NCBI RefSeq assembly: GCF_900215295.1
Contig: NZ_OCMF01000002.1
Coordinates: 186,001-250,000 of the forward strand
Direction of reading: 5' to 3'
DNA: 64,000 bases
Source of the DNA: Salinimicrobium sediminis
GTDB lineage: Bacteria > Bacteroidota > Bacteroidia > Flavobacteriales > Flavobacteriaceae
Shown: positions 1-64,000 of the stretch, piece by piece
How the letters are laid out: the number at the start of each line of letters is the position of its first letter
Position numbering within the stretch: position 1 is the first letter of the stretch
The notes under the pieces: model-generated
Told to the model about the DNA's origin: nothing
Databases searched by the model: none
Seen by the model: only the letters and a program-made list of their open reading frames with translations
Program-made: the position numbers and the translations under genes

Positions 1-637
1 AATATTGTTGTGCTATGATATAACCCTCCTTTGTGAGATTTTCGATGATCTGGTTAAGGTTCTTCTCATTCTTGTCGATCAGGTAAACTCCGCGACCGCC
101 TGAACCTTCAAGAGGCTTAAGGATCATTTTTTTCTTATGATTTTCGAAGAACTCCAGAATTTCGCCTTTATCACGGGTGATCAGGGAATCTGGTTTAATA
201 TGAGCCGGTAATTCCTCGAAGTATAGTTTATCAATAAAAGCATGGGAAAGTGCAAAAGCATCATTAAGGACCAGCACTCCTTCCTGCTGAATCATCCGAC
301 CAAACGCCACACCGGCATTCTCCGCCCAGTTGCGATCTGTTCCTTCCTCTGTTGGATTGTTCCTAATGAAAAGAACATCCAGCTCTGTAGCCTTGATCTT
401 TTTCTTTACTGCTTTATCACTTTGCAGTAGCTCAAGGTTTTCCTCGGGGGTAGCCGGTTCAGACTTTTTAGGAAGAGTTACGCACAATATGCTTATAGCT
501 TCATTTTGGGAGAAGCTAAAGTCGCCCACTCCCATAAGATACACTTCATGACCTCGTTTCCAGGCTTCGTGCATAATGTAAACTGTTGTTCCTGCTCCTT
601 CAGTTTCAATGCTGTTAACTACAAAACATATTTTCAT
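1..637 (-). CDS. ATP-grasp ligase, glutathione synthase/RimK-like (3' part cut off by window edge)
   Basis: Reading the minus strand from the ATG at 635-637 gives an open frame to base 1, so the C-terminal part lies outside. The N-terminus (MKICFVVNSIETEGAG) resembles the pre-ATP-grasp fold of glutathione synthases, and a glycine-rich ATP-grasp segment KPLEGSGGRGVY lies about 170 residues in. Such enzymes join an amine to a carboxylate through an acylphosphate; the substrate cannot be told here. Its ATG overlaps the TGA of the upstream DUF1704 gene by the ATGA arrangement, which predicts translational coupling and a shared task. Glutathione synthase is a possible name, but peptide ligases share the fold. 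Confidence 0.85.
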   Translation of the reverse strand, partial: MKICFVVNSIETEGAGTTVYIMHEAWKRGHEVYLMGVGDFSFSQNEAISILCVTLPKKSEPATPEENLELLQSDKAVKKKIKATELDVLFIRNNPTEEGTDRNWAENAGVAFGRMIQQEGVLVLNDAFALSHAFIDKLYFEELPAHIKPDSLITRDKGEILEFFENHKKKMILKPLEGSGGRGVYLIDKNEKNLNQIIENLTKEGYIIAQQY

Positions 638-2514
638 GCATTAATTAGTTGTGAAAGAGAAATCCCCTTTCTGATTTGATTTATTTTCTCGTTGGTTTCT
701 TCTGTTTTTAAATATCTCGGGGTAAGGCTAACCGGTAATAACACCCGTCTGTCTCGCAATTCATTGATAATGGGCATATGTTCCAAAGCAAACTTTCCGG
801 TTAACAAAGGCTCCAATTCTCCGCCTTCTTCTAGATATTCCTTTACCTGTAAAATGCCTTTGAAATAGGAGATATCTTTGGTAAAGCCGCCACCCTGCAT
901 GATCCTTGATGTAATATTAAAAGATCGGGCAGGGGAGAAGTTGTAATCCTTATGTAGCAACCGGAATATACCCTGGAAATCTGCACCATGCATTCTTGCT
1001 GCAGAAGCTACTACTCTCCCCGCAAGGGTTCTCATCCTGTTTGCGGTCAATCCTCCAACAAAATATTCAGACATTACGGCAAGGCCTTCCTGCAGGGTAT
1101 CATAATCTGTAAGTCCAATTGATAAAAGCTTTAAAGGTTGCCGCTTTCCATTATAATAGGTAAGGACATGAGTACCTATTTCATGCTGAACAAGAGCAAT
1201 GGTCTCATTGGTATTCAATTTATAATCTATCGGGATATATAATTCTCCCTGGGAGACCATTAAAATATTCACATCACTCCGCACGTGAACTTTACTGCTA
1301 AAGTTCTTATCCTGATTTCTGAAATAATCGAATTCCTGATGAGCAAGAGCCTTAAAATCATCGGCTTTCATGATGCTGTCAAACTCAACCTGTTCTACCT
1401 CATTTACCTCTCTTAAAAGATTCTCGGCTTCCTTTTGCAAGTGGGAATCTATATCTCCATACAACATCATACTATTATAGAAGAATTCCTTGCTTCCTCT
1501 GTCTGTCAGCATACTGATCTGCAGGTCCAGCTCTTCCCTTTTTTCCCTGAAGATGTGTGACAAAGCAGGATCGTCTATATCTTCCATTCTCAAATTGTAC
1601 AATTTCCTTTTTAGTACATCGGGATCAAAGGGGAGTAATCGATAATGGTAGTTGAGCACCTTTTCAAAGTCAGACTCAAAAAAGGTTTCTTTGATCTGCC
1701 TTATATTGGCAGGGGAGACCAGCCACAGGAATTGATAGGAAGTCTCAATTTCACTAAGTTGCCTGTCGATTTCCAGAACGTTCTCCTGAAGGCTTTTTTG
1801 TCCCAGGGCCTGGTAACTCTTTACTCCGCTGGAAGTTTGAATACGTATGAATTCAAAAATGGCTTTATGAAGGGCTACTACCAGATCATCTTTAAAACTG
1901 CGGAAGAAGACAGGAAATTCTTCTCCTTCTTCATTCCTGTAAACAGGTGGAACTTCAAGTCCTAATAATAAACATCCCGCATCTTTTATTTCCTCCAGGC
2001 TTAGTAATGGTTGTTTTCCTTTAGGCTGTCTTTCGATAGTATTTTCAATTTCTGTTGTTTCCAGGTCTAAGACCTGGTACTTTGAGGTGAGATTGTCCAA
2101 TTCATTTTTAAACATCTCCAGGGTGGAAGGCAATTTCTCGGCGGGACCTTTTATGCGGAATTTCCGGGAACCAAAGGCACCGGAATATATTTCTATCATT
2201 AAGAAGGATTTGAATTTAGATGACATAGCCTCGGCCAGACAATACATCAATCTTTTATATCCTTCAGAATTTTTACTTCCAATAATGAGAAAAGAAGCCT
2301 CACTTAATACAAATCTTACGGTCGCCCGATCTTCTTCCTGCTCATTGTCTGAACTTCTGTAGATCACCAGGTAGGGTAGTTCATCACTCATGTGAATATA
2401 TCCTCCTCCCGGAAGATGTTTCTCTATTTCGCACTCTTCCTGAAGCTCTTCAATCATATTTTTAATGGAGGCCTCTTCAAGAACAGAGTTTTTATTTGAG
2501 GTGCCGGTTTCCAT
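634..2514 (-). CDS. DUF1704/MATCAP-type zinc carboxypeptidase (QEGLA-motif protein)
   Basis: A 626-residue protein without signal peptide. It carries HEIGTH at about residues 444-449 and QEGLA at about 475-479, the zinc-binding HExxxH plus downstream glutamate expected of DUF1704. The family includes the eukaryotic microtubule-associated tyrosine carboxypeptidases (MATCAP), which remove a C-terminal aromatic residue from tubulin; bacterial members are often labelled flavohemoglobin expression-modulating QEGLA proteins. A carboxypeptidase reaction is inferred by family; the bacterial substrate is unknown. The stop codon overlaps the start of the downstream ATP-grasp gene (ATGA), suggesting that one enzyme adds and the other removes residues on the same molecule. 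Start is an ATG with no better upstream alternative. Confidence 0.85.
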   Translation of the reverse strand: METGTSNKNSVLEEASIKNMIEELQEECEIEKHLPGGGYIHMSDELPYLVIYRSSDNEQEEDRATVRFVLSEASFLIIGSKNSEGYKRLMYCLAEAMSSKFKSFLMIEIYSGAFGSRKFRIKGPAEKLPSTLEMFKNELDNLTSKYQVLDLETTEIENTIERQPKGKQPLLSLEEIKDAGCLLLGLEVPPVYRNEEGEEFPVFFRSFKDDLVVALHKAIFEFIRIQTSSGVKSYQALGQKSLQENVLEIDRQLSEIETSYQFLWLVSPANIRQIKETFFESDFEKVLNYHYRLLPFDPDVLKRKLYNLRMEDIDDPALSHIFREKREELDLQISMLTDRGSKEFFYNSMMLYGDIDSHLQKEAENLLREVNEVEQVEFDSIMKADDFKALAHQEFDYFRNQDKNFSSKVHVRSDVNILMVSQGELYIPIDYKLNTNETIALVQHEIGTHVLTYYNGKRQPLKLLSIGLTDYDTLQEGLAVMSEYFVGGLTANRMRTLAGRVVASAARMHGADFQGIFRLLHKDYNFSPARSFNITSRIMQGGGFTKDISYFKGILQVKEYLEEGGELEPLLTGKFALEHMPIINELRDRRVLLPVSLTPRYLKTEETNEKINQIRKGISLSQLINA

Positions 2515-2822
2515 ATTATTTTTTGAATTTTTTAAGGAGTTGAATGAGTAGTAAAAACCATACTTTGACTCCTGCTTAAAGCTCTTTTGTAAATTTAACC
2601 GATTAATATATTTTCAAAGAACGGGGATACCGTAATTAGCGGAAGTTTAGGAAACTTTTAATAGTACATTTGGATATGAAGGAGAAAGAGAAAAGGCTGA
2701 ACCGACACTTGAAAATCTGTTTAAAATGATATAGACTTAACATTGTTGAAACAGAAGGTCTCTCCTAATACTCTGGTAAAAATACAGTTATGACGAGCAG
2801 GGAATTAATTTATTCTTTTTGC

Positions 2823-2852
2823 TTGTCTTTTTTAAAAACCTCATTATATTTG
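2823..2852 (+). promoter_or_regulatory. Promoter of tRNA-Arg (TTG-N19-TATATTTG)
   Basis: TTG at 2823-2825 and TATATTTG at 2845-2852 are separated by 19 bases, matching the Bacteroidota -33/-7 consensus. Transcription would begin near 2859, six bases before the mature tRNA. The rest of the gene-free stretch from 2515 to 2864 shows no gene or convincing structure. Confidence 0.8.
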
Positions 2853-2864
2853 CACCGCTTTAAT

Positions 2865-2938
2865 GGTCGCGTAGCTCAGTTGGATAGAGCATCTGCCTTC
2901 TAAGCAGACGGTCAGAGGTTCGAATCCTCTCGCGATCA
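2865..2938 (+). tRNA. tRNA-Arg (anticodon UCU)
   Basis: A 74-base cloverleaf: acceptor GGTCGCG pairs with CGCGATC (one G-T wobble), D arm GTAGCTCAGTTGGATAGAGC, anticodon arm TCTGC-CTTCTAA-GCAGA with anticodon TCT, and T arm CAGAGGTTCGAATCCTCT. The discriminator is A and CCA is not encoded, as usual in Bacteroidota. This is the only complete tRNA in the window. Its 3' half from the D arm onward is repeated twice downstream. Confidence 0.97.
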
Positions 2939-2940
2939 CA

Positions 2941-2969
2941 AAAACCCCTCTTTTCCGGAGGGGTTTTTT
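2941..2969 (+). terminator. Rho-independent terminator after tRNA-Arg (copy 1)
   Basis: AAAACCCCTC pairs with GAGGGGTTTT across a 7-base loop and runs into a T tract. It begins three bases after the tRNA end and only about 15 bases before the GIY-YIG start codon, so the nuclease gene lacks room for its own standard promoter and probably depends on read-through. Confidence 0.9.
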
Positions 2970-2983
2970 GTTATGTAACGGTT

Positions 2984-3238
2984 ATGATTTTTCACACCTA
3001 CATCCTTTACTCTGCAAATTTAAACAAGTACTATGTTGGGCATACAGGTTCTTCCCTGGACGAAAGGCTGAAAAAACACCTTTCCGATCATAGAGGTTTT
3101 ACTGCAAAAACTAAAGACTGGAAAATTGTTTATACTGAAAAATATGCAACTAAAAGTGCGGCTTACAAACGTGAGTTAGAAATTAAAGCCAGAAAATCGC
3201 AAAAGTATATCGAACAACTCGTTCACTCAAGAGAGTAG
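2984..3238 (+). CDS. Small GIY-YIG nuclease, array copy 1
   Basis: Eighty-four residues, the length of the stand-alone small GIY-YIG (UPF0213/Slx1-like) nuclease domain. The first motif appears as YIL with YYVG ten residues later; the conserved arginine lies in SLDERLKKH, and a conserved glutamate may be in AAYKRELEIK. The ATG follows the tRNA terminator by about 15 bases. The TAG stop at 3236-3238 lies inside the beginning of a tRNA 3'-half copy. It differs from copy 2 at three positions only (T/I, N/D and the final E/G). A DNA-cleaving role is inferred from the fold; a role as a tRNA-gene-associated selfish element is inferred from the arrangement. Confidence 0.85.
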   Translation: MIFHTYILYSANLNKYYVGHTGSSLDERLKKHLSDHRGFTAKTKDWKIVYTEKYATKSAAYKRELEIKARKSQKYIEQLVHSRE

Positions 3239-3291
3239 AGCATCCCGCTCCTTGAGCGGGACGGTCAGAGGTTCGAATCCTCTCGCGATCA
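3236..3291 (+). pseudogene. tRNA-Arg 3'-half copy, array copy 1
   Basis: From TAGAGC to CGCGATCA this matches the 3' half of tRNA-Arg, with the variable loop, T arm and 3' acceptor strand identical. The 5' acceptor strand and 5' D strand are missing. The anticodon arm is replaced by a G+C-rich hairpin (CCCGCTC, CTT, GAGCGGG) and is two bases longer than in the real tRNA, so a working tRNA is unlikely. Confidence 0.85.
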
Positions 3292-3294
3292 CAG

Positions 3295-3322
3295 AAACCC
3301 CTCTTTTCCGGAGGGGTTTTTT
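3295..3322 (+). terminator. Terminator, array copy 2
   Basis: Same hairpin as at 2941-2969: AACCCCTC pairs with GAGGGGTT across TTTTCCG and is followed by T residues. It is carried within the 353-base repeat. Confidence 0.88.
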
Positions 3323-3336
3323 GTTATATAACAGTT

Positions 3337-3591
3337 ATGATTTTTCACATCTACATCCTTTACTCAGCAAATTTAGACAAGTACTATGTTGGGCATACAG
3401 GTTCTTCCCTTGACGAAAGGTTGAAAAAACATCTTTCCGACCATAGAGGTTTTACTGCAAAAACTAAAGACTGGAAAATTGTTTATACTGAAAAATATGC
3501 AACTAAAAGTGCGGCTTACAAACGTGAGTTAGAAATTAAAGCCAGAAAATCGCAAAAGTATATCGAACAACTCGTTCACTCGAGAGGGTAG
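3337..3591 (+). CDS. Small GIY-YIG nuclease, array copy 2
   Basis: An almost identical second copy of the 84-residue GIY-YIG protein, starting exactly 353 bases after the first. Both the frame and the motif residues (YIL, YYVG, SLDERL) are intact, so neither copy has decayed, which points either to recent duplication or to selection. The stop TAG at 3589-3591 again lies in the start of a tRNA 3'-half copy. It sits between two terminators, so transcription depends on read-through or on an unseen promoter. Selfish insertion, or a nuclease tied to tRNA processing, are alternatives that the sequence cannot decide. Confidence 0.85.
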   Translation: MIFHIYILYSANLDKYYVGHTGSSLDERLKKHLSDHRGFTAKTKDWKIVYTEKYATKSAAYKRELEIKARKSQKYIEQLVHSRG

Positions 3592-3644
3592 AGCATCCCG
3601 CTCCTGGAGCGGGACGGTCAGAGGTTCGAATCCTCTCGCGATCA
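3589..3644 (+). pseudogene. tRNA-Arg 3'-half copy, array copy 2
   Basis: Second partial copy of the tRNA 3' half, with the T arm and the 3' acceptor strand intact. The anticodon arm is CCCGCTCC, T, GGAGCGGG: it differs from the first copy by one base in the loop, which extends the pairing. There is no 5' half. Confidence 0.85.
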
Positions 3645-3647
3645 CAG

Positions 3648-3675
3648 AAACCCCTCTTTTTCAGAGGGGTTTTTT
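3648..3675 (+). terminator. Terminator, array copy 3
   Basis: AAACCCCTC pairs with GAGGGGTTT across TTTTTCA, followed by a T run. The loop-side bases differ from copies 1 and 2, but the stem is kept. Confidence 0.85.
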
Positions 3676-3802
3676 GTTATAAAACAGTTATGACTTTTCA
3701 CATCAAATTTATTAAAGAGCTAATCCAACCTTAAAATTTTTTATTGTACCCATAGTTCAAATCCCATACTTTTGGATATTTTTGTCGACTTTAAGAACAG
3801 GT

Positions 3803-4264
3803 ATGCTGGCAGAATTAATACAGGCGATGTTATGGAGCATTTCTCCTTTTGGAGAAGCTAAAGTGGGAATACCGTATGCCATTTTAAACGGGGTAAATCC
3901 TGTTGTTGCTTTTATTTTTTGCTTTATAGCAAACGTGCTGGTTTTTCCTGTGATGTATTTTTTCCTCCATTTTATCAACAAACACTTTCTGAAATGGAGG
4001 TTCTATAAGTCCAATGCAATTAAGGTGGCAAAAAGAGCAAAAAAGGGTGCGGGAAAAGGAGTTTTAAAATATGGTTTTTGGGGCCTGATCCTTTTTGTAA
4101 TGATCCCGATTCCCGGAACCGGAGTTTATGCAGGGACTATAGCCGGTTACTTATTCAGAATTCCTAAAAGACTTGCTTTTACGGCAAACACCATTGGTAT
4201 TTTCTTTTCCTGTGTCTTTATCTGGATAGCAACTATCATTGCTTCAGGAGAACCGGTTTTTTAA
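3803..4264 (+). CDS. Small multi-drug export family membrane protein (COG2426-like)
   Basis: About 153 residues with four or five hydrophobic segments. Motifs typical of the small multidrug export family (PF06695) are visible: SPFGEAKVGIPYA near the N-terminus, a lysine-rich cytoplasmic loop, and MIPIPGTGVYAGTIAGYLF in the second half. I chose the ATG at 3803; a TTG at 3782 would add seven residues, but the sequence before it gives no support. Despite the family name, substrates are poorly established. It follows the tRNA/GIY-YIG array and appears to be transcribed alone. Confidence 0.8.
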   Translation: MLAELIQAMLWSISPFGEAKVGIPYAILNGVNPVVAFIFCFIANVLVFPVMYFFLHFINKHFLKWRFYKSNAIKVAKRAKKGAGKGVLKYGFWGLILFVMIPIPGTGVYAGTIAGYLFRIPKRLAFTANTIGIFFSCVFIWIATIIASGEPVF

Positions 4265-4277
4265 TCAGCTTAACAAC

Positions 4278-4652
4278 TTAATTATTCAGGTGGAGCCTGA
4301 ATTGTACTTCTTCTCCTGTTTTAGCTGAAGGTCTGTAGATGTCGATATACTTTAGTTTACGAAAAGGTTTAACAACTGTTACTTTTTCATTTCCTCTTGT
4401 GAGACAGATATATTTTACTGAAATCTCGTTTTGCTGAATTTCCTGAATAAAAAATGTTTCAATTTCTTTTCCCGATCATGTTTCCTTCGCAAGACTAATA
4501 GCATTTTCTTCAAATGAAATGCGGTGATCTATCTTTTCTACTTTTGAATTGAAAATTGTGGGCCAGGTTTGAGTATAGGAGGAGGTATAGATGCTTTGGC
4601 TAAAAACCGGAAAAATATAGAAACAGCTGATTATATAAAAATACCATTTCAT
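4278..4652 (-). pseudogene. Small exported protein gene interrupted by an in-frame TGA
   Basis: On the minus strand an ATG at 4650-4652 opens a frame beginning MKWYFYIISCFYIFPVFSQS, which looks like a Sec signal peptide. It stays open for 58 codons, meets TGA at 4476-4478, then continues in the same frame for 65 further codons of normal composition to a TAA at 4278-4280. Read through the stop, it gives a 124-residue product. A single nonsense mutation, a sequencing error or recoding would all fit. The product is not recognised. The bases from 4653 to 4925 hold no gene that I can support. Confidence 0.5.
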
Positions 4653-4925
4653 AATGCCATTCTTAAAATTATAATTGAAGATGCTAAAAAGTTTCCAAAT
4701 GGGCACTATCATAATCAAAGATCCCCGAAGCCTCGCCATTACCCCGCTTAATTTTGAAAATTTTGTATTTCCTTCGCCGGCACCTTTTGTAAAGGATTCT
4801 AAAAATCCTACTATAAGATCCAACGACCTCTTAATGCTATTCTTTAGTTTTTTGGCGTTGTTAATTCTTCCCTGACTTTTGCCATAGTTTAACGCAGCAA
4901 CTACTGCCTTCCATTACTCATTGTG

Positions 4926-4933
4926 TAAATTTG
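4926..4933 (+). promoter_or_regulatory. -7 box (TAAATTTG) before the HAD gene
   Basis: TAAATTTG matches the Bacteroidota TAnnTTTG box. Transcription would start near 4940, downstream of a TTG at 4931 and upstream of the ATG at 4952, so it favours the latter as start. No TTG is seen at the expected -33 position. Confidence 0.5.
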
Positions 4934-4951
4934 CCCTTCAGAAAAAGATGT

Positions 4952-5773
4952 ATGGATTATTCAAAGATAAAATTAATTGTGACCGACATGGATGGTACCC
5001 TGCTAAACAGCGATCATGAGGTTAGTCAGCGGTTTTTTGAAGCTTTCAGAAAGCTAAGGAACAGGGGGATCAAATTAGCGGTAGCTAGCGGGAGACAGTA
5101 CTACAGTTTAAGGGAACGTATGGAACCGGTGAAGGATGAAATGATCTATATCGCAGAAAATGGCGCCATTGTTATAGACAGAGGGGAAGAAAAGCACCTT
5201 GTACCCATGGATATAAGGATCGTACATCAAATCATAAAAGAAGTAAGGGAACTTGAAAATAAATATTTGATCCTCTGTGGAAGAAAGCAGGCTTACATTG
5301 AAAGCACGGCGCCTGAATTCATGAAGCCATTTTTAGATCATTATGAAAAATATAAAGTAGTCGAAGATCTGCTTCAGGTAAAAGATGATATCTTTTTAAA
5401 AGTTACTATTTGTGACCTCCAGGGTGCCGAAAAAAATTCCATGCCTTACGTTGAACATTTTAAGAGGGAGCTGCAGGTAAAACTTTCCGGGGAAATTTGG
5501 ATAGATTTCAATGACAAAAAAGCCCAAAAAGGAAATGCACTAAAGGCGCTTCAGGAGAATCTCGGGATAAACAAAGAAGAAACTATGGCTTTTGGAGACT
5601 ACCTCAATGATCTCGAACTTTTTGAGCATGCGGGGATTGGATATGCAGTGGAAAATGCTCACGAAGAAGTGAAGAAAGTAGCAGCTCATGTTACCAAAAG
5701 CAATGATGAATTTGGAGTAGAAATGATTTTGGAAGAGCTACTCGAAAAGATATCTGTTGAAGCAGAACAATAA
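4952..5773 (+). CDS. Cof-type HAD-superfamily phosphatase
   Basis: About 273 residues. HAD motif I is DMDGTLLNS near the N-terminus, with motif II in VASGRQ, motif III at KGNALKAL (lysine) and motif IV at GDYLNDLELF. The large cap between motifs II and III is the type IIB cap of Cof/YidA hydrolases, which dephosphorylate sugar phosphates and other small phosphoesters in the cytoplasm. The exact substrate is not predictable. The ATG at 4952 places motif I about 12 residues in, as is usual, and agrees with the -7 box. It converges with the S10-type peptidase gene across a strong hairpin. Confidence 0.88.
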   Translation: MDYSKIKLIVTDMDGTLLNSDHEVSQRFFEAFRKLRNRGIKLAVASGRQYYSLRERMEPVKDEMIYIAENGAIVIDRGEEKHLVPMDIRIVHQIIKEVRELENKYLILCGRKQAYIESTAPEFMKPFLDHYEKYKVVEDLLQVKDDIFLKVTICDLQGAEKNSMPYVEHFKRELQVKLSGEIWIDFNDKKAQKGNALKALQENLGINKEETMAFGDYLNDLELFEHAGIGYAVENAHEEVKKVAAHVTKSNDEFGVEMILEELLEKISVEAEQ

Positions 5774-5793
5774 ATTTATAAATACAGGAAGGA

Positions 5794-5826
5794 AAGGGTT
5801 CCAAAAATAACATTTTTGGAACCCTT
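5794..5826. terminator. Bidirectional terminator between HAD and S10-type peptidase genes
   Basis: AAGGGTTCCAAAAAT pairs perfectly with ATTTTTGGAACCCTT across AAC; the arms end in A/T-rich flanks on both sides. It serves the two convergent genes. Confidence 0.85.
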
Positions 5827-5854
5827 CATTTTTGCCTGGCCTATAGTTTCTTAA

Positions 5855-7348
5855 TTAATACATTGCAGGAGCACCCGGTTTAGGCAGAGACTTTAGAATG
5901 AATGCTCTCAGGTCATCATTTGCCTTTTTTAGATCTTCATTGCGTAGGTACATCATATGTCCGCTGCGATATCCTTTAAAACTCAGCCTGTCCTGCATCT
6001 TACCGCTTGGATCAAGCTGCCACATAGTGTATTTTGCATCAAAATAAGTAGTAGCTCCGTCAAAATATCCGCTCTGGATAAGCACATCGAGATTGGGATT
6101 TTGAGCCATAGCCTGCCTTAAATTTTCTCCCGTTTTATCACCGCTGCGGTCCCATGGATGAACAGGTCCAAACATGAAATAAGTAAGATCTGTTTTAAAG
6201 TTTAGGTCGTTACTTAGATAGTGATTAATAGCCGGTGTAAAGGAATGAAGCCAGGAGGTTAACTCCGAGTTATAATCAGGAGAGTCTCCCGCCGTTTTTT
6301 TATCAAGGCCCAAATATCTCGAATCCAGCCTGCCTACAGTAAGTCCTTTTTGATCTCTAAGCAAATCCTTCCAAAAATACCCGAATGGAACTTCCAGGTT
6401 ATGCTGAAGAATCTCCTCTTCTGAAATTCCCGAATACCTGGCCATTTTTGAAGCTACTTCCTTCTTTTTCTCCGCTTCTAAAAATCCTCCTTTTGCCAGT
6501 GCCGGGAGTACTTCGTTAATGGCATATTCCTCCACCTCAGGGAGTAATTCCTCCAGATCTCTTTGCTGAAGCTCCTGCGGAAGAAGATTGTGATACCAGG
6601 CGGCGGCAGTAAAATAGGGGAGTCGGTTCGCGATCTCTACAGGACCATCTCTTTCTATCCCAATATCTGTGGGAGAAACCAGGATCACTCCGTTAAGATA
6701 CATCCACTGGGAATTCTGAAGCTCCAGAGCTAAACCTGACACTCTTGTAGTACCATAACTTTCTCCTATAAGATATTTTGGGGATAACCAGCGATTGTTT
6801 CTGGAGACAAAGGTATTGATCCATTTTGCCAGATATTTTACATCTGCATTCACTCCAAAAAATTGATCCCGATCCCGCTTTTTGTCTCCCTCAGCTTCTA
6901 TGACTCTGGAATAACCGGTATTAACGGGATTCACGTATACAATATCAGCAATGTCAAGGATGGAGTGAGGATTTTCTTTTGTTCCATATGGCTGAATAGG
7001 GAAACCTTCAGGATCTATTTCAAGTACTCTGGGTCCTGTATATGCAATGTGCATCCAAACTGAAGCCGAACCGGGACCACCGTTAAAAGAGATTACAAGC
7101 GGCCGGTTTTTTACATCCTCAATACCATTCCTCTTGTAATAGGTGTAAAAAAGGCTGGCTACAGCTTCGCCTTCATCATTCCATACCGGCTGCATTCCGG
7201 TAGTCGCAGTATAATCTATTCTTTTTCCATTTATATTTACCCGGTGATCGGTAACCACCGTAGTATCCACAGGAATTTCTACTTTTTGAGCCTTAACTTC
7301 AGCATGGAAAAATGCCAGTAAAATAGCTAAACAGGAAAGTTTTTTCAT
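5855..7348 (-). CDS. Secreted S10-type serine carboxypeptidase-like peptidase
   Basis: A 497-residue protein with a cleavable signal peptide (MKKLSCLAILLAFFHAEVKA). The oxyanion-hole stretch GGPGSAS is at about 90-96, nucleophile Ser197 lies in GESYG, a probable acid Asp430 in GYFDGATTY, and the base His464 in YRSGHMMYL, in the order of the S10 alpha/beta-hydrolase family. Bacterial members are periplasmic peptidases of unknown specificity. It stands just downstream of a PAP2-type gene on the same strand, with a gap of about 60 bases; no functional tie is apparent. Confidence 0.87.
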   Translation of the reverse strand: MKKLSCLAILLAFFHAEVKAQKVEIPVDTTVVTDHRVNINGKRIDYTATTGMQPVWNDEGEAVASLFYTYYKRNGIEDVKNRPLVISFNGGPGSASVWMHIAYTGPRVLEIDPEGFPIQPYGTKENPHSILDIADIVYVNPVNTGYSRVIEAEGDKKRDRDQFFGVNADVKYLAKWINTFVSRNNRWLSPKYLIGESYGTTRVSGLALELQNSQWMYLNGVILVSPTDIGIERDGPVEIANRLPYFTAAAWYHNLLPQELQQRDLEELLPEVEEYAINEVLPALAKGGFLEAEKKKEVASKMARYSGISEEEILQHNLEVPFGYFWKDLLRDQKGLTVGRLDSRYLGLDKKTAGDSPDYNSELTSWLHSFTPAINHYLSNDLNFKTDLTYFMFGPVHPWDRSGDKTGENLRQAMAQNPNLDVLIQSGYFDGATTYFDAKYTMWQLDPSGKMQDRLSFKGYRSGHMMYLRNEDLKKANDDLRAFILKSLPKPGAPAMY

Positions 7349-7409
7349 TTTCAGGTTTTGGTTTAAAACCTAAAAATAGAAAAATTAACCAGAACGGTTT
7401 GCTATCTCC

Positions 7410-8249
7410 CTAAAACCTGTAGCCTAATGAAATTCCCTGGTATTCGTTTCCGCGGAGATCCACACCCATTGCCGGGGTCATTCTAAAGTTTTCATTTTTC
7501 TTCTTATGAAACTCCGGAACCAGGATTCCGCTGGCAGCACCTACAACATAGCCGGCAATATTATCGGTAAGAAAGTGTTTACCTGACTTGGACCTTAAGT
7601 AACCCACATAAGCAGGAATAACGGCAGCAGCAGTCCAGATATAAGGTTTTGCACGCGAATCCGGATAAAAATCATTATAGATCTTGGCTGCAAAAAATGT
7701 TGCCGATGCAGTGGCAGCGGTGTGTCCTCCAATAAAGGATCTCTGTGCACTGGCTTCGGTACGCAATTCGTCCGGTAAACTGGTGTTATACGTTAAAGGT
7801 CGTGGTCTGTCTATCAACCCGGCACTAAGGGTAAAGAAAGCTCCGGTAGTTGCCATGCTTTCTACGAAAAGTACGGAGATTTGACCCGCATGCGGACTCA
7901 GATCGGGGGTAAGCATCATGATCACAGGTACAGCAAAGGAACCATAAAATGGATAGTAGCTTATATCATCGGCATTTTCATTATAATTTCCTGCCAGGAA
8001 TCGGTCGATACGGGGAACATCATTCTTATCAAGATCATTCATCTCCTCGAGCGTAAGAGGATCTTTATCCTGGATCAATTTAAAACCCAGCACGTTGAGA
8101 CCAATACTGATACCTAAATAAGGTGCATCAACGGCCCAGCTTGTTTTATACGGGGATTCATTGTTCCTGGATTGGGTTGAAGTATTCTGGGAGTAAGTGG
8201 ATAGGGAAAAAGCAAAAAGAAGAAATAGTGCTATAAAATTTCGATTCAT
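7410..8249 (-). CDS. Exported PAP2-family phosphatase-like protein
   Basis: A 279-residue protein with a signal peptide ending near TYSQ. PAP2 motifs are seen in order: DRPRP (motif 1-like), SFIGGHTAA (motif 2 with the catalytic histidine) and KSGKHFLTDNIAG (motif 3). In the core of motif 1 the usual lysine is not obvious, so the signature is somewhat relaxed. Family members dephosphorylate lipid or undecaprenyl phosphates at the periplasmic face; others are non-enzymatic outer-membrane relatives. The C-terminus (YQGISLGYRF) ends in phenylalanine like a beta-barrel strand, which would suit an outer-membrane location. Confidence 0.8.
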   Translation of the reverse strand: MNRNFIALFLLFAFSLSTYSQNTSTQSRNNESPYKTSWAVDAPYLGISIGLNVLGFKLIQDKDPLTLEEMNDLDKNDVPRIDRFLAGNYNENADDISYYPFYGSFAVPVIMMLTPDLSPHAGQISVLFVESMATTGAFFTLSAGLIDRPRPLTYNTSLPDELRTEASAQRSFIGGHTAATASATFFAAKIYNDFYPDSRAKPYIWTAAAVIPAYVGYLRSKSGKHFLTDNIAGYVVGAASGILVPEFHKKKNENFRMTPAMGVDLRGNEYQGISLGYRF

Positions 8250-8404
8250 TTTCTATAAGTTTTTTCCAAAGCTCGGAGATTTATACCCGTGTTCCTTAGA
8301 GATTAACTCAATTATAAGAGTGATAACACAGCTTTTCAGAAAATTTTCAGAAAAAATCTAAGACCACGAAAGAAAAAACTAAAATTTATATGTTTAGATT
8401 AACA

Positions 8405-8433
8405 TTGAATTATTTAAACAATAAGTAATTTTG
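8405..8433 (+). promoter_or_regulatory. Promoter (TTG-N18-TAATTTTG) of the SRPBCC gene
   Basis: TTG at 8405-8407 and TAATTTTG at 8426-8433 fit the Bacteroidota consensus with a spacing of 18. Transcription would start near 8440, giving a leader of under ten bases before the ATG at 8447. Confidence 0.7.
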
Positions 8434-8446
8434 TAAAAAACAAAAG

Positions 8447-8923
8447 ATGACGATTTACAGCCTGCATAGCACACAAAAATTACCGATAAGCATTGAGGAA
8501 GCCTGGCGATTTTTTTCAGATCCAAAAAATTTAAAGGTCATTACTCCTCCCTACATGGGGTTTGATATCACTGCGGGAGGCGATAGGCCTATGTTTGCCG
8601 GACAGATCATACAGTATATCGTTACTCCCGTGGCAGGTATAAGAACAAAATGGGTAACAGAGATCACACATGTACAGGAACCATTGTATTTCGTAGATGA
8701 ACAACGCTTTGGTCCTTACGCGCTATGGCATCACAAACATTTCTTCAGGAAATTTGAAGGGGGAGTAGAAATGGAAGATATAGTGGATTATAAACTTCCT
8801 TTCGGAATTTTAGGCCGGTTGGTCCATAAACCTGTAGTGAGGAAAAAGCTGGAAGAGATTTTTAACTTCCGTCAAAAGAAACTTTTGGAAATTTTTGGTT
8901 CCTATAAAGAAAGATCCGCCTAA
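8447..8923 (+). CDS. SRPBCC-family ligand-binding protein
   Basis: A 158-residue cytoplasmic protein with the START/Bet v1-like helix-grip layout. It opens with SLHSTQKLPISIEEAWRFFS, the usual first strand and helix, and continues with alternating strands (HHKHFFRKF, MEDIVDYKLPFG) and a long C-terminal helix containing FNFRQKKLLEIFG. The length and the ITPPYMGF segment match the COG4276-type subgroup. Members bind hydrophobic ligands in an internal cavity; the ligand is unknown. It has its own near-leaderless promoter and seems to be monocistronic. Confidence 0.8.
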   Translation: MTIYSLHSTQKLPISIEEAWRFFSDPKNLKVITPPYMGFDITAGGDRPMFAGQIIQYIVTPVAGIRTKWVTEITHVQEPLYFVDEQRFGPYALWHHKHFFRKFEGGVEMEDIVDYKLPFGILGRLVHKPVVRKKLEEIFNFRQKKLLEIFGSYKERSA

Positions 8924-8991
8924 AAATGCCATTTTTAACCTCTATAACAAAGGTCTGTAAAACACTTGAGACGGATCATTTATTATAGTTT

Positions 8992-10446
8992 CTAGATCTT
9001 TTGTGCGGCTTTTTGTTTTTGGTGACTAAAAAGATTGTGTTCCTTGATCATCGCCGTTGTTTTTTCAGGAAGCATTTCTTCCCAACCAGGTTTGCCTTCG
9101 GCGATCATTTGAAGTACCTCCCTGGAGAAGATATCCAGGATCTCCGGATCGTAGTTCTTAATATCCACCACTTTTCCGTTGTATTTGAAGAACTTGTAGA
9201 GTTCCTTCATTCTTGGATGCACCTTCAGGTTTTCGCTGGTGGTGATCTCTCCTGTCTCTTTGTCTTTAAAAGGATACAGATAGACTTTCAGGTCTTTAAA
9301 GAACAGCTTTCCGAAGGCTTCAAGAATTCCGCCGCTAAGATGCCTGTAATATTTCTCATCGAAAATATCTACCAGGTTATTTACTCCCATAGCAAGTCCC
9401 ATTCTCTCCTTGGTATAGCGGGAGAAGTATTCTACAACCTTATAGTACTCCTGGAAATTGGAGATCATCACGGTTTGACCTAGGGAACACAGTAATTCGG
9501 CTCTGTCCATAAAATCTCTCTCGTCAATTTCTCCTTCGGCCCTCAGGTTGGAAAGGGTAATTTCAAAGATTACCTCTGTGTTTTCTTCAGAAACCCGGTT
9601 TTCTTTGAGGAATAGCTCCATGGAACGTTTGTACATGTCCATGTTAACCTTGGTTACCGGTCTAAAACTCCCTCTAAGAGCAAGGATATTCTTCTTGTAA
9701 AGGATCTTTGCGGGTAACACATTGTTTCCATCCGGTGCGAACATTACAGCCTCGGTCATTCCATTTTTAACCAGCTGCAAGCTCATAAGGCGGTTATCCA
9801 CATTTTCGAAACGGGGTCCCGAAAAGTTGATGGTATCAATTTCTATTTGGTCTTTATCTATATGATCGTAAAGGTATCTAAGTAACTTCTTAGGGCTGTC
9901 ATACTTATAATAGGCTCCATAAATAAGGTTTACCCCAAGAATTCCGAGTGTGTTTTGCTGCAACCGCGCATCGTTCTCATGGAAACGCACGTGTAGAATG
10001 ATCTCATTATAATCCTCCTGCGGATGCACCTGGTACCTGATCCCTACCCAGCCGTGACCTTTGTATTTCTTTGCAAAGTCAATGGTTGCAACGGTATTGG
10101 CGTAGGTAAAAAAAAGTTTATTCGGATGTTTTTCACGGGAGATCCTTTGCTCAATAAGATTTGTTTCATGAGTAAGCATCTTTTTAAGACGTTCTTCGGT
10201 GACATACCTGCGATCATCTTCAATACCATAGATCGCATCACTAAAGTCCTTGTCATAGGCACTCATGGCTTTGGCTATGGTTCCCGAAGCTCCTCCTGCT
10301 CTAAAAAAATTACGAACAGTTTCCTGTCCCGCACCTATTTCAGAAAAAGTTCCATATATATTTTCGTTGAGATTGATACGTAACGCCTTGCTCTTTATTG
10401 ACGGAACGTTTTCAAACTCCCGGTCACCCATTATAGTTATTGGCAT
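8992..10446 (-). CDS. Conserved large cytoplasmic protein of unknown function
   Basis: About 484 residues, with no signal peptide or membrane segment. I do not recognise a domain with confidence, though proteins of this size and layout are common in Flavobacteriaceae and carry inconsistent names. The charged C-terminus (HNLFSHQKQKAAQKI) suggests a soluble protein. The first possible codon is a TTG at 10464; I chose the ATG at 10444-10446, and a second ATG at 10429-10431 is possible. It is divergent from the MBL-fold gene. Codon use is like that of its neighbours. A metabolic or regulatory role cannot be assigned from sequence alone. Confidence 0.85.
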   Translation of the reverse strand: MPITIMGDREFENVPSIKSKALRINLNENIYGTFSEIGAGQETVRNFFRAGGASGTIAKAMSAYDKDFSDAIYGIEDDRRYVTEERLKKMLTHETNLIEQRISREKHPNKLFFTYANTVATIDFAKKYKGHGWVGIRYQVHPQEDYNEIILHVRFHENDARLQQNTLGILGVNLIYGAYYKYDSPKKLLRYLYDHIDKDQIEIDTINFSGPRFENVDNRLMSLQLVKNGMTEAVMFAPDGNNVLPAKILYKKNILALRGSFRPVTKVNMDMYKRSMELFLKENRVSEENTEVIFEITLSNLRAEGEIDERDFMDRAELLCSLGQTVMISNFQEYYKVVEYFSRYTKERMGLAMGVNNLVDIFDEKYYRHLSGGILEAFGKLFFKDLKVYLYPFKDKETGEITTSENLKVHPRMKELYKFFKYNGKVVDIKNYDPEILDIFSREVLQMIAEGKPGWEEMLPEKTTAMIKEHNLFSHQKQKAAQKI

Positions 10447-10542
10447 AGCTGAATTTTTTGTCAAAATTGAGTTCCCGTTTCGGAACCCCTCATAATCACA
10501 TCAAAGGTACTAAAATGAAGGGCTAAACAAAAAAATAATACT

Positions 10543-10550
10543 TAGTTTTG
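10543..10550 (+). promoter_or_regulatory. -7 box (TAGTTTTG) before the MBL-fold gene
   Basis: TAGTTTTG matches TAnnTTTG. A start of transcription near 10557 excludes the GTG at 10550 as initiation codon and supports the TTG at 10568. Confidence 0.5.
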
Positions 10551-10567
10551 TGGTAAAATTAAGAGCA

Positions 10568-11329
10568 TTGAAAGTAACATTTTTAGGCACAGGAACTTCG
10601 CAGGGAATCCCCGTTATTGGCAGCAACCATCCGGTTTGCCGAAGTTCAGACCCTAGAGATAAAAGACTAAGGGTTTCAGTGCTAATTGAGGTGGACGAGC
10701 TCAATATTGTAATAGATTGCGGGCCCGATTTTCGGCAGCAAATGCTCTCAAACCAGGTCCAAAAACTTGATGCCATTCTTTTTACCCATGAACACAGCGA
10801 TCATACCGTGGGTCTCGATGACATTAGGCCTTATTTTTTCAAACAGGGGGATATTCCTGTCTATGCACATCAAAGAGTAATGGCTTCTCTTCAAAAAAGG
10901 TTCGACTATATCTTTGATTCAGAAAATAAATATCCCGGAGCTCCCAGTGTACAGGAGCATGTGATCACTAATACAGCCTTTACCGTCAAAGGGGTAAATA
11001 TTATTCCGGTTGAAGTAATGCATAACCGGGTGCAGGTTTTTGGCTTCAGGATAAGGGATTTTGCCTATATCACCGATGCCAAAATCGTTGAGGAAGAGGA
11101 GGCAGAAAAACTTAAAGGAGTCGATGTGCTGGTAGTTAACGCCTTGCGTAAAGAGCCTCATCATTCTCATTTTAATCTTGAAGAAGCTCTTGATTTCATC
11201 CAAAAGATCAAGCCTGAAAAGGCATTTTTAACCCATATAAGCCATTTGCTGGGCTTCCATGAAGAAGTGCAGGCGCAGTTGCCTCCCAACGTTTACCTGG
11301 CTTATGATAACCTACAAATTGAAATATAA
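10568..11329 (+). CDS. MBL-fold metallo-hydrolase (PhnP/YhfI-like)
   Basis: About 253 residues. The N-terminus KVTFLGTGTSQGIPVIGS is typical of phosphodiesterase-like metallo-beta-lactamase-fold proteins. The metal motif THEHSDHTVG gives HxHxDH, with more ligands at HNR, the TDAK region and HISHLLGFH near the C-terminus. Activity on a phosphodiester or cyclic nucleotide is likely by family (compare PhnP), but the substrate is unknown. The start is a TTG, chosen because it gives the family N-terminus and lies just after the -7 box. Its TAA shares one base with the ATG of the next gene (TAATG), so the pair should be co-translated. Confidence 0.85.
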   Translation: MKVTFLGTGTSQGIPVIGSNHPVCRSSDPRDKRLRVSVLIEVDELNIVIDCGPDFRQQMLSNQVQKLDAILFTHEHSDHTVGLDDIRPYFFKQGDIPVYAHQRVMASLQKRFDYIFDSENKYPGAPSVQEHVITNTAFTVKGVNIIPVEVMHNRVQVFGFRIRDFAYITDAKIVEEEEAEKLKGVDVLVVNALRKEPHHSHFNLEEALDFIQKIKPEKAFLTHISHLLGFHEEVQAQLPPNVYLAYDNLQIEI

Positions 11330-11826
11330 TGCGGAAAAGTTTTTTAATGTACCTGTTTGTTTTTACAGCCCTCCTGGCTATTTTCTTTTACGTAAACGGA
11401 AATAAGATCGTTGATTCTAAAGAACAGGAAATTGCACTTCTTAAATCTCAATTGGAAGAGACTGAATATAATCCGGAAGCCTCTTCTTCTAAACCTACAG
11501 GGAATGACAGCTTCAGCCTTGTAAACAATGAAGAAGCTTTGACCTACCTGGAAAATCGGGGATTTGATCCTTCAGAAATCATTGCGAAAGTAGAGGAGGA
11601 GCTTATAAGCCGAAATGCAGCCGATGCCGATAATGAACTTATCCCATATGAAGGCATGGCAGGCCACTTCAGGATCAACAAGGTCAAATTGCTAAATCAT
11701 AAATGGGCGATCGCCAGCTTTACCGATGGCAGCTATTGGGGAGATCTCTTCATTACCTATGAGATCGACGATGATGCAAACATTGATGTAGCTACAGAAA
11801 AAGCAGTGCTCTATCCAAATAATTAA
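11329..11826 (+). CDS. Membrane-anchored hypothetical protein
   Basis: A 165-residue protein with one N-terminal hydrophobic segment (about residues 5-23, FLMYLFVFTALLAIFFYV) followed by a short coiled-coil-like stretch (SKEQEIALLKSQLEE), a low-complexity linker and a globular C-terminal part rich in aspartate and tyrosine. The bulk should face the periplasm. The domain is not recognised. It is coupled to the MBL-fold gene by a TAATG overlap and converges with the esterase gene, whose last four bases overlap its end. Confidence 0.75.
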   Translation: MRKSFLMYLFVFTALLAIFFYVNGNKIVDSKEQEIALLKSQLEETEYNPEASSSKPTGNDSFSLVNNEEALTYLENRGFDPSEIIAKVEEELISRNAADADNELIPYEGMAGHFRINKVKLLNHKWAIASFTDGSYWGDLFITYEIDDDANIDVATEKAVLYPNN

Positions 11827-12485
11827 AGCCGGTCTTCCAGCCACTTTTTCAGCTCCCTGAAATTATCGGGGGCTACGCCATGACCGACAGGAAATTCTGA
11901 ATAGGAGTTCTCTATCTTCAGACTGTCCAGGAAAGGTTTCGTCATTCGTGCCCAGGCAACAGGAATCACCGGGTCTGCAGTACCATGCGAACTATAAACC
12001 GAAAGTTTTGAAAAATCATTCCTTTCAAAACCTTCTTTTATAATATTCTTATTGATATAGCCGCTTAACCCGATCACATTTTTAATCTTTTCGGGATAGG
12101 AGAGCCCAACAGCAAAGCTTAAAATACATCCCTGGCTAAAGCCTACCAAAGTAACATTATCGGGATCTACAGGATATTTTTCCTTTACTTCTTCCAGGAA
12201 CTGAACAATCTTTTCTCTGGAGATCACCGCCTGTTCATCATCGCTAAATTTCCCGTCTGTACTGCCATTCCAGTGAATTTCATACCAGGCATGTCCATAA
12301 GGTGCCATGGGATATGGCGCTCTCACCGAGATAATAAAAAGCTCATCGGGCAGTTCTTCGGCAAAAGAGAAAAGATCTTCTTCATTGCTGCCATAGCCAT
12401 GCAACATAATGAGTAGCGGAGCTTTTTCTGATGCTATTTTTGGTTTTCTAACTAAATGTTCTAAAGTGAAAGTATCTGTATCCAT
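11823..12485 (-). CDS. Alpha/beta-hydrolase, phospholipase/carboxylesterase family
   Basis: A 220-residue cytoplasmic serine hydrolase. The catalytic triad is visible as Ser117 in GFSQG, Asp171 in HGTADPVIP and His202 in VGHGV; HGYGSNEED near residue 30 forms the oxyanion-hole loop. This is the pattern of the small carboxylesterase/lysophospholipase family (YpfH, APT1-like). It hydrolyses short acyl esters; the physiological substrate is unknown. The ATG shares one base with the TAA of the upstream DUF4870-type gene, so it is probably the last gene of the minus-strand operon beginning with the VWA protein. Confidence 0.88.
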   Translation of the reverse strand: MDTDTFTLEHLVRKPKIASEKAPLLIMLHGYGSNEEDLFSFAEELPDELFIISVRAPYPMAPYGHAWYEIHWNGSTDGKFSDDEQAVISREKIVQFLEEVKEKYPVDPDNVTLVGFSQGCILSFAVGLSYPEKIKNVIGLSGYINKNIIKEGFERNDFSKLSVYSSHGTADPVIPVAWARMTKPFLDSLKIENSYSEFPVGHGVAPDNFRELKKWLEDRL

Positions 12486-12811
12486 TAATTTATCGTGCTA
12501 AACCAGTTTTGAAAATATCTCCCCAAAAGAGGAGCTTCATTTCTTTCACCCTGTATAGCCGCTAAAATCCCATATCCCCAAAGGATAAGAATAAACAGGT
12601 AAAAAGGAGCCGAGATCAACCAGGTGTCAAACCAGGATACAACAATCCCAAGCAAGTAGAAAGTAATATGAATTCCCAGCGCCTGCCTTATATGAAAGGA
12701 AGCAAAGGGATTTTTGCTGTCATTATTAATAAAATAAGCAATAATGGTACCTATGATCGTAATATAGGCAACGATCGCAGCTGTTTTTCCTTCGTTAGCA
12801 ACACTGTCCAT
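12485..12811 (-). CDS. DUF4870/Tic20-like small membrane protein
   Basis: A 108-residue protein with three or four hydrophobic segments. The pattern NEGKTAAIVAYITIIGTIIA, then SFHIRQALG, is typical of the DUF4870/Tic20-like family. The function of the family in bacteria is not established. It lies 35 bases after the dihydroorotase-like gene and is directly coupled to the esterase gene by TAATG. Confidence 0.8.
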   Translation of the reverse strand: MDSVANEGKTAAIVAYITIIGTIIAYFINNDSKNPFASFHIRQALGIHITFYLLGIVVSWFDTWLISAPFYLFILILWGYGILAAIQGERNEAPLLGRYFQNWFSTIN

Positions 12812-12846
12812 GGTGAAAGTTTAGACTTCAAAAATACGGAATTTCC

Positions 12847-14115
12847 TTATTTTTCAGTGGCCTCCGAACTTAAAAAGTCTTCTCCTACCAAAACCCCGTA
12901 AACTTTTCCTTTCAGCTGTTTCTCCAGAAAAAGACTATTCTTAGAAGTGCTAAAAATATGCTCTTTTTGGAAGGTATATTCCTCATCCGGGTCAAAGAAA
13001 CTAAAATTGGCGGGAGAACCTTCATCGATTACCTGCTCTGCCACATTGAATCTTGCTTTCCCCGCAGTAAGAACTCTTATCGCCGTCTTCACAGAAAATA
13101 TCTGAAGCAAAGCGCCCAGGGCCGATTCCAATCCAAGGGTGCCAAAAAAGGCATTATCGAATTCCACTTTTTTATGCTCCACATCAATAGGCGTGTGGTC
13201 TGTTGTTACCATGTCGATAGTCTCATCTCTAACTCCCGCAATTAATGCTTTAACATCGGTTTTGGTTCTTAACGGCGGCAGCACCTTGGCGTTAGTATCA
13301 AAGTTTTTAAGCTGCTCATCTGTAAAGAAAAGATTATGAATCGCTACGCTACAGGTTACATCAAGGCCACGCTCTTTGGCTTCCCTGATAATTTCTACAG
13401 ATTTGGCTGTCGAAATGGTAGGGATATGCAATTTACCGCCCGTGTACTCGAGAATATATAGATCACGGGTGATCTGTAATTCTTCAGCCAGCGCCGGTAT
13501 TCCTTTTAATCCTAAAAGAGTACTGGGCTCATGCTCATTGACCTGTCCGTTACCTGCTATTTTATTTTCCTGCGGAAATGACATAACAAGTCCGTCGAAA
13601 TTTTGAGCGTATTGCAGTGCGATCTTCAGCATATTTGGATTGGCAACAGATCTTTTGAAATCCCCAAAAGCAATGGCACCTGCCTGTTGCATATCATAAA
13701 GCTCGGCCATGTCCTTACCTTCACTTTTTCGCGTGAGGGCTCCAATAGGGAATAAGGACACCGGTTGTTTACTGGCTTTATTCAGCAGAAAAGTCACAGC
13801 ACCCTTGTTGTCTGTGACAGGATCATTTCCGGGATTTAGAGCTATGGCAGTAAATCCACTTTGGCCAGCCGTTTTAAGTCCGTTTTCAAGAGTTTCTCTT
13901 TCCTCATATCCCGGTTCTCCAAAACTTACGCTACTGTCGAACCATCCCTGGGACACGTGGAGATTCTTAAAATTTATCTCAAGATCTGGCTTTCGGGATT
14001 TGATAGAAGGGGCAATCTCTTTGATGATGCCGCTCTCTACCAGAATATCCATCACCTTGTTGTTATATGGACTTTCATTATCTATGATCTTGGCCGATCT
14101 AACCAGTATTTTCAT
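12847..14115 (-). CDS. Dihydroorotase-like protein lacking metal ligands (PyrC'-type)
   Basis: A 422-residue amidohydrolase-superfamily protein. The overall pattern follows class I dihydroorotases, including ALNPGNDPVTDNK, LHIPTIST and TTDHTPID. In place of the metal-binding DxHxHxREPG it has DSSVSFGEPG at residues 60-69, so both histidines are serines (62 and 64) and the arginine is glycine. The usual second-site histidine region reads MSFPQENK. The protein should therefore not catalyse ring closure by the standard mechanism. By analogy with pseudomonad PyrC', it may support aspartate transcarbamoylase. Its ATG overlaps the TGA of the VWA gene (ATGA). Confidence 0.85.
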   Translation of the reverse strand: MKILVRSAKIIDNESPYNNKVMDILVESGIIKEIAPSIKSRKPDLEINFKNLHVSQGWFDSSVSFGEPGYEERETLENGLKTAGQSGFTAIALNPGNDPVTDNKGAVTFLLNKASKQPVSLFPIGALTRKSEGKDMAELYDMQQAGAIAFGDFKRSVANPNMLKIALQYAQNFDGLVMSFPQENKIAGNGQVNEHEPSTLLGLKGIPALAEELQITRDLYILEYTGGKLHIPTISTAKSVEIIREAKERGLDVTCSVAIHNLFFTDEQLKNFDTNAKVLPPLRTKTDVKALIAGVRDETIDMVTTDHTPIDVEHKKVEFDNAFFGTLGLESALGALLQIFSVKTAIRVLTAGKARFNVAEQVIDEGSPANFSFFDPDEEYTFQKEHIFSTSKNSLFLEKQLKGKVYGVLVGEDFLSSEATEK

Positions 14116-16037
14116 TTGAGGAATTTTAGGATAAGCATTTCAGTAAGTAAGAAAAACAGTGCTAAAATAATAAACCATTTCCAAAGCGTATGGACTTCGC
14201 CGGCAGATTTAATGTCGTTAAATACCTGCGGAATACTCTGGTGAACATAAACCCCGTCCAGCACCCGAATGTCCTTTTGCACAGGTAAACTTTCCCTGCG
14301 ATCAACATTAAAACCAAGACTTGTTAGAATAACAGAATCCTGAAGCACATTATAATGCCCCTCCTGCTGTGGCAGCTCGTTCAAAAAAAGATCTACTTTA
14401 TTCTGAAAGCTTTGCTGCTGCGGAATGAAGGTAGTTTTAGAAGAGGCAAGTTTAAGGATCTCGTCCTTCTGAAGATTTGCCTGAATACTTATTTTTTGCC
14501 GGTTTCCCAGGAGGTAATAAAGCTTATCGGGTGAGATAGCAAGATTACCAATATTGTAAAAGGTAGGAACGATAAGAGGTGCGCTTTTAAAGTTAGCATT
14601 CTCTTTTCTTAAAGCGGCTGTAAAGACGAAAGTGTTATTCTGCTCATAAAGAAAAGGCTGCCCGTTTTGATATTTCAGGATCCCTGATGGAGTTCCCATT
14701 ACAGGAAAAGAACTTTTTACCTTTGGATATTCAAAGTTAGATACCCGCTCATTAAAAACGCTTTCATACAGCGGATGACTGAAAGTAATATCAGTAATTA
14801 ATTTTTCCTGATCGTTTCTTATTCCAAAGACGGGAAGCCCCAGATTTTGAAAAAGTCCATTGTATTCGGAAAGGTTCGCTGCCGGAGCAGGGACAACAAT
14901 GAGAAAAACCTGTTCCCGGACCAACTGCTGCAGCGTAGAGATGAGTGAAAAAGGGATCTTTTCGGGCTCGTTCAAAATCACAAGGTTCGCCTGCGATAAT
15001 AGGTTATAATCGATGTTGTTTTCGGGAAAAATATGAAGAAGAAATTCCGGTTCTTTATAAATGCGCTGCAGGTATTCTGCTTCTGTATCCCCAATAACTA
15101 CCACCTTCACCGGCGGAGTTTTATTGATACTGAAGTACAGCCGGTTATCAAACTGCAGCCCGTTATCATCTATCCTGATGCTTCCGAAGGGTATGGCTTC
15201 CGAAGCAAAACTAAAAGTTGTGCTGCCTTTTAGCTCTTCATTAAGCGGAATAGTCTTTCGTGCCAGCAGCCTGTCTTTATCATACAGCCCGACAGACACT
15301 TCCTCCTGCAAAACTCCTGAAGCCGAAATCTCCACTCCCAGCACCGTTTCATCCAGGCTTCGGGAAGAAACAAAAGCAGAATCTATGGAGATATTCAGAT
15401 GGTTCTCTGTCTCTAATTTTACAAGATAAGTTGAAATATTATCAGCAATGGGTGCGATAGAGTCACCCGTCTTTTGAAAATCTGAAATTGCGATAAAGTT
15501 CCTTTGAGCATTCCCTTTGCTTCCAAAAAGATTTTGAGCTTTAAGATGTACGGATCTCCATGGCAATTGGGTTTCAGAATAATCCAGTGCCTGCAATCTA
15601 TGTCTTAAAGTGGCAGCAGAAATATTCCTGTATTCGGAATTATTGGTAAAAAGAGTAACCTGTGCATCCTCCGGAAGGTTTTCCAGCAGGTCCTGAATGC
15701 TTCTCCTTAATAAAATGCCGTTTTGGCCACGGGCCTGCATGCTATAGGAATTATCCAGCCAAATTACGGTCTCTACTTCTTTGACCTCTCCCGAGGCAGG
15801 AGGGAAGTATGGTTGGGCAAAGGCGAAGATCACACTGGCCAACAGAAGCAATCGGGTGCAAAGGATCAGGAATTTCTTTAAACGGGAGCTTTTGCGCGTT
15901 TGAAGAACAGCCTTTTTTAAAAATTTTACATTGGTAAATTTGGTAGTCCTGAACTTTCGCAACTGGAAAAGATGCACCAAAATTGGGATGACCAGTAGAA
16001 ATAGAGCGTAAAGAAGTTCAGGATGTTTAAAATACAT
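14112..16037 (-). CDS. BatA-type N-terminal/VWA-domain membrane protein
   Basis: About 641 residues. It begins MYFKHPELLYALFLLVIPI and has two early transmembrane segments, then the RKFRTTKFTNVKFLKK stretch of the BatA N-terminal domain (PF07584). A VWA-like domain follows with WLDNSYSM (MIDAS-like DxSxS altered to DNSYS). One C-terminal membrane helix is at about 620-638. Such proteins are inner-membrane components with a large periplasmic region, typical of Bacteroidota, with no proven function. The upstream GTG-like extension was rejected because the family starts at MYFKHP. It is the first gene of a minus-strand run with overlapping or closely spaced genes. Confidence 0.85.
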   Translation of the reverse strand: MYFKHPELLYALFLLVIPILVHLFQLRKFRTTKFTNVKFLKKAVLQTRKSSRLKKFLILCTRLLLLASVIFAFAQPYFPPASGEVKEVETVIWLDNSYSMQARGQNGILLRRSIQDLLENLPEDAQVTLFTNNSEYRNISAATLRHRLQALDYSETQLPWRSVHLKAQNLFGSKGNAQRNFIAISDFQKTGDSIAPIADNISTYLVKLETENHLNISIDSAFVSSRSLDETVLGVEISASGVLQEEVSVGLYDKDRLLARKTIPLNEELKGSTTFSFASEAIPFGSIRIDDNGLQFDNRLYFSINKTPPVKVVVIGDTEAEYLQRIYKEPEFLLHIFPENNIDYNLLSQANLVILNEPEKIPFSLISTLQQLVREQVFLIVVPAPAANLSEYNGLFQNLGLPVFGIRNDQEKLITDITFSHPLYESVFNERVSNFEYPKVKSSFPVMGTPSGILKYQNGQPFLYEQNNTFVFTAALRKENANFKSAPLIVPTFYNIGNLAISPDKLYYLLGNRQKISIQANLQKDEILKLASSKTTFIPQQQSFQNKVDLFLNELPQQEGHYNVLQDSVILTSLGFNVDRRESLPVQKDIRVLDGVYVHQSIPQVFNDIKSAGEVHTLWKWFIILALFFLLTEMLILKFLK

Positions 16038-16073
16038 GCGTTGGCATACTTTTACCAAATATAAAAAAAGGCC

Positions 16074-17252
16074 TTAGCAAGACCTTTTAATTTGGAATTT
16101 AAAATTACTGCCTATTCCGGGATCTGAATCGATTGAGATCCTGCCACCCATATGGTCCAGAAGTTTTTTAACGGTAGCCAGGCCAATCCCGCTTCCGGGA
16201 TTCCCGTCACGATCGTTAAGGTCCAGAGTGGTAAAGAGGTCGAATATTTTTTCAAAATTTTCTTCCGGGATCCCGTTGCCGTTGTCTTTCACCTCGAAAA
16301 AGTAAAATTCCTGAGAGGCGTTGTAAGAGATATCTACCCGCCGCTCTTTCTTATCATTATATTTAAGGGCATTGCTAATCAAATTCATGAAGATCTGCGT
16401 TAATGCAGCCTTGTTTACCTGTTTAAGAATCCCGTGAGAAGGATAGGTGATGATCACCCCGGGATCTACGGTGTACAAGTTTATAATATTCTCAAAAAAG
16501 GGTTTTAGCTCCACATCTTCTTCTTCCTTTTCCAGAATACGTTCACTGCGATAAAAGATGAGCAGCCCATCGACATAATTGCGAAGGCTGTGGGAGGCCT
16601 GCGACAGGTATTCAATATATTGCTTGGTCTCCTCATTGAATTTTTCCTCGTTCTCTTCCCTGAGCAGGTCCACCAGAGATATAATGTTGGCGAGGGGGGA
16701 TTTGATGTCATGGGAAACGACGCTTGCAAACTTTTCCAGGTCGTGATACCGCTGTTCAAGGTCTTTTTGAACCCGTTGATATTGGTTCTTTTGCTTCCCA
16801 AAAACAACTACGTTAAGCATTTGATTAACCAGTATCTTTAAACTGCTTTTTTGAACATCGGTAAGTTCATTTACTTCCGGATCAAAAATGACCAGTACGC
16901 CCAATTTTTCTCCGGAAGCGGTTTCCACAGGCACCCCGATAACCCCCGAATAGAATCTGTGGATCTTTTGCAGGTCTTCCCGGTCAAAAACAAGAATATC
17001 ATCCTGCTGCAGGATTTTACTCCAAAGATTATCCCAGTAGGGAATTTCTTCAGGTGCACAGCCGTAACTGCTTTTTATCCAGCTATTACCGTTTTCAACG
17101 ATAACCAATGCGGCAATTGGCGCCTGCACCGTTTCCGCACAAAGGAACAGGAGGTCCGAAAAATCTTTTTCTGAGGAAGATCTTAGGATACTGAATTCTT
17201 CAGGAGCCGATAGCTGCCGGGATTCATTTTTTTGAATATGCGAGTTAGGCAT
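16074..17252 (-). CDS. GAF-domain sensor histidine kinase
   Basis: A 392-residue soluble kinase. A GAF domain covers about residues 30-150. The H box SVVSHDIKSPL has the phospho-accepting His181, followed by the N box NLISNALKYND, G1 DNGNGIP, an F box region (IFDLFTTL) and G2 GSGIGLA. There is no membrane segment, so it senses a cytoplasmic signal. The target response regulator is not in the window. The gene begins a minus-strand group ahead of the VWA gene but is separated from it by 36 bases. Confidence 0.92.
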   Translation of the reverse strand: MPNSHIQKNESRQLSAPEEFSILRSSSEKDFSDLLFLCAETVQAPIAALVIVENGNSWIKSSYGCAPEEIPYWDNLWSKILQQDDILVFDREDLQKIHRFYSGVIGVPVETASGEKLGVLVIFDPEVNELTDVQKSSLKILVNQMLNVVVFGKQKNQYQRVQKDLEQRYHDLEKFASVVSHDIKSPLANIISLVDLLREENEEKFNEETKQYIEYLSQASHSLRNYVDGLLIFYRSERILEKEEEDVELKPFFENIINLYTVDPGVIITYPSHGILKQVNKAALTQIFMNLISNALKYNDKKERRVDISYNASQEFYFFEVKDNGNGIPEENFEKIFDLFTTLDLNDRDGNPGSGIGLATVKKLLDHMGGRISIDSDPGIGSNFKFQIKRSC

Positions 17253-17370
17253 ACATATTTTCTAACTTAGAGGTAGTTAAAGATATTAATTGTCCTTAAT
17301 AAAAATAACATTTAATATTTTTTTTCAGAAATCTCCTACAGGATCTTTGATATAAATATTCATTTTATTT

Positions 17371-17391
17371 AGGCTACCTGCATGGTAGCCT
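17371..17391 (-). terminator. Terminator downstream of the TIGR02757 gene
   Basis: AGGCTACC and GGTAGCCT pair across a 5-base loop, with A/T-rich flanks on each side. It lies 26 bases after the stop of the minus-strand gene at 17417. Confidence 0.65.
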
Positions 17392-17416
17392 TTATCTTTC
17401 CCTTTAAAGTAGCTCC

Positions 17417-18181
17417 TCAATAATTTTCAAAAACTCCAAGCCCAAAAAGGGCAAAATCATACTTCACGGGATCGACAGGATCCATTTTCCGCAGGTGCTT
17501 ATCAAGTTCTGCCAGTGCTTTTGCATCATTTTGTTTCCGCTTAAGAAGGCCCAGCTTTCTGGCAACATTTCCTGAATGTACATCTAAAGGGCAGCTGAGT
17601 TGGGCAGGGGATATGCTGTTCCAAATTCCAAGATCCACCCCTTTATTGTCATTTCTCACCATCCATCTCAGGAACATATTGATCCTTTTTGCTGCGGAAT
17701 TTTTCATTGGATCACTAACATGTTTTTCAATCCTTATCTCATGTGGCAATTCAAAAAATATTTTTTTAAACTCATGAATTGCAGTCTGTAAACCATGATC
17801 ATTTGAATAATTACTGAATATATGTTCAGGACCTTTATATTCGCTGTAAATATGCCTGAAGGCTCTGATAAAATAGATAAGATCTCTCCCGTTAAAAGTA
17901 CGGTGCACGAATTGCTGCAGCCTTTCCAGATCTGCTGCTGAGTGCTGCATCACAAAATCATAGGGAGTATGATCAAGCAGATCCATTAAGGAGTAAGCAT
18001 TTTTAAGGATGCTCTTCCTGTTGCCCCAGGAAATGGTAGCAGTTAAAAATCCGGCGATCTCTATATCTTCTTTCCTGCTGAAAAGGTGGGGGATCTGAAC
18101 AGGGTCTGTCTCAATAAATTCCGCAGTATTGTATTGTTCTACTTTAAAATCCAGGAATTCTTGGAGTTCTTTGCGGGTCAT
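17417..18181 (-). CDS. TIGR02757/DUF2400 family protein
   Basis: A 254-residue soluble protein. The sequence matches the TIGR02757 pattern: DPVQIPHLF near residue 25, GFLTATISWGNRKSIL, RWMVR near 170 and PLDVHSGNVARKLGLL near 200, ending at YDFALFGLGVF. The C-terminal PLDVH...ARKLGL stretch recalls helix-hairpin-helix DNA glycosylases, so a DNA-related role is sometimes proposed, but none is proven. The gene is preceded by a spacer of heptamer repeats that reach to three bases from its ATG. Confidence 0.85.
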   Translation of the reverse strand: MTRKELQEFLDFKVEQYNTAEFIETDPVQIPHLFSRKEDIEIAGFLTATISWGNRKSILKNAYSLMDLLDHTPYDFVMQHSAADLERLQQFVHRTFNGRDLIYFIRAFRHIYSEYKGPEHIFSNYSNDHGLQTAIHEFKKIFFELPHEIRIEKHVSDPMKNSAAKRINMFLRWMVRNDNKGVDLGIWNSISPAQLSCPLDVHSGNVARKLGLLKRKQNDAKALAELDKHLRKMDPVDPVKYDFALFGLGVFENY

Positions 18182-18183
18182 TT

Positions 18184-18218
18184 TGAGAATTGAGATGTGA
18201 GAAGTGAGATGTGAGAAT
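18184..18218. repeat. Five tandem heptamers (TGAGANN)
   Basis: Successive 7-base units TGAGAAT, TGAGATG, TGAGAAG, TGAGATG and TGAGAAT, without gaps, start two bases beyond the start codon of the minus-strand TIGR02757 gene. Confidence 0.9.
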
Positions 18219-18253
18219 TTTTTGTTTGGTACGGATTGTGGGTTAAAAATGAA

Positions 18254-18316
18254 TTAAGAGATAAGAGCCAAGAATCAAGACTTTAGATAAAAGCAGAACC
18301 TTGAACTTTAAACCTT
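18254..18316. repeat. Nine degenerate heptamers between the ABC and TIGR02757 genes
   Basis: Seven-base units TTAAGAG, ATAAGAG, CCAAGAA, TCAAGAC, TTTAGAT, AAAAGCA, GAACCTT, GAACTTT and AAACCTT run without gaps and extend into the stop codon of the ABC gene. With the TGAGANN block they fill nearly the whole 133-base spacer; the linker at 18219-18253 is not repetitive. Confidence 0.75.
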
Positions 18317-18974
18317 AAACAATCTTCCCGTCTACCATAGTCAGTTTCTTGTCTGCCATGTTTGCAAGTTCTTCGTTGTGAGTAACAATGACAAATGTCT
18401 GCCCGAATTCTTCCCTCAAATCAAAAAATAATTTATGCAGATTTTCTGCAGATTCACTGTCCAGATTCCCAGAAGGTTCATCGGCAAAAATAACGCCGGG
18501 GTTATTGATAAGGGAACGGGCTACTGCTACACGTTGCTGCTCTCCACCACTCATTTGAGCGGGTTTATGATCTGCTCTTTTTAAGAGCCCGAGAAAACCA
18601 AGTAGTTCTTTAGCTCTTTTTTCGGTTTCGGCTTTCGGCCGTTTTCCAATAAAGGCGGGAATACAAATATTTTCCAGGGCAGTAAATTCCGGAAGTAACT
18701 GGTGAAACTGGAAAATAAACCCAATGTTGGCATTTCGGAATTTTGCCAGTTCTTTGGCGTTGAGAGCATAAACGTCCGTATTGTTAACTTTTAGGATACT
18801 TTCGTTATTGCTATCGGGTTTTTCGAGGGTGCCAAGGATCTGGAGTAGAGTGGTCTTTCCGGCGCCCGAAGCTCCAACAATAGATATGATCTCACTTTTT
18901 TGAATGTGCAGGTCAACTCCTTTTAGCACATGTAGATCATTATAGGTTTTATGAATATTCAGGGCTTCGATCAT
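18315..18974 (-). CDS. LolD-like ABC transporter ATP-binding protein
   Basis: A 219-residue ATPase. Walker A is [11 protein letters not shown] near residue 34, the Q loop lies in [10 protein letters not shown], the signature is [15 protein letters not shown], and Walker [13 protein letters not shown] is followed by the H loop THNEE. The [15 protein letters not shown] segment is characteristic of the MacB/LolD branch, which powers lipoprotein release or other mechanotransmission transporters. No permease gene lies nearby, as usual for this ATPase in flavobacteria. LolD itself is a likely but unproven identity. Confidence 0.9.
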
Positions 18975-18996
18975 AGTTTTTGTCTCAGTTGCAAAC

Positions 18997-21435
18997 TTAG
19001 CCTTTAAAAATGTTTTTTATGTTATTGTAGTCCAAATAATAGACTATCCGCAGCGAAAGATTGTGTCTTGCCGGCTGGTTGAAGAGGTTCTCCAGGCTTT
19101 CGGTGTAGGCCAGGGCGCTAAGATTATCCTGTTTAAAAATAGAATTCCTGTAAAGAAGTATCATCTCACTTCCCGGGGCAAATCTCCACTGGTAACTCAG
19201 GTCGAGGTTCCATATATTAAAATTCGCATCGGGATCGTTATTCTCTGTTACCTCATATACTACAGGTTCCAGTCCTCCCGAATTCAACAATCTGCTGAAG
19301 TTATCTTCGGAAAAAGTAGCTGAAGACCAGAAATTCCGGAAGCTAAGGCTTATCGCCTCGCGGGTATTGAAGTTGTAACTTCCCTGTAGTGCATTCTCAA
19401 CACTCTGCATATCCCGGGTCCCGAAAATGACATTTTTGGGCAGTAATGTCACAAAGCTCTCGCGGTTTTCCTCCTTCATCCATCCAAAATTATATATAAG
19501 TTTGAGCTTGTTACTCACCCGGAATCTTGGGCTAAAACTAAACCTTAATTGTTGATGGGTGGTTTTGAGGTATTTATTGTAACTCAGCCGCGAATCCACA
19601 GCGATTCTTTTCCGATAATCTGAAGAGATCCATGCTTCAGCAGCAGCATTTTCGGGATATTCAATATAAGTGTTATCCTTTCGAGGTTCAAAAAAGTCCC
19701 GGAAAGGCGTACTGTAATTGGCAGATCCTCCAAAGGCAAACCTGTCACGGGTCATTGCAAAAAAAGAGGTCCCAAAATTGGTGGTCACCGACATATCGGG
19801 ATCATACCTGCGTTGATGATTTCCCATCAGCCTAATATTATATTCATTGAAAATCCCTTTAGGCTCAAAGATCCTGTAAGAGGTCTCCCAATAGAAGTTG
19901 TTATAATTGTTGGTGAAATTGAGGCCCATGTCATTGATGTCATAGGTTTCATTAGCAAATTCATGAGACAGGCCATACCTAAACCTTCCTTTGGAGCGTT
20001 CAAAAGACAATAAGGAGGCAAATCCCATTTTATTGCTGTTCGGTAAATTCACTCTGCTCATTTTTGCTTCTCCGGATAGGTTAAAAGCACTTGCAGGGGT
20101 ATAGACATCAAAAAGAAAACCTGTGACATTAGCATCTCTAAAATGGCCTTCCCGGGTGACATTGGTGTTGATAAGGGAAACAGAGGATTTTTGGTCAAAT
20201 TGCTGGTCCAGGACTAAAATATTGTAGTTTGCAAAAGGCTCCGTCACCACTTCTCTTGCCTCACCGGTGACCGGATTGTACAACCTTGCCTTTTGAACTT
20301 CGGTAATTGCATTGAAGAAGCCAATACCGAGGCCGCTGTCTGTCCTTCCCGAGATCTTGAGCGCATTAAGAAGATTGGTGGTTTCAGGATTATCAACAAT
20401 CTCTTCATCATTCAGCTTTGCATCCTGTACAGCATTAAAACCTATGGGAGTATCACCAATTCTGCGGGAATAGAAAAGATCTCCCTTTGTAAAAAGTTCG
20501 GTTCCTTCAGTAAAGAAAGCCCTGTTTTCCCCAAAAGTCTGCTCGAAGGGCCCCAGGTTGAGCTCGACTTCATCGTAAGGAGTCTGTCCAAAATCGGGAA
20601 TAAGCGTGGCATCAAGGGTGAAAGCATCGTTGATCCCATATTTAAAGTCCATTCCTGCGTTAAAGGCCGTGGAAGTTTCACCGTCAAAATGATCTACCTC
20701 TCCCGAAACATATGGATAGAAGCTTAACCTTACAGGAGCATCGATATCTCTTATGCCTTTCAAAAGTCCGTTGTAATGAGTCGATACCCCTATAGATTTA
20801 TTGATATAATTCCAGACATAGCTCTCGTTAAGGTGATTGATTTTACGGCCCAGCTGCATACTCCACAATTGTTCCTCTTTATCTGAAAATCTCAGGGCAG
20901 AGTAGGGGATCTCCATTTCAACATACCATCCCTTCCCGTCTATGGATACCTTTGCATCCCAAACCACGTTATAGGCAAAATCTTCATTATTCTTTTTCAT
21001 CCTGGCATCGGCAATTGTTCCTGCGGCAGTTACATAAAATCGGGTTTGATTCTCACCATCATTGTAGGTGTTGATGTCAATGATAAAATAATCAACAGTT
21101 GGAATGTTGTCCCTTTGCGCAAATTCCCGTCTTATTTGTGCAGGATTGCTGTCAAAAAGATAGGCTGCTACATATAGGGCCTTATCCGTATAGGCGATTT
21201 TCACCTCGGTAGGGTGGGTGCTTCGCGAAGGATTTCCATTTCCAGGTTCAAACATGACAAAATCTGTAGCTACAGGAATATTCTGCCATAGCTCTTCCCC
21301 AGGAACACCATCTATAACCGGCTTCGATTCAATTCTGGTTGCTGTATAAGACTTTTTCTGCTGTGCATTTTCCTGTGAAAAGATCAATCCGGAAACTAAA
21401 AAAGAAATAAAGAACAGCAGATTTCTGAAGGGCAT
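18997..21435 (-). CDS. DUF5916 outer-membrane protein with CBM9-like N-terminal domain
   Basis: An 812-residue exported protein with a signal peptide ending at about LIFSQ. The first 250 residues form a carbohydrate-binding-family-9-like domain ([47 protein letters not shown]). The remainder is DUF5916, with alternating strands ending in [14 protein letters not shown], typical of a beta barrel. The role is unknown; a surface or outer-membrane location is inferred. It lies 22 bases upstream of the LolD-like gene on the same strand. Confidence 0.85.
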
Positions 21436-21541
21436 GAGGTAGATGTTAAATCAAATAGTATTTTGCATTGCAAGTTTACGAATTCCTTATATTTTTAATA
21501 TTGGCAGGTTGCTTGTTTTTCCTTACATTTTGAAAAAAGAA

Positions 21542-22096
21542 ATGATGGAAGAACATAAATTTGAAACAGCCACTCTTGCAGGAGGATGTTTTTGGTGTAC
21601 CGAAGCAGTTTTTCAGCGTGTGGATGGAGTAAAGAAGGTGATTTCCGGATTTACGGGAGGACATATTAAAAATCCGCCTTACAGGGAGGTGGTAACACAA
21701 AGGACCGGTCATGCCGAATCAGTGCAGATAAAATTTGATCCTGAAAAAGTCAGTTTTGAAGAATTATTGCTCATCTTTTTTGCTACCCATGATCCAACCA
21801 CGTTAAACCGCCAGCAAAATGATGTGGGGACCCACTACCGAAGTGCGATCTTTTATCATTCCGCGGCACAAAAAGAAACAGCAGAAAAAGTTATAAAGCA
21901 ACTGGAACAGGAGAAGGTTTTCCAGGATCCTATTGTGACCGAAATCACTGAAGCAGGTGATTTTTACGAAGCCGAACAGGAGCACCATGATTACTATAAT
22001 CAGAACAGGAATCAGCCTTACTGCAGGGTGATCATTGATCCTAAAGTGCAAAAGCTAAGACATACTTTCTCTGAAAAGTTGAAATCTGAAGCTTAG
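21542..22096 (+). CDS. msrA: Peptide-methionine (S)-S-oxide reductase MsrA
   Basis: About 184 residues. The catalytic motif GGCFWC lies at residues 14-19 and the family pattern continues with GYTGGH-like GFTGGH, THDPTTLNRQQNDVGTHYRS and YHQQYL-like motifs near the C-terminus (HHDYYNQNRNQPYCR). It repairs methionine S-sulfoxide in proteins using thioredoxin. The chosen ATG (one of two adjacent) gives the normal N-terminus; an extension to 21443 would overlap the upstream promoter region and add 33 unrelated residues. The following gene starts 44 bases later on the same strand. Confidence 0.95.
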   Translation: MMEEHKFETATLAGGCFWCTEAVFQRVDGVKKVISGFTGGHIKNPPYREVVTQRTGHAESVQIKFDPEKVSFEELLLIFFATHDPTTLNRQQNDVGTHYRSAIFYHSAAQKETAEKVIKQLEQEKVFQDPIVTEITEAGDFYEAEQEHHDYYNQNRNQPYCRVIIDPKVQKLRHTFSEKLKSEA

Positions 22097-22140
22097 AAAA
22101 ATGGCACTTTTATTGCTAATTAAAGGAAAAAGAAAAACAG

Positions 22141-22446
22141 ATGAACATCGAAAAGAAAAAGTTATTGATCAAAGGCCTGGTATATGACGCCATAGGTATG
22201 GCGAGTGGTGCGGTACCTTTAGTAGGTGGATTTCTTGACCTGTTATGGGCACCATATGCGGCTAAGAAAATGGCTGCCATGTATCCCGGTAGAAAAGGTA
22301 AATTAGGTTCTGTGATCGTCTTCCTGGAAGAAATACTACCGTTTAGTGATATTATACCAACCTTTACTTTAATGTGGCTGTACACTTTTGTATGGCAAAA
22401 GGATGAAGATTATGGTCAGCTACAACCAATCAGGGTAAGGAGCTAG
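22141..22446 (+). CDS. Small DUF4112-like membrane protein
   Basis: A 101-residue protein. It starts MNIEKKKLLIKGLVYDAIGM and has two predicted hydrophobic hairpins (GAVPLVGGFLDLLWAPYAA and ILPFSDIIPTFTLMWLY). Similar proteins are common in Bacteroidota and have no known role. The family resemblance to DUF4112 is by eye only. It follows msrA on the same strand and ends before a strong terminator. Confidence 0.75.
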   Translation: MNIEKKKLLIKGLVYDAIGMASGAVPLVGGFLDLLWAPYAAKKMAAMYPGRKGKLGSVIVFLEEILPFSDIIPTFTLMWLYTFVWQKDEDYGQLQPIRVRS

Positions 22447-22471
22447 GTCAATAACGAAAAGACAGGATATC

Positions 22472-22506
22472 AAAAAGCCGGTTGCTCAAGTGCAACCGGC
22501 TTTTTT
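22472..22506. terminator. Bidirectional terminator between the DUF4112-like and TonB receptor genes
   Basis: AAAAAGCCGGTTGC pairs with GCAACCGGCTTTTT across TCAAGT, followed by T residues. It lies between two convergent genes. Confidence 0.92.
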
Positions 22507-22565
22507 ATTTTCATTTTTGAGATTAACTTGTTTAACCGGGATCTGGCTTCTGAAGTTTTCTTTAG

Positions 22566-24821
22566 TTAAAACCTTATTCCCGCGCTTAAAATGATATTTC
22601 TCCCCATATTGGGAATTCCTTCAGGTTTCAACCTGGAGAGATGAGAAATATATGTCTTATTCAGCAGATTTGTTCCGGTGATCCTGAAATCAAGCAAAGC
22701 CCTATCCAGAATAACCGAGGTGCCAAGCCCGGCATTTAAAAGAGAATATCCTGAAGTTTCAGATTCAAAATATCCTGTTCTGTTTTGTTCAAAGACGCTT
22801 TTTAAACTCAGGCTGGCATAACCCTCCTTAAAAATATCATTTTCGGGTAGTTCTACCCAAAAAGTATTTAAGACAGATTGTGCTGGAATGAGAGGCAGGT
22901 ATTCCCCGTTCTCCTGTTTTCCTATTACCAGCTCGTAATTGCTTTCAAAATGAAGCCAATCCAGGGGATGTGGATGAATGTGTATTCCCGCTTCCCCGCC
23001 ATACAGCTCTGCATCATTTTGCTGATACTCGAATACAGGATCTTCATTCATAAATTCTCCTGTAGGATCCAGGAAAATATAGTTTTTAATGGTGTTGTAG
23101 AAAGCATTGGTAAATATTTCAAAGTGTTCATTCCTGAATTCCAGAGCCAGATCCAATTGATAATTCTGCTCATTATCGAGAGCAGAATTCCCGATTTCAA
23201 ATCGGTTAGTACCATGATGGCTGCCATAGGAAGTGAGTTCGGCAAGATTAGGTGCCCTAAAGCCGCTCGCAAGATTTAATCTTCCGGTAAAACGGGATGT
23301 TAGATCCACTTTTACTCCCAACGCCCCATTATAGCTGTTGAAATTCCTGTCAAGAGCCGCAACTTCAGTTTCGGCCTCATGATTTTCGTATGCTTCCGCA
23401 GAAATTCTCCTGAAATCATATCTTAATCCCGCCTGGAAATCCACTTTTTCGAGGTGGTAATGCGTGGTTCCAAGAATTCCCACATCTGTTGTGGTTGCAT
23501 CGGGAATTAATATTTCTTCAGCAAGATTTTTATTGGACTGGAACATTCCCTGCAGGCCGATTATAGTTTCGAATTTTCCACGGTCCGGGAAATGATATTT
23601 TACATCGTAGTTCAAGGTACTTAGATGCATCTCAAGAGCAGGCCCTTCCTCTTCATTTTCATGTTCTTCGTGCTCTTCCCCGGTTTCCTCTTCATGATGA
23701 GCCTCCTCAAATTCTTTACGGTTGTTAAAAAGATATCCCAGCTTCACATCCAGGCTGGATTCCTCAAAATAGAAAGAATTGTCAAAGCTAAGAATGTGGT
23801 TGGCTACCTGTTGGTACGGTTCCAGTTTTGTCCGGGAAGTGCTTTGCAGACCGATCTCTTCAGGAATACCCGAGGTATTGCTATTAAGATTATAGCGCAG
23901 ATCTCCTTTGTAGCTGTTATTTCTGAACCCCAACCCGGTTTTAAAATCATATTCTGTAAAACGGGTATTTGTCACTCTTTCACCGTCTCCTGTTTCATAA
24001 TCTACATGACTAGCAAAATTTCCGCGGAATATGAATTTAAGTTTATCACCTGAAGTTTTTACTCCGGCGTTAGCTTCAAAGCCTTCTGTATTTGAATAAT
24101 AGGAAGTCTCACCATCCACAACCGTAGAATCTGCCGGGGCAAATCGTTCGGGATTGAGATACAGCACCCCTCCCAGGGCATCACTTCCATAAAGCAAAGA
24201 TGCCGGACCTTTTATAACTTCCACACTCTCTATTCCCGAACTGCTTAGGCCTAAACCATGCTCATCTCCAAACTGCTGATTCTCGAGTCTCACCCCCTGG
24301 GCATAAACCAGCACCCGGTTTGAACTAAGGCCACGAATGACAGGTTTCCCAATTGAAGAACCCGTGGTAACCGTTTCTACACCGGCAATTTGAGTGATCC
24401 CATCGGTGATCCTGTTGCCACCGGTGCGTTGCAGACCTTCCATAGTGACACGTTCCACCTTCATGACGTTCTCGCTTTGAAGCTGATGAAATGGAGTGGA
24501 AATAATTACCTCTTCCATCTCTATAGCAGTAGGAGAAAGATTGATAACAAGATCCTGGTCAAGTGGTATTTCGATTTTAATGGTTCGGGTACCAAAACCA
24601 AGAGAGGAGATCACCAGGTCGTAACTTCCATCAGAAAGATTTTCAATAATGAATTTCCCTGTTAGATCTGTAATTGTATTTCTTTCGGGTTTAATTACCT
24701 GCACTGTAGCGCCAATAACAGGCTGATTATTTTCGTCATTTACAACCGTGCCTTTTATGGAGTTTTGGCTATAAATGTTGCCGGCTGCCAGTAATAGCAG
24801 CCCAAAAATGATATTTTTCAT
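22566..24821 (-). CDS. TonB-dependent receptor, probably for a metal
   Basis: A 751-residue outer-membrane receptor. It has a signal peptide (to about YSQ), a carboxypeptidase-regulatory-like domain (about 20-100), the plug (IIRGLSSNRVLVYAQGVRLEN-type around 160-180, IKGPASLLYGSDALGG at about 203-218), then a 22-strand-type barrel ending in RNIILSAGIRF. An external loop at about 371-393 is unusually rich in His and Glu (HHEEETGEEHEEHENEEE), as in zinc or copper receptors. The upstream His-rich exported protein supports metal import. A GTTATAAAAC element at 24839-24848 might be a Zur-like half site, weakly. Confidence 0.88.
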   Translation of the reverse strand: MKNIIFGLLLLAAGNIYSQNSIKGTVVNDENNQPVIGATVQVIKPERNTITDLTGKFIIENLSDGSYDLVISSLGFGTRTIKIEIPLDQDLVINLSPTAIEMEEVIISTPFHQLQSENVMKVERVTMEGLQRTGGNRITDGITQIAGVETVTTGSSIGKPVIRGLSSNRVLVYAQGVRLENQQFGDEHGLGLSSSGIESVEVIKGPASLLYGSDALGGVLYLNPERFAPADSTVVDGETSYYSNTEGFEANAGVKTSGDKLKFIFRGNFASHVDYETGDGERVTNTRFTEYDFKTGLGFRNNSYKGDLRYNLNSNTSGIPEEIGLQSTSRTKLEPYQQVANHILSFDNSFYFEESSLDVKLGYLFNNRKEFEEAHHEEETGEEHEEHENEEEGPALEMHLSTLNYDVKYHFPDRGKFETIIGLQGMFQSNKNLAEEILIPDATTTDVGILGTTHYHLEKVDFQAGLRYDFRRISAEAYENHEAETEVAALDRNFNSYNGALGVKVDLTSRFTGRLNLASGFRAPNLAELTSYGSHHGTNRFEIGNSALDNEQNYQLDLALEFRNEHFEIFTNAFYNTIKNYIFLDPTGEFMNEDPVFEYQQNDAELYGGEAGIHIHPHPLDWLHFESNYELVIGKQENGEYLPLIPAQSVLNTFWVELPENDIFKEGYASLSLKSVFEQNRTGYFESETSGYSLLNAGLGTSVILDRALLDFRITGTNLLNKTYISHLSRLKPEGIPNMGRNIILSAGIRF

Positions 24822-24876
24822 GGGTATTAATTAAGTACGTTATAAAACTGAAGCGACTGCTTCTCTCAAATTTGCG

Positions 24877-25194
24877 TTAAACCTGTGCCGGAGGGGCACG
24901 AAGGGAAAAATGCAGTTTTTGAAACGTACTAATATGAAGATATGCCCCCTTTACGGGATGCATGGAAACTTCCGGTTCCTGTGGGGTCCAGGTAAAGAGA
25001 GGAGGAAAGGAAAAAGAATTTTTCTGAAAATCAAAAAGTTCACAATCTATATTCTTTTCGTGAAAATGAGATTCAGCATAATGGTTACAGAACTCATGCT
25101 TATGTCCTGAAAAAACGTGGGCAAGATCTATTGCTGAAGGAAAGATGATCAATCCTGCAAAAACAATAAATAAGGTCTTTTGCCACATTTTCAT
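24877..25194 (-). CDS. His-rich exported protein upstream of the TonB receptor
   Basis: A 105-residue protein with a signal peptide (MKMWQKTLFIVFAGLIIFPSA). Residues 26-51 contain a dense His/Cys cluster (HVFSGHKHEFCNHY, ESHFHEKNIDC) able to bind a transition metal. It sits 56 bases upstream of the TonB receptor on the same strand, and such His-rich leaders often accompany zinc or copper receptors. It could be a metallophore-binding or metallochaperone protein; the family is not recognised. Eight bases separate it from the upstream gene. Confidence 0.75.
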   Translation of the reverse strand: MKMWQKTLFIVFAGLIIFPSAIDLAHVFSGHKHEFCNHYAESHFHEKNIDCELFDFQKNSFSFPPLFTWTPQEPEVSMHPVKGAYLHISTFQKLHFSLRAPPAQV

Positions 25195-25201
25195 GGAAAA
25201 A

Positions 25202-25522
25202 TTATTTCAGGATTTTAGCAAATCCCATTCGGGACAACATATTCTTTTCGAACTGCCAAAAAAACCGGAATTGGCCAAAGATCCAACCGTAGGCTACAAG
25301 AAGTACCTGGTAAATTGGAAAGATCATTAATAATCTTAAAATATAATAACTTAGGCCTCCCCATAAAAATTCTGAAGAAAAAGCCATACGATCAAACCCG
25401 ATCAATTCCAGAAGGGGTTTTGCTACAAACAGGGAAGATGAACCTGTTAGTGCAAAGACTGTAAGGATAATTAAAATTTGCCAGTTGGAAGAAATCCCCC
25501 AGCGTTTTTTCAATTTATTCAT
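25202..25522 (-). CDS. DUF6787-like small membrane protein
   Basis: A 106-residue protein with two hydrophobic segments (about 17-35 and 54-80). The pattern KKRWGISSNWQI, FVAKPLLELIG and FPIYQVLLVAYGW(I)FGQF(R)FFWQFEKNM is a common flavobacterial family sometimes mislabelled prolipoprotein diacylglyceryl transferase. Function unknown. It lies upstream of the His-rich protein gene with eight bases between, so it may share its transcript. Confidence 0.8.
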   Translation of the reverse strand: MNKLKKRWGISSNWQILIILTVFALTGSSSLFVAKPLLELIGFDRMAFSSEFLWGGLSYYILRLLMIFPIYQVLLVAYGWIFGQFRFFWQFEKNMLSRMGFAKILK

Positions 25523-25586
25523 GCCGCAAATATAAAAAAGAAAAAAGGATTAAGACCTTTCATTTTTCACGGCTTAATATGTACAG

Positions 25587-26012
25587 CTATAATCGGGTAG
25601 GGACGGAGAATCTTTGATTGTGATTTCTTGAAAGATAGACGAAGTAATTATACAGTTTATAATTAACGTCATAACCGTAATCAATATTGGGATCATAATT
25701 GATCTCCCTTTCGTAAATATTTGGATCATACCTAAAAGGTTGCTTTACCCTGGCATTATAATCGGCCACAAGAAATTGATTTTTATTTTCAAGATAATCC
25801 TGTGAATAATAACCTTCGGGATGTGCCACAGCATTGAGGAAATAGGAAAATCCGGGATCAATTATAAGGATCTCATATTCCAGGCTGTCATTTGCGATTC
25901 TCACGGTATCACTTTCTGAAGCTACCGCGGTATCCTGCATTTTTCGGTCACGGGTAGAGGAGCAGCTGTAGATTCCTACCCCAAGGAATAGTATGAATAA
26001 AAAGTATTTCAT
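25587..26012 (-). CDS. DUF6146-type lipoprotein
   Basis: A 141-residue protein. A lipobox with Cys17 (GIYSC) follows a short hydrophobic stretch. The mature part contains EYEILIIDPGFSYFLN and a tyrosine-rich C-terminus (DYGYDVNYKLYNYF) characteristic of DUF6146 in Flavobacteriaceae. It should sit in a membrane leaflet facing the periplasm or outside. Function unknown. It is downstream of serA but separated by nearly 200 bases and a terminator. Confidence 0.82.
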   Translation of the reverse strand: MKYFLFILFLGVGIYSCSSTRDRKMQDTAVASESDTVRIANDSLEYEILIIDPGFSYFLNAVAHPEGYYSQDYLENKNQFLVADYNARVKQPFRYDPNIYEREINYDPNIDYGYDVNYKLYNYFVYLSRNHNQRFSVPTRL

Positions 26013-26153
26013 CTTGTTGTTTTTAAATTCTATTATGTTGGCAATTGAATTATTCTAGTCAATTAGACAATAAGTATTTGCTGATATTCAATATATTAAC
26101 CAAAAACCGAGCCAATCCAAGAGAGTTTTAATTGAGCTAATGATCTTCTAAAA

Positions 26154-26185
26154 AAAAAGTGCTTCTATTGACAGAAGCACTTTTT
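26154..26185 (-). terminator. Terminator after serA
   Basis: AAAAAGTGCTTCT pairs with AGAAGCACTTTTT across ATTGAC. On the minus strand it lies 24 bases after the end of serA and has a T-rich tail. Confidence 0.9.
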
Positions 26186-26208
26186 AGAGCAGTCTTAAAA
26201 ATCCTGAT

Positions 26209-27165
26209 CTATTTCAAAAGTTTGATCAGATGTTCTGCAAGTTCTTCTCCAATTCGTTCCTGGGCTTCGTTCGTAGCAGCACCAATGTGCGGGCTTAAAG
26301 AAACTCTCCCATTCATAAGTACTTTTAGAGCAGGAGTTGGCTCGTTTTCGAAGGTATCCAGGGCAGCAAAGGAGACTTTCCCATCTTCCAAAGCCTCTAT
26401 GAGTGCAACTTCATCAATTACACCTCCCCGGGCAGCATTAATGATTGCCACACCATCTTTCATTTGTTGCAATTCATTTTTACCAATGACTGGTTCCTTT
26501 TGTGACGGAATATGAAGCGTAATAAAATCGGCTTCTGCAATAAGTTCTTCCATAGGTAATTGTTTGACCGGAAGTTCCACTTTTTGGCCGTTAAAGAATT
26601 CAAGAGTTACATTAACTTCCTTTTCTTCAGAAGAGCTGGTGCAGGCGATCACATTCATCCCGACTCCCAGTCCTATTTTTGCCACTTCCTGACCAATGCG
26701 TCCAAAACCAATGATCCCGAGGGTTTTTCCTCTAAGTTCCCGGCCTCCCGCATAATTCTTTTTGAGCTCCTTGAACCTGGAATCACCCTCTAAAGGCATA
26801 TTCCGGTTGGAATCGTGCAAGAAACGAACTCCTCCATACAGGTGAGCGAAAACCAATTCGGCTACAGATGCCGAAGATGCCGCCGGAGTATTAAAAACCT
26901 TTAGGCCTTTACTGCGGGCATACTCCACGTCTATATTATCCATTCCAACTCCTGCACGACCTATGACCTTAAGAGTAGGGCAGGCGTCTATCAAATCTTT
27001 TCGCACCTTGGTGGCGCTACGTACTATAATTGCAGCTATTTCATTTTCATTGATGTAGTTGATCAATTGTTCCTGAGCAACTTTTGTAGTAATTACTTCA
27101 AAGCCGGCAGCTTCCAGCTGTTGTTTTCCGCCGGGAGCAATACCATCGTTTGCTAAAATCTTCAT
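26209..27165 (-). CDS. serA: D-3-phosphoglycerate dehydrogenase
   Basis: A 318-residue D-isomer-specific 2-hydroxyacid dehydrogenase. The Rossmann motif GFGRIG lies at about 157-162, followed by arginine in RGGVID, glutamate in FENEP and histidine in SPHIGA, which form the catalytic triad. It lacks the C-terminal ACT domain of Escherichia coli SerA, so serine feedback may be absent or act otherwise. It oxidises 3-phosphoglycerate with NAD, the first step of serine synthesis; the neighbour serC supports this over other hydroxyacids. The gap to serC is 26 bases, so they form an operon. Confidence 0.9.
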   Translation of the reverse strand: MKILANDGIAPGGKQQLEAAGFEVITTKVAQEQLINYINENEIAAIIVRSATKVRKDLIDACPTLKVIGRAGVGMDNIDVEYARSKGLKVFNTPAASSASVAELVFAHLYGGVRFLHDSNRNMPLEGDSRFKELKKNYAGGRELRGKTLGIIGFGRIGQEVAKIGLGVGMNVIACTSSSEEKEVNVTLEFFNGQKVELPVKQLPMEELIAEADFITLHIPSQKEPVIGKNELQQMKDGVAIINAARGGVIDEVALIEALEDGKVSFAALDTFENEPTPALKVLMNGRVSLSPHIGAATNEAQERIGEELAEHLIKLLK

Positions 27166-27191
27166 GAGTGGGATTTAGAAATATGTTTTAA

Positions 27192-28256
27192 TTAAGCTTT
27201 TCTTTCAAGTTCGCTCATTACATCTACCAACACCTGGACGCTCTCCAGGGAAAGGGCATTATACATAGAAGCACGATATCCACCCACACTTCTGTGGCCG
27301 TTAAGCCCGTTTATTCCCGCTTCCTTCCACATCGCGTCAAAGCTTTCTTTAAGATCGTCATTAATAAGATTAAAAGTAGCGTTCATGTTAGAACGATCCT
27401 TTTTCTCAGCATAACCTTCAAAAAGCGGATTTATATCGATCTCTGAATACAGCAGATTTGCTTTTTTCTCGTTTTGTTCCTCAATTCCTGCTATTCCTCC
27501 ATTCTTTTTGAGCCATCTCATTGTGAGTAGGGAAACATATACTGCATAGACTGCAGGGGTATTGAACATACTTGCTTTATTGAGGTGCACCCTGTAATCC
27601 ATCATGGATGGTACAGAACGGTCAACTTTTCCAAGAATATCTTCCTTGATCACCACCAGAGTAGTTCCCGCTGGACCCATATTTTTCTGAGCCCCGGCAT
27701 AGATAAGGTCGAATTTGGAAAAATCCATTTGCCTTGAGAAAATGTCACTGCTCATATCGCAGATCATCGGTTTGGGCGTATTTGGAAATTCTTTGATCTG
27801 GGTGCCGTAGATAGTATTGTTGCTGGTGCAATGGAAGTAATCAACGTCTGAAGGTATGAAATAGCCCTTTGGAATGTATTTAAAATCTTTATCGGCAGAG
27901 GAGGCTACTTCGGTAACTTCTCCGAAGAATTTCGCTTCCTTGATAGCTTTAGTACTCCAGGTTCCGGTATTTAAATATGCTGCCTTTGTCTGCAGTAGAT
28001 TATAGGGAACCATGAGGAACTGCAAGCTGGCACCTCCCTGGAGGAACAAAGCTTTATAACCTTTACCCTCCAGCCCCAACAGCTCTAAAGCAAGGCTGCG
28101 GGCTTCTTCCATTACATCTACAAAATCTTTGCTGCGGTGGGAAATTTCCAGGATTGATAATCCAGAATTATTAAAATCTAATATTGCCTGTGATGCCTCC
28201 TGAAATACTTCCTGCGGAAGAATACAAGGTCCGGCACTGTAGTTATGTCTTTTCAT
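27192..28256 (-). CDS. serC: Phosphoserine aminotransferase
   Basis: A 354-residue class V aminotransferase. The N-terminus YSAGPCILPQEV and the PLP-lysine motif YAGAQKNMGPAG (about residue 195) are diagnostic of SerC, along with QGGASLQF and GHRSVGGYRAS at the phosphate site. It converts 3-phosphohydroxypyruvate and glutamate to phosphoserine. The gene is directly upstream of serA. Length is normal for the family. Confidence 0.95.
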   Translation of the reverse strand: MKRHNYSAGPCILPQEVFQEASQAILDFNNSGLSILEISHRSKDFVDVMEEARSLALELLGLEGKGYKALFLQGGASLQFLMVPYNLLQTKAAYLNTGTWSTKAIKEAKFFGEVTEVASSADKDFKYIPKGYFIPSDVDYFHCTSNNTIYGTQIKEFPNTPKPMICDMSSDIFSRQMDFSKFDLIYAGAQKNMGPAGTTLVVIKEDILGKVDRSVPSMMDYRVHLNKASMFNTPAVYAVYVSLLTMRWLKKNGGIAGIEEQNEKKANLLYSEIDINPLFEGYAEKKDRSNMNATFNLINDDLKESFDAMWKEAGINGLNGHRSVGGYRASMYNALSLESVQVLVDVMSELERKA

Positions 28257-28355
28257 ATTTGCTTTTTAACAGTTACAAATATGAGAAAATCAAAGCGCAT
28301 TTCCTGCTAATGAAATGATAATTTAGGATGAAAAGCCGCTAAAAACTGAAGGTTT

Positions 28356-29441
28356 TCAAACTTTTTCAATCAAAAAGGATAGAGTATCAACATTATCTGC
28401 ATAATCCCATAATTGTGGCTGCTGGGTTTGTCCAAATCTCACTTCATTTTCTACCACCTGATTCCCAACCACACACTGGATCTCCTCTTTTCTGGAGGTA
28501 AGTTCCTTTCGAACCGACTCCAGATCCTCATACCTTTCATAGAACAAGGTTGCAATGGGAGAACTCAGGGACCGGTCTTCCTTGAGGATCAAAAATCCGT
28601 TTTCAAGCAACTTGTATAGGCTCATTAGGTAAACCGCTTTATTGTAATCGTAGTTATTGGCGTACTTAGCTTGATTCACTATGGTATTCCAGGGGTAAAT
28701 GGCTTCAAAAAAAGCATTGAAATCATATCCTTGAGGCACGTATAATTTTGAAACATTCCTGCAACCTAAGCCATAATACCTAAAGATGTCTTCTCCCAAA
28801 GCTGCAAGTTCATCGGTAGTTTCATTTCCGGTTAATACGGCCACAGAATTTCGGTTCTTCCTGATGATGGAAGGTTTTCCTGCAAAATAGTATTCGAAGT
28901 AACGCGCAGTATTATTGCTTCCGGTAGCGATAACAGCATCAAAATTTGTCATTTTTGAAGCCCCGTCCCTGGAATCGGGAAGGATCTCGATAGTGTCTTT
29001 AAATTCCGGGGCAATTGCAATAAGATAATCAGCCAGCACAGGTAAAAGCAGCTTATCGTTGGAGGATTGCTTTACCAGCACCTTGTGGCCACTCACAAGA
29101 ACCGAAATAAAATCATGGAACCCCACCAACGGGATATTTCCTGCCATGATCACCCCAACAGTTTTGGGAGTCACCTGCTGAAAATTATATCCGGAAAGCC
29201 ATTTTTGGAGATTTGCTTCAGTTAAAGCTTCACTCCATTGTTCCATTGCAAAAAGCACATTTTCAAGAGTGAACCAGCCGTTGTGATGCACTGCAGCTTC
29301 AATTTTTTCTTTCAGTAATTCAAAATATGGATCGTTATGCGGCACCTGCTCCTGCTTTTCTATGCCCGATCTTTTGAACTGACTAAGAAACCGGCCAAGG
29401 TCTTCCAACTTCTTTCTGCGCTGCTCGATTGTCATCTCCAT
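28356..29441 (-). CDS. LuxC-like acyl-CoA reductase
   Basis: A 361-residue protein of the acyl-CoA reductase (PF05893) family. Catalytic cysteine lies in YYGLGCRNVS at about 230, and the NAD-binding region includes VIMAGNIPLVGFHDF and ATGSNNTARYFEYYF. LuxC-type enzymes reduce fatty acyl groups to aldehydes for bioluminescence, but no luxE, luxD or luciferase is present and this flavobacterial gene is a widespread single-copy type; its product is unknown. Two start codons are possible six bases apart; I kept the first. It is divergent from the ferredoxin gene over a double promoter. Confidence 0.87.
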   Translation of the reverse strand: MEMTIEQRRKKLEDLGRFLSQFKRSGIEKQEQVPHNDPYFELLKEKIEAAVHHNGWFTLENVLFAMEQWSEALTEANLQKWLSGYNFQQVTPKTVGVIMAGNIPLVGFHDFISVLVSGHKVLVKQSSNDKLLLPVLADYLIAIAPEFKDTIEILPDSRDGASKMTNFDAVIATGSNNTARYFEYYFAGKPSIIRKNRNSVAVLTGNETTDELAALGEDIFRYYGLGCRNVSKLYVPQGYDFNAFFEAIYPWNTIVNQAKYANNYDYNKAVYLMSLYKLLENGFLILKEDRSLSSPIATLFYERYEDLESVRKELTSRKEEIQCVVGNQVVENEVRFGQTQQPQLWDYADNVDTLSFLIEKV

Positions 29442-29443
29442 AT

Positions 29444-29474
29444 TTGTTTAAGAACTGTTTTGGCTTTAAATTTG
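29444..29474 (+). promoter_or_regulatory. Promoter of the ferredoxin gene
   Basis: TTG at 29444-29446 and TAAATTTG at 29467-29474 are 20 bases apart. Transcription would begin near 29481, leaving a leader of about 19 bases before the ATG at 29500. Confidence 0.75.
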
Positions 29475-29476
29475 TG

Positions 29477-29850
<374 letters not shown>

Positions 29851-29900
29851 AAGAGCAAAAAATAAAGAGGCAAGAACCAAAACTTGATTTTTAAACAAAA

Positions 29901-29931
29901 AAAAAGACCTGCAAATTTGCAGGTCTTTTTT
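29901..29931. terminator. Bidirectional terminator between ferredoxin and FKBP genes
   Basis: AAAAAGACCTGCAAA pairs with TTTGCAGGTCTTTTT with no unpaired base except a tight turn, followed by T residues. It serves two convergent genes. Confidence 0.92.
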
Positions 29932-29948
29932 GTTTCTATAGAAGAATA

Positions 29949-30377
29949 TTATTTGATCTCTACAACTTCCAGATCAAAAATAAGGTCTTTTCCTGCCAAT
30001 GGGTGATTCCCGTCAACAACAATAGTTTCTTCCTTAACTTCTTTCACTACAAGATTCATTTCACGTCCGTCAGGACTTTTAGAAACCAATCCCATTCCAG
30101 GTTCCGGCTTAATTTCTTCAGGTAGCTGACTTTTTTCAACTTCCTGGATAAGCTCTTCTCTTGGAGCTCCATAAGCTTCATCTGCAGGGATCTCGATAGT
30201 TTTCTTTTCATTCACCTTCATATCCAGCAATCCTTTCTCAAACCCGGGGATCAATTGTCCCTGTCCCATGGTGAACTCAATTGGTTCTCTTTCCAAAGAA
30301 CTGTCAAAGATCTGCCCATCGGTAAGTTTTCCGGTGTAATGTACTCTTACTGTGTCATTTTGTTTAACCTGACTCAT
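29949..30377 (-). CDS. SlyD-type FKBP peptidyl-prolyl isomerase
   Basis: About 142 residues. The FKBP core begins VKQNDTVRVHYTGKLTDGQIFDSS and continues with a smaller insert-in-flap domain (AYGAPREELIQEV, GMGLVSKSPDG) and the C-terminal NHPLAGKDLIFDLEV, as in SlyD. It lacks the His-rich metal tail of E. coli SlyD. It speeds proline isomerisation and acts as a chaperone in the cytoplasm. The chosen ATG gives MSQVKQNDTV; an adjacent ATG adds one residue, and a TTG at 30395 is unlikely. Confidence 0.92.
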   Translation of the reverse strand: MSQVKQNDTVRVHYTGKLTDGQIFDSSLEREPIEFTMGQGQLIPGFEKGLLDMKVNEKKTIEIPADEAYGAPREELIQEVEKSQLPEEIKPEPGMGLVSKSPDGREMNLVVKEVKEETIVVDGNHPLAGKDLIFDLEVVEIK

Positions 30378-30593
30378 CATAAATGTGTTTTTCAATTAAA
30401 ATAATTCGGGAAATGGAAATCAAACAGAAAATAAAAAGGAAGGACCTTAACAGCGCTGGGAAAAATCTCATTTCGCGATGCAAAGGTACCATTATAATGG
30501 CGGAAAGCCAAAAATATGCAGGTTTAGTGAGATATATAAGGTAGATAGTAGCTTAAGCTTAAAATAAACCTGCAAAAAAAGAGTTTACTTGCA

Positions 30594-30601
30594 TAATTTT
30601 G
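30594..30601 (+). promoter_or_regulatory. -7 box (TAATTTTG) before the 3D-domain gene
   Basis: TAATTTTG matches TAnnTTTG; a start near 30608 leaves a leader of about 50 bases. No clear TTG is seen at the -33 position. The rest of the spacer 30378-30657 shows only a short palindrome (CCATTATAATGG at 30489-30500). Confidence 0.4.
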
Positions 30602-30657
30602 AAACTGCTTCTCTTAAAGCAGGGTTAAGAGTTAAGGTTAATTTTTAAATTTTTAGT

Positions 30658-31110
30658 ATGTTGGTATTAATGATCTCTGAAAAGCTCATTTTTAAATTCC
30701 TGATGCTTCCGCTATTTTTTATTGGCGGATTTGGAAGTTGTGAAGAAGCTGCAGAAGCAGAAATGAACAATTTTGAAGACTGGCAGACCATTACGGTTAC
30801 AGCTTCGGCTTACAATTCATTAAAAATTCAGGGACAGGGAAACCCCGAGATCACTGCCTGGGGTGATACCCTTGCACCAGATGTATTGTCTATAGCTGTT
30901 TCAAGAGACCTGATCAAAAAGGGATTAAAACATAATACTCCTGTAATTATTGAAGGCTTTGAAGGGATTTTTATAGTAAATGATAAAATGCACCCGCGAT
31001 GGAGGAACAAAATCGACATCTATATGGGAGAAGATAAGGAGAAAGCCCTCAAGTGGGGGCGAAGAAAGGTACAGATCTCCTATCCGCCTATAGAGCCACC
31101 GGGGGAATAA
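30658..31110 (+). CDS. 3D-domain (double-psi barrel) protein, probable lipoprotein
   Basis: A 150-residue protein with an N-terminal hydrophobic stretch ending in GFGSC (Cys28, weak lipobox). The mature part has ITVTASAYNSLKIQ, TAWGDTLAP, IAVSRDLIKKGL, VNDKMHPRWRNKIDIYMG and WGRRKVQI, matching the 3D domain (PF06725) related to MltA and Sps. The aspartates in the DKMH and IDIYMG motifs are the 3D signature. Catalytic activity on peptidoglycan is possible but unproven. It stops 11 bases before the PAP2 ATG. Confidence 0.82.
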   Translation: MLVLMISEKLIFKFLMLPLFFIGGFGSCEEAAEAEMNNFEDWQTITVTASAYNSLKIQGQGNPEITAWGDTLAPDVLSIAVSRDLIKKGLKHNTPVIIEGFEGIFIVNDKMHPRWRNKIDIYMGEDKEKALKWGRRKVQISYPPIEPPGE

Positions 31111-31121
31111 ACCAACGAACT

Positions 31122-31889
31122 ATGATAAAAGGGATAAAGGATTATCTAAACGATTTTGTAGAGTTTTTCAGAAAACATGTTTCAAGGGAACATCCCGATT
31201 ACGCCCTTTATGTACTTATATTTTTTGCCTTTGTAGTTTTTATTCTGGGAACCAACTTTTTCGTTGAACTTACCGAACAGGTCCAGGGAGAAACAATCGA
31301 TTCCTTTGACAATAGAGTTACAGATTATGTTACTTCATTTAGAACTCCGGGACTAAACGGCTTCTTTCAGTTTGTTACAGATCTTGGAGATGTCTATGCC
31401 TATCTTGTTGCTACAACCCTTGCTGCAATGTTCTTCTTCTTTAAGCTGAAGAATAAAAAGTTTATTTTTCAATTACTTGGAGTACTCATACTTTCTGCCC
31501 TTGCAAATATTGCTCTCAAAAGAGCCTTTGACAGGGCACGTCCCACGATTGAACATCTTGTAGTAGTGGAAACTCTAAGCTACCCCAGTGGTCACGCCAT
31601 GAGCGCCATGGCCTTTTACGGATTCCTGATCTACCTGGTTTTTAAGATCAAGATGTATCAATGGCTCAGAATATTTTTAGCCCTGCTGTTTGCAGCCCTC
31701 ATTTTTGCTATCGGGTTAAGTCGAATTTACCTGGGCGTTCATTTCCCTTCAGATGTCTTAGGTGGCTTCATAGCTGGCTTGATCTGGGTGGCCTTTTGCG
31801 TGGTATTGTTCAATATCATTGACCTCCTAAGACAGCGACGAATAAGATACAGTAGTGTAAAGGAAGAGGAGGAGAACCTGGAAGAATAG
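31122..31889 (+). CDS. PAP2-family membrane phosphatase
   Basis: About 255 residues and five or six membrane helices. Motif 1 is KRAFDRARP, motif 2 YPSGHAMS and motif 3 SRIYLGVHFPSDVLGG, so the catalytic histidines and arginine are all present. Unlike the PAP2-type protein at 7410-8249 this one is a typical integral enzyme for lipid phosphates or undecaprenyl pyrophosphate. The ATG at 31122 was chosen over a GTG-type extension at 31053, which would overlap the previous gene. Extreme C-terminus is acidic. Confidence 0.9.
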   Translation: MIKGIKDYLNDFVEFFRKHVSREHPDYALYVLIFFAFVVFILGTNFFVELTEQVQGETIDSFDNRVTDYVTSFRTPGLNGFFQFVTDLGDVYAYLVATTLAAMFFFFKLKNKKFIFQLLGVLILSALANIALKRAFDRARPTIEHLVVVETLSYPSGHAMSAMAFYGFLIYLVFKIKMYQWLRIFLALLFAALIFAIGLSRIYLGVHFPSDVLGGFIAGLIWVAFCVVLFNIIDLLRQRRIRYSSVKEEEENLEE

Positions 31890-31967
31890 CAGCCCCGATT
31901 CTTATAATTATGTTATAGTGGCAGAGCTTACGAAAGAGATTTTTTATCTTTTCGGGTAAATAGGAAA

Positions 31968-32600
31968 ATGAGTCCCAAGATCATCTATAATTCTACGCCT
32001 TACCTGGTATTGGAATTCATTATTTTTTACGTTTTTCTACCTTTTATAGCTAACAGACATCTTGATGGCTGGTTAAAGATCATTCCCTTATTCCTCATTG
32101 CCGGCTTGTTCCTGTTCATGTTGCTGCAGGATCATACTTTTGACAAGACAAGGCTTACCCGTTTTGAAAAGGCCTATGTGGGCAAGAGCATATTGAGAAT
32201 GATCCTTATAACTATTTTATTGTTGTGGTTCACCTGGTGGATCTTTCCGGAATTATTTTTCATGTATCCTATGGAAGATTTTACGGGATACGTGATCACC
32301 TTTTTTCTATATCCTGTAGCTTCGGTCTTTCCGCAGGAAATTATTTACCGGGTGTATTATTTCCACCGCTATAAACACCTGGTGCCCGAGAAATACCTGC
32401 TCATGCTTAGCAATGCCGTCATCTTTGGTTTGACCCATTTCATTTATGGCAATTGGGTGGCACCCATAGCAACATTTTTGGCAGCCTGGATCTTTATTTA
32501 CAACTACTTTCAAACGAAAAGTTTACTGAATGTAAGCCTTGAGCATTACTTCTATGGTCTCATCATGTTCACCATAGGCTTCGGATATTTTTTTCAGTAA
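31968..32600 (+). CDS. CPBP-type intramembrane protease family protein
   Basis: A 210-residue protein with about six membrane helices. Conserved CPBP (Abi/CAAX) motifs are seen: QEIIYR with Glu124 and Arg128, FGLTHF with His157, and a third histidine region (SLEHYFYG). The usual EExxxR is QExxxR here, so the first glutamate is glutamine. Family members cleave membrane proteins or take part in bacteriocin immunity; the function here is unknown. It lies 78 bases after the PAP2 gene. Confidence 0.82.
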   Translation: MSPKIIYNSTPYLVLEFIIFYVFLPFIANRHLDGWLKIIPLFLIAGLFLFMLLQDHTFDKTRLTRFEKAYVGKSILRMILITILLLWFTWWIFPELFFMYPMEDFTGYVITFFLYPVASVFPQEIIYRVYYFHRYKHLVPEKYLLMLSNAVIFGLTHFIYGNWVAPIATFLAAWIFIYNYFQTKSLLNVSLEHYFYGLIMFTIGFGYFFQ

Positions 32601-32612
32601 AAGAAAGGATTA

Positions 32613-32747
32613 TCAGATCCCAAGATTGGACAGAAGCCACCAAAGTATGATAAAAACCACTATGGTGCCTAAGCATCCACAACCGGTCTTACCTCCTAAT
32701 TTCTTTGCGCCCCAACCCGCTAACAGGGCTCTGATAATCTTTCTCAT
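32613..32747 (-). CDS. Small membrane protein with GCGCLG motif
   Basis: A predicted 44-residue protein starting MRKIIRALLAGWGAKKLGG, followed by TGCGCLGTIVVFIILWWLL, which forms one membrane helix. I used the ATG at 32745-32747 because the upstream codons look like non-coding sequence. The cysteine and glycine pattern is shared by small bacterial membrane proteins of unknown role. It converges with the CPBP gene. Confidence 0.55.
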   Translation of the reverse strand: MRKIIRALLAGWGAKKLGGKTGCGCLGTIVVFIILWWLLSNLGI

Positions 32748-32871
32748 AGCAATTTTTTTTTTAAAAGTAAACGGAACTGACATTCTACCGGGCATCTTTA
32801 GGATTTCTTTAATTCCTTTTTATCAATCTTCCTAAAAAATAGATTTTTTGATTACCTTGAAAATAAAAACC

Positions 32872-33699
32872 ATGAAACCATTATTTATGATCTTCTTCGT
32901 CTGCGGAAGCTTCGCCTTTGCACAAGATCAAAAAGTGCCCGAGATCAAACTTACCGGTTTTAGCCATCCCGAATCTGTTATTTATGACGCAGGGACCGAA
33001 TATTTTTATGTCTCCAATATGGCCGACAAAACTGAAGGGGACGGATTTATCTCCAGGATCTCCCGAAAATGGAAAGAGCAGGACCATACCTGGGTCACCG
33101 GCCTTGACGATCCAAAAGGAATGGTAATTAAGAAAAACAAGCTGTATGTAACCGATGTCACCCAACTTGTAGAAATTGATCTTCAATCCGGAGAGGTTTT
33201 AAAACGTATTCCAGTTGAAGGCTCGCAGTCCCTTAATGATCCTGCTTTAGATGAAAATGGAGTGCTCTATTTTTCAGATCTTGCAGCAGGCAGCATTTAT
33301 AAAATGAACGAAGCCGGGGAAATAAAAGAGTGGCTCAAAAGTTCGGAATTGGAGAGACCTAACGGATTATTCCTAACACCAGAATATATTCTGGTTGCAG
33401 CCTGGGGCCAGGAACAAAATGGAAATTTTTTAAAAATTGACAGAAAGACCAGGGAGGTCACCCCGATATCCAAAAATGGAATTGGAAACCTGGATGGCAT
33501 CCAACCTAAGGCCGATGGAGAATATTTTATTTCTGACTGGGCTTCAGGAAAGATCTATACTATAGATATGAAGGGCAATCTTTCAGAAGAATTCACTTCA
33601 GAAAAAAGTTCGGGAGACATCCTTTTTCAGCAGGATGAAAATAAACTTTACCTCCCAATGAACCTTCAAAACGAGATTTGGATCTACAACCTGAATTAG
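32872..33699 (+). CDS. Exported SMP-30/gluconolactonase-like beta-propeller protein
   Basis: About 275 residues after the ATG at 32872; an earlier ATG at 32848 adds eight residues in front of the signal peptide and is less likely. A signal peptide (MKPLFMIFFVCGSFAFAQ) is followed by a six-bladed-propeller-like pattern: HPESVIYDAGTEYFYVSNM, DDPKGMVI, NDPALDENGVLYFSD, ERPNGLFLTPEYILVA, LDGIQPKADGEYFISDW. Metal-binding asparagines and aspartates of the family are plausible. The enzymatic activity is unproven; a lactonase is one option. Convergent with the ACT-like gene. Confidence 0.85.
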   Translation: MKPLFMIFFVCGSFAFAQDQKVPEIKLTGFSHPESVIYDAGTEYFYVSNMADKTEGDGFISRISRKWKEQDHTWVTGLDDPKGMVIKKNKLYVTDVTQLVEIDLQSGEVLKRIPVEGSQSLNDPALDENGVLYFSDLAAGSIYKMNEAGEIKEWLKSSELERPNGLFLTPEYILVAAWGQEQNGNFLKIDRKTREVTPISKNGIGNLDGIQPKADGEYFISDWASGKIYTIDMKGNLSEEFTSEKSSGDILFQQDENKLYLPMNLQNEIWIYNLN

Positions 33700-34343
33700 T
33701 TGGATTTGATCTCGTTCATTAGCAAAAATGCCTGATTCACATATTCCTTCTCCAAAAAAAGCGTAAAATAGTTTGAAGTTGAAATGATCTCGTAAACAGG
33801 AATTCCCTCGTATGCCAGGAGCTTAAAAATGTAAAAATAAAGACCTACTGTTTTGGTATTCTTTTCGGGCAGGGCAATGGTGATCGAAGATAGTTCTTCA
33901 GAAACGCTTACCAGCTGCTCATCTTTAAAGATCTTCTGAATAAGCGGTTGCAGAGTCGTAGAGACCAGGAAATTACTTTCCTGAAAGTTACTCGAATAAT
34001 TGAGGAAGATCCCGTTTTGATCTTTAATAGCGTTGAGTAATTCTGCCTTTCGGGCTATAATATCCTTGGAATTCAAATAAGTATATTCGGTAATTCCCGA
34101 ACGCACAATCATATCTCCCAGCTCCCTGAAATTCTTCGCATTGAACTTACTTCTTTTTGGATGGTACCTGCGCAGGGCCATAATAATGGACCCCTGTTTC
34201 ACCGGTTTTCGCATCTCCTTTTCTACCTGCGGTTGCAGATCGGCCGCCAGGGAACTAAAATTAATAATATTTCGCGCCAGGGCATCGTCCAGAAAAGGCT
34301 GATGTTTTATAATATCATGTACACAGGTACTTATCGTCTTCAT
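33696..34343 (-). CDS. ACT-domain-like protein paired with aspartokinase
   Basis: A 215-residue cytoplasmic protein. The C-terminal third alternates strands and helices in an ACT-like way (SSITIALPEKNTKTVGLYF, IFKLLAYEGIPVYEI, NYFTLFLEKEYVNQAFLLM), similar to the regulatory ends of aspartokinases. The N-terminal part resembles a helical DNA- or protein-binding domain (MALRRYHPKRSK). It is divergent from the aspartokinase gene with 98 bases between and could be a separate regulator of it. No exact family is recognised. A -7-like TATCTTTG at 34366-34373 on this strand may belong to its promoter. Confidence 0.8.
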   Translation of the reverse strand: MKTISTCVHDIIKHQPFLDDALARNIINFSSLAADLQPQVEKEMRKPVKQGSIIMALRRYHPKRSKFNAKNFRELGDMIVRSGITEYTYLNSKDIIARKAELLNAIKDQNGIFLNYSSNFQESNFLVSTTLQPLIQKIFKDEQLVSVSEELSSITIALPEKNTKTVGLYFYIFKLLAYEGIPVYEIISTSNYFTLFLEKEYVNQAFLLMNEIKSN

Positions 34344-34441
34344 GTTAAATAATATACATTTTGTGCAAAGATATAAAAAAGACCCGGTTTTTTTTATTGG
34401 CTAAAAATCATCCTGTAATTATGCACTTTGGAAATTAGAAT

Positions 34442-35770
34442 ATGAAGGTTTTAAAATTTGGAGGTACTTCGGTAGGTTCTGCGGAAAGTATCAGGAATGT
34501 AAGAAATATCATTGCAGCTCAAAGCGGCCGCAAGATCGTAGTAGTTTCGGCTATGTCCGGCGTTACAAACAGGCTGGTTGAAATTTCTGAAGCTGTGAGG
34601 ACCGGTAACACCAACAGCATTGATCAGCTAATGCTTGAGCTTAAGCTTAAGCACCTGCAACTTATAGAAGAGCTCCTGGAGTCTGAAAAAAACAAACGTG
34701 CTACCGAAAATTTATTCCTTGAGTTGTTTTGTGGCCTGGAAGAGGCCATAAAAGAGCAGCCGTTCAATGAAGCAGCTGTGATCACTTTTGGAGAAACTTT
34801 TCTTAGCCTCATATTTTCTGAATACCTCGAAGAAAAAGGCACTTCAAATACCCTTTTAGATGCAAAGGAATTCATGCAGGTTTCGAATGTGGAAAATCCT
34901 GAAATATCTACTGTTAGCAAACTTTTGAAAGCAGTTCTGCAAAGAGAAGTAACTTCAGAAGTTTATGTGACGCAGGGGTTTGTGAGAATAGATCGCAATA
35001 AGAACATAAGCACCCTTAAACGGGGTGGCAGTGATTATACCGCAACCATTATTGGAGCGGCGGTGAATGCCTCTGAAGTGCAGATCTGGACCGATATTGA
35101 CGGTTTTCATAATAATGATCCCAGATTCGTGGAAAATACCTCAGCTTTAACCCAGCTCACTTTTGAAGAGGCGGCAGAGCTGGCATATTTCGGTGCGAAG
35201 ATCCTGCATCCGCAAACCGTTTCTCCTGTGAAGGAAAGGAATATCCCTATATTTCTCAAAAATACCTTTACACCCGAAGCTATCGGGACTTGTATCTCAG
35301 ATCGTTATCACAGTAAAGGACTCAAAGCTATTTCGGCTAAAGACGGTATTACAGCCATCAAGATCAAGTCAAACCGAATGCTCATGGCTCACGGTTTCCT
35401 TAAAAAGATCTTTGATGTATTTGATAAACATGAGACTGCGATCGATATGATCACAACTTCAGAAATCGCTATTTCCCTTACCATTGATGACACCCGAAAC
35501 CTGGATAAGATCCTGTATGAACTTGATGAGTATGGAGAGATCACAGTAGATGCAAACCATAGTATTATTTGTGTGGTAGGAGAGGGTTTGATCGATGACA
35601 AAGACACCTGTAAACTTTTTACGCTCCTTAACGACCTGCCGGTAAGGATGATCTCCTATGGTGGCAGCAAGAACAATATCTCCCTGCTTGTCGATACCAA
35701 AAACAAAGTTCAGGCCTTACAGGAATTACATCAAAAATTTTTTGAACCTAAAATATTGACCGAAACCTAG
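34442..35770 (+). CDS. Aspartate kinase
   Basis: A 442-residue kinase. The nucleotide-binding KFGGTSVGSAES at the N-terminus and the aspartate-binding FGAKILHPQTV and RGGSDYTA motifs are clear; two ACT domains lie at about 310-440. It phosphorylates aspartate, the first step to lysine, threonine and methionine. It is monofunctional, since no homoserine dehydrogenase is fused. The gene lies divergent to the ACT-like protein. Feedback control by lysine or threonine is likely but cannot be assigned from sequence. Confidence 0.95.
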   Translation: MKVLKFGGTSVGSAESIRNVRNIIAAQSGRKIVVVSAMSGVTNRLVEISEAVRTGNTNSIDQLMLELKLKHLQLIEELLESEKNKRATENLFLELFCGLEEAIKEQPFNEAAVITFGETFLSLIFSEYLEEKGTSNTLLDAKEFMQVSNVENPEISTVSKLLKAVLQREVTSEVYVTQGFVRIDRNKNISTLKRGGSDYTATIIGAAVNASEVQIWTDIDGFHNNDPRFVENTSALTQLTFEEAAELAYFGAKILHPQTVSPVKERNIPIFLKNTFTPEAIGTCISDRYHSKGLKAISAKDGITAIKIKSNRMLMAHGFLKKIFDVFDKHETAIDMITTSEIAISLTIDDTRNLDKILYELDEYGEITVDANHSIICVVGEGLIDDKDTCKLFTLLNDLPVRMISYGGSKNNISLLVDTKNKVQALQELHQKFFEPKILTET

Positions 35771-35809
35771 TTGCTCAGCCTTTGAGTTGTTAGTTTATTT
35801 GTTTGGAGA

Positions 35810-35834
35810 GGATCGCCCGTATTACGGGCGATCC
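35810..35834. terminator. Terminator between aspartokinase and glycosyltransferase genes
   Basis: GGATCGCCCGT and ACGGGCGATCC pair across ATT with a T-rich tail on the plus strand. The right arm overlaps the last codons and stop of the minus-strand glycosyltransferase gene. Confidence 0.85.
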
Positions 35835-37066
35835 TTATTTTTAGCCTCTATGTACTTAGAAAGATATTTGGTGCTGGAAAGGCTGTGGTGCTGCAACATC
35901 TGTCCTGTAAAATTCGCCAGACGATGGACCTCAAGTTTTTCCTGGATTTGCTGAATTTTTCTTCGAAATTTCTCCTTATGTACTGCTTCTGAAAAATGCT
36001 CTCTTAAGATCCTGAAACCGTTTTGTTGTGCCTCCAGCCAAAGCTTTTCTTCTGAATATAATTTTATAGCAGCATCGGCAAATTTTTGTGGATCATCTTC
36101 CACAGAGCCACTCCACGGAAGATCCAGCGCCATTCCTTCTGCTCCCAATCTTGTGGTTACAGAAGGTGTCCCCACCTGCATGGCATCGGTGAATTTGCCT
36201 TTGATCCCTGCGCCAAACTGAAGCGGCGCAAGTAAAATTTTTGCTTTTTTTAATTCTCTCTTTGCAGATTCTGCCCTGCCATGAACCAAAAAACCTTCCC
36301 TTTCATTGTGCAGTTGCAGGATCTGCTGCGGAATATAGGCTCCATAGATGTGTATTTTAGCATCTTTTATTTTTTCTCTAATCAGTGGCCAGAATTCCCT
36401 TTTAAGACGCAAAACCGCATCTTTATTTGGTTCATGCAAAAAATTCCCGATGCTGATGAAATCTTTTCTTGAATTGAAGGCCGGTAGATCTCCATTTTCA
36501 GCTTCAGATGGAGTAGGAAGCATGAATGGCAAATAAAATAAAAGTTCTTCGGGAACTTTAAAAGTTGATTGCAGGAGCTGCATTTCAGCTTCAGAAATAA
36601 TTAGGCTTAAGTCACAGCGGTAAATACTGGCGATCTCCCTCTTCGCAGTATCTGAAAAGAGTAGAGGGAGTGCTACTTCAGCTCCTAACTTTACCGCTTC
36701 CTGCCTCGCCTTGCGGTAAAAGTGCAGATCTTCGGTGTCCAGAATTCTTAGGGCTTCCGGAATAACTTCAGCAACTCTCCACCCGAATTGTTCCTCAATC
36801 ATGAACCTGTCAAAAATGACAATTTCAGGAGAGATCTTTTTCAGAAAAACATCGAAACTTGCATTATTGAGTTCGATCTTTTCCGCAGCAATTCCAAGAG
36901 TAGGAAGATCCGCCATAAAATCGGTCTTTTTGGCGGTAGTTGCAAAGGTGACAGAAAAACCTTCAGCAAGAAAGAACTCCAGTAGCTGCATCATTCTTGC
37001 ACCGGCGGCCGATGATCCTGGTTCGGGCCATACATAACCTATAACTAAAAGCTTCCTTTGGGACAT
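35822..37066 (-). CDS. GT4-type glycosyltransferase
   Basis: A 414-residue GT-B protein. The N-terminal half opens with LLVIGYVWPEPGSSAAGARMMQLL; the C-terminal half has SIGNFLHEPNKDAVLRL, ILLAPLQFGAGIKGKFTDAM and a nucleotide-sugar-binding GTPSVTTRLGAEGM, typical of family GT4. Probably cytoplasmic; the acceptor is unknown. No other glycan genes accompany it. The last codons contribute to the terminator of the convergent aspartokinase gene. Confidence 0.85.
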   Translation of the reverse strand: MSQRKLLVIGYVWPEPGSSAAGARMMQLLEFFLAEGFSVTFATTAKKTDFMADLPTLGIAAEKIELNNASFDVFLKKISPEIVIFDRFMIEEQFGWRVAEVIPEALRILDTEDLHFYRKARQEAVKLGAEVALPLLFSDTAKREIASIYRCDLSLIISEAEMQLLQSTFKVPEELLFYLPFMLPTPSEAENGDLPAFNSRKDFISIGNFLHEPNKDAVLRLKREFWPLIREKIKDAKIHIYGAYIPQQILQLHNEREGFLVHGRAESAKRELKKAKILLAPLQFGAGIKGKFTDAMQVGTPSVTTRLGAEGMALDLPWSGSVEDDPQKFADAAIKLYSEEKLWLEAQQNGFRILREHFSEAVHKEKFRRKIQQIQEKLEVHRLANFTGQMLQHHSLSSTKYLSKYIEAKNKDRP

Positions 37067-37141
37067 GCTCCAAAATTAACAGGTTTTGTTAGACTTTTTG
37101 AATTGTGCGGGTAATTTGTGACCTTTAAGAAAAACAAAGCT

Positions 37142-37654
37142 ATGAGTCGCGGATTTGTTAAGGAAGAAGACCAGGAAGAGGCACCGTTCATTCCGCCACG
37201 GGCTTCATTGCCGGCAGGAGTGACCAATTATGTTACTCCGCAGGGACACAGGCAGCTGCTGCAGGAACGGGAAACGCTGGAAGAGCAGCGAAAGGATCTG
37301 GACATTACCAGCGATAAAGATAAACGGCATGCAACGGCAGTGATTGATGGAAAACTGAACCTGCTTAACGAACGAATTGCCTCGGCGAGGATCCTAGATC
37401 CCAAAGAGCAGGCACAGGACGAGGTAAGGTTTGGAGCGATCGTTACTTTTAAATTCCTTACCGGAAACCAAAAAGGGCAGGTTCAGACTTTTGAAATTGT
37501 AGGAGTAGATGAAGCAAATATTAAGGCGCGAAAAATAGCATTTTTGGCACCTCTTGCAAAAGCGCTTACGGGCGGTAAAATTGGTGATGTGGTAAAAGTA
37601 ATGATGGGCGGTGCTCTACAGGAGCTGGAAATATTGAACATTAGCTACGAATGA
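37142..37654 (+). CDS. GreB-like transcription elongation factor
   Basis: About 170 residues. The N-terminus MSRGFVKEEDQEEAPFIPPRASLPAG is an extension specific to the Bacteroidota GreAB type. A coiled-coil with LLQERETLEEQRKDL follows, and the C-terminal domain (ARILDPKEQAQDEVRFGAIVTF to GEVVKV-like GDVVKVMMGG) is the FKBP-like Gre fold. It rescues backtracked RNA polymerase through stimulated transcript cleavage. An in-frame start at 37118 was rejected as it adds eight residues ahead of the conserved MSRGF. The stop overlaps the next gene's ATG (ATGA). Confidence 0.9.
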   Translation: MSRGFVKEEDQEEAPFIPPRASLPAGVTNYVTPQGHRQLLQERETLEEQRKDLDITSDKDKRHATAVIDGKLNLLNERIASARILDPKEQAQDEVRFGAIVTFKFLTGNQKGQVQTFEIVGVDEANIKARKIAFLAPLAKALTGGKIGDVVKVMMGGALQELEILNISYE

Positions 37655-39561
37655 GGCGGCAGCAGGTTTATATAGTCATGGGTGTCTCAGGCGTGGGAAA
37701 GACCACCATTGGAAAGCTGCTGGCAAAGCAGTTCAAAATTCCTTTTTTTGACGCCGATGATTTTCATCCCTTACCCAATGTGGAAAAAATGAAGGCGGGA
37801 ATTCCGTTAAACGATGATGACAGGCATGAATGGCTGGAGAATCTTGAAATAAAAATTCGGGAATGGCAAAAAGCCGGAGGTGCTGTCTTGGCATGTTCGG
37901 CTTTAAAGGAGAAATACCGTAAACAGTTGCAAAGCCTTCCTCAGGAACATATTACCTGGATCTTTTTACATTCAGAATTTGAGGTGATCCACGGACGAAT
38001 TGCCAATAGAGAAAACCACTACTTCAAACCTGAGCTGCTTCAATCTCAGTATGACGCTCTGGAACTGCCATCCTATGGAATTCATATAGATGTAGATCAA
38101 TCTCCTGATGAAATAATGAACGAAATTATGGATAAGATAAAAAGTAAGTCAGAAATAGGGCTTTTAGGTTTGGGGGTGATGGGAAAAAGTCTGGCGCTCA
38201 ATCTGGCTTCAAAGGCTTATAAAGTCTCTGTCTACAACCGACATGTGGAAGAAAGAGAAGTAGATGTAGCAAAGAAATTTGTTATTGAAAATCCTGAATT
38301 GACTTTTCTGGGATTTGATGATTTAAAAGCTTTTGTCGAAAGCCTGAAGCGGCCAAGAAATATCCTGTTAATGGTAAACGCCGGAAAGGTAGTGGATTTC
38401 GTTATCGACGATCTTTTTCCTTTTCTTGAGGAAGGTGATCTCATTATTGATGGTGGAAATTCACATTATAAAGACACCATAAGAAGAGAAAGGGAATTAA
38501 GGGAAAAAGGAATTCTTTTCATGGGCGCCGGAATTTCAGGCGGGGAAGAAGGTGCCAGGAAAGGTCCTTCCATAATGCCCGGCGGCCCGGAAAGTTCTTA
38601 TGAAAGGGTAGGGCAGATATTGGAAAAGATTGCAGCCAGGGATAAAAACGGAAATCCCTGCTGTACCTATGTGGGGCCCGATGGAGCTGGACATTTCGTG
38701 AAGATGGTTCATAACGGGATCGAATACGGGGAAATGCAGCTCATTGCAGAAACCTATCATCTGCTAAGATTCCATTCCGGTGTAAACCCTGAAGAAATTG
38801 CTGCTCTTTTTGAAAATTGGAACAGGGAAATGCAGAGTTATTTGCTTGAAATTTCCGTCGATATTCTGCGGAAGAAAGAAAATGGTGATTTATTGCTTGA
38901 TAAAATTTTGGATGCCGCCAAACAAAAGGGAACCGGGGGTTGGTCCACCAATGCAGCTTTGGAACTTGGCGTACCGCTGGATACAATAAGTGCTGCAGTA
39001 ATGGCAAGAAATATTTCCGGAATGAAGGAAGAGAGAATTGCTGCAGCTAGAAAGTATATTTTCCAATCTCCAGAAAAAGAAAAAACAGAACTGCCTCGAA
39101 ATATCCTTTTTGAGGCCTTTAAAGCGACAGCTATAATTAACCACGCAATAGGATTCGATCTGTTAACAGCGGCTTCAAAAGAATATAACTGGAATTTAAA
39201 TCTTTCAGAAATTGCGAGGACCTGGACCAATGGCTGCATTATAAGGAGTCAACTGATGGAGGATCTGGTAGAAAAATTCAGAGATCATCAGGGACATCTT
39301 TTAATGAATGAAGAAATTGTGAGAGAGATAAAGAGTATTCGGGAAGCACTTTCAGCTGTAGTAGGATCAGTTTTAAAAGCAGGATTCCCGATGCCCGTGA
39401 TGAGTGCCGCTGCAAATTATCTGCTTAGTTTCACTGCGGAGCAATCTTCGGCCAATATGATACAGGCGCAGCGGGATTATTTTGGGGCCCATATGTATGA
39501 AAGAACAGATAAGCCGCGGGGAGATTTTTTTCATACGGAGTGGTCCGGGGAGCAGGAGTAA
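37651..39561 (+). CDS. Fused gluconokinase and 6-phosphogluconate dehydrogenase
   Basis: A 636-residue protein of two enzymes. Residues 1-160 match GntK-type gluconokinase, with Walker A GVSGVGKTT (11-19) and DDRHEWL and CSALKEKYR motifs. Residues 168-636 match 6-phosphogluconate dehydrogenase, with Rossmann GLLGLGVMG (170-178), DGGNSHY, ISGGEEGARKGPS, HNGIEYG and an RAQRDYFGAHMYER-like end. One polypeptide would turn gluconate into 6-phosphogluconate and then to ribulose 5-phosphate. No stop or frameshift lies at the junction. Coupled to the Gre gene by an ATGA overlap. Confidence 0.93.
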   Translation: MRRQQVYIVMGVSGVGKTTIGKLLAKQFKIPFFDADDFHPLPNVEKMKAGIPLNDDDRHEWLENLEIKIREWQKAGGAVLACSALKEKYRKQLQSLPQEHITWIFLHSEFEVIHGRIANRENHYFKPELLQSQYDALELPSYGIHIDVDQSPDEIMNEIMDKIKSKSEIGLLGLGVMGKSLALNLASKAYKVSVYNRHVEEREVDVAKKFVIENPELTFLGFDDLKAFVESLKRPRNILLMVNAGKVVDFVIDDLFPFLEEGDLIIDGGNSHYKDTIRRERELREKGILFMGAGISGGEEGARKGPSIMPGGPESSYERVGQILEKIAARDKNGNPCCTYVGPDGAGHFVKMVHNGIEYGEMQLIAETYHLLRFHSGVNPEEIAALFENWNREMQSYLLEISVDILRKKENGDLLLDKILDAAKQKGTGGWSTNAALELGVPLDTISAAVMARNISGMKEERIAAARKYIFQSPEKEKTELPRNILFEAFKATAIINHAIGFDLLTAASKEYNWNLNLSEIARTWTNGCIIRSQLMEDLVEKFRDHQGHLLMNEEIVREIKSIREALSAVVGSVLKAGFPMPVMSAAANYLLSFTAEQSSANMIQAQRDYFGAHMYERTDKPRGDFFHTEWSGEQE

Positions 39562-39648
39562 ATTTTCAATAGTAAAGACTGAAAAAAAATCAGATCTTTC
39601 CGTTCTAACACCAAACATAGAATTCCGTTTCAAATTTAAATTACAAGT

Positions 39649-40065
39649 ATGAAAAACACCTACACTACAAATTTGAACCTTTCCCAGATAGATCTGGGTT
39701 TATTGTTTCTTAGAATAGGAGCCGGAGGCTTAATGCTCACCCATGGTACTCCAAAACTTTTTAACCTTTTTGGAAGTGAAGAAATAGTTTTTGCAGATCC
39801 TTTTGGATTGGGAGAGGGAAATACCCTGGCACTTGCAGTGTTTGCAGAATTCATTTGCTCTATCCTGGTAATCCTGGGTCTTGGGACAAGACTCGCAGTG
39901 ATTCCCTTAATACTAACTATGTTAACAGCTGCTCTCATAATTCATGCGGCAGATCCCTTTCAGCGTAAAGAAATGGCAATTATATACCTCCTGATCTTTA
40001 CCGTGCTGCTCGTCACAGGAGCCGGAAAGCATTCCCTTGATTATTATTGGCTAAAGAGAAAGTAA
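39649..40065 (+). CDS. DoxX-family membrane protein
   Basis: A 138-residue protein with four hydrophobic segments, matching DoxX/SURF4-like proteins: LGLLFLRIGAGGLMLTHGTPKLF, FAEFICSILVILGLGTRLA, ALIIHAADPF, IYLLIFTVLLVTGAGKHSLD. The role in bacteria is mostly unknown, with proposed links to redox or quinone chemistry. It follows the fusion gene by 87 bases on the same strand and ends before a terminator. Confidence 0.85.
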   Translation: MKNTYTTNLNLSQIDLGLLFLRIGAGGLMLTHGTPKLFNLFGSEEIVFADPFGLGEGNTLALAVFAEFICSILVILGLGTRLAVIPLILTMLTAALIIHAADPFQRKEMAIIYLLIFTVLLVTGAGKHSLDYYWLKRK

Positions 40066-40084
40066 CAAATAAAGTCATAGAAAA

Positions 40085-40116
40085 AAAAAGGCTGCCCAAT
40101 TGAGCAGCCTTTTTTG
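40085..40116. terminator. Bidirectional terminator between doxX-like and ompA-like genes
   Basis: AAAAAGGCTGC pairs with GCAGCCTTTTT across CCAATTGA, followed by T residues. It lies between convergent genes. Confidence 0.92.
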
Positions 40117-40134
40117 TTCAGCAAGATTTCTTGC

Positions 40135-40998
40135 TTAGTTATTGGTTTGGTCTACAGGTTGTGCAGCGGCATTGTTTTCAGAGTCAAGAAGTGCAAGGAA
40201 CTTATCAAGATTTGGCAGGATAACGATCCTGGTTCTTCTGTTAAGCGCTCTGTTCTCTCTGGTATCATTTTCGGCTACTGGTTTGTAGCTGCTACGTCCT
40301 GCTGCGATCAATTTTTCAGGATCTACTCCAAATCGGTCTTGAAGTAATCTTACAATGGCAGTTGATCTTCTTACACTTAATTCCCAGTTATCCTGGATAT
40401 AAGATCCTTCCACCATAGTTTGAGAATCTGTGTGTCCTTCAACCATAACTTCCATAGAAGGTTCAGAATTGATCACTTCTGCAAGCTTCTCCAGTAATGG
40501 ATAAGCATCTCTGCTTACACGGTGGCTTCCGCTTCTAAAAAGAAGTTTATCGGAAACATTGATCATCACAACCGTTTTGTCAACAGTGATCTCAACGTCC
40601 TCAGAAGTGCCACTGCTAATCTGGCTTTCAAGATTATGAGCTACTGCAAGGTTGATGGAATCTTCAAGAGTTTCAGCTCCCGCAAGTTTTTCCGGATCTA
40701 CATTGCGCAGGGTTTCTCTCATCTTTTGCTTATTAGCATTAGACATTGCAGTAAGATCATTCATTTCGAGTTTTTGATCATTTTCCTCTGTAAGAGAATT
40801 GATCTTAGCATTATAATCTGCTACTCGAGCTTCAATCGCATTTAATCTTTGTTCCAGCTCCTCCTTTTCTACCTGAGTTTGCTGAAGATTACTTCTCGTG
40901 TTGTTGTAATCCTCTTCCAGGGCTACATATTTTTTCTTGGAAACACAAGAAGTTAACATTGTTGCTGCTACTACCGTAACGGTAAGTATTCTTTTCAT
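40135..40998 (-). CDS. OmpA-family lipoprotein
   Basis: About 287 residues from the ATG at 40996-40998, chosen because it starts a lipoprotein signal (TMLTSC, Cys18). A coiled coil follows (about 25-75, LEEDYNNTRSNLQQTQVEK and so on), then an OmpA C-terminal peptidoglycan-binding domain with LLFRSGSHRV, VEGHTDSQ, NWELSVRRS, RSSYKPVAEN and NRALNRRTRI. It should anchor the outer membrane to peptidoglycan. An upstream extension to 41043 lacks a signal. Confidence 0.88.
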   Translation of the reverse strand: MKRILTVTVVAATMLTSCVSKKKYVALEEDYNNTRSNLQQTQVEKEELEQRLNAIEARVADYNAKINSLTEENDQKLEMNDLTAMSNANKQKMRETLRNVDPEKLAGAETLEDSINLAVAHNLESQISSGTSEDVEITVDKTVVMINVSDKLLFRSGSHRVSRDAYPLLEKLAEVINSEPSMEVMVEGHTDSQTMVEGSYIQDNWELSVRRSTAIVRLLQDRFGVDPEKLIAAGRSSYKPVAENDTRENRALNRRTRIVILPNLDKFLALLDSENNAAAQPVDQTNN

Positions 40999-41317
40999 AA
41001 TTTCTGATTTTTGTTCTAATGTGCATTTTAATTTTCTGAACATTACAACGGGTTATGCGATTCGAAATTATACAAAAGGCATTTTTGCTTCCGCAATTTT
41101 AACGTAAGATTATTAATTGAATTGAGCTGTTCCTAAAGTATTCCTAATTTAATGGTTCCTGCCGGCGAAATTTTTATCTTTTTCCTGATTATAGCCAAAA
41201 ACTGAAGCCCATTAAATACCATTTTAGGCAAGCATTTGTTTAACAGGGATTTATCACAGGATCTCCTGCTGAAGTGGGTTGAATAAAATATATTAGGAGA
41301 AGAGATCATTACTACCA

Positions 41318-44300
41318 TTGGAAGAAAAAAAGAAGAAGAAGGAAAAGAAAAAGAAAGGATCGGGCTTAAAGTTATTTTTCAAGATCTTGCTCGGGATCCT
41401 GATCTTTATTTTTCTGTTGATATTATTCGTCCGCAGTCCCTGGGGCCAAAATATCATTGTAGATAAACTGGTCTCCTACATCAGCAACAAAACCAATACA
41501 GTTGTAGAAGTCGATAGGTTATTTATCACTTTTGGAGGGGATATAAGCTTGGAGGGACTTTACATGGAGGATAAAGAAGGGGATACTTTAATATACTCCC
41601 GGAGTTTGGAAGCAGATATTCCACTCTTACCTATCATTCGTGGGCAGGGTTTCAGGATCAACAGCCTGGACTGGGAAGGGGGAAGAGCCAATATTAAAAG
41701 GCAGGACACCATTGAAGGTTTTAATTACCAATTTCTCATGGATGCCTTTGCAACTGCAGACTCTACAGCAACTACTACACCAGCAGATACTACTGCAGCT
41801 CCCATGGAATTCTCTCTCGGGGATATTGATATAAAAGATCTAAGGCTTAACTATGACGATGGCTACCTGGGCATAAGCAGCTATTTTAATGTGGGGCATT
41901 TAATGGTGGAGATGCAGGAATTTGGGTTGGATAGTATGGAGTTTGCCGCCGGGGATGCCCTCATTGAAGAAACAATGTTCAGGTATGCCCAAACCAAACC
42001 CGCTCCCCCTTCGGAAGGAGAAGAAGTACCTCTTCCCAAGTTTTCCATAGAAAATCTTGAGGTGAACCGGGTCACAGGCACCTATCAATCGGTACCTGAT
42101 GGTATTCTTGCCGATGTTGATATAGCCAACCTGCTCCTGGAACTTCCCGAAGCCAATCTTGAAGGCACCTCTTTAGTGGTTGACCGCCTTGATCTTAGAA
42201 ACTCCAATATTACCCTAAAGACTTCCCCAACTTCTTCACCTGTGCAGGATACTAACACCGTAGCTTCTGCTTCTGAAGGTTTTCAATGGCCTCTTTGGAC
42301 AGTGAAAACTAAGAATATTGATCTGCAAAATATCGGTTTTAAATACCTGGTCAACGGGAAGGAACCTACCCGGGGAACTTTTAATGCTGAAGCTTTGGTT
42401 TTACAGGATTTAGATCTGAATATGCCCGCTCTTGTACTTGCCGACGAAATTCTCGAAGCGAAGGTGAAAAAATTAAATTTTGAAGAAGCCTCCGGTTTAT
42501 TTTTAAAAGAATCAAATTTTGCCCTTTTAGTGACCGAAGAAAAAATGCAGTTGCAGGATCTCGTGGTACAGCTCAACGGCAATAGGATAGAGGGAAACCT
42601 GGTGGTAAACTATAATTCCCTGGATCAGTTTTTAGAAAACCCCGAAAATGCAACTGTAGATCTTAACCTGCCCACCTTCAATCTGGACCTGCAGGAGATC
42701 TACCGCTTTCAACCGGACCTGAGGCAAAATCAATATTTTGCTGTCCTTGCCAAAAAAGGTGTATCAGGTTCGCTTTCTGCTGAAGGAAGACTGGCAGCAG
42801 TACAGATTGAAAACGCTAATATTAATTGGGGTGCGAATACTTCTCTTTCAGCCAACGGTACCATTTTTAATGCGACAGATCCCGATGCTTTAAGATTCGA
42901 TCTTCCCCGGGTGCGATTCAATTCTGCAGGGGGAGATTTAAAAGCTTTTGTGGAGGAAGATAGCCTCGGCATCAGGATTCCCGATAATTTGAACCTTGTT
43001 GGCAGCTTCAGCGGGACACCAGAAAATATTTCCGCAGATGCTGTGCTGGAATCTTCCGCAGGAAAAATTGATGTGGAAGGTAGCTTTACCAGTTCACCCG
43101 GCATAGCTTTTAATGCAGACCTGCAGGTAACAAGTTTGCAGGTAGGTCAAATCCTTCAGAATAAAGCCCTGGGACCTTTGAGTTTAAATATACAGGCTTC
43201 GGGTAGTGGCGGGGACGTAAATTCCCTCGACGCAGTAGTGGAAGGGACTATTGATACGCTAACCTACAACAATTATAAGTTTAACAATATTGCCCTTAAA
43301 GCCCAACTGGAAGACGGAAAAGGCTTTGCCAATATTGACTATAAGGACAAAAACCTTAATATGGAATTTGAAAGTTTCGTGCAACTGGATTCCATAGCAC
43401 CCGAGATCGCCCTGAATCTAAACATTATTGGGGCCGATCTGCATGCCCTGGGCCTTTCCCTGAACCCGGTGAACACGGCAATGGAGATCAAAGGTAATTT
43501 CAAGGGAAATCTTGAAAATTTTGATGCAACTGCAGTAGTTTCAGATGGGGTTTTTGTGTATGCAAATGAATCATATCTGCTTGGAGATGTCGATATCCTG
43601 ACTCATGTAAGACCGGACACTACTTCCCTTGCTATTCAAAACCGCATGCTGGACCTTAGGCTGAATTCCAATACAGATCCAAATAATTTCATTAATGCCC
43701 TTAATCGCCACTATCAAAGTTATTTTACAACTGTTGAGACCATTGACACTGTAGCGAATCCTGTGAACCTGGATCTTCGTGCACAGGTAAGCCCTTCTCC
43801 AATTCTGGAAGAAGTGTTTTTGCCTAGCCTGGAAGCTTTTGATACTATAAATGTGCAGGTAGATTTCCGGGAACGGGAAAAAACCCTGGTAGGGAATGTA
43901 AGCCTGCCTTTTATTAAAGCTTATGGAACAGAAATAGACAGCCTGCAATTTAGATTGGATTCTAATCCTGAAGAATTGGTTTTTGATTTCGGACTCCAAA
44001 GTTTGGACGCGGGTCCATTAGCTATAAAAGAAACCTTGATGGAAGGAAGACTGGTTGATGAAGAACTAAACCTTAGCTTTATTTCAAATTATGAAGGGGA
44101 GCCTTTATTGGCACTTAATTCAAAGATCACAAAAAATGAAGACGTTGTGAGGATACACCTGGAACAGGATAGCCTTATTCTTAATTCAAATTCCTGGCAA
44201 ATCGATCCTCAAAACGAGATCCTGGTCGGGGAAGATTTTTATACCTTCAACGAATTCAGGTTAAGCAGAAATAATCAGCAATTAAGGATAAGCAATGAAG

Positions 44301-46345
44301 TCCCCAAGGTTCAAAAAGAGCATATCGGGATCGAATTTCAGAATTTCAATCTGGCCGCCATCTTTTCTTATCTGAATCCGGAAGATCAGCTTACTTCCGG
44401 AAATATGAACGGGAACTTTATTATTGAGGAACCTTTTGGTAATACCGGATGGGTGGCAGACCTTACAGTTAATGAATTCAATGTTATGGAAGTTCCATTG
44501 GGAACTTTGAGTTTTGATGCCAATGCAGTGGGAATGGACACCTATAATTACGAGCTTACCGTAAAAGGAAACAATGCCGATATTGATCTCGCAGGGACTT
44601 ACCTCGCAGATGAAAATGGCGGAAATTTGGATATGAACATTGATCTCAACAGGGTCAACATGGAACTAATTGAAGGTTTTTCCATGGGAGCAATTAATAA
44701 TACTAACGGAAATTTCTCCGGAAATTTCTCCGTTACAGGGGATCCTTTAAAACCTGACTATGAAGGAAATCTTCATTTTTCTGAAGCCGGTTTTACAGTT
44801 GCCATGCTTAATGCGCCATTTACTTTACCCGATGAAAATCTAAGAATTGACACCACCGGAATTTATATGGAAGATTTCGATATTCGCGATTCCAGGGGGA
44901 ATTCCTTTGTTTTAAATGGGGCGGTACTTACAGAAAACCTGCTTAATCCCGGTTTTGACCTAAGTTTCTCTGCCAATAATTTTATGGCTCTAAACTCTAC
45001 TGCCGAAGATTTTGACCTGTTCTACGGAACTGCGGTTTTTGATGCGACAGGTTCCGTAACCGGAAATCTGGAATTGCCTCAAATTGAACTGGATCTTGAG
45101 GTTTTAGAGGAATCAAATATCACTTATGTTATTCCGGAAGCTAATCTCGAAATAGAGGAAAGAGAAGGAGTAGTGATCTTTGTTAATCGCGAAAACCCTG
45201 ACAGGATTTTAACCAGAAGGACCGATGAAGTTGAAGGTGGTGCATTTTCGGGATTTGCGCTGAATTCCTATATCTCTGTTCAGGAAGGGGCGACTTTTAA
45301 GATCATTTTAGACGAAGATACAGGGGATCACTTTCAGGCATCCGGCGACGGCGACTTATTGTATGACATCTATCCTAACGGCCGTACAACTTTGTCCGGG
45401 CGTATGGAGATCAATGACGGCTACTATGAAATGAGCTTGTACAACCTTGTTACCCGCAGGTTTGAAATTCTGGAAGGAAGCACTGTAGTATGGTCTGGAG
45501 ATCCCATGGATGCCGACCTTGATATTACTGCAGTTTATAATGTAGAAGCTTCGGCCTCAGGATTAATGGCTGCCCAGATCACATCCCAACCTTTAGGCGA
45601 TCAGGATCAATACAGGCAGGAATTGGATTTTCTCGTCTATTTAAGAATAGGAGGGGAGATCTCTGCACCAAAACTTTCTTTTGGATTGGATATGCCCGAA
45701 GATGAACAGGGAGCGCTTAGCGGCCAGGTATATGGAAGAGTCCAGCAGGTTAATCAGCAGGAAAACGAGCTTAATAAACAAGTATTTTCGTTACTGGTTT
45801 TAAACAGATTCTTTCCATCTTCAGGAAGTCCGGGAACAGAAGGAGGTACTTTATCATTTGCCAGGGACAATTTAAATGAAGCCCTTTCTGACCAGTTAAA
45901 TGTCTTTTCAGACAGGTTAATGGGTGAAACCGGAATTGATCTCAATTTTGGATTAAATTCTTTTACAGATTATCAGGGGGAGAGTCCACAGGAAAGAACG
46001 CAGCTCGATATTACGGCCCAGAGAAGCTTTATGGATGACAGGCTAATTGTGAGTGTTGGAAGCGAGGTGGACGTGCAGGGGTCGAGCCCTGTGGAAGAAG
46101 CAAATCCTTTAATAGGAAAAGTAAGTCTTGACTATTTGCTCACCAAAGATGGAAGATTCCGCATCCAGGCCTTCAGAAGAAATTCTTACGAAAATATCAT
46201 TGAAGGCCAGGTAATTATTAGCGGTCTCGCCCTCATCTTTACCCAGGAATTTAACCAGTTCAGGGAATTGTGGAATGAAGTCTTTAATCCCGGTGCAGGA
46301 AAAGAAGAAGAAGAAGAAGAAGAAGAAGAACAATCTGAAGAATAA
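41318..46345 (+). CDS. tamB: TamB/AsmA-family translocation and assembly module protein
   Basis: A 1675-residue protein. It starts at TTG, since no ATG precedes the membrane helix in frame. The N-terminus is lysine-rich (MEEKKKKKEKKKKG) followed by one helix (FFKILLGILIFIFLLILFV). The long middle is repetitive beta structure of the AsmA-like/TamB type, and the DUF490 C-terminal domain has RLIVSVGSEVDVQG and GNISLDYLLTKDGRFRIQAF-like segments. The protein ends in an acidic run. It bridges inner and outer membranes for outer-membrane protein or lipid transfer. TamL follows one base later. Confidence 0.9.
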   Translation: MEEKKKKKEKKKKGSGLKLFFKILLGILIFIFLLILFVRSPWGQNIIVDKLVSYISNKTNTVVEVDRLFITFGGDISLEGLYMEDKEGDTLIYSRSLEADIPLLPIIRGQGFRINSLDWEGGRANIKRQDTIEGFNYQFLMDAFATADSTATTTPADTTAAPMEFSLGDIDIKDLRLNYDDGYLGISSYFNVGHLMVEMQEFGLDSMEFAAGDALIEETMFRYAQTKPAPPSEGEEVPLPKFSIENLEVNRVTGTYQSVPDGILADVDIANLLLELPEANLEGTSLVVDRLDLRNSNITLKTSPTSSPVQDTNTVASASEGFQWPLWTVKTKNIDLQNIGFKYLVNGKEPTRGTFNAEALVLQDLDLNMPALVLADEILEAKVKKLNFEEASGLFLKESNFALLVTEEKMQLQDLVVQLNGNRIEGNLVVNYNSLDQFLENPENATVDLNLPTFNLDLQEIYRFQPDLRQNQYFAVLAKKGVSGSLSAEGRLAAVQIENANINWGANTSLSANGTIFNATDPDALRFDLPRVRFNSAGGDLKAFVEEDSLGIRIPDNLNLVGSFSGTPENISADAVLESSAGKIDVEGSFTSSPGIAFNADLQVTSLQVGQILQNKALGPLSLNIQASGSGGDVNSLDAVVEGTIDTLTYNNYKFNNIALKAQLEDGKGFANIDYKDKNLNMEFESFVQLDSIAPEIALNLNIIGADLHALGLSLNPVNTAMEIKGNFKGNLENFDATAVVSDGVFVYANESYLLGDVDILTHVRPDTTSLAIQNRMLDLRLNSNTDPNNFINALNRHYQSYFTTVETIDTVANPVNLDLRAQVSPSPILEEVFLPSLEAFDTINVQVDFREREKTLVGNVSLPFIKAYGTEIDSLQFRLDSNPEELVFDFGLQSLDAGPLAIKETLMEGRLVDEELNLSFISNYEGEPLLALNSKITKNEDVVRIHLEQDSLILNSNSWQIDPQNEILVGEDFYTFNEFRLSRNNQQLRISNEVPKVQKEHIGIEFQNFNLAAIFSYLNPEDQLTSGNMNGNFIIEEPFGNTGWVADLTVNEFNVMEVPLGTLSFDANAVGMDTYNYELTVKGNNADIDLAGTYLADENGGNLDMNIDLNRVNMELIEGFSMGAINNTNGNFSGNFSVTGDPLKPDYEGNLHFSEAGFTVAMLNAPFTLPDENLRIDTTGIYMEDFDIRDSRGNSFVLNGAVLTENLLNPGFDLSFSANNFMALNSTAEDFDLFYGTAVFDATGSVTGNLELPQIELDLEVLEESNITYVIPEANLEIEEREGVVIFVNRENPDRILTRRTDEVEGGAFSGFALNSYISVQEGATFKIILDEDTGDHFQASGDGDLLYDIYPNGRTTLSGRMEINDGYYEMSLYNLVTRRFEILEGSTVVWSGDPMDADLDITAVYNVEASASGLMAAQITSQPLGDQDQYRQELDFLVYLRIGGEISAPKLSFGLDMPEDEQGALSGQVYGRVQQVNQQENELNKQVFSLLVLNRFFPSSGSPGTEGGTLSFARDNLNEALSDQLNVFSDRLMGETGIDLNFGLNSFTDYQGESPQERTQLDITAQRSFMDDRLIVSVGSEVDVQGSSPVEEANPLIGKVSLDYLLTKDGRFRIQAFRRNSYENIIEGQVIISGLALIFTQEFNQFRELWNEVFNPGAGKEEEEEEEEEQSEE
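46304..46330 (+). repeat. GAA trinucleotide repeat (nine units)
   Basis: Nine GAA triplets in frame at the end of tamB encode an E run just before QSEE and the stop, 17 bases ahead of the TamL start. Length changes would keep the frame. Confidence 0.9.
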
Positions 46346-46346
46346 T

Positions 46347-48659
46347 ATGCAGAAGATATTTTACTTTTTGGGAACTATAACAGCTTTAATCTTGCTGCAT
46401 TCCTGTAGCGTAAAAAAATTCATTCCCGAAGATAAATTGCTCTATACAGGTGCAGACCTGGAACTTTCTTCAGAAGATGAAATAGAAGATCGAAAATCTC
46501 TTAAAGCGGAATTAGAAAACCTGATCACCCCCGAACCCAATTCCAGAATCCTGGGATCAAGGATAGGGCTTTATTTTCATTATAAAGCTCAAAAAGAAAA
46601 TCCGGGGTTCATCAATCGCTTCATGAATAAAAGACTGGGAGAGGAGCCGGTATATCTTTCTGATGCAGATCCTTTTCAAACAGAAGACCTTCTTAAAAAC
46701 CGTCTTGAAAACCGGGGTTACTTTTATAGCAGAGTAGGGCACAGCGTCAATGAAAACCCGGAAAATAAAACTGCATCCATTACTTATAAAGCAATTCTAC
46801 CTCAAAATCCATACATCCTGGCAGATTATGCTATGGATTCAGATTCTCTTATGGTCTATCAAGCGATCGAGGAGACTCTCCCGGAAACTTTGCTGAAGGA
46901 AGGGGAACCTTTCAACCTTAGTATGATGAAGGCAGAAAGAGAACGAATAGACGCGGCTCTCAAGAACAGAGGGTATTATAACTTTAGCTCAAATTTTCTC
47001 ATTTTTGAAGCCGATACCAATCAATATGACAGGAAAAAATTTGACCTTTTTCTGCGTGTAAAAAACGAAGTTCCTGAAGCCGGTTTAAAACCTTACCGTA
47101 TAAAAGAAGTGAATATTTATCCAAATTATTCACTGGGTTCAGATTCTCTTGCGCAGGATACTATTAGGTACAACGACAGGAATTATATCCAGGATGAGAT
47201 CTTTTTTAAACCTGAAAAATTAGATCCTTTTGTTTTGTTGGAGGAAGGTGATCTGTATAATCCGGAAAAATCCGGTAAGACCAGCAGGCGTATTACTTCA
47301 ATTGGAACTTATCAATTTGTAAACATAAGGTATGATGAGATCGATTCTCTGGCCACTGATAGCCTTGGGTATTTGGAAGCAAACATTTTCCTTTCCCCAA
47401 TGAACAAGCGGGCAATAAGGGCAGAGCTACAGGCCATTACTAAATCCAATAACTTTGCCGGGCCACATCTTGCGCTCACCTATACCAACCGGAATCTTTT
47501 TCATGGCGGAGAGATCTTGAATTTGTCGGGCAAAGTGGGTTATGAACAGCAACTTTCGGGAGGGGATAACATAGGGAAGCGCAGCATCATCCTCGGTGTA
47601 GATGCAGATGTTGTTTTTCCCCGCATGCTGTTTCCAATTATCGAGATCAACAGCAACTGGTTTGAGTATTCAATTCCAAAAACAAAAATTGGCGCCGGCT
47701 TTGAATATTTGAACAGAAGTGAGTTATTCAGCCTTTTCTCCGTTAACGGGAGCTTTGGCTATCTATGGAAAGCGAACAGGTTCATCACTCATGAACTCAA
47801 TCCGTTTTCTGTAGATTATTCACAACTGAGTAAAACCACTCCGGAATTTGATAAAATCCTGAAGGAAAATCCTTTTCTAAAAAGCAGTTTTGAACAACAA
47901 TTTATTGCTGGTTTAACCTATTCGTTCCTGTATAGTGAAATGATTGATGCACTGGATGAACACCAATTCTTTGTAAATGCCAATTTAGACCTGGCAGGAA
48001 ATTTATTGGATTTGTTAAGCAAGGGAGAGGCGCCAAAGAAATTCCTGGGAATGGAATTTGCCCAGTATGCAAAGATAGATACCGATCTTCGTTACCATTT
48101 TAATTTCGCTCCCGAACAAACCCTTGCCACCAGGATTTTTGCCGGAATTGGTATTCCTTATGGAAATTCTGATGTCATGCCTTACAGCAGGCAATTTTAT
48201 GCCGGGGGACCTTATAGCATCAGGGCATTTCCTATTCGCTCCCTGGGACCGGGGAGGTACACCATTGAAGGGGAGGAGGAAATACCCTATTACGATCGCA
48301 CAGGAAACTTAAGGCTTGAGGCCAATGTGGAATATAGATTCCCTATTTATCAATTCCTGAAAGGGGCTGTTTTTGCAGATGCAGGGAACGTATGGAATAC
48401 CAAAAGAAGAAATCTTCCACCAGAGGATCAACTTACAGAACAGCAAAAACGACTGATAGAAACCGGAACTTTTGGTTCTTCATTTATTGATGAATTTGCA
48501 ATAGGAGTAGGGCCGGGTCTAAGAATTGATATTCAGAGTTTTGTGATAAGATTTGATCTCGGTTTTCCCGTACACACCCCATGGTATGAAAAAGGGGAGA
48601 GATGGCAATTTAGGTTTGATGACCCGCAATTCAATTTTGCGATTGGTTATCCTTTCTAA
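46347..48659 (+). CDS. tamL: TamL, BamA-superfamily outer-membrane lipoprotein
   Basis: About 770 residues starting one base after the tamB stop. A lipobox ALILLHSC (Cys20) marks a lipoprotein, the feature that distinguishes Bacteroidota TamL from TamA. POTRA domains occupy the N-terminal half, with ENRGYFYSRVGHSV and NRGYYNFSSNFLIFEAD as typical endings. The barrel ends with RFDDPQFNFAIGYPF, a normal C-terminal beta signal. It assembles outer-membrane components together with TamB. An alternative start in tamB was rejected for lacking a signal. It converges with upp with a four-base overlap. Confidence 0.92.
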   Translation: MQKIFYFLGTITALILLHSCSVKKFIPEDKLLYTGADLELSSEDEIEDRKSLKAELENLITPEPNSRILGSRIGLYFHYKAQKENPGFINRFMNKRLGEEPVYLSDADPFQTEDLLKNRLENRGYFYSRVGHSVNENPENKTASITYKAILPQNPYILADYAMDSDSLMVYQAIEETLPETLLKEGEPFNLSMMKAERERIDAALKNRGYYNFSSNFLIFEADTNQYDRKKFDLFLRVKNEVPEAGLKPYRIKEVNIYPNYSLGSDSLAQDTIRYNDRNYIQDEIFFKPEKLDPFVLLEEGDLYNPEKSGKTSRRITSIGTYQFVNIRYDEIDSLATDSLGYLEANIFLSPMNKRAIRAELQAITKSNNFAGPHLALTYTNRNLFHGGEILNLSGKVGYEQQLSGGDNIGKRSIILGVDADVVFPRMLFPIIEINSNWFEYSIPKTKIGAGFEYLNRSELFSLFSVNGSFGYLWKANRFITHELNPFSVDYSQLSKTTPEFDKILKENPFLKSSFEQQFIAGLTYSFLYSEMIDALDEHQFFVNANLDLAGNLLDLLSKGEAPKKFLGMEFAQYAKIDTDLRYHFNFAPEQTLATRIFAGIGIPYGNSDVMPYSRQFYAGGPYSIRAFPIRSLGPGRYTIEGEEEIPYYDRTGNLRLEANVEYRFPIYQFLKGAVFADAGNVWNTKRRNLPPEDQLTEQQKRLIETGTFGSSFIDEFAIGVGPGLRIDIQSFVIRFDLGFPVHTPWYEKGERWQFRFDDPQFNFAIGYPF

Positions 48660-49315
48660 TGCTGCATCTTGGAACCAAAGCAAAGATCTCCTGCATCTCC
48701 TAAACCCGGAACAATATATCCTCTTTCATTCAATTTCTCATCAATGGTGGCTATCCATAAATGGGAATTTTCAGGAAACACCGTTTCCAGGTATTCTATC
48801 CCTTCTGTAGCACCAATAACGGAAACCAAATGAATCACTTTAGGGGTTCCCATTTTTTCCAGAGCTTTTAGCACATTCACAAAAGATCTGCCGGTAGCGA
48901 GCATGGGGTCTGCCAGGATAAGGGTTTTTCCTTCAAGGGAAGGAGAAGCCAGATATTCAACCAGGATCTCGAATTCTTCATCATTGTTTGGGTGATGCCG
49001 ATACGCAGAGATAAAAGAATTGTCGGCCGCATCGAAGTAATTTAGTAACCCGGTGTGTAACGGCAATCCTGCACGGAGGATGGAACAAATTACCAGTTCT
49101 TCCTGTGGAAGTTGAATTTTTGCCTGGCCCAGAGGAGTCTGCACTTCTTTTTCAGAAAAATTAAAATTCTTACTCAGTTCATATCCCATAATTTCTCCTA
49201 ATCTTTCAATATTCCTGCGGAAGCGCATCCTGTCGGTTTGCAGGTTGATATCCCGAAGCTGGGATATAAAAGTATTGGCAATAGAATTCTTTTCAAGTAG
49301 GTGATGAACGTGCAT
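48656..49315 (-). CDS. upp: Uracil phosphoribosyltransferase
   Basis: A 219-residue enzyme. It has the PRPP-binding loop ADPMLATGRS at about 130-140, the ICSILRAGLPL segment, and the C-terminal uracil-binding YIVPGLGDAGDLCFG motif. It salvages uracil to UMP with PRPP. A -7-like box (TAACTTTG, minus strand 49348-49341) lies 26 bases upstream of the start. Monocistronic, convergent with tamL. Confidence 0.95.
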   Translation of the reverse strand: MHVHHLLEKNSIANTFISQLRDINLQTDRMRFRRNIERLGEIMGYELSKNFNFSEKEVQTPLGQAKIQLPQEELVICSILRAGLPLHTGLLNYFDAADNSFISAYRHHPNNDEEFEILVEYLASPSLEGKTLILADPMLATGRSFVNVLKALEKMGTPKVIHLVSVIGATEGIEYLETVFPENSHLWIATIDEKLNERGYIVPGLGDAGDLCFGSKMQH

Positions 49316-49340
49316 AATAGCTTTGTGTAATGAAGATTTT

Positions 49341-49348
49341 CAAAGTTA
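49341..49348 (-). promoter_or_regulatory. -7 box (TAACTTTG) of upp
   Basis: The minus strand reads TAACTTTG, a match to TAnnTTTG. Transcription would start near 49334. No TTG is found at -33. Confidence 0.45.
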
Positions 49349-49518
49349 AAAATTTTGCCTTAATAAGTCTCATTTTACATGATTCTAATAAAGATATTTC
49401 AACAGGGCATTTTATACTTACCCCATAGAAATATATTTAAAAATGTGATTAAAATTGTATCTTTAGGTATCCAGTATGCTGCAAAACAATTGATTAAAGA
49501 ATTTATAAAATTATATTT

Positions 49519-49905
49519 ATGAAAGAAAAAGAAGAGTTTTTGCGTGAAGTCAACAGAGCATACGCAGAAGGTGATGAGAAATGGTTTATGGACCATATTA
49601 CCGATGATATTTGCTGGGTGATCGTGGGAGAAAAAGATATTGGAGGAAAATCGGAGTTTAAAGAGGTACTGGAGCAAATGAAAGAAATGCCCGCTCTTAA
49701 CATTGAAGTGGAAAATATTTACGTGACTAACACCCACGGAATTGTCGAAGGGGTGGTAATAAGCAGGAACAGGCTTGGACAAAAGAAACATTACGGCTTT
49801 TGCGATATCTATAAATTTGCAGAAGGAAAAGACCTGCGAATTTCAACCATTACCTCTTATGTAATCGATATTAGCAGACACCTGCAATACAGGGAAAGCT
49901 GTTAA
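49519..49905 (+). CDS. NTF2/SnoaL-like protein
   Basis: A 128-residue cytoplasmic protein with the cystatin-like fold pattern: an N-terminal helix REVNRAYAEGDEKWFMDHI, then ITDDICWVIVGEKDIGGKSEF and four strands ending LRISTITSYVI. Such proteins are small hydrolase-like, isomerase-like or ligand-binding proteins. The pocket residues are not clear enough for a substrate guess. It converges with the disordered-protein gene over a short hairpin. Confidence 0.75.
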   Translation: MKEKEEFLREVNRAYAEGDEKWFMDHITDDICWVIVGEKDIGGKSEFKEVLEQMKEMPALNIEVENIYVTNTHGIVEGVVISRNRLGQKKHYGFCDIYKFAEGKDLRISTITSYVIDISRHLQYRESC

Positions 49906-49911
49906 AGAAAA

Positions 49912-49932
49912 TAGCCACTCCAGGAGTGGCTA
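49912..49932. terminator. Bidirectional terminator after the NTF2-like gene
   Basis: TAGCCACTCC pairs with GGAGTGGCTA almost without a loop, with A/T-rich flanks. It lies between convergent genes. Confidence 0.8.
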
Positions 49933-49937
49933 AAAAA

Positions 49938-50330
49938 TTATTTTCTATTGTCGTTATCTCTGGTCTTTTCCGAAGGATCTTTATATTTTTCCGCTTTTTC
50001 TCCTTTATAAACAGTCTCACTTTGAGATTCTATATTGTCATTTGAATTTGCAGATTCCTTAGGTCTTCTTTCTTTTTCCACGTCTTGCGGTTTGTTGGTG
50101 GTGGGATTGAATTTTCTGTCATCGTCTCCCGGAAGGTCAAGATCTGCACCTGCATAATCAATGGGTTCTTCTCTCTCTTTAAAATAATCTCCCTTTCCTT
50201 CGTCCTGGCTTTGGTTGTTTAGCACTTCTTTGTCTTCTGGGGTAATATTGGAGTTGTAGTTGTTATTATCCTGATCTCTTTCAGATTGACCGGCACGATT
50301 ATTTTTGGGTTGTTCTTCTTTCTTTGTCAT
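49938..50330 (-). CDS. Highly charged, probably disordered protein
   Basis: A 130-residue protein of Lys, Glu, Asp, Asn, Gln and Ser with almost no hydrophobic residues (NNRAGQSERDQDNNN, SANSNDNIESQSETVY). It has no signal peptide, so it is cytoplasmic. The composition is like hydrophilins or stress-induced disordered proteins, but no family is recognised. Convergent with the NTF2-like gene. Confidence 0.7.
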   Translation of the reverse strand: MTKKEEQPKNNRAGQSERDQDNNNYNSNITPEDKEVLNNQSQDEGKGDYFKEREEPIDYAGADLDLPGDDDRKFNPTTNKPQDVEKERRPKESANSNDNIESQSETVYKGEKAEKYKDPSEKTRDNDNRK

Positions 50331-50484
50331 GATTTAGTTTTTATTTTAAATTACAGATTATCTTATATTTACCCGAGCTTTTGCGGTTAAATTGCAGTTA
50401 AATTTCCTCCGAGGGATTTAAATAATTTTTACTTCAGAAATAATTTGGTTAAATATTTGATACCCTGTCGTTGAAGATATACTG

Positions 50485-51153
50485 ATGATGAAAAACTTTA
50501 TTCTACTTCTTTTTTGCCTTGTCGGTTTTGCGGCTCAGGGGCAAATTGATAATCCTACAGCTCCTGTAAAGGCGCCGGGAGAACTTATGGCTCCTAAGAC
50601 CGGAAGTGAATCTGAATCTTATTTAAAAACTTCGGGCAATCACAGTCTTAGCTCCAAAAAAGGAATTTTCAGCAATACCAGTGAACCCATAAAATTAGGA
50701 GAGAAGGAAGAAAAAAGCTTCAGCATGAGGACAGATCAAAATGGCCTGATGACCTTCAAAGGAAAAGATTATACCCCTAAAGCTTTCGTTAAAGACAAGG
50801 AAGTAAGGGAAGAATTCCGAAGAGATCAATATTTGGGAGATTTCAAAACTACAGGTGTGTTTGTGGAACTCTACTGTCGTGATCATGAATATATTGACGG
50901 GGACCGGGTGAAAATTAGTATCAACGGGGTTGTTATTGACGCCAACAATCTTTTGGGAGGAACTTTTACTCCTATTATGGTTAGGTTGGATGATGGCCTC
51001 AACAATATTGAGTTTGAAGCCCTCAACCAGGGAACTTCAGGGCCCAATACCGCAGAACTTCGGGTTTATGATGACCAGGGTAGGGAAGTGGTTCGAAAAG
51101 AATGGAACCTGCTTACCGGATCAAAAGCCAACCTGGTTGTTGTAAAACAGTAA
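50485..51153 (+). CDS. Secreted protein of unknown function
   Basis: A 222-residue protein with a signal peptide (MMKNFILLLFCLVGFAAQGQ). An N-terminal low-complexity part is followed by a beta-rich C-terminal domain, with DGDRVKISINGVVIDANNLL and LDDGLNNIEFEALNQGTSGPNTAELRVYDDQG. That pattern resembles an Ig-like or adhesin-type periplasmic domain. Two ATG codons in tandem open the frame. It converges with the permease gene, five bases away. No family name is supported. Confidence 0.75.
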   Translation: MMKNFILLLFCLVGFAAQGQIDNPTAPVKAPGELMAPKTGSESESYLKTSGNHSLSSKKGIFSNTSEPIKLGEKEEKSFSMRTDQNGLMTFKGKDYTPKAFVKDKEVREEFRRDQYLGDFKTTGVFVELYCRDHEYIDGDRVKISINGVVIDANNLLGGTFTPIMVRLDDGLNNIEFEALNQGTSGPNTAELRVYDDQGREVVRKEWNLLTGSKANLVVVKQ

Positions 51154-51158
51154 ATTTC

Positions 51159-52400
51159 CTATAAATTCCCCTGCATTAAATTATAGATATTAAAGCCGAA
51201 AAGGATCAGGATTGCTATCAATGCTAAAACTGTGGGAACAGGAATATTATTAATGTTGAGCCTAATGTAAAACGGCGGCTTTTTATCTGTCTCCTTACGT
51301 TTCTTATGTCTTAAATTAAGTAAGGCGACATTCACCATTCCAAACACAATAAAAATAAAGATATTACTGAGACTGGCCACGATCTTCAGGTTTCCTATCA
51401 ATCCAAACCCTATAGCCACAATACTTATAGCTATGATTGCAAAGTTGGGTGCATTCCCTATTCCCGAAATTGTGGTAAATTTTTTGAGCCAGGATTTATT
51501 GCTATCCCTTGCCACATCATAAAGCAGTCTCGAAGTTCCAAGAATATTACTTAAGATGGTTTTGCTGGTAGCAAAAAGTGCTATGATGACCAGGGAAGTT
51601 GCGCCCCATGTTCCAAGCTTTGTCTCAATTACGGCAGCCAGCGGTCCATTTGAATTCGAAAGCTCATTCCAATCCAGCACGTTTACAGCACTAACAGCGA
51701 TCAAAACGTAAATAATTAGGACCAGGATCCCACTCATGATCACTGCCTTTGGCATATTAACTTTGGGATTTTTAGTTTCTTCGGCCATTTTCACCAGGTC
51801 CTCAAAGCCTATATAACTAAAAAAGATCAATGCACCTCCCGCCAGTAGGCCGGTCCACCCGTTTTCATTCGTTTGCAGCAGGGGTTCAAGCCGGAATTCA
51901 GGAATGCTGACTACAACCACCGCAGCGAGACCCGTTAGGGTGATAATAGTGGCGAAGGAATTATAATAGGAGCTATATTTTGTGCCTATAATGTTGAAAA
52001 AGGCCATAAAAGCAATTATAACAATGACAATGATCCAGGAAGGGATATTGACCAGCCTGCTAAGATAATCGGCAAAACTAATGGAGATGGCGGCTGCAGC
52101 CACTATTCCCGTAAAAGCCATAAAAACAGACATAATAAAGGCTGTTTTTTCACCCAGGCCTTGTTTTATATACTCAAAACTACCTCCGGAATCGGGATAG
52201 CGGCTTACGAACTCTGCATAAGACAGGCCTGTTAAGAGTGCTACTGTCGCAGCGATAACAAAACTGAGCCATAACATATTTCCACTTAGACCTGCTGCCT
52301 TTCCTATTATAGCATAGATTCCGGCGCCAACGATACCTCCAACACCAAACATTAATACATCCCAGAATCCTAAATTTCTTTTGAGTTCCTTTTTTCCCAT
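51159..52400 (-). CDS. APC-superfamily amino-acid permease
   Basis: A 413-residue transporter with 12 membrane helices. The consensus GVGGIVGAGIYAIIG in helix 1 and FFSYIGFEDLVKMAEETKNP in helix 6 are characteristic of APC permeases. It imports or exchanges amino acids in the inner membrane; the substrate is unknown. It is adjacent to and divergent from a universal stress protein, perhaps a shared osmotic or starvation response, but this is only a guess. Confidence 0.9.
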   Translation of the reverse strand: MGKKELKRNLGFWDVLMFGVGGIVGAGIYAIIGKAAGLSGNMLWLSFVIAATVALLTGLSYAEFVSRYPDSGGSFEYIKQGLGEKTAFIMSVFMAFTGIVAAAAISISFADYLSRLVNIPSWIIVIVIIAFMAFFNIIGTKYSSYYNSFATIITLTGLAAVVVVSIPEFRLEPLLQTNENGWTGLLAGGALIFFSYIGFEDLVKMAEETKNPKVNMPKAVIMSGILVLIIYVLIAVSAVNVLDWNELSNSNGPLAAVIETKLGTWGATSLVIIALFATSKTILSNILGTSRLLYDVARDSNKSWLKKFTTISGIGNAPNFAIIAISIVAIGFGLIGNLKIVASLSNIFIFIVFGMVNVALLNLRHKKRKETDKKPPFYIRLNINNIPVPTVLALIAILILFGFNIYNLMQGNL

Positions 52401-52551
52401 TGATGATCTTTAATTTAATCCATTTGTTTCAATATAATTTTTCATCTGGGATAGAAAATAAACTTAACAGGAACTAAAGAAAAAACTAACAAATTTTAAG
52501 CTGAAACAAGATCTCAGGGGAATTTTGTAAATTGAAGAGAAATTACGGTCT

Positions 52552-53010
52552 ATGAAAAAAGTTCTTATTGCGATCGATTATCATCCCATTTCAGAAAAAG
52601 TTGCCGAAGCGGGCTATGAATTGGCAAAAAACCTTAATGCGGAAGTGTGCCTACTTCATGTTTTAAATGACGTGGGTTTTTATGGCACCCAGTATCCCAC
52701 TTTTATGGGATACGACGGTTATTCGGGAATGGCTCCGGACCTTGACCTGGCCCTGGAAATGAGGAATATTGCTGAAGAGTTTATGGGAAAGGCTAAAGCT
52801 CATCTTAATGATGAAAGGGTGAGCACCTATATTGCTGAAGGAGATACCGCCAAAACAATACTAAATTATGCCGAAGAATGGGGTGCTGAGGTTCTGGTGA
52901 TGGGCACCCATAGCCATTCCACCTTTGAAAAACTGCTGTTAGGAACCGTTGCCGGGAAGATCCTTGAAAAAACCAAAACTCCATTATATTTAATTCCTAT
53001 TAAAAAATAG
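52552..53010 (+). CDS. Universal stress protein
   Basis: A 152-residue UspA-fold protein. It opens KKVLIAIDYHPISEKVAEAGYELAKNL, and the ATP-binding GxxGx(9)G(S/T) signature is VMGTHSHSTFEKLLLGTVAGKIL near the C-terminus. The single domain fits the ATP-binding type. Role in stress survival is inferred from family. It lies divergent from the permease gene with 151 bases between. Confidence 0.9.
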   Translation: MKKVLIAIDYHPISEKVAEAGYELAKNLNAEVCLLHVLNDVGFYGTQYPTFMGYDGYSGMAPDLDLALEMRNIAEEFMGKAKAHLNDERVSTYIAEGDTAKTILNYAEEWGAEVLVMGTHSHSTFEKLLLGTVAGKILEKTKTPLYLIPIKK

Positions 53011-53118
53011 CTTCTTAAAATTGGCGTATCTTTATAAAGATTAGACCTTTTGTACGGAAATTATTTCCGAAAGATTCCCCTTTCAAACAAATCGAGCTAA
53101 CGATTAAAATAGATTGAT

Positions 53119-53571
53119 ATGAAAAACAGGGAATTTTTTAGAGTATGCATGCTGGTAAGTATGCTATTCTTTTTCGCCGAGAACATTGCCCAGGAAGCAA
53201 CAAATTCTGTTGTAAGGACAATTGATGATAAAGACCTGCAGTGGGGACCTTGTCCAGATTTTATGCCGAATGGTTGCGAGATTGCTATTCTCCATGGAGA
53301 TCCTGCTAAAAAAAACGCAGATGTACTTTTCAAAGTACCTGCCAATACAGACATTCCAAATCATAGCCATACCTCTGCAGAAAGGATGATCCTCGTTTCG
53401 GGAGAAATGGATGTTACTTATGAAGGAGAGGAGACGCAAAAGCTAAAAACTGGAAATTATGCCTATGGTCCTGCCATGAAACCTCACAGGGCTCGCTGTG
53501 GAGATGCGGGATCTTGTGTACTATTCATTGCCTTTGAAGAGCCGCTTGATGCTATTCCCGTGCAGGAGTAA
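53119..53571 (+). CDS. Exported cupin-domain protein
   Basis: A 150-residue protein with a signal peptide (MLVSMLFFFAENIAQ region). The cupin motif 1 appears as PNHSHTSAERMILVSGEM, with two histidines and a glutamate for metal binding, and motif 2 as GNYAYGPAMKPHRARC with one histidine. The N-terminal segment WGPCPDFMPNGCEIAILHGDP also recurs in cupins similar to those of ChrR-type proteins. Function and substrate are unknown. Confidence 0.85.
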   Translation: MKNREFFRVCMLVSMLFFFAENIAQEATNSVVRTIDDKDLQWGPCPDFMPNGCEIAILHGDPAKKNADVLFKVPANTDIPNHSHTSAERMILVSGEMDVTYEGEETQKLKTGNYAYGPAMKPHRARCGDAGSCVLFIAFEEPLDAIPVQE

Positions 53572-53637
53572 GGTAGAAAAACGATAAAATCAGGAGAAAC
53601 TTCCGGGAATTCAGGTAATTTTTGGAGGGCTAAATAG

Positions 53638-53670
53638 TTGTGGTAAAAACAAAAAGAAATCATAACTTTG
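53638..53670 (+). promoter_or_regulatory. Promoter (TTG-N22-TAACTTTG) of the cold-shock-domain gene
   Basis: TTG at 53638-53640 and TAACTTTG at 53663-53670, spaced by 22. Transcription from about 53677 gives a leader of about 110 bases before the ATG at 53787. Confidence 0.55.
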
Positions 53671-53786
53671 TGTTTTACTGCAGCTCTGAATAAATTAGGT
53701 TAATCTTCTTCCCGATCTTTTTCCAAAATTCCTTTTAGTTCTTCAGGTAAATTCTTATATTCATTTAAAATCACAACAAAGTCCGA

Positions 53787-54230
53787 ATGGCAAAATCGCA
53801 ACAAACGTACAACAAAACAGAAAAAGAAAAGAAACGCTTAAAAAAGCGGGAAGAAAAGAAGAAGAAGAAGGATGAAAGGAAGGCAAGTGGAGAATCTGCT
53901 TCAGAATTCGCCTATGTAGACGAATATGGAAATTTAACCGATACTCCGCCAGATCCATCCCGCAAAATTGAAGTTGATGCTGAAAGTATTGAGATTGGAA
54001 TTCCGAAAAAAGAGGAATCAGATGAGGAAGTAGATTTCAGCAAGGAAGGAAAAGTTTCCTTTTTCGATCATTCAAAAGGTTTTGGATTTATCCTGGACAG
54101 TAAAACCCAGGAGAAATATTTTGTGCACGTTACCGGTCTCATTGATGATATCGAAGAAAACGACAAAGTTACCTTCGAACTGGAAAGAGGCCAAAAAGGT
54201 ATGAATGCAGTCCGAGTTAAAAAGCTTTAG
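53787..54230 (+). CDS. Cold-shock-domain protein with lysine-rich N-terminus
   Basis: A 147-residue protein. The first 35 residues are very basic (KRLKKREEKKKKKDERK), the middle is acidic and disordered, and the C-terminal 65 residues form a cold-shock domain with GKVSFFDHSKGFGFI (RNP1-like) and KYFVHVTGL (RNP2-like). It should bind RNA or single-stranded DNA. Family members with such tails in Bacteroidota are common. The long leader and own promoter are in keeping with cold-shock control. Confidence 0.87.
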   Translation: MAKSQQTYNKTEKEKKRLKKREEKKKKKDERKASGESASEFAYVDEYGNLTDTPPDPSRKIEVDAESIEIGIPKKEESDEEVDFSKEGKVSFFDHSKGFGFILDSKTQEKYFVHVTGLIDDIEENDKVTFELERGQKGMNAVRVKKL

Positions 54231-54250
54231 TTACTCTTCATAAAGAGAAT

Positions 54251-54283
54251 AAAAAAGCGGCAGTTTAAAACTGCCGCTTTTTG
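54251..54283. terminator. Bidirectional terminator between cold-shock and M61 genes
   Basis: AAAAAAGCGGCAGTTT pairs with AAACTGCCGCTTTTT with a minimal turn. The region lies between convergent genes. Confidence 0.92.
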
Positions 54284-54287
54284 CATT

Positions 54288-56156
54288 TTAAGATTTCAAC
54301 CAGCTGTGCCGCAGCTCCATCTGCTCTCCATCTGCATTCATCAATTCCACAAGTCGTAAACCTTTTGACATAGGTTCAATGACCTTAGCCTTGAGTATCT
54401 TTTCATTTCCATCTCTCACTACTGTAATGGTAATATCCTCACCAACCTTCCAGTTTACAGAATCGGAGATTAGATCATAGATATTCTGAACATTATAAGC
54501 TTTGCCATTGATGCTTTTAATGATATCTCCGCCTTGCATTCCGGTTTTGGTAAAGAAGGTACTTAGCGCAATATCATCTCTCACTACAATCTCTCCTGCG
54601 GCGTTCACGGTTATATAGGGCGTCGCCTGGTCTTTGATAAAATAATCTACGGGAATTTCTCCTGAGCGCAACTCAAGTCCCACCTTCTTGAAGAATTCAT
54701 TGTAGGGGATAGGAGTGGTACCACTAACATAAATCTCGAAGAACTCCCTTATTTCAGGGTAGGTGAGTTCAACAATAACAGAAATAAGTTCTTCATCCTT
54801 AAAAGGTCGTTCTTTACCATACTTGTCGGTAAGTTTTTTCATAAGATCCAGAAGGCCTCGTTCGCCATTGCTTAATTCCCTAAGCCTGATATCAAGAGCC
54901 ATTCCTATTAGAGCACCTTTAAGGTAAACATTATAATAGCTGTCATGATATTCTTCTTCTAATATGTTTTGGCTCATTACCGTAAAAGGCATGGTGTCAT
55001 CGAAGGCTTTTGAAGCCAATATCTTATCATTCATCCTGTCATAGAAATCCTGATTGGTAATTAACCCCTGATTCACCTGAAATAAGTTTGCAAAATATTC
55101 TGTTACCCCTTCATACAACCACAGGTGCTGAGACATTTTAGGATCGTTATAGTCGAAATAATGCACCTCTTCGGAATGAACGCCAAGAGGAGTTAAAATA
55201 TGGAAAAATTCATGCGACACTATATCTGTAAGTGATTCTAATAAGGCTTCTTTTGCCATAGTTTCGGGCATAACTACTACTGTTGATGTATGATGTTCCA
55301 GGGCTCCGAAATTACCGGCATCTCCTTCACCGGGAGTAGCAGAAAGGTAGAGCAGAATAGCATATTTATTGGTGTCATCTATCTCTCCTAAAAAGCTCTT
55401 TTGGGCATTGATCATTTTTTCCATGGCAGGTTTAAAATCCTGTGCGCTGTAAACCTTATTTGGAGAGTAAACATGCAAAAGCACCTCCATGTTTTCCGCC
55501 TTAAAAGTGGCGGTATCGGCAGTGGCATACATGATAGGATTATCTGTCACTTCAAAATAGCGGTTTACACTAAAGATATCTTTTTGATGACCTTCAGCTC
55601 CTACAGTAGATTCATTTACGGTAAGGGCACTTCCGGGGAATAGTCCGTCGGGACGAACAACTTCCAGGCGATATGGTTCTTCGGTCATGTTTTCAAAATA
55701 GCCAATGAAGCCATGAAGATTGAGCATATAATTTTCTCCTTCCTTAATATTGGTTCCGGCCATAGAATAAATTCCCTTCTCGCCCTTCACATCATAAGAA
55801 TCGTTCATCCAATAGGAAATTTTATCAAGACGCGTGGCATCCATGATCTTCCAGCTGTTCTCATCTAAACTGGTAACTGTTAGTTCCTTTCCTTTTTTGT
55901 CATAAGCCCTGAAATTCTCAGCAAATTGCCCATAATTCGCAGTAGAGTAGGTGCCGGGTACAGTTTTAGGAATATAGAAAATGATCTCTTCCGAAGTAAT
56001 GTCGGCGGGATCTACAGTAACCATTACTTTATCATCCTGCACATTCACCAGATCCAGGGTGGCGATAATTGGCTGTTTTTCAGAAACCGGGGTTTGAGCA
56101 GTTTTACAACCTAAGATTGTGGCAGTTAATGCCAGGACATATATTATCTTCTTCAT
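54288..56156 (-). CDS. M61-type metallopeptidase with PDZ domain, probable lipoprotein
   Basis: A 622-residue exported enzyme. Lipobox TATILGC (Cys17) follows the signal. Zinc-binding HEFFH is at 315-319 and the third ligand Glu349 lies in LWLYEGVTEYF. The C-terminal PDZ domain (about 500-595) contains GMQGGDIIKSINGKAYN. This is the glycyl-aminopeptidase (M61) layout. It would sit on a membrane surface and cleave peptides with N-terminal glycine or alanine, or similar substrates. The normal ligand spacing suggests an active enzyme. Confidence 0.92.
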   Translation of the reverse strand: MKKIIYVLALTATILGCKTAQTPVSEKQPIIATLDLVNVQDDKVMVTVDPADITSEEIIFYIPKTVPGTYSTANYGQFAENFRAYDKKGKELTVTSLDENSWKIMDATRLDKISYWMNDSYDVKGEKGIYSMAGTNIKEGENYMLNLHGFIGYFENMTEEPYRLEVVRPDGLFPGSALTVNESTVGAEGHQKDIFSVNRYFEVTDNPIMYATADTATFKAENMEVLLHVYSPNKVYSAQDFKPAMEKMINAQKSFLGEIDDTNKYAILLYLSATPGEGDAGNFGALEHHTSTVVVMPETMAKEALLESLTDIVSHEFFHILTPLGVHSEEVHYFDYNDPKMSQHLWLYEGVTEYFANLFQVNQGLITNQDFYDRMNDKILASKAFDDTMPFTVMSQNILEEEYHDSYYNVYLKGALIGMALDIRLRELSNGERGLLDLMKKLTDKYGKERPFKDEELISVIVELTYPEIREFFEIYVSGTTPIPYNEFFKKVGLELRSGEIPVDYFIKDQATPYITVNAAGEIVVRDDIALSTFFTKTGMQGGDIIKSINGKAYNVQNIYDLISDSVNWKVGEDITITVVRDGNEKILKAKVIEPMSKGLRLVELMNADGEQMELRHSWLKS

Positions 56157-56248
56157 TTTATTTTTTTTATTGGACTATAGATTTAATGAAATGTTACACC
56201 CGTTATTGAATTGTGATAATTTTTATTGATGACCTAAAATTCAGGCAG

Positions 56249-56269
56249 GACCAAATTATGATATTGGTC
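56249..56269. promoter_or_regulatory. Inverted repeat in the spacer between M61 and EF-G2 genes
   Basis: GACCAA and TTGGTC are separated by 9 bases. It lies in the 282-base divergent spacer, which shows no gene. It could be an operator but no family match is supported. Confidence 0.25.
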
Positions 56270-56438
56270 AGGAAAGAACTAAAAAATAAAACAGTTCCTG
56301 AAAATTCTGGAGAAAGATTAATAAATTAGAGATGTCTTTTTAAGCCGGAACAGATGCTATTATCCTTGTACTTCACTAAAATCTTCTCCGGAATTCTCAA
56401 GATTCTCTATCCTTCTTGTTCAATTAAAATCTTACACG

Positions 56439-58556
56439 ATGAAAATTTACGACGATAAACACATTAAAAATGTGGTCTTTGTGGGGGCACATAACAGTGG
56501 CAAAACTACTCTTGCCGAAACTATGTTGTTTGAAGCCGGATTGATCAACCGGCGCGGAACTGTAGAATCAAAAAATACAGTATCAGATTTTCATGATATT
56601 GAACATGAAAAAGGGAATTCTGTCTTTGCAACTCCTTTACACACCGAATGGCGTAACTATAAGATCAATATCATAGATACTCCCGGGCTGGATGACTATA
56701 TAGGAGAGATCATTTCTTCTATAAGAGTGGCAGATACAATTGTAACCGTGTTAAATGGACAGTACGGAGTGGAAGTAGGCACAGAGATCATTTGGAATTA
56801 TATAAAAGAATATCACAAACCCACAGTTTTTGTCATCAACCAGATCGACCATCCCGGGCTGAATTTTGAAACCGGTTACAATAGCATTAAGAATCTGGTA
56901 GGTAATAAGGCTGTAAAAATTCAATATCCGCTTATAGTAGACGGGGCTCAATGCATCATTGATGTTCTCAAAATGAAAATGTACAAGTTTTCTCCTGAAG
57001 GAGGAAAGCCTGAAAAACTTCCTATTCCAAAAGATCAAAAAGATACTACCGATGCATTACATAATGAACTGGTAGAAAAGGCAGCCGAAAATGATGAAAA
57101 TTTAATGGAGCTGTTTTTTGAAAAAGGAACATTGAACGAAGAGGAAATGCGGAAAGGGATTAAAGCAGGAATGCTCAATTATGACCTCTTCCCGGTTTTC
57201 TGCACATCTGCACTAAATGATATGGGCAGCGGCAGATTGATGGGCTTCATCGATAACGTGGCACCTGCAGCGATGGACCTGAAACCTGAAATGAGCGTTG
57301 AAGGGAAACAGATCATGCCAAAGCCTGATGCATCACCTGTGTTGTTTGTATTTAAAACAGTGCATCAACCTAACCTGGGGCAGGTAACCTTCTTTAAGGT
57401 CAAAAGGGGAGAGGTGAGGCTGAATGATAAGCTTGTCAATTCAAGGAATGGAGAAACTGAGGTCATTAACCAGCTTTTTATTATGGATGGAAAAGAAAGA
57501 AATCCTATTTCAAAGTTGGTGGTGGGAGATATTGGCGCAACCTTAAAACTAAAACATACAGAGACCAATGACACCTTGGCTGCTCCCGGGGAAGAGATTA
57601 GCATTCAACCCATCGAATATCCACAGCCCAGGATAAGAAGAGCCGTGTCTGCAGTGAACACTAAAGATGAGGAGAAGCTAACAGAGGCTCTTAAAAAGAT
57701 ACATAGTCAGGATCCCACTGTAGAGATTTTCTTTTCCAATGAATCCCGGCAATTGATCCTCACTTGCCAGGGCGAGCTGCATTTGGCAACCATTGACTGG
57801 CTGCTTAAAAAGATCTATGGTGTGGAGGCTAAATTTGAAAATCCTAAGATAGCCTTTCGGGAAACTGTACAAAGACCTTCAGCTTCCAATTACCGTCACA
57901 AGAAACAATCGGGAGGTTCAGGACAATTTGCTGAAGTTCATCTAAAAATAGAGCCCTGGGATGAAAATATGCCTGAACCGGAAGGCTTCAACATTCGTGG
58001 AAAGGAGGAAGTCGATCTGCCCTGGGGAGGAAAGCTGGTCTTTTACAATTGTATAGTAGGGGGAGTGATCGATCAGCGGTATTTGCCATCGATCATGAAG
58101 GGTATTCTGGAAGTTATGGAAAATGGTCCTTTGACCGGTTCCTATATTAGGGATGTTAGAGCCATGATCCATGATGGTAAAATGCATTCTGTAGATTCCA
58201 ACGATATTTCCTTTAAAATTGCCGGAGCACATGCCTTTAAAAAAGCCTTTTTAAATGCAGATCCTAAACTCCTTGAACCGGCACTGGATCTTGTGGTTAA
58301 AGTACCGGAAGAAATGGTTGGTAATGTGATGACCGAGCTTCAAAGCAGGCGTAGTATCATCCAGGGAATTGAGAGTGAAGACAATTATCAGGTGCTAAAA
58401 TGCATCGCACCGGAATCTGAACTTTTCGGTTTTTCTACCGAACTCCGTTCCCTTACCAAAGGAAGAGCAACCTTTAGCACCAAATTTAATGGATACCAGG
58501 CTGTTCCGTCCAACATTCAGGATAATTTGACAAATAAGAGGGAATTAGTGCAATAG
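56439..58556 (+). CDS. EF-G2 paralog of elongation factor G
   Basis: A 705-residue translational GTPase. G1 is GAHNSGKTT (16-24), G3 DTPGLDDY (80-87) and G4 NQID (134-137); the five EF-G domains follow in order with normal spacing. The switch II histidine that positions water (DTPGH) is leucine, and switch I has KGNSV instead of RGITI, so catalysis is probably weak or lost. This matches the Bacteroidota EF-G2 (FusA2), reported in Bacteroides thetaiotaomicron to lack GTPase activity and support translation under starvation. It replaces or helps canonical EF-G, which must lie elsewhere. Confidence 0.9.
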   Translation: MKIYDDKHIKNVVFVGAHNSGKTTLAETMLFEAGLINRRGTVESKNTVSDFHDIEHEKGNSVFATPLHTEWRNYKINIIDTPGLDDYIGEIISSIRVADTIVTVLNGQYGVEVGTEIIWNYIKEYHKPTVFVINQIDHPGLNFETGYNSIKNLVGNKAVKIQYPLIVDGAQCIIDVLKMKMYKFSPEGGKPEKLPIPKDQKDTTDALHNELVEKAAENDENLMELFFEKGTLNEEEMRKGIKAGMLNYDLFPVFCTSALNDMGSGRLMGFIDNVAPAAMDLKPEMSVEGKQIMPKPDASPVLFVFKTVHQPNLGQVTFFKVKRGEVRLNDKLVNSRNGETEVINQLFIMDGKERNPISKLVVGDIGATLKLKHTETNDTLAAPGEEISIQPIEYPQPRIRRAVSAVNTKDEEKLTEALKKIHSQDPTVEIFFSNESRQLILTCQGELHLATIDWLLKKIYGVEAKFENPKIAFRETVQRPSASNYRHKKQSGGSGQFAEVHLKIEPWDENMPEPEGFNIRGKEEVDLPWGGKLVFYNCIVGGVIDQRYLPSIMKGILEVMENGPLTGSYIRDVRAMIHDGKMHSVDSNDISFKIAGAHAFKKAFLNADPKLLEPALDLVVKVPEEMVGNVMTELQSRRSIIQGIESEDNYQVLKCIAPESELFGFSTELRSLTKGRATFSTKFNGYQAVPSNIQDNLTNKRELVQ

Positions 58557-58588
58557 AGAATAAAAAAAGTTCAATAAGAACTATTTAG

Positions 58589-58620
58589 TACGCCGTAAGT
58601 CCTAATAGATATACGGCGTA
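58589..58620 (+). terminator. Hairpin after the EF-G2 gene
   Basis: TACGCCGTA and TACGGCGTA pair across 14 bases, followed by TTTAAATTTT. It lies 33 bases after the EF-G2 stop and may act as a terminator, although the T run is interrupted. Confidence 0.5.
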
Positions 58621-58658
58621 TTTAAATTTTATATCTTCACAAGATTTAAGATCAGGTA

Positions 58659-59120
58659 ATGAAAGAAAAAGTACTGGAGGCCCAGCTGGAGGAAATGCGA
58701 GGTTATATTCAACATAAGGCTAAGCTGAATACAAAAGTATCCAGTGCACCTGTAGGCTGGCATTTGGCACATAACCTTAAAGTTATTCATTCAATCCTGG
58801 ACGGACTGGAGAATTCAGATCCCGATCAATACAGGAGGTCCTTCAGCTGGAAAAAGCAGCTGGTTTACTTAACAGGAAAAATTCCCCGGGGAAAAGCCAG
58901 AGCTCCAAAAAGAGTTATTCCGGAAGATAATATTTCAGAAGGTGAATTGAGGGAACAAATTAATTCTGCTAAAACAGGAGTTAATTGTATCGTTAACCAG
59001 TCTGAAAAATCTTATTTTGAACATCCTTTTTTCGGACACATTAAGAGAGACGAGACTGCAAAATTCCTGGTGATCCATACAGAGCATCACTTAAAGATCA
59101 TTCGTGACATCCTGAAATAA
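58659..59120 (+). CDS. DUF1569/DinB-like protein
   Basis: A 153-residue helical protein. Histidines in PVGWHLAHNLKVIH and in VIHTEHHLKIIRDIL could form the metal site of the DinB/DUF1569 fold. The middle is proline- and lysine-rich. Members are thought to be thiol-related or unknown; no activity is established. Starts at ATG after the EF-G2 hairpin. Confidence 0.75.
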   Translation: MKEKVLEAQLEEMRGYIQHKAKLNTKVSSAPVGWHLAHNLKVIHSILDGLENSDPDQYRRSFSWKKQLVYLTGKIPRGKARAPKRVIPEDNISEGELREQINSAKTGVNCIVNQSEKSYFEHPFFGHIKRDETAKFLVIHTEHHLKIIRDILK

Positions 59121-59456
<336 letters not shown>

Positions 59457-59960
59457 TTATTTATTGACGATCCTGCCTTCATAGCTCATTCTATCTCTTT
59501 GAGATGAACCTACAGAAGTACTTGTTTTGCCACCGGGAAAAACAGTTACATCAAAGCTGAGTATTTCTGTTTTGTGATTCCCGTCAAAAAATAATTTAAC
59601 TCTTCCTCTGCCCGGCATTTCCTCTATTCTCAAATTTTCTAAAGGTCCTTTATATACTATGGCTCCCTCTGTGCCATAGCCTCCACCCGCATGACGTACT
59701 CCAAAGAATGGAAGATAAACGTCCACACTGTCATTCTTAAATCTTATATGATTGGAATTTCCAATGATGTTGATACGGTTGCCCCGCAAAGGATTTGCCC
59801 ACTCATTTTCAATTTCAAAATTTAGACTGCTAACCGTCTCCAGTGTCTGCTGATATTCCGCTGAATCTGCCGCTAAAAAATTCCTGTTTCCGCAGGAAAT
59901 GGCCAGCGAAATTCCCGCTACCAACAAAAAATATTTAATAATAAATTTTCTATTACTCAT
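59457..59960 (-). CDS. DUF4251 lipoprotein
   Basis: A 167-residue protein from the ATG at 59958-59960 (an upstream in-frame extension to 60017 has no signal). Lipobox AISC with Cys23 follows a hydrophobic segment. The mature part has INIIGNSNHIRFKNDSVDVYLPFFGVRHAGGGYG, typical of DUF4251. A surface or periplasmic location is expected; function unknown. Divergent from the gene at 60185. Confidence 0.85.
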   Translation of the reverse strand: MSNRKFIIKYFLLVAGISLAISCGNRNFLAADSAEYQQTLETVSSLNFEIENEWANPLRGNRINIIGNSNHIRFKNDSVDVYLPFFGVRHAGGGYGTEGAIVYKGPLENLRIEEMPGRGRVKLFFDGNHKTEILSFDVTVFPGGKTSTSVGSSQRDRMSYEGRIVNK

Positions 59961-60184
59961 AATGAACGTTTTCCTAAGTAAGTTACAAAATTCATATAAG
60001 TTTTCATATAGATTCAATTTTCTTAAATTTTAGAAGTCATAGATTCTCATTTTAATCTATTTTTTTGCCTCCCGTTAAACTATTCTCAAAACAGGACACA
60101 TTTAACCCTCTGTTGGCAGGGTCAGGGTTTTATTTTTAGCAATTTAACTATGTCATCAGGTGATTTACCCTGAATTTTTAAATT

Positions 60185-60751
60185 ATGAAAATAAAGAAAG
60201 TAACTGTTTTTGGTACTGGCAACTTTGGAGCACGCGTTGCTTTTCATACTGCCTTTAATCGAATTGATGTCACAGTCTACGACCGTGATTATAGTCTTCT
60301 GGAAGAGGCGCGTACAAAATTTAGGGAGTTTGCAGATATTTATGTAAAGGATTTTGGTGCTACTCAGGAAGAAGTGGAAACTGCACTCGCCAATATTGCC
60401 TATTCAATGGATATTACTGAAGCAGCAGGCAACGCCGATCTCATTATAGAAGCTTTACCCGAAGACCTATCGGTCAAAAAAAATTTTTACACTGAACTTC
60501 AGAAAACTGCTCCCAAAGATGCCATTTTTGCCTCCACTTCTGCAGGCCTTGATCCTGTAGAGCTTTCAGAAGCTTCAGGGAGAGTAGATAAATTCGTCAA
60601 TTTTCATTTTCCTGTTGATATGGATCCTGCAGGTACTTCAGAAATTATTTGCCTTCCCACCATAGATTCAACCATTGTCGATACTATTACCCAGTTTGCA
60701 GAAGAACTTGAAATGCAGGTGATAGTGAGAAAAATGGAACAACAGGATTAA
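60185..60751 (+). CDS. Short 3-hydroxyacyl-CoA dehydrogenase NAD-binding-domain protein
   Basis: A 188-residue protein. The Rossmann motif VTVFGTGNFGARVA starts the NAD domain, with ADLIIEALPEDLSVKK and VNFHFPVDMDP later. The usual HFFNP is altered to FHFPVD. The C-terminal helical domain that completes the active site in the about 290-residue family is absent; the frame ends normally before a terminator, with no trace of the lost domain downstream. It may be an oxidoreductase-like regulator or need a partner. Divergent from the DUF4251 gene. Confidence 0.8.
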   Translation: MKIKKVTVFGTGNFGARVAFHTAFNRIDVTVYDRDYSLLEEARTKFREFADIYVKDFGATQEEVETALANIAYSMDITEAAGNADLIIEALPEDLSVKKNFYTELQKTAPKDAIFASTSAGLDPVELSEASGRVDKFVNFHFPVDMDPAGTSEIICLPTIDSTIVDTITQFAEELEMQVIVRKMEQQD

Positions 60752-60778
60752 AAAACCCGGAGTAATTGTCCGGGTTTT
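60752..60778. terminator. Bidirectional terminator between HAD-like NAD and aconitase genes
   Basis: AAAACCCGGA pairs with TCCGGGTTTT across GTAATTG. It starts at the stop codon of the short dehydrogenase gene and lies between convergent genes. Confidence 0.85.
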
Positions 60779-60800
60779 CAGTGTTATTTAGTTTCAAAAA

Positions 60801-62831
60801 TTATTTTACCTGATTCCTTTCATTATCTGTCACAGTATTTTTATTCACAGCCCCTACATCCCTATTCTTCAATTGCTCTTTGAATTCATTGATGATACCA
60901 CCTTTCAGAAGCACCTGGATCTGCCTGTCGCTTAGGCTGTGTTTGGTCTCGATCTCAATTCTCTCACCATCTTTTTTACTAATGCTGACTTTTATATTAT
61001 TTCGATTCTTAACGTCTTCCCGAACGTTAGTCAGGCTCACTGAATCACCCTGCTCAATTTTATCGAAGTCTGCAATGTCAATGAATTCCAGAGGTAAAAT
61101 TCCGAAGTTTACCAGGTTTTGCCAGGCGATACGTGCATAGGAGTTGGCGATAACAGCAATCTGTCCCAGATACTTTGGAGCCAGGGCAGCATGTTCCCTG
61201 CTCGAACCCTGTGCGTAATTGTCTTTTGCGACTACTATATGTCCTCCATGATCCTCTTTCGCTTTTTGTGCTCTGTCGTAGAAGGTATCATCTATTACAG
61301 AATAAGAGAACTTGCTAATCTCTGGCAGATTACTTCTAAAAGGCAAAACCTCTGCTCCTGCTCTAAGGATCTCATCTGTAGAGATATTATCTCCCATTTT
61401 TAAAAGTACGGGCACATCACAGCTATCCCTTAATTCGGTAATGTATGGCAGCGATTTTATATTAGGTCCTTTTTTGAGTTCCACCTCCATATTATGTTCA
61501 GGCGGTGCTACAAGCATCATGGTATTGATCAATTCCTTTTCAGGATATTCATACCTGGGATATTTCATATCATACAGCTTCTCAAGATCCCGCGGATCTG
61601 TGATCTTTCCTGTTAATGCCGAAGCCGCAGCAGTCTCCGGGCTACACAGGTATACCTGGTCATCCTCTGTTCCCGAACGGCTTGGGAAATTCCGCGGCAT
61701 GGTTCTTAAACTAATGGTATCTGAAGCCGGGGCCTGTCCCATTCCTATACAACCCATACATCCGGATTGGTGGAAACGGGCTCCTGCCGCGATCAGGTTT
61801 TCAAACCCTTTATTGGCAATTAAATTCTGAATTACCTGCCTTGAGGTAGGATTGATATCAAATGAAACTTCTTCCCTTGTGGCTTTTCCTTTTACGATGG
61901 CTCCGGCTATCCAGAAATCTCTTACTCCGGGGTTTGCCGAAGATCCAATGACCACCTGGCCTATTTCCATGCCTTCCACTTCTCTTACAGGAACCACATT
62001 TCCCGGACTGGTAGGCTTTGCAATTAAAGGAACCAGGTCATCGAGTACGATCTCATCTTCAAGATCATAGGTGCAACCTTCGTCGGCTACCAGCTCTGTC
62101 CAATCCTCTTCCCTGCCCTGGCTTTTCAGAAATTTGCGGGTCATATCATCACTTGGAAAAACTGTAGTGGTAGCACCGAGTTCAGCACCCATATTTGCGA
62201 TCACATGACGGTCCATAGCACTTAACTCGGCTAAACCGGGACCGTAATATTCTATAACTTTTCCAACACCTCCCTTAACATCGTAACGCCGAAGCATCTC
62301 CAGGATCACATCCTTTGCACTGATCCAGTCGGGCATTTTTCCGGTGAGCTTCACTCCCATCACCTGCGGCATTTTCACGAAATAAGGCTGGCCTGCAATG
62401 GCTGCAGCCACATCCAATCCTCCCGTTCCAATGGCAAGCATTCCCAAAGATCCTGCTGCAGGGGTATGACTGTCTGATCCTACCATGGTTTTTCCCGGTT
62501 TTCCAAAGCGTTCCATATGTACCGGATGACTCACTCCATTTCCAGGGCGGCTATACCAGATTCCAAAACGCTGGGAGGCCGAAAGCAAAAATGCATGATC
62601 ATCTGCATTTTTAAAATCGGTTTGAAGCAGGTTATGATCCACATATTGAACCGCCACCTCAGTCTTTGCTCTATCTAATCCCATTGCCTCCAGTTCCAGC
62701 TGTACCAGGGTTCCTGTGGCATCCTGTAACAGGGCCTGGTCGATCTTTATCCCTATTTCTTTTCCGGGAATCATCTCCCCTTTAAGTAAATGCTCTTTGA
62801 TTAATTTTTGAGTGACGTTGAGTTTTGACAT
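60801..62831 (-). CDS. Aconitate hydratase
   Basis: A 676-residue enzyme, shorter than AcnA or AcnB and similar to the Aquifex-type group (TIGR01342). Motifs include VGSDSHTPAAGSLGMLAIG, GCMGCIGMGQAP (iron-sulfur cysteines), the C-terminal swivel with GDNISTDEIL and NYAQGSSREHAALAP (active-site serine). It converts citrate to isocitrate in the TCA cycle. A 30-residue hydrophilic tail follows the usual C-terminus. The ATG at 62829-62831 gives a normal N-terminus. Stands alone. Confidence 0.92.
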   Translation of the reverse strand: MSKLNVTQKLIKEHLLKGEMIPGKEIGIKIDQALLQDATGTLVQLELEAMGLDRAKTEVAVQYVDHNLLQTDFKNADDHAFLLSASQRFGIWYSRPGNGVSHPVHMERFGKPGKTMVGSDSHTPAAGSLGMLAIGTGGLDVAAAIAGQPYFVKMPQVMGVKLTGKMPDWISAKDVILEMLRRYDVKGGVGKVIEYYGPGLAELSAMDRHVIANMGAELGATTTVFPSDDMTRKFLKSQGREEDWTELVADEGCTYDLEDEIVLDDLVPLIAKPTSPGNVVPVREVEGMEIGQVVIGSSANPGVRDFWIAGAIVKGKATREEVSFDINPTSRQVIQNLIANKGFENLIAAGARFHQSGCMGCIGMGQAPASDTISLRTMPRNFPSRSGTEDDQVYLCSPETAAASALTGKITDPRDLEKLYDMKYPRYEYPEKELINTMMLVAPPEHNMEVELKKGPNIKSLPYITELRDSCDVPVLLKMGDNISTDEILRAGAEVLPFRSNLPEISKFSYSVIDDTFYDRAQKAKEDHGGHIVVAKDNYAQGSSREHAALAPKYLGQIAVIANSYARIAWQNLVNFGILPLEFIDIADFDKIEQGDSVSLTNVREDVKNRNNIKVSISKKDGERIEIETKHSLSDRQIQVLLKGGIINEFKEQLKNRDVGAVNKNTVTDNERNQVK

Positions 62832-63131
62832 TTTGTGCAGTTTAATTTCCTTTTAAAATATTAAAATCGCTGTGGAATTACAGGCGGTTTAACAATATCT
62901 TAGTGTAATACCTATTCCTGAATAAATAAAAAAGAAAAGGACTATCCGAAAAACATCTTCAAACCATCGGCCGGAATTTTTTACTGTTCCCTGTGGAGTT
63001 TCGAAAATCGAGGCAAATGTGAAAATACTTCAGGGTATAGTCCCGTTTCCTTTTCATAGCAAAACCGCCAAAATGTAACATTCAAATAAAATTTTGGCGG
63101 CTGTTTAATTTAAAAATGGGGGGCTAAAATC
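62832..63131. other. Gene-free stretch downstream of the MBL-like gene
   Basis: No gene is seen between the aconitase and MBL-like genes. A hairpin near 63065-63100 serves the MBL-like gene; the aconitase promoter was not identified. Confidence 0.6.
63065..63100 (-). terminator. Terminator after the MBL-like gene
   Basis: CCGCCAAAAT and ATTTTGGCGG pair across a 16-base loop, with a T-rich tail on the minus strand, 32 bases after the stop at 63132. Confidence 0.75.
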
Positions 63132-63851
63132 TTATTTCTTAGAACTGCCTTCATTGGCAAGCCTTAATATCAAATCCTTTTGCTGGCCTTCTGAAAGATT
63201 AAATTTCGGTTTGCCCATATAAGGGAAAAAATATCTGAATTCTCTGTCAAACGTTCTCCAGTTCTCTGCTATACCGCGATTTTTATTTTCGCTACCGGTG
63301 TCGGTAGAATTAATGTCATCTCCATCTTCCCCGTAAGCTGTAGCTTCCACAGTATTTCCGGCGAAGACCATACCTTCATTGATTTCAGAATAAAGCACTG
63401 CAGTCTCTCCAGATTTCGAAGGGAAATCCAGTGGCACTATAGAAAAGTGTTTGAAAATATCATTTTTGGAATTGATATCCCGTACATTAAAATCAGAATT
63501 TGTATTGTTTACCGGGTGACTAAAAATGGGTGCACCGCCTGCATCTTCAGAAATGGATTTTAGAGGCGCATAGGTTTTTTGCAGGGCATCTTTATGAGTC
63601 ACCAGGATAGCTTTGATCTTATAACCTTCCTCAACCAGATGTTTGATCCCTTCCCGGGCACCTTCTGCAGTGGTATCTATAAGGAGCATGTCCTGGCGGT
63701 TCAAATGCCTTATCGCATAACCCTGGGCACCATTTTCCATTTTAATAATAAAGGTATCGGGAATCATTTTGTGAAACTTACCGGCTTCGGCCTGTTGAAT
63801 AAATTCAGCCGACTGGCTGCTTATCACTTCTTTCTTATCTACGGACTTCAT
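63132..63851 (-). CDS. Degenerate metallo-beta-lactamase-like protein
   Basis: A 239-residue cytoplasmic protein. The layout resembles the MBL fold: an N-terminal strand, MLLIDTTAEGAREGIKHLVE like LIDTG with a helix, then ILVTHKDALQKTY where the zinc motif THxHxDH should be, and GMVFAGNTVEA where GDxLF is usual. The aspartate and histidines of the metal site are missing, so zinc-dependent hydrolysis is unlikely. The family resemblance is by pattern only. A -7-like box is close to the start, imperfect. Downstream hairpin at 63065-63100. Confidence 0.7.
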   Translation of the reverse strand: MKSVDKKEVISSQSAEFIQQAEAGKFHKMIPDTFIIKMENGAQGYAIRHLNRQDMLLIDTTAEGAREGIKHLVEEGYKIKAILVTHKDALQKTYAPLKSISEDAGGAPIFSHPVNNTNSDFNVRDINSKNDIFKHFSIVPLDFPSKSGETAVLYSEINEGMVFAGNTVEATAYGEDGDDINSTDTGSENKNRGIAENWRTFDREFRYFFPYMGKPKFNLSEGQQKDLILRLANEGSSKK

Positions 63852-63921
63852 TTATCTGATTTTTTGTGTTCAAAATAAATATACGACCGCACCCAAAAGT
63901 GCACAAAGTCTTTAGGACTGT

Positions 63922-63943
63922 TTAACTGTGGTTTCACAGTTAA
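63922..63943. promoter_or_regulatory. Perfect inverted repeat TTAACTGTG-GTTT-CACAGTTAA
   Basis: Nine-base arms across a four-base loop. It lies 71 bases upstream of the MBL-like start and near the window edge, so it may be an operator for it or a structure of a gene outside. The bases 63944-64000 show no other feature. Confidence 0.35.
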
Positions 63944-64000
63944 TTAACGACAGAATATATGCTGAAAACCTGCCATGACCGCTGAGGGAAAATCGGTCGA

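Follow-up and report, generated by a model that had tools for sequence, protein, structure and literature searches.

Tandem GIY-YIG nuclease units behind a tRNA-Arg gene of Salinimicrobium sediminis: a likely target-restoring selfish element in tRNA genes of Bacteroidota

Small nuclease genes accompanied by palindromes are known from the REP/RAYT systems, in which the RAYTs are HuH tyrosine transposases. The UPF0213 proteins of the GIY-YIG group are small and conserved, with a role that is unknown or related to repair. In fungal mitochondria (atp6 of Allomyces; atp6, atp9, cox2 and nad3 of Glomus), the mobile ORFs (mORFs) place a free-standing endonuclease gene in a conserved gene; a copy of the gene end of foreign origin keeps that gene working, and the native end is displaced downstream, where it matches the sequences of relatives (PMC3630166). 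SegB of the T-even phages is a free-standing GIY-YIG homing endonuclease linked to tRNA genes, and it promotes the amplification of tRNA-containing segments (PMC13096335). A literature search, of partial coverage, found no account of bacterial tRNA-linked GIY-YIG elements.

The locus studied here lies in a window (the whole stretch of DNA that was analysed) of 64,000 nucleotides from the genome of S. sediminis (G000; 3.48 Mb, 8 contigs). The initial annotation had described a tRNA-Arg gene followed by repeated units of a nuclease gene and a tRNA remnant with a period of 353 bases; this was confirmed with ARAGORN and by a direct repeat, a 90-nt segment present three times (at 2907, 3260 and 3613; spacing, 353 and 353). 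The features are as follows.

2865..2939, + strand: intact tRNA-Arg(TCT) (ARAGORN; Rfam RF00005, 73 bits)
2941..2969, + strand: terminator-like hairpin and T run of the AAACCCCTC..GAGGGGTTTTTT type (from the sequence; differs from the flank of the empty congener G010)
2984..3238, + strand: GIY-YIG nuclease of unit 1, 84 aa (intact ORF; dN 0.015 and dS 0.127 against unit 2)
3231..3242, + strand: D-arm-like part of the tRNA remnant, overlapping the nuclease stop codon (sequence, repeat comparison and Rfam scan)
3243..3261, + strand: palindrome replacing the anticodon arm, unit 1 (sequence)
3262..3292, + strand: displaced tRNA-Arg 3' part, identical to the sequence of the intact tRNA (sequence and repeat comparison)
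3293..3322, + strand: terminator, copy 2 (repeat comparison and flank comparison)
3337..3591, + strand: GIY-YIG nuclease of unit 2, 84 aa (intact ORF)
3596..3614, + strand: palindrome replacing the anticodon arm, unit 2 (sequence)
3615..3645, + strand: displaced tRNA-Arg 3' part, copy 2 (sequence and repeat comparison)
3646..3675, + strand: terminator, copy 3 (repeat comparison and flank comparison)
3690..3704, + strand: third nuclease gene, truncated, first 15 bases only (sequence)

The nuclease starts given previously (2984, 3337 and 3690) are correct, the third copy matching for 15 bases and then diverging; the two frames described as intact (2984-3238 and 3337-3591) are so, and their stop codons, both TAG, do fall inside the tRNA remnant, in its D-arm part. 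Repeat copies 1 and 2 are 97% identical over 300 nt. The reading of the remnant as a tRNA 3' half was right only in part: the 3' part and a partial D arm are present, but the anticodon arm is a palindrome, which had been overlooked. Agreement of the remnants with the tRNA is confined to the sequence 3' of the anticodon arm and to some of the D arm, and the anticodon arm itself is swapped for TCCCGCTCCTTGAGCGGGA and TCCCGCTCCTGGAGCGGGA, which as exact patterns occur nowhere else in G000. Because of this palindrome, an exact duplication of the tRNA was ruled out. A group I intron was also rejected; the Rfam scan of 2700-4000 gave no intron family, and the tRNA-Arg gene is uninterrupted. No recombinase was found in the window units, of which the nucleases are the only ORFs of substance. 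The flank type is identical for all three copies, so that the native and the foreign end cannot be distinguished in the window itself.

The window protein matched PF01541 (E 8e-15, above the cut-off) and no other domain; NCBIfam gave no match. The Y, R, H and E columns are invariant, and we take them to be the catalytic residues (the nuclease activity itself is inferred). The nearest solved relatives are the UPF0213 proteins 1zg2 and 1ywl. A comparison with 50,697 phage records gave no match at E 1e-3, and carriage by a phage or plasmid was dismissed, there being no match at E 1e-3 in either collection. The dN/dS ratio was 0.05-0.34 in all 10 chosen nuclease pairs, and by this measure the nuclease is under purifying selection.

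Within G000, seven matches to the window protein were obtained at four loci, all of which adjoin tRNA genes (Arg, Phe, Asn and Leu); the tRNA-Phe locus has three tandem units, and the Leu and Asn arrays have one unit without an intact nuclease gene. The four loci have a common plan (tRNA, terminator, nuclease, palindrome, tRNA 3' end), with the palindrome in the anticodon arm (Arg), in the T loop (Phe), in the variable region (Asn) or beside the T arm (Leu). There are 14 PF01541 matches in this genome, uvrC included, and three small, more distant GIY-YIG genes of another class (L201-L203) have no tRNA nearby. At a further locus (L039; G000:C6, ~373296), two units in tandem, each composed of terminator, palindrome and tRNA 3' end but lacking a nuclease gene, lie behind a tRNA-Thr gene and look like non-autonomous copies of the element. 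At L038 (G000:C6, ~19824) and L041 (G000:C8, ~178211), CCCGATAGCTATCGGG lies within a copy of a tRNA-Val 3' end and within the loop of another long hairpin, as if palindromes were inserting into hairpin loops.

PF01541 was present in 40 of 40 Flavobacteriaceae genomes. A match of any kind to the window protein was obtained in 20 of 40 genomes searched (its own genome included) and in 8 of the 12 of the genus; some of these matches belong to the other GIY-YIG class. The scan of genome contigs gave 290 stretches with relatives, of which the best 80 were kept. By their titles these 80 are from Bacteroidota, except for metagenome bins named Streptomyces griseus (L108) and Paraglaciecola arctica (L122). 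An ARAGORN call was found within 1 kb in 65/80, on the same strand in every case; among the remaining 15, the available sequence ends within 400 bp in nine and six had no ARAGORN call. Five of the 65 (L069, L076, L097, L115 and L129) have only a hairpin-bearing pseudo-tRNA, and an ordinary tRNA gene lies upstream, at a distance of at most 802 bp, in 60/80. In each of the other 20 relatives, a fragment of a tRNA lies no more than 400 bp from the nuclease (comparison with 105 tRNAs, the pseudo-tRNAs having been removed; the weakest matches were L120, E 0.006, and L128 and L090, E near 1e-4). As controls, the 4.2-kb regions of uvrC loci (14 of 20 listed places) had a tRNA in 0/14, and no tRNA match was obtained for 17 loci of the other class of small GIY-YIG genes. 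Among the matches listed, 100 small GIY-YIG matches with short open frames formed 86 clusters, and a tRNA lay within 500 bp of 21 of these, among them a single cluster (L215) of the other class. The association with different tRNA genes that the initial annotation proposed is thus borne out by the G000 loci, by the 60/80 relatives and by the 0/14 controls. Pseudo-tRNAs were called by ARAGORN as SeC, Glu, Phe, Stop, Ile or Cys tRNAs at L012, L030, L013, L031, L095, L097, L115, L121 and L129; hairpin-bearing remnants are a source of false tRNA annotation.

A remnant matching at least 22 of the last 28 nt of the local tRNA was found in 42 of 60 testable loci, and the match was 28/28 in 33. In 41 of these 42 loci the local tRNA beats every tRNA of another isotype (which reach 17-26), and in 40 of 42 it also beats tRNAs of the same isotype from other loci; the remnant therefore follows the local tRNA gene and not the isotype alone. 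That each remnant matches its upstream tRNA had been anticipated, and it holds to this extent: 18/60 loci showed no remnant of this kind within the 400 bp of downstream sequence that were examined; contig ends cut off some of these loci, and others have an additional palindrome in the T loop. Of 44 loci in which the sequence behind the last remnant could be compared with that behind the tRNA, the two are alike in 35 and unlike in nine; either allelic spread within a species or local duplication would give this majority pattern. Loci of the Arg/Val group have the junction between element and tRNA at the anticodon arm; elsewhere it involves the T loop, variable region or D loop. Among the matches listed, ~33 kb of other DNA (G007:C15, 217950-251614) and ~28 kb (G011:C45, 130409-159317) lie between an intact tRNA-Arg gene and tRNA-Arg remnants, perhaps as islands inserted beside the element. 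At the tRNA-Arg gene of G012 (L157), two more tandem copies of the tRNA-Arg 3' end were seen, each with a promoter-like stretch of the TTTGCA type; no nuclease was seen in the 550 bp read.

Tandem arrays of 2-5 units were present at 24 of the 80 loci, with 83-100% identity between units in most of them and less in L066 (61%) and L075 (54%). When the targets were placed as labels on the nuclease tree (121 proteins), 22 changes were counted, against a mean of 58.2 and a minimum of 51 in 200 shuffles; L097 was left unlabelled, its only tRNA call being a pseudo-tRNA. The Asn, Met, Leu, fMet and protein-gene lineages each form one side of a branch of the tree. On this tree, nuclease lineages track their target, with the reservations that the clustering by isotype owes part to vertical descent and near-copies and that resolution is poor (61 of the tree's 116 inner branches are open; the alignment consists of few columns).

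In Arg/Val/Pro-type loci the anticodon arm was replaced by a hairpin starting with TYCCG in 55 of 79 picks (41 distinct sequences), a rough lower count, as the hairpin finder sometimes picked the terminator. Pairs 1 and 3-5 of this hairpin are invariant, pair 6 is AT, CG, GC or TA, pair 7 is TA, CG or AT, and the inner pairs vary together. Because the same plan is found in Arg, Val and Pro remnants whatever the tRNA, the palindrome is regarded as a feature of the element. Its possible roles are all inferred: it may be the recognition site of the nuclease, a device by which recombinational deletion leaves a dead tRNA, or a block on the folding of the displaced half. In some displaced remnants (L065, L067, L107, L112, L116, L253 and L260), the T loop or its vicinity holds one more palindrome, such as the AGCCTGTnCCGAT..ATCGG type, as if dead tRNA halves were collecting palindromes.

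Mirror-image units, in which the nuclease lies upstream of the intact tRNA, were found at tRNA-Arg(ACG), Arg(TCG), Leu(CAA), Pro(GGG) and Pro(TGG) genes (L222, L234, L235, L236, L240, L258 and L261). In these units the nuclease is preceded by the displaced 5' half, whose palindrome lies in the D loop, anticodon arm or T arm, and is followed by a new 5' half; therefore, either end of a tRNA is replaceable. One nuclease lineage (11 of the 199 Flavobacteriaceae genomes searched, at E <= 1e-15) splits a protein gene exactly at the codons TGGAGF|IG in G053, G046, G079 and G061. The same lineage occurs in G194 with a similar but altered displaced motif, in G044 without a displaced end and in G078 at another location; more distant matches in G094 and G156 are, by reading, at tRNA-Arg genes. 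The interrupted gene is a dTDP-glucose 4,6-dehydratase gene in G053 and G194 (TIGR01181, above the cut-off) and an epimerase gene in G046, G079 and G061 (best NCBIfam model of the TviC type, below the cut-off; PF01370 in G046 and G061, the two of the three that were scanned). Across G053, G046, G079 and G061, the displaced and the working gene starts are identical at 33-35 of 45-46 positions. The candidate empty relatives for G053 (L312-L314) were uninformative, the DNA at the matches having no motif of the TGGAGF|IG type.

Which end is foreign could be read where an empty site was available. Behind the last displaced tRNA-Arg remnant of G011, the flank agrees with the terminator of the empty congener G010 at 36/42 positions, and this terminator type is common to G005 (35/42), G002 (37/42) and G006 (35/42); the stretch past this terminator in G011 is also common to G006 and G010. 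In contrast, agreement with G010 is only 26-27 of 51-53 positions for the sequences that flank the intact tRNA and the inner units of G011, and these flanks are of the AAACCCCTC type, as in the window. This test depends on the G010-type flanks (G010, G005, G002 and G006); in two further empty congeners, G003 and G009, the terminator is of another kind (24/46 and 24/54 against G010). No unit was seen in ~550 bp behind the tRNA-Arg genes of G005, G010, G003 and G009. For the protein gene, the epimerase gene is uninterrupted in G239, a congener of G061 and G238, and provides an empty site. The gene start of G239 agrees with the displaced start at 64/74 (G061) and 63/74 (G238) positions, against 50/76 (G061) and 52/85 (G238) for the working start; the gene body past the insertion agrees at 109/120 and 104/120, respectively, and alignment is poor over the next 300 nt upstream (182/344 and 190/344, gaps counted). 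The G011 and the G061/G238 cases indicate, as far as such alignments can, that the working end was carried in by the element and that the displaced end is native. The earlier suggestion that the tRNA end is restored on insertion is supported by these two comparisons, the second of which is in a protein gene. Between L317 and L319 (G061 and G238), the element is identical at 350/364 columns and the following gene stretch at only 869/1000 (columns with gaps), a contrast that hints at recent transfer or conversion.

We consider it likely that these units are selfish, target-restoring homing elements in the style of the fungal mitochondrial mobile ORFs. The reading of the initial annotation, a selfish element that targets tRNA genes, thereby gains support from the recurrence, the remnant matches and the foreign working ends. 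The anatomy, the recurrence, the tracking of targets, the foreign working end in two cases and the purifying selection are read from the sequences alone; cleavage, homing, mobility and the role of the palindrome are inferred. The only gene of the element would be the single-domain GIY-YIG nuclease. Placed inside a tRNA gene, the element would supply a substitute for whichever part it displaces; in the window this would be the tRNA-Arg 3' half with a terminator. The order after insertion would be the native 5' half joined to the element's 3' half (the working tRNA), the terminator, the nuclease, the palindrome and the dead native 3' half. The window tRNA-Arg (2865-2939) would thus consist of a host 5' half and an element-borne 3' half. 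The nuclease would break an unoccupied tRNA gene, and the break would be repaired from an occupied copy with the two tRNA halves as homology arms, by which the restoring end, the nuclease and the palindrome would be copied. Tandem arrays may arise from recutting or from unequal exchange between the repeats. Other lineages would restore the promoter and the 5' half (the mirror units), and one would hit sugar dehydratase/epimerase genes. Since a working tRNA is handed back, an element of ~350 bases in the tRNA genes of many Bacteroidota probably spreads without harm to its host. Immunity is the weak point of the homing model, as no device that shields the restored tRNA is visible: the working tRNA is an intact, unaltered target, so that the nuclease should cut the gene of its own host. 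Nor is it obvious how the sequence of a tRNA gene would be recognized, because there is no separate DNA-binding domain. Recutting is perhaps tolerated and may even drive the growth of arrays, as SegB promotes amplification in phage T6 (PMC13096335).

A second class of small GIY-YIG genes (REKQxKKW...NPxWxDL) shares an exact word of at least 12 nt between its 160-bp flanks in 38 of 52 loci; the controls gave 0/52 loci in shuffles and 0/84 control windows. Genes of this class with REP-like repeats, away from tRNAs, were seen in G000 and other Flavobacteriaceae (L202, L207, L213, L215, L227, L248, L254, L270, L277 and L280). By analogy only, the class is possibly a REP-partner nuclease comparable to the RAYTs.

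The explanation that we keep open as possible, though doubtful, is an element directed by structure: the nuclease would recognize hairpins, both its own palindrome and tRNA arms that are extruded when the DNA is single-stranded, and would move by exchange of hairpin for hairpin in the manner of RAYT/REP. It would account for the palindromes in the displaced half of several unrelated tRNA targets and for the TYCCG hairpin with covarying inner pairs in place of the anticodon arm (55/79 picks), and it suits a protein of a single small domain whose nearest solved relatives are UPF0213 proteins; the repeats common to both flanks of the second class (38/52), many of them palindromic by eye, also point this way. 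It does not account for the insertion in a protein gene without a tRNA-like target structure or for mirror units such as L235, in which the palindrome and the insertion point lie apart; moreover, no GIY-YIG enzyme is known to rejoin DNA.

An improbable origin is the ordinary tandem duplication of a resident nuclease gene together with the tRNA 3' end. The likeness of array units (83-100% in most of the 24 arrays; L066 and L075 lower) and the repeated flanks in 35/44 loci are what it would predict, and duplication does explain the growth of arrays once an element is in place; the many isotypes, the mirror architecture, the palindrome in the remnant and the protein-gene targets speak against it as the origin, and the working ends of foreign origin in G011 and G061/G238 already make it less likely. 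That the nuclease is a companion gene of tRNA operons beneficial to the host, for example in DNA repair or tRNA quality control, is very improbable: purifying selection and the constant place just behind the tRNA terminator would suit it, but its presence is patchy (20/40 genomes, 8/12 in the genus, with some matches of the other class), and there are broken copies (L016), arrays and targets that differ between lineages. Since tRNA 3' fragments are typical att sites, the remnants might also be scars of integrative islands inserted at tRNA 3' ends by a tyrosine recombinase, a reading suggested by the ~33 kb (G007) and ~28 kb (G011) between tRNA-Arg and remnant among the matches listed; it is very improbable, as the window units consist of one 84-aa ORF without a recombinase, the junctions are spread over the anticodon arm, D loop, T loop and 5' side, and protein genes are hit too.

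If the homing interpretation is true, a unit of ~350 bp parasitises essential tRNA genes harmlessly, tRNA genes of Bacteroidota can be chimeras with element-borne halves, and the gene-end-replacing strategy of fungal mitochondria exists also in bacteria; the question is then raised of how the restored gene avoids recutting. It accounts for some false tRNA calls ('tRNA-SeC' in L012 and L030) and for a group of short GIY-YIG genes whose role is unknown; there may be a link to the origin of REP-like palindromes in Bacteroidota. A broader proposal, on which we are evenly divided, is that such units are widespread undescribed bacterial parasites that enter essential genes at their most conserved points with a replacement part, and that few parasites encoding a mobility protein of their own are as small; tRNA genes would be their principal niche, since the halves of these genes are homology arms found everywhere, and the engine of GIY-YIG nuclease and palindrome would be common to the second, repeat-flanked class.

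In comparison with the known systems, the element pairs a small nuclease gene with palindromes as REP/RAYT does; unlike a RAYT, it encodes a GIY-YIG protein and is located in tRNA genes, with PF01541 as the only domain found and no HuH/Y1 domain. The window protein shares its fold family and size with the UPF0213 GIY-YIG proteins 1zg2 and 1ywl. Like SegB, the element is a free-standing GIY-YIG gene at tRNA genes; SegB is a phage gene, whereas the element lies in a bacterial genome and has no match in the phage collection at E 1e-3, and the element has both a restored gene end and a displaced half, neither of which is described for SegB in the passages of PMC13096335 that were consulted. The closest likeness in plan is with the mORFs (PMC3630166): a nuclease gene in a conserved gene, a foreign working end and a displaced native end. 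Unlike these, the element resides in bacterial chromosomes, belongs to the GIY-YIG family (LAGLIDADG in Glomus atp6), has mostly tRNA targets, restores 5' as well as 3' ends, carries a palindrome in the displaced part and has a unit of only ~300-400 bp. The strategy is not new in itself, since it is known from fungal mitochondria; what is new here is the hosts, the targets, both polarities and the extreme smallness.
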